A DNA stretch of 33,495 nucleotides from positions 1 to 33,495 of the forward strand of contig SLPQ01000082.1 in the NCBI GenBank assembly GCA_007131925.1, written 5' to 3'. The notes beneath the pieces were generated by a model that saw only the letters and a program-made list of their open reading frames with translations, was not told where the DNA came from and made no database searches. The stretch is from Candidatus Brocadiia bacterium. Lineage in GTDB: Bacteria; Planctomycetota; DG-23; SLPQ01. Shown in pieces: positions 1 to 33,495 of this stretch (its first letter is position 1; the number at the start of each line of letters is the position of its first letter). The position numbers were made by a program, and so were the translations under genes.

Positions 1-20
1 AATTCACATCCACGCAGGCT

Positions 21-1481
21 TCAAGCGGAATCTCGCTGCGGCGCGCTTGTGGATGCGCCGGCAGGCACGGCCACGTCTTCGACTACTGTCTTTTCCTCGC
101 GTAGAGGTGCGGGCACTATTGCATGCTGCCAGTCTATCCAGCGAAAGAAAGCCAGTGCCAGCACTGCCGAAAAGACATTTCCCACCACCATGCCGCCGTA
201 AACACCGATGCTGCCGAGGCCGAGCACAAAGCCCAGGATATACGCAACAGGGATACGCAAAAACCAAAGCCTCAAGACCGACAGGATAAAGGGCGGCCAC
301 GTGTGCCCCGAGCCGTAAAATGCCGCCAGCAGCACCATTATGACGCCAAAGCAGTAGCTCGACGCCGGTACTATGAGAAAAAAGCGGCCCGTCTCGGCTA
401 TCACGTCCGGGTCCGCCACGAAAAGGCTCGCAACGAAACGGCCCTGCCACATCACCAGGGCGATCGGCACGATCATCCCGAGCCCCACTATTGTCACCGA
501 CAGGCGCACCACCCTTCGTGCGAGCGCAGGCTTTCCCGCACCGAGGGCCTGCCCGACGATGGGGGCAGCGGCCATGGCGAGTGCCTGGCTGGGTATATTG
601 AAGAAATGCACAAGTCGAAAGCCGATGGTAAAAGCGCCGATCACCGTCACTCCGAGGACGTTTATCATCCCCTGAAAGCCCATGAAGCCGAGAGAGCTGC
701 TTGAGTTGCCGAAGGCTGCCGGAAAACCGACCTTGAGTATCTTTTTGAGTATCGGCCAGTCCGGCGGCAGGTCCGACATGCGCATCTCGAGGCCCGCGCG
801 ACGCTGCCTTATCAAGAGAAGACACGCTCCGGCGGCGATCACCTGCGAGATCACTGTAGCGACGGCCGCACCGGCAGCGCCCATTTCCGGAAGGCCCGCC
901 CAGCCGAATATCAGAAACGGGTCAAGTATTACATTTACCACATTTGTGACGATGCCGATTATGACCACCGCTATCGTGTCGCCGAGTGCGCGCAGGACAG
1001 CGCCATAGGCGATGTTGAAGGCGATAAGAGGCATGGCGATCATCATTATGCGAAAATAAGCCACAACCTGAACGAGCGCAGCCTCAGGCACTCCATAAAT
1101 GACCATCAGGGGCCGCGTGAAGATCACAAACGGTAGTGACAGCGCCGATGCCAGCATGAGAAGAAGCATGAGAACCTGGCCGGCCGCATGGTCGGCCTCC
1201 CTGTAACGTCGCGCCCCGGTGAACTGCGCAACCAGGGCGGTGCCGGCGTTGCCAAAGCCCATGCCGAACGACACGACAAAGAAGAAAAACGGCATCGTGA
1301 CCCCGGGCGCGGCCAAGGCTTCAGGGCTGTGCCTGCCCAGCCAGAAAGCGTCCGTGATGTTGTAGAAGGAATGAAGCACCATACCCGCCGCAAGCGGCAG
1401 CCCCATGCGCGTCAGGTTCGCAACGAGGGAGCCGGAGACGAGGTCTTGCTTCTTTCGGAGGGTCTCCTGGTCGTCGGTCAT
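21..1481 (-). CDS. MATE family multidrug/Na+ efflux transporter
   Basis: This 486-residue protein has about twelve hydrophobic segments arranged as two similar halves, as in MATE antiporters, which export drugs or organic cations from the inner membrane using Na+ or H+. The N-terminal half shows the family pattern of a substrate-cavity helix pair (GLPLAAGMVLHSFYNITD, then the G-rich helix around FGMGFGNAGTALVAQ). The second half has GFPAAFGNSSSS and a matching AAAPIVGQALGAG segment. Length is typical for the family (440-490). The start is the ATG at 1481; its Shine-Dalgarno is weak. The C-terminal 30 residues form a polar tail that is not part of the core. It is monocistronic on the minus strand as far as the window shows. 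Substrate cannot be told from sequence. Confidence 0.93.
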   Translation of the reverse strand: MTDDQETLRKKQDLVSGSLVANLTRMGLPLAAGMVLHSFYNITDAFWLGRHSPEALAAPGVTMPFFFFVVSFGMGFGNAGTALVAQFTGARRYREADHAAGQVLMLLLMLASALSLPFVIFTRPLMVIYGVPEAALVQVVAYFRIMMIAMPLIAFNIAYGAVLRALGDTIAVVIIGIVTNVVNVILDPFLIFGWAGLPEMGAAGAAVATVISQVIAAGACLLLIRQRRAGLEMRMSDLPPDWPILKKILKVGFPAAFGNSSSSLGFMGFQGMINVLGVTVIGAFTIGFRLVHFFNIPSQALAMAAAPIVGQALGAGKPALARRVVRLSVTIVGLGMIVPIALVMWQGRFVASLFVADPDVIAETGRFFLIVPASSYCFGVIMVLLAAFYGSGHTWPPFILSVLRLWFLRIPVAYILGFVLGLGSIGVYGGMVVGNVFSAVLALAFFRWIDWQHAIVPAPLREEKTVVEDVAVPAGASTSAPQRDSA

Positions 1482-1654
1482 GGCAGTTGGATTGTATCGC
1501 AGCGCAGCGCCCTGTCCAGCGCCGCCTTAACCGACACTGAAAAAGAGCCTGTCCGTGTGTCTTCGGCGGCCACGCGCAGAGGTGAAATTTGTGGAGTCCT
1601 GTGTGGATATTTTTGTCGCCGGGGTATGGGAAACGATGCTGGGATGGCGATTTT

Positions 1655-1669
1655 CGGTCCATGGGACCG
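1655..1669 (+). promoter_or_regulatory. Small hairpin just before the ribosome binding site of the 1681 ORF
   Basis: CGGTCC at 1655-1660 and GGACCG at 1664-1669 form a perfect 6-bp stem with a three-base loop. It abuts the GGAGG Shine-Dalgarno (1669-1673), whose first base is the last base of the stem. In the message it could hinder ribosome access. This is only a structural observation. Confidence 0.35.
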
Positions 1670-1680
1670 GAGGAACGAAG

Positions 1681-2113
1681 ATGAAAGCATGTCGCAGTAT
1701 CTCTGCTGTTGTGTGTGCTATCGCCGCCTGTGCCCTTTCTGCGCCGGCGGCCATTGCCGAGCCGCCTGCGGCGGCCTCGGTGCAGGGGGTGCACAACGCA
1801 GGCTGGGGCGCGCCCAACTGCATGGCGGCCAGCTTCGGTAAGCTTCTGCAGCAGCGCGACCCGTCCATCACGCCCGCAGAGGTGGTCGTACGGGCAGCGG
1901 TGTGCACTCAGCGGCGCTCGGCCGGATGGGGGCAACGTGGTGCCTCGTTGATCATCCGCGCTTTCTGCAGATGGCCAGGAGAGTGGGCGCGTCGAAGACA
2001 CCGGCTGGCGCCTGGCGACCGTGGAGCCGTCACCCCCCCCACACCCTTACCACCCCGTGAGACGCATGATCGAGAGCGTGGCGGGTGAAAAGGCACGCAG
2101 ACGGGCCATATGA
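1681..2113 (+). pseudogene. Broken small secreted protein gene (frameshifted)
   Basis: An ATG at 1681 follows GGAGG by 7 bases and begins a clear signal peptide (MKACRSISAVVCAIAACALS, then APAAIA before EPP). About 60 residues of ordinary-looking protein follow (NAGWGAPNCMAASFGKLLQQ and onward to about 1900). After that the frame turns into arginine-rich, low-quality sequence and stops at 2088. The frame one base over, open from 1952 to the TGA at 2111-2113, reads as a sensible tail (DTGWRLATVEPSPPPHPYHP, then RRMIESVAGEKARRR). A C8 run at 2033-2040 lies in the same stretch. The simplest reading is one gene of about 140 residues with one or more frameshifts, either decayed or mis-sequenced. 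I do not recognise the family. Confidence 0.4.
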
Positions 2114-2271
2114 GAGCCGGGGCACTGAGGAAGCACCCCGGTCACAGTGGCCTTCGAGACGCGCCGGTCGCGCCTGTGAGGATATTTTCGGCCGGCGCAG
2201 GGCACAACAATCGCCGGCGTGAAGACGCTACGGGGCGACAACGGGACTGCCGCGGGATCCACAGGCCGGGG

Positions 2272-3195
2272 TCACCTGTCGATAAATTCACGCTCGATCA
2301 GGTCCCATATTTCCTCAAGAGTCCACCTGCGCTGGCCGGGCTCGATCACTCGCCGCTGCCACCCCTGGGTGAGGTCCGGCGCCATCCTGTCAGCAATCCG
2401 CTGCGCCGCATAGGAAAGCTGCCTGCGCGATCCATCGTTCCACGGCGCTGTGCCTGTCTCCATCACGGCCTTCATGATGCGGTCGCGCTCCATGTAAATG
2501 CGAAGGAGCTCATCAGCCCTCCCGATCGACCTGTCGATCATCTCATCACTTGCCAGCAAACGATCGAGCGTATACATAACGCTTGTGATACCAGATAGCC
2601 CGAGGGGGCCGCGCGCCTCGAGGCCATACACCTCGCCGAATTGCTCAGATAACCGATTCGGATCGTGCAGGACGGCGAGGATTTCTCGATACTCATCTAT
2701 CGCCACATCGAGCGCATCCGGTCGCCTGACAAACTCAGCCAGCTCATCACAGCGGCGCAGCATGTACCTTACAGGCCGTTCGGGATCAACCGGAGAATAA
2801 AGAAGGAGCAGGCGCCCAGAAAACTCGTCGATGGTCGTCCGCCAGAGGTCTATTGTCTCGGCCTGCTCTATCTCTACGGGTGTCATCCCAACCCCCCGCT
2901 CGCGGCGGCGCAGCCGCTGTACTTCGGCGCTGATATCCTCGAGCAGGGCCAGATCGCGATCACTCGACGGCAGCTTGATCATATCGAGCAGCTCATCAGA
3001 GGCCGCCTGCTTCTCAAGAGCCTCGCTTTGCCCAGGCGTCTCGGTGGTGACGCCATCAGCAGGCTCGCTCGGAGGCTGCGGCGCGCCTCTGTAGCGCTGT
3101 ATGACAGAGAAGATCACACCCACCACCACAACGGCAAACACCGCGGCGAACGACGCCCGGAGAAGCCTGCTTCCGGTTTTGGCTTGAGCTGCCAT
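2272..3195 (-). CDS. Hypothetical membrane-anchored protein
   Basis: I do not recognise this 307-residue protein. It has a short basic N-terminus, one hydrophobic segment at about residues 13-33 (signal anchor or uncleaved signal peptide), a Pro/Glu-rich linker to about residue 65, and then a charged, mostly helical domain rich in Glu and Arg (for example VQRLRRRERGV) that has no Cys. This suggests an inner-membrane anchor with a periplasmic helical domain. The open frame extends to 3282, but the ATG at 3195 is preferred because it sits right before the hydrophobic segment and follows a purine-rich GGGA-type site. It lies 112 bp downstream of the DUF4838 gene on the same strand, so the two may be co-transcribed. 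Confidence 0.6.
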   Translation of the reverse strand: MAAQAKTGSRLLRASFAAVFAVVVVGVIFSVIQRYRGAPQPPSEPADGVTTETPGQSEALEKQAASDELLDMIKLPSSDRDLALLEDISAEVQRLRRRERGVGMTPVEIEQAETIDLWRTTIDEFSGRLLLLYSPVDPERPVRYMLRRCDELAEFVRRPDALDVAIDEYREILAVLHDPNRLSEQFGEVYGLEARGPLGLSGITSVMYTLDRLLASDEMIDRSIGRADELLRIYMERDRIMKAVMETGTAPWNDGSRRQLSYAAQRIADRMAPDLTQGWQRRVIEPGQRRWTLEEIWDLIEREFIDR

Positions 3196-3307
3196 CACTC
3201 TTTTTTCCCTTTTCAGCAAAGGGCCACAAGGCCCGCCTCGAGCCACCCTGCAAGCGCGACCCTGCCTGGGCACGACCGACACTCCGGCAAACAGCCCGCA
3301 GGCCGGC

Positions 3308-5428
3308 TCAACCGCCCATCCCGTAGGCTTTCAGCATGTCATCAATTCCCTGCTCGCGACCGGTCAGGCCAAAGCGCTCATCCCGGAGTCGCTCGAGCAG
3401 GGCCGGGTCTGAAGGCATCACCCGGCGCCCCCCCAGCGAATCCCACCGCCTGAACGTGCCGCTGCCCCATATCACCTGGGGCACATTGACCGCGAGGTTG
3501 TGATTAAGCAGGAGATCGCGCAGCACGAGGCTGTTCAAGTCCACAAGCCGGCGGGCGCGTACCATGTCAACCGCCTCGCCGGCTGTGGCCCGGCGGGCCA
3601 TGTCATCGAGCGTCTCCTGGAGCTCTGTAAAGTTGAGGCCCAGGCGCAAAAACGCGATGCGCTCTTGAACATCAGCATCGTCCCCGGCTGCGGCGGCGGC
3701 CCTGTTGAGAAGCTCGTGCAGCCCGGCTGCCGCTTGCGGATTGTAACGGTAGTCTGCCGGCGAATTATGAGTGGCTGCAACGCCGGCGCGTGTGAGCGCT
3801 TCGACTCGCTGAAAGTATCGTTCGACAAAGGGCGCACCGGCGCCAAAGCCGCTTCGCGTGTAGTCACGTATGATCTCTCCGGCCGTCAGTCGCGGGTTCC
3901 AGGTCAGCCGCGCCGTGGCGTAGTAGGAGAGCCCCAGGGTGGCCCAGTTGTGGTTGATGTGGTCAAAGTCGGTCTGGGTCATACCCGCACCCGCAAAATA
4001 GCGCATGTTGTCCGCCAGCCTGCCGACAATTGAGCAGAGCTTGCCGTGGCGGCGGTTTATGAGCAGGATGTTGGGCCGCCAGAAGATGCGCCTTGCCCCG
4101 GCCTGCCGCCATCCTTCCCAGCGGTCTCTGTCCTCGGGCACGTAGCGCAGCACGAGGTTCGGGTGAAGCCGGCGCTCGACGGGCGGGTGGGAAAAGACGC
4201 TATACGCGCTGACGCCAAACAGCAGGTCAGGATGCTCGCTGGTGACGATGTCGGCAATGCTGTTCCAGTAAAAGATCATCCGGTCGGTAAGCGATACGTA
4301 AGGGACTCGTTCGCGCCTGCGGGCAGGTCTGTCCGGACGGGTCCTGGCACCGAAGGTCAGCAGGTTGATCCGGGGCCCGTGGGGCGGGTCCAGCGCCCGG
4401 CAGTTCTCGCAAAGGCACCAGCCGGTGTTGCTGCCACCGTCGTTGGGGTCGAGTGAGACGAGAGCGGTGTCGGGGTTTGCATTGACACGCCGGATGATGT
4501 CGGAGGCAACGTGCCTGATGAGCTGCGGATTTGACTTGCACAGCCGAAAACGGCTGTCGCCGCCCTGGTCGCGCCCTCCATCGGCCTGCAGGGCAAACCA
4601 TTCGGGGCGCTCCGTCAAGTAGCGATCGGCATCACGCAGGCCACCGCCTGCATGTCCAAACCGGGGCATGCGCCCGCCCAGACGCTGCCAGTCCATCCAC
4701 GAGGGGCCGATCCGGCTGCTGAGGGCGCGCTCGTGGCTGCGGCGCCATTCGTCCACACTGATGCCCAGGGCCCTCAGGCCCGTCTCGCCGCGCTCACGCA
4801 TGCGACCCCACCTCATCCCGCGTGCCCCCACCACGGGTGTGTAGCTGATGTCGAGAGGACCGACTTCCACCGTGGCCCGCCGTGGCACGACCTTGCCCGT
4901 CTCCCCCGGCCACAGGTAGCGGCAGCCAAGCTCTTCCAGAAGCTCTATGACGGCATGGCGGATGCCGTTTGGGTCCTCGTGACCCGGGGCGCTGGTCGGC
5001 CCACCCATCAAAACAAGGGCATTGCCCCTGGTCTTCAGCCGGATGCCCCCGACGCCCAGCCCTTCGGTATCGATACGCATGGCCTGCGCCAGTTCGGTCT
5101 GACCTATGAGGACGAAGCTTTCAACGCCGACAGGCAGCCTGTTTGTCGTGCTGACCACGCGCCCATTCGCGAGACGCCCCTGGAGCTCTGTCTCCTCGAT
5201 GATCAAGAGGTCCGCGCCGGACATCTGCCGGATGTGGCCGGCCAGCAGAGCCGCCGCCTCCCTGTCGGCGCGCTGCGCGGCCGCCCCGCCGGGCAGCACA
5301 ATCACAGCTGAAGGCTTACCTTCATCCGTCAGCCGCACGGGAGCATCCGCAAGGGCTATACTCCCCGCTGCCGGTACAACCAGAAACAGCAGTGACGCTG
5401 TCCGCCAAAGAAGATTCGTGCTGCCCAT
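3308..5428 (-). CDS. DUF4838 domain protein, glycoside-hydrolase-like, secreted
   Basis: This is a 706-residue exported protein. Residues 1-27 are a signal peptide (ASLLFLVVPAAGSIALA, likely cut before DAPVRL). Residues of about 35-195 resemble the alpha-glucuronidase (GH67-type) N-terminal domain, with the DREAAALLAGHIRQMSGADL pattern and the GIRHAVIELLEELGCRYLWP segment. Residues of about 200-500 match DUF4838, including the paired-cysteine segment WCLCENC at 337-343 and the preceding SLDPNDGG. DUF4838 proteins are common in polysaccharide-using PVC and Bacteroidetes bacteria and are assumed to act on glucuronate- or uronate-bearing glycans, but the catalytic reaction is not established. 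The frame opens at 5458; the ATG at 5428 is chosen because GGAGGG lies about five bases before it. Confidence 0.85.
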   Translation of the reverse strand: MGSTNLLWRTASLLFLVVPAAGSIALADAPVRLTDEGKPSAVIVLPGGAAAQRADREAAALLAGHIRQMSGADLLIIEETELQGRLANGRVVSTTNRLPVGVESFVLIGQTELAQAMRIDTEGLGVGGIRLKTRGNALVLMGGPTSAPGHEDPNGIRHAVIELLEELGCRYLWPGETGKVVPRRATVEVGPLDISYTPVVGARGMRWGRMRERGETGLRALGISVDEWRRSHERALSSRIGPSWMDWQRLGGRMPRFGHAGGGLRDADRYLTERPEWFALQADGGRDQGGDSRFRLCKSNPQLIRHVASDIIRRVNANPDTALVSLDPNDGGSNTGWCLCENCRALDPPHGPRINLLTFGARTRPDRPARRRERVPYVSLTDRMIFYWNSIADIVTSEHPDLLFGVSAYSVFSHPPVERRLHPNLVLRYVPEDRDRWEGWRQAGARRIFWRPNILLINRRHGKLCSIVGRLADNMRYFAGAGMTQTDFDHINHNWATLGLSYYATARLTWNPRLTAGEIIRDYTRSGFGAGAPFVERYFQRVEALTRAGVAATHNSPADYRYNPQAAAGLHELLNRAAAAAGDDADVQERIAFLRLGLNFTELQETLDDMARRATAGEAVDMVRARRLVDLNSLVLRDLLLNHNLAVNVPQVIWGSGTFRRWDSLGGRRVMPSDPALLERLRDERFGLTGREQGIDDMLKAYGMGG

Positions 5429-5463
5429 ACCACCCTCCATCGGTCCCTTGGCACACATCAGGG

Positions 5464-5492
5464 ATTCCAGAAAACCTCCACTGCACTGGCAA
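5464..5492 (-). promoter_or_regulatory. Possible promoter of the DUF4838 gene
   Basis: Read on the minus strand, TTGCCA (5492-5487) and TGGAAT (5469-5464) are 17 bp apart, 36 bp before the ATG. Both boxes are only partial matches to the sigma70 consensus. Confidence 0.3.
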
Positions 5493-5939
5493 CTTGCCTC
5501 AGTTTACTCGAACTGCGAGTCAATGACCAGTATTTGCAACCTCAGCGCGCAGCCGATTGCGAAATGGACGCAAGCGTGCACATTCGCGTATATTGACGAT
5601 CTTGCGGGGCATGAGTATCAAGATTAATGCAGTGATTTTCACAATGTGCCGGAGCATAACTGGCGCCGGCTGGCGCGGAGGCTCCTGTCGCAGACGGGAT
5701 GTCTCTTTCTCGCGGGACTTGTTTCGTGTGATCGCCGCAGTCGATGCGATCCAATATCCGCCGCACCTGTGACCGGCCGCGGTCGACATATGCGGCGTCC
5801 CGGCGGGAGTAGCCGCTGACAGTATACTCGCGCGCCGCGGAGGGTACGCGCGGTGCCTGCGATGCTTTCCCGCCGGCAAAGAAGGCACACATGTCAATGC
5901 ACACCTCATCCGGCGGAGATCTTTCCCGTGTTCGGTGTC
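5493..5939. other. Intergenic stretch without a supported gene
   Basis: About 450 bp between the DUF4838 gene and the flavodoxin gene. Open frames exist on both strands, up to 190 codons on the minus strand, but they are rich in Arg, Cys and His, lack ribosome binding sites and overlap the end of the flavodoxin gene. I see no RNA gene, direct repeat or inverted-repeat pair. Confidence 0.5.
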
Positions 5940-6371
5940 TTATCCGGCTGCGTCGCAAAGCGCAGCGGCCAGGGAATGAAGCTCGTCGACGGTCTTTCCC
6001 GCAGGCGCATCGTGGCTCAATACACACGGCGCTACGAGCTTGAGGCCTACAGCCTCCACAAGATGCTCGAAGGGCTCTTTGATCCGCGCGCCACCCCCAT
6101 GGCTGGAGAAGCATCCGCCTGGCTTTCCGGAGAGCTTTGACTTCTCTGAGAGCGCCTCATCAAAGAGCGTCTTCACCTGTCCCGCCACGTATGAGAAGTA
6201 GTCAGGAGAGCCCACAGCTACAGCGTCGGCAGACAGTAGATCCTCCGGGGTGGTCTGGCCGGCCTCCTTCTGAACTACCTCGGCGCCTCTCTGCTCAAGC
6301 GCCCCGGACAATACCTTTGCCATGGCGGCTGTATTGCCGGACTTGCTGTAATACGTCACAAGAACCTTCAT
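5940..6371 (-). CDS. Flavodoxin family protein
   Basis: This 143-residue protein has the length and alpha/beta pattern of short-chain flavodoxins, FMN-binding electron carriers. The N-terminal strand MKVLVTYYSKSGNT contains the phosphate-binding loop (SKSGNTA, about residues 9-15). GSPDYFSYVAGQVKTLFDEA carries the aromatic residues that flank the isoalloxazine ring, and FSSHGGG is the third FMN loop. GGGAGGT sits 6 bases before the ATG. It starts 18 bp after the stop of the Fe-S aldo/keto reductase, so the two are almost surely one operon. The flavodoxin may carry electrons to or from the Fe-S clusters of that enzyme; this is inference. A WrbA-like NAD(P)H:quinone oxidoreductase role is less likely because of the short length. 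Confidence 0.85.
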   Translation of the reverse strand: MKVLVTYYSKSGNTAAMAKVLSGALEQRGAEVVQKEAGQTTPEDLLSADAVAVGSPDYFSYVAGQVKTLFDEALSEKSKLSGKPGGCFSSHGGGARIKEPFEHLVEAVGLKLVAPCVLSHDAPAGKTVDELHSLAAALCDAAG

Positions 6372-6389
6372 GCTACACCTCCCTTCGCT

Positions 6390-7478
6390 CTAATCCCGGG
6401 CGGCATCGGCGGCGTCAAGCACGCTTTCCAGCTCGCGCAGTCTGTCGATAATCGGCAGCGAGTTCGGGCATTTATCCAGGCACTGGCCACACTCGATGCA
6501 CTTTTCGAAGGCTACGACGCCACGAAGTCGCTCGCGCGCCTCGGCCGTCCACTTCGAGAAATCCATGTCGTAGAGCCGCAGGTAGTTCCAGTTGAGCATC
6601 GCCTGGGGGATGTCGACCCCCTCAGCGCACGGCATGCAGTAGCCGCAGGTGGTGCAGAAATCAACGCCCGCCTCCTCAAGCGCCGCCGCAGCCGCCTGAC
6701 CCGCTTCGCCCGGCACAAACTCCCCTGCAGCGACATCCTCCTCGATCTCCTCCGGGCTTTTTGCCCCGCAGATTGCCGTGGTAATGGCAGGCTGGGCCAG
6801 AAGAAACCCCAGCGCCGCCATGATATGGGGGCGGGGGCGCTTTGCGCCATCGGTGCCGGCCGGGGCATTTGCGAGCATACCTCCGGCGAGCGGGTTCATG
6901 ATGACGACGCCGACATCGTTTTCGCCGGCAAGCTCGATTATCTCTTCGTATTCGCGGTTGGCGGCATTATAGGTGATCGTTACGAGCTCATACTCGCCGC
7001 AGGTCACCATCTCCCGGACCAGAGCTATGGGAGCGTGCGTGGTGATGCCGATGTGGTCGATGAGTCCCTCATCTCTTGCCTGTTTTGCGCCGTCGAGGGA
7101 GCCGCCCTTTTTCATGACGTCGCTCCAGTCGGCATTATTGCAGACGTACCACATGTGGTAAAAGTCGACCTTATCGACGCGCAGTCGCTCCATTGACTTT
7201 TCGAGGGCCTTTCGCATCTCCCGGGCGGAGGCGGTATGGGACTTGGTGGAGACGTACGTCCTGTCGCGCCAGCCGTCTTCCAGGGCCTTTCCAATGAGGA
7301 CTTCGGAGTTGCCGTAGCCGGGCGCGGTTTCAAGATAATTGACACCCAGCTCTATGGCCCGCCTGACAGTTGCTATGGCCTGCTCTTCGCTTACGCCGCG
7401 GTCGGTGGGTATCCTCATGCCCCCCAAAGATATGCAAGAGAGCTTGACGCCGGAGGCGCCTATGGTGCGGTACTGCAT
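6390..7478 (-). CDS. Aldo/keto reductase with C-terminal [4Fe-4S] ferredoxin domain
   Basis: This 362-residue protein has an aldo/keto reductase TIM barrel (about residues 1-255) followed by a ferredoxin-like tail. The barrel shows the family motifs YLETAPGYGNSEVLIGKAL (Tyr55), Lys79 and His108. The usual catalytic Asp of the Asp-Tyr-Lys-His tetrad is Glu50 here. The tail has two cysteine groups, C275-x2-C-x2-C-x2-C284 and C327-x2-C-x2-C-x3-C337-P, consistent with two [4Fe-4S] clusters. Such Fe-S aldo/keto reductases are widespread in anaerobes and are mostly uncharacterised. GGAGGG lies before the ATG at 7478, and a flavodoxin gene follows after 18 bp, suggesting a redox pair in the cytoplasm. 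The substrate is unknown. Confidence 0.9.
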   Translation of the reverse strand: MQYRTIGASGVKLSCISLGGMRIPTDRGVSEEQAIATVRRAIELGVNYLETAPGYGNSEVLIGKALEDGWRDRTYVSTKSHTASAREMRKALEKSMERLRVDKVDFYHMWYVCNNADWSDVMKKGGSLDGAKQARDEGLIDHIGITTHAPIALVREMVTCGEYELVTITYNAANREYEEIIELAGENDVGVVIMNPLAGGMLANAPAGTDGAKRPRPHIMAALGFLLAQPAITTAICGAKSPEEIEEDVAAGEFVPGEAGQAAAAALEEAGVDFCTTCGYCMPCAEGVDIPQAMLNWNYLRLYDMDFSKWTAEARERLRGVVAFEKCIECGQCLDKCPNSLPIIDRLRELESVLDAADAARD

Positions 7479-7532
7479 CTTTGCCCTCCAAAAGCTGTCC
7501 TTTACTCGATCATGGTCAAATTTTGTGGCCTC

Positions 7533-7538
7533 ATTCTA
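7533..7538 (-). promoter_or_regulatory. Possible -10 box for the aldo/keto reductase-flavodoxin operon
   Basis: TAGAAT on the minus strand, 55 bp before the start codon, matches five of six consensus bases. The only -35 candidate, TTGCGG, is 15 bp upstream and lies inside a hairpin, so the assignment is weak. Confidence 0.3.
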
Positions 7539-7553
7539 TGAAAGACGCGTTCC

Positions 7554-7583
7554 CCGCAAGCGCGGCATGCACGCGGCTTGCGG
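7554..7583 (-). terminator. Hairpin after the enolase-superfamily gene
   Basis: CCGCAAGC (7554-7561) and GCTTGCGG (7576-7583) form a perfect 8-bp stem that extends inward with GCG/CGC around a bulge. It starts 3 bp beyond the stop codon at 7586-7588. There is no run of T on either side, so it may only be a transcript-end stabiliser or a Rho-type site. Confidence 0.45.
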
Positions 7584-7585
7584 CC

Positions 7586-8620
7586 TCAGTCATGCCACTC
7601 ACGCGGCTCGTACGCATCAACAAGGCCGAGCCCGGCCCCGTCCGGCAGCAGCATCTCGCCAAAGGCCGATATCACGCCACGATAAGGATCGTTGACAATG
7701 TGGAAGTTTCCGTCAAGGTCCACAGAGTCCGCAAGCGGAGAGAGGTGCGCAGCTGCCGTGACGCCCACTGAAGACTCGATCATGGAGCCCAGCATCACAC
7801 TGAGACCATGCGCACGCGCGGTCGCCGTCATGCGCCATGCCTCACGCAGGCCACCGCAGCGCGCAAGCTTTATCTTTATACCGTCGCACGCGGCGGCGGC
7901 CACCGGGATGTCCACCGAGGTACGCACAGACTCATCCAGAATTATCGGCAGGATGGCTTTGGTCTTGAGGGTCGAGTGCCCTTCGAGGTTTTCCGCGGCA
8001 AGCGGCTGCTCGACGTGTTCGACGCCGAGCTCCCTGAGTGCAGGCATCTTCTGAGTCGCCTCATCGAGAGACCAGCGCGCGCCGGCGTCGACCCGCAGCG
8101 TCGCATTGGTACGCTCACGCACGGCACGGACGATTTCAACGTCATGTGCCCCGGTAAGCCTGATCTTCAATATCGAGTGTGCGGCGGCCTCTTCCAGTGC
8201 AGCCGGCACCTCTTCGGGGCTTTCGACCGCGAGATGAAAGCCGTTCTTTCGAGCCTCTCCAGCCGACAGGCCGAAGAACGCATATACCGGCACGTCAAGC
8301 TTTTTTCCCACGAGGTCGTGGAGCGCTGTGTCTACGGCCGATATCGCCTCCGGGAAGGCGTCGAAGCGCTCACGAAGTGACGAGATATTTTCCTCCAGCT
8401 GCATGGGGTCGGCGGTCATGTAGCCGGCCATCTGCTCAAGCACCCGGCGTATGTGGTCGGCCCTGGTGCCTGACCCTTCACGCACCGGCGCCTCGCCCCA
8501 TCCCTGAAGCTCACCGTCGTCTATCCTCAGGAGAAATGAAGTTCGCGATGCTACGAGTTTGCCGGCTACCTTCAATGGGCGCTTTAGTATGAGCTTCACT
8601 TCATCGATGTGAAACTTCAT
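7586..8620 (-). CDS. Enolase superfamily protein, dipeptide epimerase-like, altered catalytic lysine
   Basis: This 344-residue protein aligns over its whole length with the MLE subgroup, closest in motif to L-Ala-D/L-Glu epimerase. It has the N-terminal capping domain (to about residue 120) and a barrel with Mg2+ ligands Asp178 (RVDAG), Glu204 (VEQPL) and Asp229 (ILDES). IKIKLARCGG (Lys251) follows, then LGSMIESSVGVTAAAH. The epimerase KxK motif on strand 2 reads K152-I-R154, so the usual (S)-face lysine base is Arg. The next motif is DAG rather than DAN. AAGGAGA precedes the ATG at 8620. It stands alone, 252 bp from pfk. With one base changed it may be a dehydratase-like or one-sided enzyme, or inactive. 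Specificity cannot be given. Confidence 0.85.
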   Translation of the reverse strand: MKFHIDEVKLILKRPLKVAGKLVASRTSFLLRIDDGELQGWGEAPVREGSGTRADHIRRVLEQMAGYMTADPMQLEENISSLRERFDAFPEAISAVDTALHDLVGKKLDVPVYAFFGLSAGEARKNGFHLAVESPEEVPAALEEAAAHSILKIRLTGAHDVEIVRAVRERTNATLRVDAGARWSLDEATQKMPALRELGVEHVEQPLAAENLEGHSTLKTKAILPIILDESVRTSVDIPVAAAACDGIKIKLARCGGLREAWRMTATARAHGLSVMLGSMIESSVGVTAAAHLSPLADSVDLDGNFHIVNDPYRGVISAFGEMLLPDGAGLGLVDAYEPREWHD

Positions 8621-8789
8621 TGCAGGTCTCCTTATGTCGCAGCGGCGGTCACACTATGCCCACCTGTCAAGACATCCTGAAGGCCCTGCGGGGTTTCTTC
8701 ATCTCATCCGCGCCCAGCATGGCCTCCATCCGCATCGGCCTCAGCCGGTACGCTCCACCCTGCAGACGCAACTTTACCCGGCCAAGGCA

Positions 8790-8825
8790 AAGGGGCCATG
8801 CCGGCGGATACCGGATCGGCCCCTT
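8790..8825 (-). terminator. Hairpin between the pfk operon end and the enolase-superfamily gene
   Basis: AAGGGGCC (8790-8797) and GGCCCCTT (8818-8825) form a perfect 8-bp stem; inside it GCCGG and CCGG can also pair. On the minus strand it follows pfk by about 48 bp and ends in CCCCTTTG, a very short T run. It is the best candidate for the end of the long ribE-to-pfk transcript. Confidence 0.45.
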
Positions 8826-8872
8826 GAAGACAGCGTCCTATCACCGGAGAATCGCTGCCGGCGCAATGTTTT

Positions 8873-9904
8873 TCAGCTTGAGAAGAGCCTGACGAGCTCC
8901 TTGAATTCGTCATTAAGCACCTTAAGCTCGCCTGTTGCCTCAGAGAGCGGCACGGAGACGATCCTGCTGCCGCGCATTGCGGCCATCTTGCCCCACTCGC
9001 CTGCTGTAACCATTTTAGCCGCATGGACGCCCAGGCGGATCCCCAGCATCCTGTCGAAGGCCGTAGGCGATCCACCGCGCTGAAGGTGGCCGAGCACGAC
9101 GCTGCGGGTCTCGTAGCCGGTCTGTTTTTCGATCATCTTGGAGAGGGCATCCGCCACACCGCCGAGCCGTACATGGCCAAACTCGTCCAGATCGGCGTCC
9201 TGGGTGACGTAGCCGCCCTCCTGAAAAATGGCGCCCTCGGAGACGACTACGATGTTGAAGTTCTGCCCCTTTTCGCGATTCTGCTTGAGGGTGCGGCAGA
9301 CCGCTTCGACATCGACTTTAAGCTCCGGCACCAGTGTTACGTCCGCGTTGCCACCTATGCCCGCATATGCGGCGATCCAGCCGGCATGGCGGCCCATGGT
9401 CTCGATGACGAGCACCCTGTGGTGGCTGCGTGCTGTGGTGCGGATCTTGTCGACCGCGTCCATGGCGATGTTCACCGCCGTGTCAAATCCAAAAGTGAAG
9501 TCAGTCGAGGAAAGGTCGTTGTCGATCGTTTTGGGCACGCCGACAACATGCATCTTTTCCTCATCGAACAGGCGCGTGGCCACCCCGAGCGTATCATCGC
9601 CGCCTATAGCGACAAGCGCATCGATGTCGAGCCTGGAGAAACTGTCCTTGATTTTTGCAACTCCGTCCGCCTCTTTGTAGGGATTTGTACGGGAGGAGCC
9701 GAGAATGGTGCCTCCCTCTGCAATGATGTTTGCAGTGCTGGCCGGGGTGACCTCCATTGTGAGACCCTCGAGTGCACCCTTCCAGCCGTCTACAAGCCCT
9801 ATAGTCTCGACGCGCTCGTCGGCCAGGCTCCTGACGGCTCCGGCGATTACTGCGTTGAGCCCCGGGCAGTCTCCACCGCCGGTCAGAAATGCAACCTTAC
9901 CCAT
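8873..9904 (-). CDS. pfp: 6-phosphofructokinase, pyrophosphate-type signature
   Basis: This 343-residue PFK has the expected motifs in order: LTGGGDCPGLN (residues 8-18), GTILGSSRTNP, GGDDT (101-105), PKTIDND (124-130, catalytic Asp128) and ETMGRHAGW. Two positions decide the phosphoryl donor. ATP-type enzymes have GGDGS and PGTIDND. Here the fourth residue of the first motif is Asp and the second residue of the second is Lys. This combination is the known mark of pyrophosphate-dependent enzymes, so reversible PPi-dependent glycolysis/gluconeogenesis is likely. GAGGAGA precedes the ATG at 9904. It lies 19 bp after the amaP-like gene at the end of the operon. Confidence 0.93.
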   Translation of the reverse strand: MGKVAFLTGGGDCPGLNAVIAGAVRSLADERVETIGLVDGWKGALEGLTMEVTPASTANIIAEGGTILGSSRTNPYKEADGVAKIKDSFSRLDIDALVAIGGDDTLGVATRLFDEEKMHVVGVPKTIDNDLSSTDFTFGFDTAVNIAMDAVDKIRTTARSHHRVLVIETMGRHAGWIAAYAGIGGNADVTLVPELKVDVEAVCRTLKQNREKGQNFNIVVVSEGAIFQEGGYVTQDADLDEFGHVRLGGVADALSKMIEKQTGYETRSVVLGHLQRGGSPTAFDRMLGIRLGVHAAKMVTAGEWGKMAAMRGSRIVSVPLSEATGELKVLNDEFKELVRLFSS

Positions 9905-9923
9905 TGAAGACTCTCCTCTCTAC

Positions 9924-10547
9924 TTAATGCTGCTGTTGATCCTGTTCCTCTTCCACTTCCACCGGAAAGCGGGGCCTCAGGCCTTCGGCGTATCCGGTGC
10001 CCGAGGGGGCGGCGGTATTGTCCTGCCTGATCTTTTCCCAGTAGACCTGGCAGCGTACCGGCGAACCCTCGCTGACTATGTCGCTGAAGGTATTTTCCAG
10101 CACACTCATTACAGAGCTGGAGATGCTGTGATAAACGATGCTGCCCCGCAGGCTTACGTATGCCTTTATGAGAACTGGCCTGCCTCTTCTGGCCGGTGGG
10201 CTCACACTGACACGCGCAGCGGACACCTCCGGGATGCCCTTGACGGCCCGCTCGAGGGCGTCCTGGAGCGCCTTTACCGAGACTGAGACGCGGCCTCCAT
10301 CAAGCTTGAGATATTTCAGGCCAAAGGCATTTGAAAGAAAATCCCAGATAAGAACTGTATTGAGCGTTACAAGCAGCGCGCCCGCCAGGATAAACACAAC
10401 AGAGGTGCGCACGCTGAGCTCCCAGATGGGCACCACCACCGGTGCCGGGCTCACAAGCGCCCAGGCGCACCAGACCACCGCCGCAGCACCCAGCAGGAGC
10501 GTCACAGCCCAGTTCAGGAAATGCGCGACCTTTCTCAGCACGCCCAT
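9924..10547 (-). CDS. amaP: AmaP-like alkaline shock response membrane anchor protein
   Basis: This 207-residue protein has two N-terminal membrane helices (about residues 14-34 and 46-68). A cytoplasmic domain follows (about 80-170) with the Asp23/AmaP pattern VSVSVKALQDALERAVKGIP, then RVSVSPPARRGRPVLIKAYV. The C-terminus is acidic and Gln-rich. AmaP anchors Asp23-family envelope-stress proteins in Gram-positive bacteria; here no asp23 partner is next door. TGGAGGCGG lies before the ATG. The gene is 22 bp after accC and 19 bp before pfk, so co-transcription with fatty-acid and glycolytic genes is likely. The family call rests on the TM-TM-Asp23 layout, not on a search. Confidence 0.7.
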   Translation of the reverse strand: MGVLRKVAHFLNWAVTLLLGAAAVVWCAWALVSPAPVVVPIWELSVRTSVVFILAGALLVTLNTVLIWDFLSNAFGLKYLKLDGGRVSVSVKALQDALERAVKGIPEVSAARVSVSPPARRGRPVLIKAYVSLRGSIVYHSISSSVMSVLENTFSDIVSEGSPVRCQVYWEKIRQDNTAAPSGTGYAEGLRPRFPVEVEEEQDQQQH

Positions 10548-10569
10548 TGCACCGCCTCCAATCAGGCCT

Positions 10570-11916
10570 CTATGCCAGCGCCATTACATTTTCTATGAAA
10601 CCGGTGTCGAAGTCACCCCGCAGAAACTTCGTATGCCCGAATATCTGCTCGTGCAGCGGGATGTTGGTCTTGATACCCCCGACCACAAACTCACCCAGTG
10701 CGCGTCGCATGGTCGCTATCGCTTCGCGGCGGGTCCCGCGGTGTACAAGCAGCTTGGCCACGAGCGAATCGTAAAAGCTGCTTATCCTGTAGCCGCTGTA
10801 GGCATGGGTGTCAACCCTGACTCCCGGACCACCCGGCAGGACAAAGCCGTCTATAAGTCCAGGGGAGGGCTTGAAACCGAAGCCCGGGTCCTCAGCGTTT
10901 ATGCGGCACTCGATGGCGCAGCCCTCAAACCGTATCTCCTTCTGGCGCATGCGCAGTCTCTCGCCGCAGGTGGTCAGCAGCTGCTCCTTTATGAGGTCCA
11001 TGCCGGTGACCAGCTCACTTACCGGGTGCTCGACCTGTATACGGGTATTCATCTCGATAAAGTAGTAATTGCGGGCCGGGTCGACCAGAAACTCCACCGT
11101 ACCCACACCCACGTACTCCACCTCTTTGCAGAGCCGCACGGCCGCATCGGCCAGCTCGCGCCTTATGCTCTTGTTCAGCGCGGGGGATGGAGACTCCTCG
11201 ATGAGCTTCTGATGGCGCCGCTGTATTGTGCAGTCGCGCTCGCCGAGGTGAAGCGCATTTCCGAACCTGTCGGCAAGCACCTGTATCTCGACATGGCGGG
11301 GCTGTTCGACGTATTTCTCGATGTACAGTATAGGGCTCTTGAAAGTCGCCTCCGCCTCGCTGCGCGCGGCTATGAAGGACTTCACAAGCGAGATGTCATT
11401 GTGTGCGGTGCGCATCCCGCGCCCGCCGCCACCCGCGGCGGCCTTGATCATCACGGGATATCCTATCTTTCGCGCAACCTCCTGCGCCTGGCTTTCATTT
11501 TCGACGGCGCCATCGCTTCCCGGCACCACGGGCACCTTGCACCGCTGCGCGATCTTCCGTGCCTCGACCTTGTCTCCCATCGCCGCAAGTATGGCCGCGG
11601 AAGGCCCTATAAATGCTATATTGCAGGACTCGCATATTTCAGCAAAATGCGAGCTCTCCGCGAGAAATCCATAGCCCGGATGTACCGCATCGACATCCGC
11701 TATCTCGGCTGCGGAGATGATTCGGGGGATGTTCAGATAGCTCTCGGCGGCCGGCCCGCCGCCTATGCAGATACGCTCATCGGCAAGGTCAAGGTAGTGC
11801 GCGTGCCGGTCGGCCTCGGAATAGACCGCAACGGTCTGGATGTCCATTTCGCGGCAGGCCCTTATGATGCGAAGGGCTATCTCACCCCTGTTTGCTATAA
11901 GTATGCGGCGAAACAT
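10570..11916 (-). CDS. accC: Acetyl-CoA carboxylase, biotin carboxylase subunit
   Basis: This 448-residue cytoplasmic enzyme uses ATP and bicarbonate to carboxylate the biotin on AccB, the first step of fatty-acid synthesis. It has the full length of the family. [20 protein letters not shown] opens the pre-ATP-grasp domain, [11 protein letters not shown] is the glycine-rich ATP loop, and [15 protein letters not shown], then [14 protein letters not shown] and the downstream ECRINAEDP are the catalytic and biotin-site motifs. The ATG at 11916 lies 5 bp after the accB stop, so translation is probably coupled; its own ribosome site is weak. Confidence 0.98.
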
Positions 11917-11921
11917 CGGTC

Positions 11922-12377
11922 TTACTCTTCCAGCTTGACCTTGAAGAGAGGCTGGCCGTACTCGACGGGCTGGCCGTTTTCGACGAGCGCCTCGACAATC
12001 GTGCCTGACAATTCGGCGTGAATCTCGTTCATAACCTTCATTGCCTCGATGATGCAGACGGTCGTCTCGGCTGTGACCTTCATACCCTCCTCGATGAAAG
12101 GATCGCTGTCGGGGCTCTGGGAGCGGTAGAAGGTGCCGACCATGGGGGCTGTAATCTCCCCGATGCCCGGCTCTTGGGCAGGCGCGCCGCTCGGCACTTC
12201 GCCGCTGCGGCTCTCACTGACTACTTCGCCGATCCTCGTGGGCACGGCCACGACCTCCGCCTTGCGCGCGGCTTCCTTGACAAGGCGGACTTTACGGCCC
12301 TCCTCTTCGATCTCCAGCTCTGAGAGGGCGTTTTCGTTCATAAGCTCAATGAGCGTCTTGAGATCATCGATATCCAT
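11922..12377 (-). CDS. accB: Acetyl-CoA carboxylase biotin carboxyl carrier protein
   Basis: This 151-residue carrier has an N-terminal helical domain ([20 protein letters not shown]), an Ala/Pro-rich linker of about residues 35-72 and a C-terminal biotinyl domain with [19 protein letters not shown] and the EAMKVMNEI motif, Lys114 being the biotinylation site. The frame is open to 12443, but the ATG at 12377 is the family start and follows an AAGGAT site. It is 66 bp after pepQ and 5 bp before accC. A missing accA/accD pair in this window is normal. Confidence 0.96.
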
Positions 12378-12443
12378 ATTGCAAGATCCTTTTCGAGCGC
12401 CCAGGTTTTCCTCCGAAGGGAGGCGGGAGAAGACGGCAGCCAT

Positions 12444-13538
12444 CTACCGGAAGCGCCTGCCAAGCGCCGCCGGATCCCTGGCAAGCCTGGTCAGAATGCG
12501 CATACCATTCTCGGTGACCTGAACCATATCCTCCAGCCTCGCGCCGGCCTCACCAGGCAGGTAAATGCCCGGCTCCACGGTCACCACCATTCCCTTTGAC
12601 AGCCTGGCTGAAGAGCGTGGCGAAAGCACCGGCTCTTCGTGAACCTCCAGTCCCACGCCATGGCCGAGGCCGTGGCCGAAAAACTCACCATACCCGGCCT
12701 CAGCTATGATACTCCTGGCGGCGGCATCCACCCGTCGTACCGAAACCCCCGGCTTTATAAGGGCCAGCGCGGCCTTTCGCGCCCGGGTGAGCACCCTCCA
12801 TATATCACTGACCCGGGCGCTGACTTTATCGCGCGCCACCAGCCGTGTCAAGTCGCAATTGTACCCGCCGAGGCGCGCCCCCCAGTCCACCAGGAAAGTC
12901 GCTGCGTCACAAAGCCTTTCGTCAGACGGCCTTGCGTGAGGGAGGCTCGAGTTGGGCTCGCGGGCTACGATCGTGGGAAAGGCCGCCCCCTCACTGCCTT
13001 CAAGGCGCATGTGATACTCGAGAGCCGCGGCAAAATCGTTTTCGCTCCCGGTTCCCGGAAAGTCCACAGCCGCTCTGCGAAAGGCGCTCACCGCGGCCAC
13101 TGCGGCCTTTCTCATCTGCTCAATCTCGCGCGTGTCCTTCACGCGGCGAAGCGCCTCCACTATGCCTTCGGTCGCTACAAGATGCGCTCTACCGCGAAGG
13201 CGGGAACGGATCCTTTCAAACACCGCCACAGGGACGTGACGCGCCTCAAAGCCGACCGGCGTCCCGGCTTTCTTCAGAATGTCAGCGGCCTCATCCGCGA
13301 TTTTACCCTTGCGCAGGTGAAGCAGAGAGCCGGGACTACTGCGCTCTGCCTCCTCGACAAAGCGCGAATCGGTGATCAGCGTGCGGCCCGCGGGAGCCAC
13401 CACCAGCCATGAGTCCTCCCCGGCAAAGCCTGAGAGATACCGCACGTTCACTGTGCTCGTCACAAGAAGTGCTCCGCAGCCGGCCTTTTTCGCCTGCCTG
13501 AGCGCGCGCGCGCAGCGCCTGTCATGGTCCACCGACAC
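12444..13538 (-). CDS. pepQ: Xaa-Pro peptidase, M24 family
   Basis: This 364-residue metallopeptidase cleaves N-terminal or dipeptide bonds before proline. The N-terminal creatinase-like domain spans about residues 5-125, and the pita-bread catalytic domain follows. Metal ligands are Asp218 and Asp229 (VDWGARLGGYNCDLTR), His293 (GHGLGHGVG), Glu322 (VTVEPGIYL) and Glu336 (ARLEDMVQV). The frame could start at an ATG at 13562, but AAGGAGG lies 5 bases before a GTG at 13538 and inside the longer version, so GTG is chosen. The neighbours accB/accC match the common pepQ-(efp)-accB-accC order in many bacteria; efp is missing here. Confidence 0.92.
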   Translation of the reverse strand: MSVDHDRRCARALRQAKKAGCGALLVTSTVNVRYLSGFAGEDSWLVVAPAGRTLITDSRFVEEAERSSPGSLLHLRKGKIADEAADILKKAGTPVGFEARHVPVAVFERIRSRLRGRAHLVATEGIVEALRRVKDTREIEQMRKAAVAAVSAFRRAAVDFPGTGSENDFAAALEYHMRLEGSEGAAFPTIVAREPNSSLPHARPSDERLCDAATFLVDWGARLGGYNCDLTRLVARDKVSARVSDIWRVLTRARKAALALIKPGVSVRRVDAAARSIIAEAGYGEFFGHGLGHGVGLEVHEEPVLSPRSSARLSKGMVVTVEPGIYLPGEAGARLEDMVQVTENGMRILTRLARDPAALGRRFR

Positions 13539-13614
13539 ACCGTCCTCCTTATGACAGCACAATTCAGGGGAGGATTTTACAACGGAGGGGGCATTTTGTC
13601 ACGCGGCAGCGGCT

Positions 13615-14628
13615 TTACGCTCCGAGGATGCCGACGAATTGACGGAAGTACTCCTCGTCGAAGTGTTCTCCGATACCCGCCTTCATAAGCCTGAGAGCGG
13701 GAAATGAGCCTATCGCGTCCTTGTACGATCTGCGCGTGGTAAGCGCGTCAAATACATCGATAATCCCCGCCACTTTGGCGAATGGATGTATGTCGCCGGC
13801 CTTCCTGCCCCCTGGATAGCCGGTGCCGTCGAGGCGTTCGTGGTGCTGGAGTATGACCGCCCTACTCGCCTCGCTGACGGGGGCGTCAGGGTCAAGCAGG
13901 GCGATTCCCATCTCAGGGTGCCTGCGCATCAGGACCCACTCCTCATCGGTAAGCGGCCCTCGCTTTCGCAGGATGGCCGGGGAAATGCGCGTCTTGCCGA
14001 CGTCGTGAAAGAGCGCACCAATGCCAAACTCCATCAGCTCGGTCTGTGACCTCAGGCCCACCTCTTCGGCGAGGGCGATGCCCATGGTGCAGACATTGAC
14101 TGAGTGCGTGTAGGTGTAATAGTCATAGGAAGTGATGGACATCAGCTGCTGAAAAGCCTCCTTGCCCTGCAAGACATATCCTATCGTGCTTCTGACGACG
14201 TCCTCGCTGCGCTTGAGAGAATCCGGGGCCGTCGGACTCTCAAGGATGTCCTGTGCCAGCTGAAGGGAGCTCTGGTAGAGGATCTTGGCCTTTGCCGTGA
14301 GAGGAAGAGTCGGGGAGGCTATGACGCGATCCAGGTTTCGCTCGACATACCGTGCAACGGCCTTTTCATCCTGGCTGCGTGTAAGCAGCTCGGAGGTCCC
14401 CATTTCCGCAAGGCGCTCACGGTGCTCATCCAGAAAGGGAAGGTTTCTGTTTCGGTAGAGCACAGGCGGTCGCGCGTCGTCACCCCAGATGAAAATGTCA
14501 AAATCCACCACGGTCTCAGTCTGGAGCAACGCCATTTCCAGGCGAGCGTAGCCCGGCGGCAGCGTCTTAGCGGCACACATCTCATCCGCCCTCTCGCAAC
14601 CCAAAACCATAATGCGGGCCCCCACCAC
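13615..14628 (-). CDS. HD-GYP domain c-di-GMP phosphodiesterase
   Basis: This 337-residue cytoplasmic protein has an unassigned N-terminal part (to about residue 150) and a complete HD-GYP domain: His175 (YTHSVNV), HD at 208-209 (ALFHDVGKT), HH at 262-263 (ILQHHERLDGTGYPGG) and GYP at 270-272, then DVFDALTTRRSYK. HD-GYP proteins break c-di-GMP to GMP or pGpG with a two- or three-iron centre. All metal and signature residues are present, so it should be active. The frame's first codon is a GTG at 14628; an ATG at 14610 or at 14580 (with GAGAGGG before it) could be the true start. It sits between rsmA (42 bp) and pepQ (76 bp). Confidence 0.92.
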   Translation of the reverse strand: MVGARIMVLGCERADEMCAAKTLPPGYARLEMALLQTETVVDFDIFIWGDDARPPVLYRNRNLPFLDEHRERLAEMGTSELLTRSQDEKAVARYVERNLDRVIASPTLPLTAKAKILYQSSLQLAQDILESPTAPDSLKRSEDVVRSTIGYVLQGKEAFQQLMSITSYDYYTYTHSVNVCTMGIALAEEVGLRSQTELMEFGIGALFHDVGKTRISPAILRKRGPLTDEEWVLMRRHPEMGIALLDPDAPVSEASRAVILQHHERLDGTGYPGGRKAGDIHPFAKVAGIIDVFDALTTRRSYKDAIGSFPALRLMKAGIGEHFDEEYFRQFVGILGA

Positions 14629-14670
14629 GGGGAATACCCTGAATGCCGCATGACTGCACCGGCGCGCGCC

Positions 14671-15552
14671 TCAAGCCTGCATAATCCGGGCAATTTCACG
14701 AAGTACGGCCGGCTCCAGCCGGAAAACGCGCTCCCTGGCGGAGATGTCCTTCTCCTCCATGAGCTTGCGCACCTCTAATATAACACTTTCGTCAAAACCG
14801 CACCGCCTCAGTATGCCCAAAACCTCTTTTCTGCGGTTGGAAAACAGAATGGAAAGGGCCTCGGCCGCATCACGACGGTCATCCCTGCCTCCCGCCCCCC
14901 TGGCCAGCGGCCTCAGCTCCACGATAGCCGACTCGACCTTCGGGCGCGGCCAGAAGACCGCTGCGGGAAGCTTCCTTATGATACGGGCCTCGGCAAACAG
15001 CGCGACGAGCGCTGAAATGTATCCATAATCACGCCCGCCCGGGCCAGCTGTGAGCCTGTCGGCGACCTCCCATTGCACGGTGAAGGTGCATTTCGCGAAA
15101 TCAAGCCCGCCCAGAAGCACCGCCTGCACCACCGCGGTAGCCGCCGAATAGGGCAGATTCGAGCACATCTTTAAGGGGCTGCCTGGCAGCGCTGCAGCGG
15201 CCTCCCGGAGCGCCTGGCATACTCTCGGGTGCCACTCTGGCCCCTCGATCGCGTCTCCCTCGACGAGCACCAGCCCTTCTGCGCCCGCCAGGCGCTCGGC
15301 GGCTATACTGTAGAGCCCGCGATCTAACTCGACCGAGATCACCCGCGCGCATGCACCCAGGAGCCTCTCGGTAAGAAATCCGATCCCCGTGCCGACCTCC
15401 AGCACAATGTCATGTTCGTGGATACAGGCGCTTCGGACAAGAAAGTCCAGCATGTTGTGATCGACCATGAAGTTCTGACCGCGTCTGGCCGACAGCCGCA
15501 CGCCGCGACGGCGTAAGAGCTCGGACAGAGAAACCTCTTCAGGCGGGACCAT
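14671..15552 (-). CDS. rsmA: 16S rRNA (adenine1518/1519-N6)-dimethyltransferase
   Basis: Also called KsgA. This 293-residue SAM enzyme dimethylates the two adjacent adenines in the 3' hairpin of 16S rRNA during 30S maturation. It has GQNFMVDHNMLDFLV at the N-terminus, the SAM loop EVGTGIGFLTERLL, the acidic strand ISVELDRGLY and the catalytic CSNLPYSAATAVV (NLPY). A C-terminal helical domain begins near residue 210. GGGAGG lies 5-6 bases before the ATG. It is 17 bp downstream of ribE. Confidence 0.96.
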   Translation of the reverse strand: MVPPEEVSLSELLRRRGVRLSARRGQNFMVDHNMLDFLVRSACIHEHDIVLEVGTGIGFLTERLLGACARVISVELDRGLYSIAAERLAGAEGLVLVEGDAIEGPEWHPRVCQALREAAAALPGSPLKMCSNLPYSAATAVVQAVLLGGLDFAKCTFTVQWEVADRLTAGPGGRDYGYISALVALFAEARIIRKLPAAVFWPRPKVESAIVELRPLARGAGGRDDRRDAAEALSILFSNRRKEVLGILRRCGFDESVILEVRKLMEEKDISARERVFRLEPAVLREIARIMQA

Positions 15553-15569
15553 CGAGCCTCCCGGCAGTT

Positions 15570-16217
15570 TCAGTAGCCCATCTCTTCCAGCCGCTCAAGG
15601 GACAGCCCCTGCCGGCTCTGCCCGCCAGACTGCATCAGATCGAGGCGACGTACGACGTATTTTCCCAGGAGGTCCGCCTCGAGGTTTACCTCATCGAGGG
15701 GTCTGAGAAGATGGAGGTTGGTGCTTCGGAGTGTCTCCGGGATAAGTGCGATCCCGAAGGCGGCGCCTTCAAGGGTCGCTATGGTGAGGCTCACACCGTT
15801 TACCGCTACCGAGCCCCTGGGTACCAGGTAGGCAAGAAGCGCACCGGGGGCCTCGAGCCGCAGTAGCGCAAAGTCTCCCTCTTCTTCTATGGCAAGCACG
15901 GTCCCCTTCCCATCAACGTGCCCGGTGACGAAGTGCCCGGAAATGTCATCGCCGACCTTGAGCGCCGGCTCCAGGTTGGCAAGCTCACCCGGCGCGGCCG
16001 AGGCAAGAGTAGTAGTCTCGAGTGTCTGGCGGCTCACATCGAAGGATACTTCCCGAACGTTTGCCGAAACTACCGTAAGACAGGCACCGTTCACGGCTAT
16101 GCTCTCGCCCTTTGCGGGGGGGGCAGGCCAGGGGTTTTCCACCGTAAGCAGGCCAGCGGCGCCATGTCGTGTGATGGAGGTGATGCGAGCGGTCTTCTGT
16201 ATTATGCCGGTAAACAT
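15570..16217 (-). CDS. ribE: Riboflavin synthase alpha chain
   Basis: This 215-residue enzyme dismutates two lumazines to riboflavin. It has the two tandem lumazine-binding repeats: the first begins MFTGIIQ and contains ESIAVNGACLTVV, the second contains GHFVTGHVDGKG and GSVAVNGVSLTIA. The frame extends to 16283, but MFTGII is the universal start and GAGGAT lies before the ATG at 16217. No FMN riboswitch is visible in the roughly 70-base leader, and no other rib gene is nearby. It is the first gene of the long minus-strand series. Confidence 0.97.
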   Translation of the reverse strand: MFTGIIQKTARITSITRHGAAGLLTVENPWPAPPAKGESIAVNGACLTVVSANVREVSFDVSRQTLETTTLASAAPGELANLEPALKVGDDISGHFVTGHVDGKGTVLAIEEEGDFALLRLEAPGALLAYLVPRGSVAVNGVSLTIATLEGAAFGIALIPETLRSTNLHLLRPLDEVNLEADLLGKYVVRRLDLMQSGGQSRQGLSLERLEEMGY

Positions 16218-16294
16218 CGCAATAAATCCTCGCAGGCGAAAAGCGAACGCCATAAGTCCTTTCAGGGCAAGGCACAGCGCCACCAGTCATTCGG

Positions 16295-16322
16295 ATTTTA
16301 CTTGACGACGGGGGCAATACAA
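16295..16322 (-). promoter_or_regulatory. Predicted promoter of the ribE operon
   Basis: On the minus strand TTGTAT (16322-16317) and TAAAAT (16300-16295; five of six consensus bases) are 16 bp apart. The start codon of ribE is 78 bp downstream of the -10 box. It overlaps the plus-strand promoter at 16302-16330. Confidence 0.5.
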
Positions 16323-16330
16323 GGTAGATT
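16302..16330 (+). promoter_or_regulatory. Predicted promoter of the MshEN protein gene
   Basis: TTGACG (16302-16307) and TAGATT (16325-16330) are 17 bp apart. Transcription would begin near 16337, which favours the ATG at 16369 over the one at 16339 as the start. Confidence 0.55.
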
Positions 16331-16368
16331 TTCCACTGATGGTGCCAGGCAACCGGCGGGAACTTCCC

Positions 16369-17178
16369 ATGGCCAACATTCACCGTATGACGAAAAAGCG
16401 CCTCGGTGAGCTATTGCTGCAGGAAGACGTCATAAACGAGGAGCAGTTGAGTGAGGGCCTCGAAGAGCAGCAGCAGACAGGCGAGCTTATCGGGGATATC
16501 CTCGTGCGAAAGGGCTTTTGCACGGAGTCCGATGTTGCACGTACTATATCTACGCAGTTTTCCTTTCCATACATCTCGGTGATGCACTACTACATCGCAC
16601 CGGAGATGGTGGGGCTTTTTCCGCTCGAAGAGCTCGAAAAGAACCTCTTTGTACCTATCGACCGCTTCGGCGACGTACTGAACGTCGTTGTAGCCGGCCT
16701 GCTCGACCAGGATGTCGTTGATGAGATCGAAAGGACCACCAACTGCACCGCCCAGGTCTATGTCGGCATGGTTAGCGAGGTCAAGCAGGTGATAAAGGAG
16801 AAGTTCGCCGCACAGACACTTGCACCGGCCGCCGCCCAGAAGGCCGAGGATATTGCGGTCGATGTCACCTCGCTGCCGTCAGAGAACCTCGAAAGCGACT
16901 CCTCGGCCGATCTCGACCCCGCACTGGCTGATCTCCAGGAGGCTCTCAGCGCCGCCGGAGGCGAGCGGTCTCTGACAGAGCCGGATGCAGGCGATGATCT
17001 CAACGAGCCGCCCGCAGGACATCCCGGCCAGCAGGCAGGGGGGGTGGATTTGCATGATGAGCCCCAAGATGCCGGGGAAGAAGTCGCCGGCGAAGAGGCC
17101 GTCGAGACGCAAGACGAGGATGAGCAGGAAGACCCACCAAAAAAGCCAAGGCGATTCAGGTTTTTCGAAAGTGACTGA
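16369..17178 (+). CDS. Stand-alone MshEN / type II secretion GspE N-terminal domain protein
   Basis: This 269-residue protein consists of an N-terminal MshEN-like module (about residues 7-140) and a long acidic, Pro/Glu/Asp-rich tail ending in basic KKPRRFRFFESD. The module shows the paired pattern seen in c-di-GMP-binding MshE: RLGELLLQEDVINEEQLSEG then EEQQ, and IGDILVRKGFCTESDVART then FSFPYI. There is no ATPase domain, so it is not a secretion or pilus motor. It could sense c-di-GMP or dock on a pilus/secretion ATPase; this is inference. The 16369 ATG is preferred because the predicted transcript starts near 16337; an ATG at 16387 is also possible. It is divergent from ribE and convergent with the glycosyltransferase gene 13 bp away. 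Confidence 0.8.
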   Translation: MANIHRMTKKRLGELLLQEDVINEEQLSEGLEEQQQTGELIGDILVRKGFCTESDVARTISTQFSFPYISVMHYYIAPEMVGLFPLEELEKNLFVPIDRFGDVLNVVVAGLLDQDVVDEIERTTNCTAQVYVGMVSEVKQVIKEKFAAQTLAPAAAQKAEDIAVDVTSLPSENLESDSSADLDPALADLQEALSAAGGERSLTEPDAGDDLNEPPAGHPGQQAGGVDLHDEPQDAGEEVAGEEAVETQDEDEQEDPPKKPRRFRFFESD

Positions 17179-17191
17179 CATTTAGGGCTTC

Positions 17192-18355
17192 TCAGCTGGC
17201 CTTAAGCAGCTTTTCATAGAGAGAAGCGATACTTTCGACCATCCGGTCCGCCCCGAACATCTCCACACACAGCTCTTTACCACGCGCTGCCATTGCCGCA
17301 GCATCCTCCGGCGCTCTAAGGGACCATGTAATGGCCTGCGCCAGCTCATCGACAGCGCCGGGGCCGAGCAGCCGGCCGGTCACACCCTCCTGCACCACCT
17401 CGCGCGCGCCGTCTATGTCATATGAAATCACCGGAACCCCTGCCAGAAGCGCCTGCGGCAGCACACGCGCAAGCCCTTCCCGCAGCGAGCAGTGCACCAG
17501 GAGGTCCATCGCGCCTATCATGGCCCCCACACGGGACGGGTCCACAAGACCTGCAAAGACTATCGAGTCAAACACGCCCAGCTCCCGAGCACGATCAGAG
17601 AGCGCCTCTCGCAGGATGCCGTCGCCAACGAATAGAAAGCGAGTGTCAGGAAATTGCTTCAAGACTCGCGGCATCGCCTCGATGAGATACTTGTGGCCCT
17701 TCAGGTGGAAAAGGCGCGCCACCTTTCCCACAACCGGCACTCCGCCTGGGATGCCCAGCTCTCTGCGGACTGATGCGCGCTCTTTCCCGGCATCCAGAAA
17801 TGTCTCCAGCTCCATGCCGCTGTAAATGGTATGAAACTTTTCACGAGATGCCACGCCTGCTGCGACGGCCTTTTCAGCCATGGCGTCGCAGACTGTTATT
17901 ATCGCGTCGCACCTTCTGGCGGCCCAGCGCTCAAGTGAAATGTAAAGCGCGCTGACAAGCCTGTTCTGATAGGGGTGAAAAGGCAGGCCGTGAATCGTGT
18001 GCACAATCACCGGCACGCCGCAGGCGGTGGCAGCGGCGCGCCCGAGAATGCCCGCCTTCGATGAATGGGTGTGGACGATCTCGGGCTTCTCGCGCCGGAT
18101 GATGCGCTTGAGGCTGTAATAAGCTGCCGCGTCCTTAAAGGGGCTTATCTCCCGGCGCAACAGGTCGACTATTTCGATTCGCACGCCGCTTTCGGCAGCG
18201 CGGTTTATCAGCTCACCCTCCGGACCTATTGCCGGGCCGGTAACAAGGAGCGTCTCCCAGCCTTCGCGGCGGTCGAGCCCTTCGACGGTGTAAAGCGTGT
18301 TTTCCTGGGCGCCGCCCAGGATCATCCGCGTGATTATGTGGACTGCCTTTGCCAG
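17192..18355 (-). CDS. GT4 family glycosyltransferase with probable CTG start
   Basis: This protein of about 387 residues has the GT-B fold of family 4. The N-terminal domain includes VHIITRMILGGAQENTL, the VHTHSSKAGILGRAAA segment and HTIHGLPFH. The C-terminal domain includes GKVARLFHLKGHKYLIEAMP, then LFVGDG and the sugar-nucleotide motif CSLREGLARVLPQALLAGVP. The first in-frame ATG (18325) would cut off the first beta strand. Upstream, the frame runs to the truA stop with no ATG, GTG or TTG. A CTG at 18355 has GAGG seven bases before it, overlapping the truA stop, and restores the strand. The sugar donor and acceptor are unknown. Confidence 0.85.
   Translation of the reverse strand: MAKAVHIITRMILGGAQENTLYTVEGLDRREGWETLLVTGPAIGPEGELINRAAESGVRIEIVDLLRREISPFKDAAAYYSLKRIIRREKPEIVHTHSSKAGILGRAAATACGVPVIVHTIHGLPFHPYQNRLVSALYISLERWAARRCDAIITVCDAMAEKAVAAGVASREKFHTIYSGMELETFLDAGKERASVRRELGIPGGVPVVGKVARLFHLKGHKYLIEAMPRVLKQFPDTRFLFVGDGILREALSDRARELGVFDSIVFAGLVDPSRVGAMIGAMDLLVHCSLREGLARVLPQALLAGVPVISYDIDGAREVVQEGVTGRLLGPGAVDELAQAITWSLRAPEDAAAMAARGKELCVEMFGADRMVESIASLYEKLLKAS
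17194..17214 (+). terminator. Weak terminator candidate for the MshEN protein gene
   Basis: AGCTG (17194-17198) and CAGCT (17207-17211) pair, followed by TTTT. It lies inside the end of the convergent glycosyltransferase gene. The stem is only 5 bp. Confidence 0.3.
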
Positions 18356-18364
18356 GACGTCACC

Positions 18365-19129
18365 TCAATAACGAACCTCCACCATACACAGCCCCTCGGG
18401 CCGAGCTGTCGCTCCAGCGGCGCGCCGGTCACGAGCGGCCATTATCGCGGGGATGTCGTCCGGCTCGATGTGACCCCTGCCCACGTCAATGAGCGTGCCC
18501 ACCATGATCCTTACCATCATGTAGAGAAACCCGTCACCGGTAAAGAATATGCGGATTTGATCGTGGTCCTCGTCGAAGGTTATCTCTTCGACAGTCCGCA
18601 CGGTATCTTTCTCGACGAAGCCCTCCGCCCTGAATGAATCGAAATCGTGCCTGCCCACCAGGTGCCCGGCCGCCTCCCGCATCATCCGACAGTCCAGCCG
18701 TTGCCTTGACCAGTAGACAAACCGCCTTTGAAGAACCTCTCGCACGGGCCGCGTCGATATAGTGTAGCGGTAGACCTTGGTCCTTGCGTCGCGGTTCGAG
18801 TGAAAGTCAATGGGCACGTCTATCGCCGACAGCACCGCAGCATCCTCATCGAGATTGGCGTTTATGCCGCCGACGATCCGATCTGCCGGCAGCTCGCTCG
18901 CGGTGCGAAAGTTTGCCACCTGGCCCTCGGCATGCACACCGGCATCGGTGCGACCCGCCCCCGTGAGGCTGACCCGTTCACCGGTGACCCTGGCGAGCGC
19001 CTCCTCGAGGCAGCGCTGCACCGTGCGCCGGCTGCCCTGGCGCTGCCAGCCGGAAAATCCGGTGCCATCGTACTCCACCGTAAGCTTTACATTGCGCCTG
19101 CGGTCGCCGGATGTCCCGCGGGAAGTCAA
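18365..19129 (-). CDS. truA: tRNA pseudouridine(38-40) synthase
   Basis: This 254-residue enzyme makes pseudouridine in the anticodon arm of many tRNAs. It has LTVEYDGTGFSGWQRQ near the N-terminus, the catalytic GRTDAGVHAEGQVA (Asp62), and FHSNRDARTKVYRYTI. The last family motif is FLYMMVRIMVGTLIDVGRG. The start codon appears to be TTG at 19129 with AAGGGGG about five bases before it; no ATG or GTG is available near the conserved N-terminus. It begins 19 bp after asd, and its TGA overlaps the ribosome site of the glycosyltransferase gene. Confidence 0.95.
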   Translation of the reverse strand: MTSRGTSGDRRRNVKLTVEYDGTGFSGWQRQGSRRTVQRCLEEALARVTGERVSLTGAGRTDAGVHAEGQVANFRTASELPADRIVGGINANLDEDAAVLSAIDVPIDFHSNRDARTKVYRYTISTRPVREVLQRRFVYWSRQRLDCRMMREAAGHLVGRHDFDSFRAEGFVEKDTVRTVEEITFDEDHDQIRIFFTGDGFLYMMVRIMVGTLIDVGRGHIEPDDIPAIMAARDRRAAGATARPEGLCMVEVRY

Positions 19130-19148
19130 TGGCGCCCCCCTTGGCCAT

Positions 19149-20150
<1,002 letters not shown>

Positions 20151-20167
20151 TAATTTCCTCTTTTCAA

Positions 20168-21115
20168 CTACCTGATCCGTCTGATTCGAGCGGCCTCCCG
20201 CTCAGTCATCGCCCTCGACGCCACCAGCTGCGCCAGAAATCTCTCGCCGTCCTCCCAATAGCCTGCAGTCCTGGCCACGCCGCCTGCACGCTCGAGCCAG
20301 TACCCGTTGAAAAGCTCCATGAAAAGCTCGCGCGTGTACTTTGCCCACATCGAAGAGAGCGCCACGGTCGTATCCTCCGTGTCGGCGCGCACCTTGAAAC
20401 GGACCAGCATCTCCCGCTGGTGCTGTCTGAGCCGATAGATGCTTGACTCATCACTCTCCAGAAGCACATCCATATGCGCATGGGGAAAGGCGATGTCCAG
20501 AAGGCCGCCATAAAACTTGCGCCCTCCCTGCCTGTCAACCGTAAGACAGATCCCTTCATCGCCGAATCGACGCCAGAGCTCCTGCATCAGCAGTGCCGCC
20601 CTGCCGAAGAGCAGCGTGGCCTTGTTTTCCAGGCGCTCCAGGATGCCGTTGTACCTGATCTCATCCACGACGCACATCCAGGCGCCCAGGTACTGCACAC
20701 CCTCTTGCAGCAGGCAGCGCCTCAGCGAGCCGCTCGCCTGGTGAATTTCACTTACGGCACACCCGCAAGGCAGCTCCAGGCGACCGCTGTACCACGGGAG
20801 GCCAAGCGCCTCTCCTGCGCCTTCCATCACCCACAGGCGCAAAAACCCCTCGAGGTCCCGCGCCTCATGCGATGTGAGCTGCGCAAACGAAAGTACCGCT
20901 CTTTCAAGCGAAGCGATCCCCCTGGAACTACTGTAGATCCCCTTGCTGTCGGCGACCCTGAGCGCGCCCGCATCCACAAGGTGCCACTGCGGCCATGGCC
21001 GGCGAGGATCGATCCTGCCTGGGACGGCGACTGCATTTGCCGCGACGACAAGCGGCCCCAGCCTCGGCCCGTACCCTGCCTCATCAATCCCCGCCAGTAT
21101 CACCAGAGAGCCCAT
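20168..21115 (-). CDS. RNase HII-like protein (unusual subfamily)
   Basis: This 315-residue protein is about 100 residues longer than RNase HII but keeps its landmarks: AGIDEAGYGPRLGPLVVAA (Asp11, Glu12), DSK at 56-58, Asp194 in LTVDRQGG, and Asp245 exactly 14 residues before the Lys of AKYTRE, as in E. coli RNase HII. So all four metal-binding acids are in place. The GRG motif that reads the 2'-OH of the ribonucleotide is GYG here, and a large insertion lies between DSK and Asp194. It probably binds or cuts an unusual nucleic-acid substrate; a standard rnhB may exist elsewhere. The frame extends to 21400, but the ATG at 21115 fits the family start and the promoter at 21147-21174. Confidence 0.75.
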   Translation of the reverse strand: MGSLVILAGIDEAGYGPRLGPLVVAANAVAVPGRIDPRRPWPQWHLVDAGALRVADSKGIYSSSRGIASLERAVLSFAQLTSHEARDLEGFLRLWVMEGAGEALGLPWYSGRLELPCGCAVSEIHQASGSLRRCLLQEGVQYLGAWMCVVDEIRYNGILERLENKATLLFGRAALLMQELWRRFGDEGICLTVDRQGGRKFYGGLLDIAFPHAHMDVLLESDESSIYRLRQHQREMLVRFKVRADTEDTTVALSSMWAKYTRELFMELFNGYWLERAGGVARTAGYWEDGERFLAQLVASRAMTEREAARIRRIR

Positions 21116-21146
21116 CCGCACGGCTTGGAAGTCTTGGAAAATATAG

Positions 21147-21174
21147 ATTCTAAGCTCTAAATGCCTGAAGTCAA
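21147..21174 (-). promoter_or_regulatory. Predicted promoter of the RNase HII-like/asd/truA/GT operon
   Basis: On the minus strand TTGACT (21174-21169) and TAGAAT (21152-21147) are 16 bp apart, each matching five of six consensus bases. The expected transcript starts near 21140, giving a leader of about 25 bases. The mobile element begins 13 bp upstream of the -35 box. Confidence 0.65.
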
Positions 21175-21177
21175 TCC

Positions 21178-21186
21178 ACCGGGGCG
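21178..21186. repeat. Left target-site duplication of the IS remnant
   Basis: ACCGGGGCG lies directly left of the left inverted repeat and matches ACCGGGCG (21713-21720) directly right of the other one, apart from one extra G. IS4-family elements make 9-bp duplications in the IS50 group. Confidence 0.6.
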
Positions 21187-21202
21187 CTGACTCATCCCCA
21201 GT
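21187..21202 (+). repeat. Left terminal inverted repeat
   Basis: CTGACTCATCCCCAGT reads inward from the left end and is the exact complement of 21697-21712. Confidence 0.8.
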
Positions 21203-21221
21203 TTCCTCGGGTGAGTGAGCG

Positions 21222-21618
21222 TCAGAGCAGGGATAGTGCGATGCGCAGGGGGCCGATGGGGTTATATATGGCGTGGCGGCCGATGGTGAAAAGGCTGCAT
21301 TCTTCGGCGCGATTATTGGAGCACCAGTACTCCAGTACTTAGGCTTATAGAGCCTGACCGTCTGCAGGCCGACCGCCACCAGCACTATGTACGCCAGCAC
21401 CAGCAGCAGCCTTACCAGCTTCGCCGGGATAGTTGTCTGTCAAGCGATCCAACTGCTTGATAGAACGTCTGGCGGCTTAAGACGCGGCCCAACTTGGCTA
21501 TGGAGGTCCGGTCCACAGACAGTGCCGCCGCCACCACACGGCTCAAGGTCCTGGCCTGTAAACGCCGAAGATGAACGCAGACGGACATTACCCATTTGAC
21601 TGATGCAGCATAACCCAT
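21222..21618 (-). pseudogene. IS4-family transposase, N- and C-terminal fragments
   Basis: The first piece starts at the ATG 21618 after an excellent ribosome site (AAGGGGAGGAG) and runs 68 codons to a TAA at 21412. It includes RRLQARTLSRVVAAALSVDR then TSIAKLGRVL, the typical transposase head. After a deletion, a second frame reads KLVRLLLVLAYIVLVAVGLQ, a typical C-terminal membrane-like helix of these transposases. A third frame then reads EECSLFTIGRHAIYNPIGPL and RIALSLL before the stop at 21222-21224, the usual tail (SLF.IGR). The catalytic DDE core is absent. The two C-terminal frames are split by a further frameshift at about 21320-21345. Confidence 0.65.
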
Positions 21619-21676
21619 GGCCGGCTCCTCCCCTTAAGGCCTTCTTGTCAAAGAACTTATCGGTCAGGAGCCGGCC
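21619..21676 (-). promoter_or_regulatory. Stem-loop that would hide the transposase ribosome binding site
   Basis: GGCCGGCTCCT (21619-21629) and AGGAGCCGGCC (21666-21676) are a perfect 11-bp inverted repeat ending one base before the ATG of the transposase fragment. The AGGAG ribosome site is in the stem, and a smaller stem TTCTT/AAGAA lies in the loop. Such stems repress translation of transposase from read-through transcripts in several IS families. Confidence 0.5.
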
Positions 21677-21696
21677 TCTTCTATTACTGCCACAAG

Positions 21697-21712
21697 ACTG
21701 GGGATGAGTCAG
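21697..21712 (-). repeat. Right terminal inverted repeat
   Basis: ACTGGGGATGAGTCAG on the plus strand, the exact complement of the left repeat; flanked on the right by ACCGGGCG. Confidence 0.8.
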
Positions 21713-21720
21713 ACCGGGCG
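21713..21720. repeat. Right target-site duplication of the IS remnant
   Basis: ACCGGGCG, equal to the left copy except for one missing G. Confidence 0.6.
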
Positions 21721-21871
21721 CAAGACGCCCTCCGCCGCCTCGCACACTTTCCAGAAAGAGACCGATCTACCGGTAGCTGTGGCCGGTATGGATCGTTTAA
21801 AGGCAGCCCGATAAAAGCCCTATCCGCCGCCCGGAAGAAGGTCGTGTGGACACGCCTGAATGGAGTTTTGC

Positions 21872-21899
21872 TTGACGTGGGAAGGCTGCGCCTTAGAAA
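21872..21899 (+). promoter_or_regulatory. Predicted promoter of the DUF2079 gene
   Basis: TTGACG (21872-21877) and TAGAAA (21894-21899) are 16 bp apart and 28 bp before the start codon, leaving room for the GGAGG at about 21918. Confidence 0.55.
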
Positions 21900-21927
21900 T
21901 GACGCATGAAAGGACGCGGAGGACAAG

Positions 21928-23760
21928 TTGCACGACGAGAGATGGGAATTTTCGAGCGCGGCCGTAGTCATCGAAGCGGGCTCGGTGCTTGCGGCGACAT
22001 GGCTCGTGCTGAAAAACAGCTACCCGACCACCATCTACAAGGTCGTATCCTTTGAATGGGCGCCCGCGGTCCACTGGGTCTCGCTCCTGCTGGTGGGGGC
22101 GGCACTGGCTGTCGGCGCGGTGGCGGTCTTCTCAGGCAGGCCTGAAAGCTTTCTGCGGAGCCTGTCGAAGGCATGGTCGCCGCTTCTTGCAAACCTGCCC
22201 GTCGTGGCACGTGCGGCCTTCCAGCTCGAACCCTTCTACCTCGAGGGGCTCCTTATTGCGGTGAGTACTGGGGGTGCGCTGGCCGCTTCGCTGTCTATGT
22301 ATATTGCCGCATCGCCAAGGGATGATCGGCAAGGTAAGCATCTGTGGCTGGTCGCGACCCTGGCAGCGGCGCTCATAGCGGGCTCGTGGTTTTATGCTGT
22401 GCAGGAGCGGTTTCTGCACCAGCGGCGCTATGGGTGGCGTGATGCCGGGCTTTACTATGCGCGGGTGAAGAATACAGCCCTCGGCGAGGGCCTCCTGGTT
22501 GAAACGCCCGCACACAGGCCGTTTTACGACCACTTCGGCCCGGGTCTTGCCGCGCTGGCGCCGGCGTGGTGGCTCTGGCCGAGCTACCGGCTGATGATGG
22601 CCGCGCAGGCGGCGGCGCTGGCGTTTATGGGGCCGGCGGTCTATCTCTACGCGCGCGGACGCGGCGCGACCGGTGTGGTGGCGTTTCTGCTGGGTGCGGC
22701 GGCCCTTGTGCATCCGTCGATCTCGCAGATGGCCTATTCCTTTTCTTACGGCTTTCACCCCATAACGCTTGCAATGCCGCTGGTGGCGTTGTCAATATAC
22801 CTCTGGGAAAGCCGCAGATGGTGGCTCTTTGCCGCGGCGGCGCTGGCGGCTGTCTCGATGGAGGAGACAGTGCTGCCGCTGTATGCAGGGCTGGGAGCGG
22901 TCAGCTGGCTGTGGGAGGCAAAGGGCTCATGGACCATCCGCGCGCGCCATGCAGGCCTTGTCGTAGCGGCAGCAGCGGTGATAGTCTTTCTAGTAATCAC
23001 AAAGGCGATAATGCCCGCCTTTGCCGGGCAGGAGTATTTCCAGATCGCCAAGTACACGCACCTCGGCGACAGCTTCGTTGAAGTCCTCTTGAGCCCGATA
23101 TTCGAAGCGAGGGTCTTTTGGGGGCTGCTTCTGTCGCAGAGATCGCTTGTGTTTTCGGTGCTGCTGCTGGGGTCGGTGGGGTTTCTGCCGCTTGTCTCAT
23201 TGAGGCGGCTTGCCTACGCGCTGATTATCTTCGTCTTCGTGATGATCCTGGAGGACGACAACGTAAAGAGCATCTCATTCTGGTACCAGGCGCTGCTTGT
23301 TGCCGCCTGGCTGCCGGCGATGGCCGCCGGCACGATGGCCCTGCCGCGTCAATGGCGACAGGCCGCTGCGACAGGTGCGCTGTTCTGCGCGCTGGCAGCT
23401 TCGCATTTTTACGGCTTGCTGCCGATTTCGCGCGTTACGATGCCATGGCAGGCGAGCCCCACGGAGAGCACACTGCAGGTCACGCGCGAGCTCATGCATA
23501 TCGCGGGGCGCACGCCAAGAGACGCGCGCGTGGTTGCCACGATGCGGGAGGCCATGCTTTTTGCCGACTGCCGCCTGACGCCCGTCAATGAGTGGCAGGC
23601 CGACGACGAGCCGGACCTGGCCGTATTTGACATGCAATCGACCTGGGGACAGCAGCCTCACCAGACGCGCGCGGCCTTTGAGGCGCTCGTGTCAACGGGT
23701 CTTTATGAGATCGAGCCGCTGGAAGGCGTGGTGCTCTTGCGAAGGCGCGCCGGACCGTGA
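21928..23760 (+). CDS. DUF2079 integral membrane protein
   Basis: This 610-residue protein has about ten to twelve membrane helices and the DUF2079 landmarks: NTALGEGLLVETPAHRPFYD and HFGPGLAALAPAWWLWPSY in the first loop and helix, SYGFHPITLAMPLVALSIYL, and AVSMEETVLPLYAGLG. DUF2079 proteins share a GT-C-like layout with a long first periplasmic loop and a C-terminal soluble part, and are suspected polyprenyl-sugar glycosyltransferases. No activity has been shown for this one. The start is TTG at 21928 with GGAGG 5 bases before it. It lies next to the IS remnant but its composition matches the other genes. Confidence 0.88.
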   Translation: MHDERWEFSSAAVVIEAGSVLAATWLVLKNSYPTTIYKVVSFEWAPAVHWVSLLLVGAALAVGAVAVFSGRPESFLRSLSKAWSPLLANLPVVARAAFQLEPFYLEGLLIAVSTGGALAASLSMYIAASPRDDRQGKHLWLVATLAAALIAGSWFYAVQERFLHQRRYGWRDAGLYYARVKNTALGEGLLVETPAHRPFYDHFGPGLAALAPAWWLWPSYRLMMAAQAAALAFMGPAVYLYARGRGATGVVAFLLGAAALVHPSISQMAYSFSYGFHPITLAMPLVALSIYLWESRRWWLFAAAALAAVSMEETVLPLYAGLGAVSWLWEAKGSWTIRARHAGLVVAAAAVIVFLVITKAIMPAFAGQEYFQIAKYTHLGDSFVEVLLSPIFEARVFWGLLLSQRSLVFSVLLLGSVGFLPLVSLRRLAYALIIFVFVMILEDDNVKSISFWYQALLVAAWLPAMAAGTMALPRQWRQAAATGALFCALAASHFYGLLPISRVTMPWQASPTESTLQVTRELMHIAGRTPRDARVVATMREAMLFADCRLTPVNEWQADDEPDLAVFDMQSTWGQQPHQTRAAFEALVSTGLYEIEPLEGVVLLRRRAGP

Positions 23761-23776
23761 GGAAAGCTATTGGCGC

Positions 23777-23804
23777 TTGCACGCCTGCAGGCGTCGTGTA
23801 ACAT
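23777..23804 (+). promoter_or_regulatory. Possible promoter with a 14-bp palindrome in its spacer
   Basis: TTGCAC (23777-23782) and TAACAT (23799-23804) are 16 bp apart; both are weak matches. ACGCCTGCAGGCGT (23781-23794) is a perfect palindrome between them and could be an operator for a regulator of the isomerase gene, or a terminator stem for DUF2079. Confidence 0.35.
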
Positions 23805-23853
23805 TTCGTTGCGATGTCTCGCTGAGAGAGAAGGCAACTGAAGGGAGGACCTG

Positions 23854-24597
23854 ATGGGGGCGCAATTTGTCGAGCGTATGGGGATTCAAAGCTGGTGTTT
23901 TCGCGGCTACAAGACCCACCAGGAGGTAATACAGGCACTTAGAGCCTGCGATGTAAGTCGGCTCGAGCTCTCCCACGCACATTACAAGCCATGGGAGGCA
24001 GACGACCACAGGCCGATAGTCGACCTGTATGCTGAAGCCGGCATCACGATCTCATCCTTCGGGGCGTATTCAGTGGGCGCCGATGAGGCGCGCGCGCGCA
24101 AGGTTTTCGACCTGGCCGAGGCTGCCGGCTTTGATACCATAGGCGTGATGCTTGCCGAGGGCGGCATCCAGACGGCTGAAAAGCTCTGCAGGGAGTACGG
24201 CAAGCGCGTGGCACTCCACAACCATGGCAGGCTCGATCCGTACGGCCCCCCCTGGGCCATCGAAAAGGTCCTCGCTGAGACCTCGGCCAGCTTCGGGCTG
24301 TGTCTCGACACTGCATGGATGATCGACAGCCGCTTTGACCCGGTCGAGATCGCTGACAAACACGCCGACCGGCTCTATGGCGTACATGTGAAAGACTTCA
24401 TCTTCGACCGCACGGGAAAGCCCTCGGACGTCGTCGTCGGCGAGGGCAATCTCGACCTTCCAGAATTTCTGAGGGTTCTTGAGAGAAACGGCTTCGACGG
24501 ATTTTTTACGCTGGAATATGAGGGGGACGTGGATGACCCCATCCCGGCGACGAGAAAATGCGTCGAGGCTGTCAGGCGCGCGGCTGCAGAGCTCTAA
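23854..24597 (+). CDS. Sugar phosphate isomerase/epimerase (xylose isomerase-like TIM barrel)
   Basis: This 247-residue TIM-barrel protein belongs to the AP endonuclease 2/xylose isomerase-like superfamily. Metal-site residues fit the family: RLELSHAHYKPW near the N-terminus, HNHG on the central strand, LCLDTAWM, GVHVKDFIF and a C-terminal LEYEGD. Members include hexulose, inosose and myo-inositol enzymes; the exact reaction is unknown. GGAGG lies before the ATG at 23854. It is a single gene after DUF2079 (93 bp) and before DUF116 (280 bp). A role in sugar breakdown is likely, given the mannosidase and kinase genes downstream, though they are 4 kb away. Confidence 0.88.
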   Translation: MGAQFVERMGIQSWCFRGYKTHQEVIQALRACDVSRLELSHAHYKPWEADDHRPIVDLYAEAGITISSFGAYSVGADEARARKVFDLAEAAGFDTIGVMLAEGGIQTAEKLCREYGKRVALHNHGRLDPYGPPWAIEKVLAETSASFGLCLDTAWMIDSRFDPVEIADKHADRLYGVHVKDFIFDRTGKPSDVVVGEGNLDLPEFLRVLERNGFDGFFTLEYEGDVDDPIPATRKCVEAVRRAAAEL

Positions 24598-24877
24598 GGG
24601 ACGCGTGCGCTCAAGGCCTGCGCCGCCGTGGTCGGCTTGCGCCCAGTCGTCTCTGCGCCCTGACGTGCGACCCGGGCTGCAGGCGCGCCGGCTAAGAAGT
24701 GAGCCGTCATGGCGCGCTAAGATGGCCTGGCTCATAGGATGCCCCTGCGCCGGCTGTTCAATGTGCACGTGGGGTGGATCAAACCTCCGGCGGCGTTGCT
24801 GCAGCTTGACGCCGAGGTCTTGCGCAGCGATAATGATGCCCCGTTGCAAGAGTTGACCAGACGCCGGAAACCCCCAG

Positions 24878-25459
24878 ATGCCCGAAAATACGCATGAGAG
24901 AAAAGCCGCCCCGAGCGTGCCGGGCGATGGCAGAAAGCAGGCCTCTCGCGCGCCGAACCCGCTCCTGGAGATGATGGCCGCCTCGGCAGGTGCGCGTGAT
25001 GTCGATGAATTTGCCGAGGAGTTTGCAGGCAAGAAAAACAAAGAGCACGCCGATGCTTTTGCGCGGGTGGCGTTCAATGAGCGCATCCTGCTGCTGCCGC
25101 AGTGCATGCGCTCCAGCGCAGAGTGCAAGGCGGTGGAGCGGGCCTTTTCATACGAGTGCACGGGCTGCGGCGCGTGCGACATCCCTGAGATAATAGCCGA
25201 GGCCCGCCGCCTCGGCTACCTCGGCGTCCATGTCCTGAAGGGGGGTCGCGCGGTCGTGCGCCTCATCGAGGAGCTCGAAGCTGGCGCTGTAGCAGGTGTG
25301 GCGTGCAGCTACGAGGGGCTCATCGGCATAATGGAATGCGAGCGTCGCGGCGTGCCGGTGCAGTTTGTTCCGCTGTCGCGCGACGGTTGCGCCGACACCG
25401 AGGTGGATCTTGACGAGATCAAAAGCCTGCTCGGCAGGCTCTTGCCGGAAGCATCCTGA
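24878..25459 (+). CDS. DUF116 domain protein
   Basis: This 193-residue protein has a polar N-terminus of about 65 residues without a membrane helix, and a DUF116 domain. Domain marks: FNERILLLPQCMRSSAECKA (Cys76, Cys83), YECTGCGACDIPEI (Cys94, 97, 100), then GVACSYEGLIGIMECERRGV and VPLSRDGCADTEVDLDEI. The conserved cysteines suggest a metal or Fe-S site. DUF116 proteins are found mainly in anaerobes and their role is not known. The ATG at 24878 has only a weak ribosome site. Confidence 0.85.
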   Translation: MPENTHERKAAPSVPGDGRKQASRAPNPLLEMMAASAGARDVDEFAEEFAGKKNKEHADAFARVAFNERILLLPQCMRSSAECKAVERAFSYECTGCGACDIPEIIAEARRLGYLGVHVLKGGRAVVRLIEELEAGAVAGVACSYEGLIGIMECERRGVPVQFVPLSRDGCADTEVDLDEIKSLLGRLLPEAS

Positions 25460-25669
25460 GCCGCTTAGTCGCCAGGCGATTTGCGCGCACCTCGTTCTCC
25501 CGCACACCAAGAGCACCCCGACCGTGCCGCTCGTCATATCTGCTGGCCGTACCGTCTGCGTCTGCGACAGCTTACTCCAGGCGCATGGGCGCATTCGGGA
25601 AAGCGACCGGAAATCTCGCGAATTTTCGCACGCAAGCAATTTCTTGATGGCATGATGGGATGGATGCTG

Positions 25670-26032
25670 TTAATCTTTGACTTTGCTTTGGGACTCGGCA
25701 GGTTGCGCATCATCTAGTGTCAGCTTGACGCGCTGGACGTCAGTGAGGGCCAACCTCGCCATCCGGCTAACAACAATGCTGAAGCTACGATATGGCGACA
25801 GATGCAGCAGTTGCGGGACTTGATCATCATGCGGTTTGAAGTGCCCGGCAGGTCCGAAATCCTCTTCCAGGAGGAGGGTTACGCCGTGAGCGCCTGTATC
25901 GATGCTTAATTGCCGGCTCATACAGGGCCTGCGCATGCGTACGCCGGGCAGCCGCTGATAAATGGCTCCAGTAAATGGCGGCATTTGACGGGATGCGCTC
26001 CTGTTAACGCTGCAAAGTTTGCTCGCGTTCAT
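25670..26032 (-). CDS. Doubtful small ORF, hypothetical
   Basis: A 120-codon frame from the ATG at 26032 fills most of the 596-bp gap between DUF116 and the M20 peptidase. It reads as fairly ordinary protein (for example LSIDTGAHGVTLLLEEDFGP, then LTDVQRVKLTLDD), with third-position G+C lower than in the neighbours. There is no ribosome site and no recognised domain. It would start back to back with the peptidase gene. It may be a foreign or decayed gene or chance. Confidence 0.3.
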   Translation of the reverse strand: MNASKLCSVNRSASRQMPPFTGAIYQRLPGVRMRRPCMSRQLSIDTGAHGVTLLLEEDFGPAGHFKPHDDQVPQLLHLSPYRSFSIVVSRMARLALTDVQRVKLTLDDAQPAESQSKVKD

Positions 26033-26055
26033 TTCACTTGCTAAAGGGGGAAAGA

Positions 26056-27225
26056 ATGGACAAGGCCGCAAAGAATGCTATCGACTGCCTCCGCCGCGCG
26101 GCGCGCAAAGCGATGGCCGAGCAGATCGCCGTTGCCGAAATACCAAGCCCCTCGTGGAAGGCGGGATCTCGAGGGGAGCACCTTATCGGCAGGTTTGCCG
26201 ATCTGGGAGTGAAGGCTCACAGCGACGCCGTGGGCAATGTCGTGGCCGTGATAGAGGGCACACGGCGCGACTCTTATCCTGCGGCCATCCTCTCAGCCCA
26301 CATGGACTCGGTCTTTTATGACATCAAGGATATAAAGGTCGAGCGAAAGGGTTCCCGTTACTATGCACCGGGCATCTGCGACAACGCTGTCGGCGTTGCT
26401 ACACTTATAATGATAGCGGGTGCGCTTCGAGAGTGCGGCGCAAAGACTCCGGGTGATGTAGTCCTGGTCGGCTCGGTCGGCGAAGAGGGCGAGGGGCGGC
26501 TGCGGGGGATGCGGCATTTCTGGAAGGACTGCCCCTATCACGATCCGTGGTTTATCTCCATAGACGGCTCCGGCGCATCAGTGGCTCACAAGGCGCTTGC
26601 CTCATGGAGCCCGACGATAGTGGTGAAGGGACCGGGCGGTCACAGCTACTCAAACCACGGCCGGCCAAATCCCGTTCACATGCTGAGCCGCTTCGTCGCA
26701 AGGCTCACCGACACGCTCGAGGCTGATGCCGAGACAAACACGGTCTTCAGCGCTACGGTAATGCAGGGCGGCACGGCGTTGAATGTCATCCCATCCGAAG
26801 TGCGCCTCGTGCTCAATCTGCGCTCGGCAGACACGGCCCGCCTCGATCAGATGGTGCGCACCACCAGGCGGCTGCTGCGCGATGCGCGTCGCGAGGAGCT
26901 GGACCGCGCCACCGGAGAGGGCGACCTGCAGGTGCGCCACAGGGCGGTAGCCCGGCCCGGAGGCCACACCAGCACGGATCATCCGCTGGTGCAGACAGCC
27001 TTTTCGGCTTACCGCGCCGAGGGGCTGGCCGTGAAGGAGCCTGTGATTTCGACCGATGCCAACATGCCCATGTCGCTGGGCGTACCGGCGATCAACGTGG
27101 GCGCCGGTGGCAGGGCCGCGAATGTGCATTCTGTTCATGAATGGTATGAAAACTCCAACAGAGGCAGCGCCCTCGCAGCCATCGGCAGGATGGTTTTCCA
27201 GACCACCGGCTGGAAAGACGGATGA
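26056..27225 (+). CDS. M20 family metallopeptidase/amidohydrolase
   Basis: This 389-residue enzyme has the di-zinc M20 layout: His82 and Asp84 (LSAHMDSVF), bridging Asp109 (GICDNAVG), Glu143/Glu144 (GEEGEG), the SIDGSG segment and a C-terminal His in NVHSVHEWYENSN. The lid (dimerisation) domain is inserted from about residue 190 to 310 (GPGGHSYSNHGRPNPVHMLS). The family cleaves peptides or N-acyl amino acids; the AHMDSV and GNVVAVIEG patterns are nearest to peptidase T-like members. The frame begins at a TTG at 26038, but AAGGGGG before the ATG at 26056 fixes the start. Confidence 0.92.
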   Translation: MDKAAKNAIDCLRRAARKAMAEQIAVAEIPSPSWKAGSRGEHLIGRFADLGVKAHSDAVGNVVAVIEGTRRDSYPAAILSAHMDSVFYDIKDIKVERKGSRYYAPGICDNAVGVATLIMIAGALRECGAKTPGDVVLVGSVGEEGEGRLRGMRHFWKDCPYHDPWFISIDGSGASVAHKALASWSPTIVVKGPGGHSYSNHGRPNPVHMLSRFVARLTDTLEADAETNTVFSATVMQGGTALNVIPSEVRLVLNLRSADTARLDQMVRTTRRLLRDARREELDRATGEGDLQVRHRAVARPGGHTSTDHPLVQTAFSAYRAEGLAVKEPVISTDANMPMSLGVPAINVGAGGRAANVHSVHEWYENSNRGSALAAIGRMVFQTTGWKDG

Positions 27226-27396
27226 GAAATCGTTACGACGCGAGGATATGAAGGGCCACCCCAGGGTGCGACTTGTCCGTGCGTCAGTCTGACACTGGGG
27301 GACTCCTGCGCCGGGGCCACGCATTCTGGCGCTCTTGTGCCCGCCGGCAGGTACGTGGGACTGCCTTCGCGAGATAATGCGCCGCCCCCACAAGAG

Positions 27397-27425
27397 AAAC
27401 GGCCGCCCCGCGGGACGGCCGTTTT
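27397..27425 (-). terminator. Strong two-way terminator hairpin after tRNA-Glu
   Basis: On the minus strand AAACGGCCG and CGGCCGTTT form a 9-bp stem that continues through a U-G pair and CCC/GGG, then runs into TTTCTCTTG. Its other side ends in TTTTG on the plus strand, so it can also close the M20 peptidase transcript. Confidence 0.75.
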
Positions 27426-27433
27426 GCATCTTA

Positions 27434-27509
27434 TGGTACCCCCTAGGGGACTCGAACCCCTGTCACCAGGCTGAGAACCTGGGATCCTGGGCCGCTAGAC
27501 GAAGGGGGC
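27434..27509 (-). tRNA. trnE: tRNA-Glu (anticodon CUC)
   Basis: Read on the minus strand, the gene folds as a standard 76-nt tRNA. The acceptor GCCCCCT pairs with AGGGGGT (with one G-U at 1-72). The anticodon arm is CCAGG-TTCTCAG-CCTGG with CTC at 34-36, and the T arm is AGGGG-TTCGAGT-CCCCT. CCA is encoded (27436-27434). The head TTCGTCTAG matches bacterial tRNA-Glu. It decodes GAG. Confidence 0.97.
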
Positions 27510-27535
27510 ACCCTTTTGAAAACCCAGTGGCCAAA

Positions 27536-27563
27536 ATAATATCAGACAGCCACGCGCTGTCAA
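27536..27563 (-). promoter_or_regulatory. Strong promoter of tRNA-Glu
   Basis: TTGACA (27563-27558, perfect) and TATTAT (27541-27536, five of six) are 16 bp apart on the minus strand, about 27 bp before the tRNA. It is the best promoter in the window. Confidence 0.8.
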
Positions 27564-27614
27564 GCCCCTTAGAATCATTTCAGGGCGACCTTCGCCGGGC
27601 GCACCCCCGACGGG

Positions 27615-27643
27615 ATGACTTTTCAGGCGCCTTACGCTATAAT
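27615..27643 (+). promoter_or_regulatory. Predicted promoter of the 27702 gene
   Basis: ATGACT (27615-27620) and a perfect TATAAT (27638-27643) are 17 bp apart, 58 bp before the ATG. Confidence 0.6.
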
Positions 27644-27701
27644 GCGCATTGCGTAGACATGCCGCGAAAAGTCAGCACTGCTCTCCGACAGGATAAGGAC
27701 C

Positions 27702-28382
27702 ATGGACCAAAACGGCATCGACCAAACTGCAAAGGGCGCAAACAGCGACTCCCGGCAAGACAGGCGGACCAGCCGGCTTGCGATAGTGGGCTTTGCAGTA
27801 TCCTTTTTCGGTTTCTTCTTTCCGGCGGGCGCGCTGGCGGTGATACTCGGCATTATGGCCCGCAAGGAGGTTGAAGACTCACCCGACCGGTTCAGGGGTC
27901 GCGGCCTGGCCACCGCGGCGATGGTCATAGCCATCACGCTGATGGCCTCGCGGGGGGTGGCCTTTATCTATTATGATATCCTGCCTCAGATCGCCGACAC
28001 GCGCCGCGAACGCATCGAGCAGCGCTGCCGAAGCAACCTCGCTGCAATCGCCTCGGCCATCGACATCTACCGCGCCGGGCATGAGGGGGCGTTTCCGGTG
28101 GACCTGCAGGCGCTGGCAGACGGGGGATATGCGGCACCAGACAGACTGCGCTGCCCTGCTGCGACGGGAGCGGTGGATCCCGACCGCGTCGACGAGACCG
28201 GCGGCTACGCTTACCGCCACCTCAGGCCGGACGATGAGGCTGCAGGCCCGCTGGCCTGGGACAGCCAGCCCCGCCACGGCCGACCCGGTGTCCCGCGTGC
28301 CAATATCCTCTATGTCGACGGGCGCGTCGACGATGTGCCCGCATTTGAGCTCTATGAGGCGCTCGAAGCCATTGATGATTGA
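27702..28382 (+). CDS. DUF4190-like membrane module fused to a pseudopilin-like domain
   Basis: This 226-residue protein has a polar N-terminus, two membrane helices (about residues 26-52 and 70-93; SRLAIVGFAVSFFGFFFPAG, then GRGLATAAMVIAITLMA) of the DUF4190 type, and a C-terminal domain. That domain reads CRSNLAAIASAIDIYRAGHE, then GAFPVDLQALADGGY, LRCPAA and HGRPGVPRANILYVDGRV. It resembles the globular part of the DUF1559/type II pseudopilin-like proteins of Planctomycetes and relatives, including the His-x9-DG-like end. The usual prepilin cleavage helix is replaced by the two-helix module, so it cannot be a normal pilin. AAGGA lies before the ATG. A paralog begins at 33011. Confidence 0.7.
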   Translation: MDQNGIDQTAKGANSDSRQDRRTSRLAIVGFAVSFFGFFFPAGALAVILGIMARKEVEDSPDRFRGRGLATAAMVIAITLMASRGVAFIYYDILPQIADTRRERIEQRCRSNLAAIASAIDIYRAGHEGAFPVDLQALADGGYAAPDRLRCPAATGAVDPDRVDETGGYAYRHLRPDDEAAGPLAWDSQPRHGRPGVPRANILYVDGRVDDVPAFELYEALEAIDD

Positions 28383-28506
28383 GGACCGGTCGCTTTTCAC
28401 AGCGCCACACTAAACCCCTTGACACACCCTGCCCGGCCGAGAGCATGTACGGACCCGCAGCGCAGCAGAGGCCGTGCCGGGCACTTTCGTTTCCTGGAGG
28501 TCAGCC

Positions 28507-31302
28507 ATGCGAGAAAAGCCCGTGATGCATGTCCTGAGCCACACCCACTGGGACCGCGAATGGTACCAGCCCTTTCAAGGATACCGCAGACGTCTTGTTC
28601 ATCTCGTGGACGCGTTGATGGACCTGTTGGAAAAGCGAAGGGAGTTTGTCGCCTTTCACCTTGACGGGCAGACCTCACCGCTTTTTGACTACCTCGAGAT
28701 CCGCCCAGAAGAGCGCGATCGCCTGGCACGGCATATTCGCTCCGGGCGCATCATCATAGGGCCGTGGTTTACGATGCCCGACGAGGTCCTGCTCTCAGGG
28801 GAGGCAATTGTGAGAAACCTCCTCGCAGGGTGCATGGTATGCGCGGATACAGGTGTGGAGCCGATGCCGGTCGGATATGTCAGCGATGTTTTCGGCCACG
28901 TCAGCCAGCTGCCACAGATACTGGCCGGCTTTGGCATAGACACGGCCTTTCTGCACAGGGGCACCGGCGGGGACAATGAGACGAGCGAGCTGGTGTGGGA
29001 GGGCGCCGACGGTACCGAGTCGCTTGTTGTAAAGGCCTACCCGTGGACGGGATACCAGGACTTCATGGAGTATCGAGATACTGATGAAGAAACGATACGC
29101 CTGTACGAAAGCCGCAAGCTCGACCTGGCAAGCGCGCCGGCCCTGTTTGCCCTCGACGGCAACGATCACCAGGCCGCAAAGTGGGACACTCCCGAGGCGA
29201 TAGCCCGCATGAACCGCATCTTTGAAGATACCCGCGCCGTCCACTCGACCATGGGCCGCTTCATACACGATCTGAAGAAATCTCTAGGACCCGACTGGTC
29301 CAGCCGCCTGCCACGCGTTACCAACCAGCTACACACACCCGCACGCGGCGGCGCGTGGAGCGAGGTCTTTTTCGGCACGGGCTCGGCCCGATTGCCTCTT
29401 AAGCAGGCCAACGACCAGATCGAGACACTCCTCGCCCGCGTGGCAGAGCCGCTGAATGCCTGGGCCGCAGCGCTCGGCTCGGCAAGTGAAAAGCCCTATC
29501 TTGACCTTGCATGGCGATACCTCTTTCTAAACCAGCCTCACGACTCGATATGCGGCTGCTCGATAGACCAGGTCCATCGCGACATGATGTACCGCTTCGA
29601 CCAGGCGAGGATGCTCGCCGATGATACAGTCCTCTTCGCCGTACAGGAGGTTGCCGGGCGCATCGATACGGCGCGGCTTTCAGTAGATGCTGCGCTGGTG
29701 ACGGTCTTTAACCTCAGGTCGGTCCCGGCCGGCCCGACGGTGATGTTCGAGTGTGAGCTGCTACACGAGGAAACTGCCGGCCACCGCGGCGCACCTGCGC
29801 TGCTCGATGAGGCCTCCAATCCCGTCACCGCCGAGGTCATCTCCGTAGAAAGGGCCGTACGTGCTCGTCCGTTCATGTTCAGGACTCGTAGCCTGACGCC
29901 CGCCACGCTGCCGCGCACGCGGGCGGTGGACCGCTTCTTGATGGAGGCGGAAATGACCATCCCCGCCATGGGTTACCGCACTCTGCGCATCGCCGGAGGA
30001 GGCGGAGGCGATGGTAGCAGGCCGGCAAAAGCGGCACCGGCAAAGGTAAAGGCCACCTGCCGAACTCTCGAAAATGAACATCTCAAGCTTACCGTGGGAA
30101 AGGACGGCCGGATCGCCCTCTACGACCGCCAGACAGAGACACACTTTCGCGGTCTTCATTTCTTTGAAGACTGCGGAGACGCCGGAAACGGATGGGATCA
30201 CAAGTACCCTGATGAAGACCTGCGTATCCGGTCTACCGACGCCCCAGCTCTCACACGTCTCAAGGCGCGCACGCTGCGCACAGGAGGGCTGTCGGCATCG
30301 ATCGAGGTCGCGATGTCCCTGGCAGTACCGGCCGATCTGAAATACACCACCGGCAAAGGCGGCACCCGCTCGTCACGCTCAAGACGCATGGTGCGCATGC
30401 CTGTTGTCACGGAGCTCACGCTGCGCTCGGGCTCGCGCATGGTCGAGTGCCGCACCCGAGTTGAAAACAAGGCGCGCTGCCACAGGCTGCGCGTTATTTT
30501 TCCCTCGGGCAGGGCAAGCGACAAGTGGCAGGGAGACCTTGCTTTCGACATTGTCAGCCGCAGTGTAAAGCTTGCCGACACGACCGGGTGGAAGGAGTCG
30601 GAGCGGGAGGAAAAGCACATAAAACATTTCGCAGCCGTCGCCGATGACAAAGCGGGACTCGCCGTCATTACCAAAGGCCTGAATGAGGCCGCCGTACAGG
30701 ACAATCGCTCCCGTGCAATAGCCCTGACACTGTTTCGCGCATTCAGACAGCGCCTCCTGCACGAGACCACCGTCGAGAGCCAGCTTCCAGGCACGCTGGT
30801 AGCCGAGTACGCCATCGCGCCCTTCACACCGCACGGTGCAGCCACCAGCGCGCAGCTGATGGGACTTACTGAGAGTTACAAGGTGCCGCTGTACTCATGC
30901 ATGCATCCTGCGCCTGCCGCCGCCGGCAGGGCAGCGTCGGGCGAGCCCACTGAGCAGGCCGCCATTGATCCTGAGGATCATCCTGAGCTCAAGGCCCTCC
31001 TCGATGAGCGACCCCGGCTGCCGCGGACCCTGCCAGCCCACGGTACACTTCTTGAGCTGCCTGAGTGGCTCCTCCTCTCAACGATGAAGATAAGCGAGGA
31101 CAGTCGGGCTGTTGTTATCCGCATGTGGAACCCACTTGAACGAAAACGCTGCGCAAGAATCAGGATAAACCTGCCCTTTAAGAGCGCGCACCTCTCGGAT
31201 ATGCTTGAAAAGCCGCTTGAGAAGCTTCCCACCGGCAGAGACGGCGTGATTACACTGACTGTCGGCGCAAAAAAGATCGTGACAGTACGCGTAGATCTTT
31301 GA
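28507..31302 (+). CDS. GH38 alpha-mannosidase
   Basis: This 931-residue cytoplasmic-looking enzyme (no signal peptide) matches GH38, which removes alpha-mannose by a retaining mechanism with a zinc ion. Motifs: HVLSHTHWDREWYQPFQG at the N-terminus (zinc His and Asp), nucleophile Asp127 in GYVSDVFGHVSQLP, and NQPHDSICGCSIDQVH (zinc His/Asp region). A C-terminal beta-sandwich region begins near residue 395. The frame opens with a GTG at 28474, but the ATG at 28507 has GGAGG 6-7 bases before it. It is 12 bp upstream of the FGGY kinase; mannose release then phosphorylation of a related sugar is a plausible path. Confidence 0.95.
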   Translation: MREKPVMHVLSHTHWDREWYQPFQGYRRRLVHLVDALMDLLEKRREFVAFHLDGQTSPLFDYLEIRPEERDRLARHIRSGRIIIGPWFTMPDEVLLSGEAIVRNLLAGCMVCADTGVEPMPVGYVSDVFGHVSQLPQILAGFGIDTAFLHRGTGGDNETSELVWEGADGTESLVVKAYPWTGYQDFMEYRDTDEETIRLYESRKLDLASAPALFALDGNDHQAAKWDTPEAIARMNRIFEDTRAVHSTMGRFIHDLKKSLGPDWSSRLPRVTNQLHTPARGGAWSEVFFGTGSARLPLKQANDQIETLLARVAEPLNAWAAALGSASEKPYLDLAWRYLFLNQPHDSICGCSIDQVHRDMMYRFDQARMLADDTVLFAVQEVAGRIDTARLSVDAALVTVFNLRSVPAGPTVMFECELLHEETAGHRGAPALLDEASNPVTAEVISVERAVRARPFMFRTRSLTPATLPRTRAVDRFLMEAEMTIPAMGYRTLRIAGGGGGDGSRPAKAAPAKVKATCRTLENEHLKLTVGKDGRIALYDRQTETHFRGLHFFEDCGDAGNGWDHKYPDEDLRIRSTDAPALTRLKARTLRTGGLSASIEVAMSLAVPADLKYTTGKGGTRSSRSRRMVRMPVVTELTLRSGSRMVECRTRVENKARCHRLRVIFPSGRASDKWQGDLAFDIVSRSVKLADTTGWKESEREEKHIKHFAAVADDKAGLAVITKGLNEAAVQDNRSRAIALTLFRAFRQRLLHETTVESQLPGTLVAEYAIAPFTPHGAATSAQLMGLTESYKVPLYSCMHPAPAAAGRAASGEPTEQAAIDPEDHPELKALLDERPRLPRTLPAHGTLLELPEWLLLSTMKISEDSRAVVIRMWNPLERKRCARIRINLPFKSAHLSDMLEKPLEKLPTGRDGVITLTVGAKKIVTVRVDL

Positions 31303-31314
31303 GGGGGCAGAGAA

Positions 31315-32820
31315 ATGGGAGACTACACGATAGCCGTTTTTGACATCGGCAAGACCAACAAGAAGCTTCTACTGTACGACAGCGACCTTAAGTGTCTCAC
31401 CCCGGGCGAAGAGGGCGTTGCCATTCCACAGATAGTCAGCGGCAGTATCCTCTGCGACGACGCTGGTGCCATATACTCATGGATGATGGGCGCGCTTTCG
31501 GCAGCGGCTGCCGCTTACAGGGACATCCGCTGCATCAGCATCACCACGCATGGAGCGACCCTGGCGCTTTTGGGTCGGGAAGCCGACGCTGTCTTTGAAG
31601 GTGACGGCGGCCTTGTCTTTCCGGTGGTCTCCTACGAGCATGAAATCCCTGCCTGCGATGACCAAGCCTTTTACGAGGCCGCGGGCGAGTCGCCTGAGCG
31701 CCTGCAGGAGCTCACAGGCACGTGCCGGCTTGGTCACCTTCTGAACGCGGCCCGGCAGGTATTCTGGCTGCGCCGGCGCTTTGGCGAGCGCTTCAGCAGA
31801 GCCACCGATGTCCTTATGTGGCCGCAGTACTTCGGGTACCTTTTGACCGGTGAAAAGGCCGCCGAACCGACCTGTCTCGGCTGCCACGGCTATCTGCTTG
31901 ACATCATTGGGCGCAAATACAGCATCGTCGCTGACGCGGTCGGCATCACTGATAAGCTGCCGCCCCTCCCACTCAGAAAGAGCTGGGAAGTTCTCGGCAC
32001 ACTCAAAGGTGATATTGCACGCAGGACAGGCATAGCGCCGGGCGCTGTCGTGACCGTGGGCGCTCACGACTCCAACGCCGCGCTGGTACCCTATTTCGTG
32101 AAGGGTTTTAAAAACTTTGTGGTGCAGGACTCCGGTACGTGGGTGGTAAGCATGTCGCCGCGGGAAGAGGCCAGCTTTGAAAAGGGCGAGACAGGCAGGG
32201 AGGTCTTTTTCAACCGCAGCATCTATGGTGGGCCGGTAAAGACGACCATCTTTCGCGGAGGGGCGGAGTTTGAGTTTTACGGCAAAAGGGTCTTCACCGG
32301 ATGGCCTCATCCCGACAGGGTGGACCGAAAAGTCCTGGCCCGGATCGCACGCGCACGCGAGGCCTTTGCAGTGCCGGGTCTGGATCGAGGGAGCGGCCTT
32401 TTTCCGGAGAGCATATCCCGTCTTGAGGGTCTCGACACCGTGTTTCGCGATAAGACGCACGCATGGAGTGTGGTGGACCTTTCTCTGGGCGTTGAGGGTC
32501 ATTATGCGGCGCAGCTTGCCGGCGGCAAAGGAACCGAGACCATATTCATAGAAGGCAATATGGCCCGGCACAACCCGATTTATACAGGCGTCATAGCCAC
32601 TCTTTCGCGTGGCGTGCGCACGTTTCTCGGGGACGCAGGCGGAGCGGCTTTCGGGGCAGCTCTCATGGGGGCAGCCGCCGTCGAGCAGAAAAGGCCGGAG
32701 CAGCTCGGCGAGAGGTTTTCCCTGCGACCCGCACAGGTCGAACCGCTCCATGACATGGCCGAAGACATCGATGCTTACGCCCAGGCCCTTCTCGACCGGC
32801 TCGGCGTAAGGCTTCCATAG
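31315..32820 (+). CDS. FGGY family carbohydrate kinase
   Basis: This 501-residue kinase has the ATPase-fold marks: phosphate-1 DIGKTNKK (residues 10-17), VSYEHEIP and GTCRLGHLLNAARQ in the substrate lobe, VTVGAHDSNAALVPYF, then DSGTWVVSM and GDAGGAAFGAALMGA in the C-terminal lobe. It resembles L-fuculokinase/rhamnulokinase-type members rather than xylulokinase. The substrate is unknown. GAGGGGG lies before the ATG. It follows the alpha-mannosidase by 12 bp. Confidence 0.9.
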   Translation: MGDYTIAVFDIGKTNKKLLLYDSDLKCLTPGEEGVAIPQIVSGSILCDDAGAIYSWMMGALSAAAAAYRDIRCISITTHGATLALLGREADAVFEGDGGLVFPVVSYEHEIPACDDQAFYEAAGESPERLQELTGTCRLGHLLNAARQVFWLRRRFGERFSRATDVLMWPQYFGYLLTGEKAAEPTCLGCHGYLLDIIGRKYSIVADAVGITDKLPPLPLRKSWEVLGTLKGDIARRTGIAPGAVVTVGAHDSNAALVPYFVKGFKNFVVQDSGTWVVSMSPREEASFEKGETGREVFFNRSIYGGPVKTTIFRGGAEFEFYGKRVFTGWPHPDRVDRKVLARIARAREAFAVPGLDRGSGLFPESISRLEGLDTVFRDKTHAWSVVDLSLGVEGHYAAQLAGGKGTETIFIEGNMARHNPIYTGVIATLSRGVRTFLGDAGGAAFGAALMGAAAVEQKRPEQLGERFSLRPAQVEPLHDMAEDIDAYAQALLDRLGVRLP

Positions 32821-32923
32821 AGGGCCGCCCGGTTGAAATGGGGGGAGAGCCCCAGTGGATAAGGCTGCCCGCAGAGAATACCCGGGTCACATTGAAGAAT
32901 TCATTCGGTCCTGCATTTTGGCG

Positions 32924-32952
32924 TTGACGTGCCGGCTGTACCCTGTTAATCT
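32924..32952 (+). promoter_or_regulatory. Possible promoter of the 33011 gene
   Basis: TTGACG (32924-32929) and TAATCT (32947-32952) are 17 bp apart. The -10 match is weak, but spacing and distance to the start fit. Confidence 0.4.
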
Positions 32953-33010
32953 GAACGCCTCGAAGCGGTGCGCGTCAAAGCCATTTAATCGCCAGGATAA
33001 GGAGCGCATG

Positions 33011-33495
33011 ATGAGCGAGCAGGTTCAGGGCCGGCCGGAGCCCCCCGGTGCGCCTGCCGAAGCGCCGGTGCAGACGAGCGGTCTTGCAATCGCAAGCCTG
33101 GTGCTCGCCCTCTTCTTTTTCGTCCCCTTTGCCCCGCTGTTGGGGCTGGTATTCGGAATCATCGCCCTCTCACAGATATCATACTCCAATGGCCGCCTGA
33201 CAGGAAAGGGCCTCGCCGTTGCAGGCGTAGCCATCGGCGGGCTGGTGACGCTCATTATGTGCATGATGGTGGTGTGGCTGTCGATGTCGCTACTGGCGCT
33301 TCCGTCCCCCAGACACCGGGCGCGCATGATGAGCTGCAAGGCCAACCTGCGGGGCCTTGGGTTCGCAATTGGGCTTTACAGGGCGGACTATGATAATCAC
33401 CTGCCGCCGGACCTTGAGACGCTCGTCACGCTTGAGTATCTGAATCTCGGCCTGAACGAGCGGGACAAAGAGGCAGGCATGCAGTTTTACGGCAC
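33011..33495 (+). CDS. Second DUF4190-pseudopilin-like fusion protein (3' end outside window)
   Basis: The open frame runs off the end of the window. It shows the same layout as the 27702 gene: a Pro-rich head, two membrane helices (GLAIASLVLALFFFVPFAPL and GKGLAVAGVAIGGLVTLIM), then MMSCKANLRGLGFAIGLYRA then DYDNHLPPDLETLVTLEYL, matching the CRSNLAAIASAIDIYRAGHE part of the other. AAGGAG lies 6 bases before the ATG at 33011 (an ATG at 33008 is only 3 bases away from it). The text before both genes shares CAGGATAAGGA, which suggests a duplicated leader. Confidence 0.75.
   Translation, partial: MSEQVQGRPEPPGAPAEAPVQTSGLAIASLVLALFFFVPFAPLLGLVFGIIALSQISYSNGRLTGKGLAVAGVAIGGLVTLIMCMMVVWLSMSLLALPSPRHRARMMSCKANLRGLGFAIGLYRADYDNHLPPDLETLVTLEYLNLGLNERDKEAGMQFYG

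Follow-up and report, generated by a model that had tools for sequence, protein, structure and literature searches.

RNase HII enzymes excise stray RNA building blocks from DNA. The window analyzed here, a stretch of 33,495 nucleotides from a Candidatus Brocadiia bacterium, carries a gene for a protein that resembles these enzymes but has GYG where the standard form has GRG, raising the question of whether it is an ordinary RNase HII in altered dress or an enzyme with a different job. In a 2007 survey, the sole planctomycete genome then available was found to have RNase HI only, without RNase HII (PMC1950709). In the current analysis, we argue that the protein very probably belongs to a divergent RNase HII clade that is catalytically intact and has replaced the standard enzyme in most Planctomycetota.

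The gene occupies positions 20168–21115 of the minus strand, running from an ATG at 21115 to a TAG ending at 20168, and was delimited by its open reading frame, its translation, and a match to Pfam RNase_HII. The encoded protein of 315 residues, whose N-terminus reads MGSLVILAGIDEAGYGPRLGPLVV, exceeds the 198 residues of E. coli RNase HII (comparison sequence taken from the K-12 genome) by 117, in keeping with the roughly 100 extra residues and large insertion noted in a preliminary description of this DNA. The four RNase HII acids listed there are all present in the translation: the predicted first two metal-binding acids, D11 and E12 (21080–21085), the putative third, D194 (20534–20536), which lies within a D[R/K]xGGRxxY motif, and the putative fourth, D245 (20381–20383). 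G14-Y15-G16 (21068–21076), a candidate GxG loop for the ribonucleotide 2′-OH that is followed by P17, and the D56-S57-K58 motif (20942–20950) lie between the second and third acids. The sequence A258-KYTRE263 (20327–20344) includes K259 and R262, which match K138 and R141 of T. maritima, and the spacing claimed for it is likewise that of E. coli, with the same 12 residues between D245 and AK as in KGD-(12)-AKVTRD. Nearer the C-terminus, T283-A-G-Y286 (20258–20269) supplies a match to Tyr163 of T. maritima RNase H2. These features, like the gene itself, are all read from the minus strand. Two extra segments were delineated, one between DSK and the third acid (residues about 78–150, approximately 20666–20884), which contains a conserved PWY...LP, and another between the third and fourth acids (residues about 200–240, approximately 20396–20518). 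Compared to T. maritima RNase H2, length is gained in three places: ahead of DSK, from DSK to the third acid, and from there to the fourth; D11 and D194 are 183 residues apart (89 for T. maritima D18–D107), and D194 and D245 are 51 apart (17 in T. maritima).

Profile searches assign the protein to RNase HII, albeit distantly. Pfam RNase_HII (PF01351) matched with 36.6 bits (E 5.7e-9) over a cut-off of 25.8, mainly across the first 23 profile positions, whereas the NCBIfam RNase HII equivalog models, whose cut-offs are 123 and more, were not reached (best 30.7 bits versus 167). All 50 family members scanned matched Pfam RNase_HII, and no other Pfam family was matched by more than one of them. 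In profile–profile comparison, the family matched RNase HII with a probability of 99.1 (E 1.5e-18), the alignment running via the DEAG, DSK, KAD...AASI.AK..RD, and GYP regions, and matched RNase HIII with a probability of 98.6 (E 1.4e-15). Searched against the PDB, the family profile found RNase HII/H2A chains (best E 1.3e-13) and, weakly, RNase HIII. An AlphaFold2 model built from two sequences only (the window protein and one relative, L002) had a pLDDT of 40, too low for the model to be relied on. The source assembly, which is 91% complete, holds the window protein as its sole PF01351 match, so no standard rnhB accompanies it in the assembled part of the genome; a weak RNase HI match was detected (C185, E 1.3e-8).

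The proposal of a separate type 2 RNase H subfamily, made in the preliminary description, has held up: the acid set is complete, the family is monophyletic, and it extends across the phylum. In a tree of 89 sequences and 202 columns, the family formed one clade with a bootstrap of 100, and a split with support 96 set the family and RNase HII apart from RNase HIII and the GTG group; being unrooted, the tree shows the distinctness of the family and not its order of origin. The window protein is best classified, on sequence grounds, as a member of a divergent RNase HII clade. With RNase HII and H2A (PF01351; T. maritima, E. coli, and A. fulgidus), the family shares the DE..D..D/E acids, a GxG followed by Pro, DSK, AK..R[D/E], a GY near the C-terminus, the absence of an N-terminal TBP-like domain, and the genomic slot. 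It differs from them in having GYG or GLG (GRG being standard and GKG the A. fulgidus form), in extra segments that total about 117 residues relative to E. coli RNase HII, in D[R/K]xGGRxxY after the third acid, in an often glutamate fourth acid, and in its separate clade below the equivalog cut-offs.

Several positions also recall RNase HIII (rnhC, TIGR00716). Both have a GxG with a non-Arg middle residue, an N...N motif, D[Q/K/R]xG at the third acid, and, in many members, E as the fourth acid; in the family, these correspond to N156...N164-K165, D[R/K]xG, and E at the fourth position. However, the family lacks the acid that follows GxG in RNase HIII, has a putative junction-reading Tyr, and coexists with RNase HI or RNase HIII, whereas RNase HIII sequences of the same phylum read GKGD, with D after GxG, and have no junction Tyr. 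The N-terminal TBP-like domain typical of RNase HIII was not found in the window protein, in which the first acid is residue 11 and no other Pfam domain was detected. A further set of proteins of about 500 residues, in which DETGTGE replaces DEAGRG (L054, L201, L203, L204, and L205, from genomes G047, G085, G067, G134, and G102), is likewise distantly related to PF01351 and forms a separate, long-branched clade; within the sample, it occurs in one family (f41) only.

Conservation was counted over 108 distinct members of the family. Invariant in all of them are D11, E12, G14, G20, D56-S57-K58, Y202, Y227, K259, R262, E263, and G285, while P17, Y286, and R313 are each kept in 107 and W108 in 104. 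Position 245 is always acidic (E in 66, D in 42), and D194 is present in 106, with G in the remaining two. Family-specific features are PWY...LP, FN...NKA, and D[R/K]xGGRxxY. Y286 aligns with SGYP/KGYP of RNase HII and with GAG/GSG, without Tyr, of RNase HIII, and by this alignment it is the likely equivalent of T. maritima Y163; R313 is probably the counterpart of T. maritima R182. The middle residue of GxG is Y in 87 members, L in 20, V in one, and never R. The replacement of GRG by GYG reported earlier therefore stands for the window protein, although Tyr is not a constant of the family.

The family extends through most of the sampled Planctomycetota. A contig scan with patterns drawn from one sequence returned a single locus, a relative of 56% identity in the record of a Planctomycetota bacterium, and relatives were found in 51 of 59 related genomes. 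A 50-member profile matched 362 of 392 Planctomycetota genomes, many of them incomplete drafts; nine of the 362, with E values of about 1e-5 to 1e-9, were set aside as weak cross-matches because the PF01351 gene of the genome is RNase HII or an RNase HII relative, leaving the family in about 353 of 392 (~90%). When the sample was restricted to genomes with a completeness of 90% or more and no more than 5% contamination, 214 of 217 matched, at least one of these (G008) being a cross-match. Nearly all family genomes carry a single copy without internal stops, and no relatives were found on viral contigs or plasmids.

All full-length PF01351 matches listed for the 392 genomes were then read and assigned to classes by motif. 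Most of these proved to be RNase HIII with GKGD; a first tally, which had credited 21 of the 59 genomes with standard RNase HII, was dropped on this ground, since the loci, when read, were mostly of that type, and the co-occurrence tests use the motif-corrected classes. GRG RNase HII was identified in eight genomes from seven families (G003, G008, G024, G039, G048, G068, G072, and G106), all of which lack the window-protein family, and in none of the roughly 353 family-positive genomes. This mutual exclusion has a hypergeometric P of 4.8e-9 (353 positive, 39 negative) when relatedness is ignored; the true P is larger owing to relatedness, yet seven separate families agree. Two further loci are of note. 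L191 (G350:C21:13600-14450), perhaps carried by a mobile element, is RNase HII-like and has GLG. G350 encodes RNase HIII and the window-protein family besides, so exclusion is not strict in this genome once GLG enzymes are included. L036 (G029:C28) is RNase HII-like and reads DEAGKG, as in A. fulgidus; its genome lacks the window-protein family.

Within the 59-genome set, the family occurs with RNase HI in 32 genomes, with RNase HIII in 12, with both in two, and alone in five; RNase HI is paired with RNase HII in five genomes and stands alone in one (66% complete), and RNase HIII occurs without GRG RNase HII or the family in two, one of them G029. RNase HI and RNase HIII seldom occur together (Fisher P 8e-8), whereas the family is indifferent to either (P 1.0). 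In other bacteria, RNase HI is combined with RNase HII in 80% of genomes and RNase HII with RNase HIII in 7%, and RNase HI with RNase HIII alone was seen in none (PMC1950709). Since the family pairs with either of two mutually exclusive enzymes, as RNase HII does elsewhere, it appears to occupy the RNase HII slot. Found in ~90% of genomes and never beside a GRG enzyme, it most likely does the job of standard RNase HII for nearly the whole phylum.

What, then, does the missing Arg mean? The preliminary description had taken its loss, together with the extra segments, to point to an enzyme that cuts a different hybrid or structure, and that idea can draw on the absence of Arg from all 108 members, on the about 117 additional residues, on scores far under the RNase HII equivalog cut-offs, and on the RNase HIII-like positions. 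Published mutants nevertheless contradict the notion that Arg reads the ribonucleotide. In T. maritima RNase H2, it is the backbone amides of the GRG loop, together with Tyr163, that touch the 2′-OH; R22A left activity on most substrates unchanged and slightly lowered single-ribonucleotide cutting, whereas Y163F had a severe effect (PMC3025331). In RNase HIII, the glycines alone are conserved in GxG, and in yeast RNase H2 a change of the junction Tyr combined with P45D yielded an RNase H1-like enzyme (PMC4132731). Given the mild effect of R22A and the DEAGKG of A. fulgidus RNase HII (PDB 1i39/3p83), the lost Arg is weak evidence for a new substrate, whereas the retention of P17 and Y286, on which the choice of junctions depends, speaks for ordinary junction cutting. 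That the family and GRG RNase HII never share a genome also implies that their functions overlap, and the genome distribution is that of an ordinary RNase HII. Thus, an altered substrate choice is considered unlikely.

Nor do the other alternatives fit as well. A general RNase H that does the work of RNase HI or RNase HIII on long RNA/DNA hybrids would accord with the type 2 relationship and with the E at the fourth acid and N...NK motif common to RNase HIII, but the family coexists with RNase HI in 34 of 51 genomes and with RNase HIII in 14 of 51, although those two enzymes largely exclude each other, and it keeps the Tyr while lacking the acid after GxG; we regard this possibility as very improbable. 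The loss of D194 in two members, L012 and L080, could hint at a catalytically dead homologue with a structural or binding role, a scenario that is scarcely credible considering that the window protein and nearly all members across the phylum retain the four acids as well as the Lys of DSK, and that their single-copy frames are intact and uninterrupted by stops. The two members themselves are located at 4072–5091 of L080 (genome G035), which reads DENG and CGK, and at 1489–2457 of L012 (G015), which reads IGKQGG. In G035, RNase HI, HII, and HIII were not detected either, and this genome may be without a working RNase H or use an unrecognized one. More speculatively, the family could join the prokaryotic RNases H as a fourth kind: a type 2 enzyme specific to the phylum, in which the extra segments provide a partner or substrate not available to standard RNase HII and so account for the displacement of the latter; these segments might, for example, couple the enzyme to planctomycete replication or repair machinery. 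We consider this a minority possibility.

The reading as a divergent RNase HII also suggests a mechanism. In the two-metal mechanism that type 2 RNases H use, and that is most likely shared here, D11, E12, D194, and D/E245 would hold the metals, while the GxG backbone and Y286 would read the ribonucleotide 2′-OH; the Lys of DSK corresponds to T. maritima K47, which contacts a substrate phosphate (PMC3025331). The nick would be placed 5′ of a single ribonucleotide or RNA–DNA junction and would both start ribonucleotide excision repair and trim RNA primers. From conserved residues, clade membership, and genomic distribution, we infer this active-site geometry, substrate, and cellular role, and two-metal cutting 5′ of the ribonucleotide at RNA–DNA junctions, as the opening step of ribonucleotide excision repair, is most likely what the enzyme does. 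Counting against the overall reading are the loss of D194 in two and of Y286 in one of the 108 members, the extra segments, the RNase HIII-like positions, and the GLG gene that accompanies the family in G350, along with the motif-based classing of the other genes and the incompleteness of many genomes.

The family fills the gap left in 2007: in ~90% of the 392 Planctomycetota genomes sampled, a divergent enzyme of the RNase HII type is present and a GRG enzyme is absent. How a whole phylum begins ribonucleotide excision repair can be tested directly on it, and, with no member using the Arg of GRG, it serves as a natural experiment on the residues that junction reading truly needs. A new family model is also warranted, as current equivalog models fail to recognize these proteins. 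A search of freely accessible literature found no paper on the family.

With regard to genomic context, the gene was described as the first of an operon that continues with asd, truA, and a gene for a glycosyltransferase, and the arrangement agrees with this: Pfam confirms the families of an aspartate-semialdehyde dehydrogenase (asd; 19149–20150, Semialdhyde_dh/dhC), a truA-type tRNA pseudouridine synthase (18365–19129, PseudoU_synth_1), and a group 1/family 4 glycosyltransferase (17192–18325), all on the minus strand, with asd, the next gene downstream, starting 17 bases past the stop of the RNase HII-like gene. Because asd adjoins the family gene in only 2 of 40 relatives examined, the association is local to a few genomes, and since no gene recurs in more than 4 of 41 family contexts, the neighborhood points to no functional partner. 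Upstream, an 812-base gap (21116–21927) without an Rfam match separates the RNase HII-like gene from a divergent gene for a DUF2079 membrane protein. On the plus strand, opposite to the flanking genes, positions 16339–17178 encode a 279-residue protein that has an MshEN domain and whose C-terminus forms a long acidic tail.
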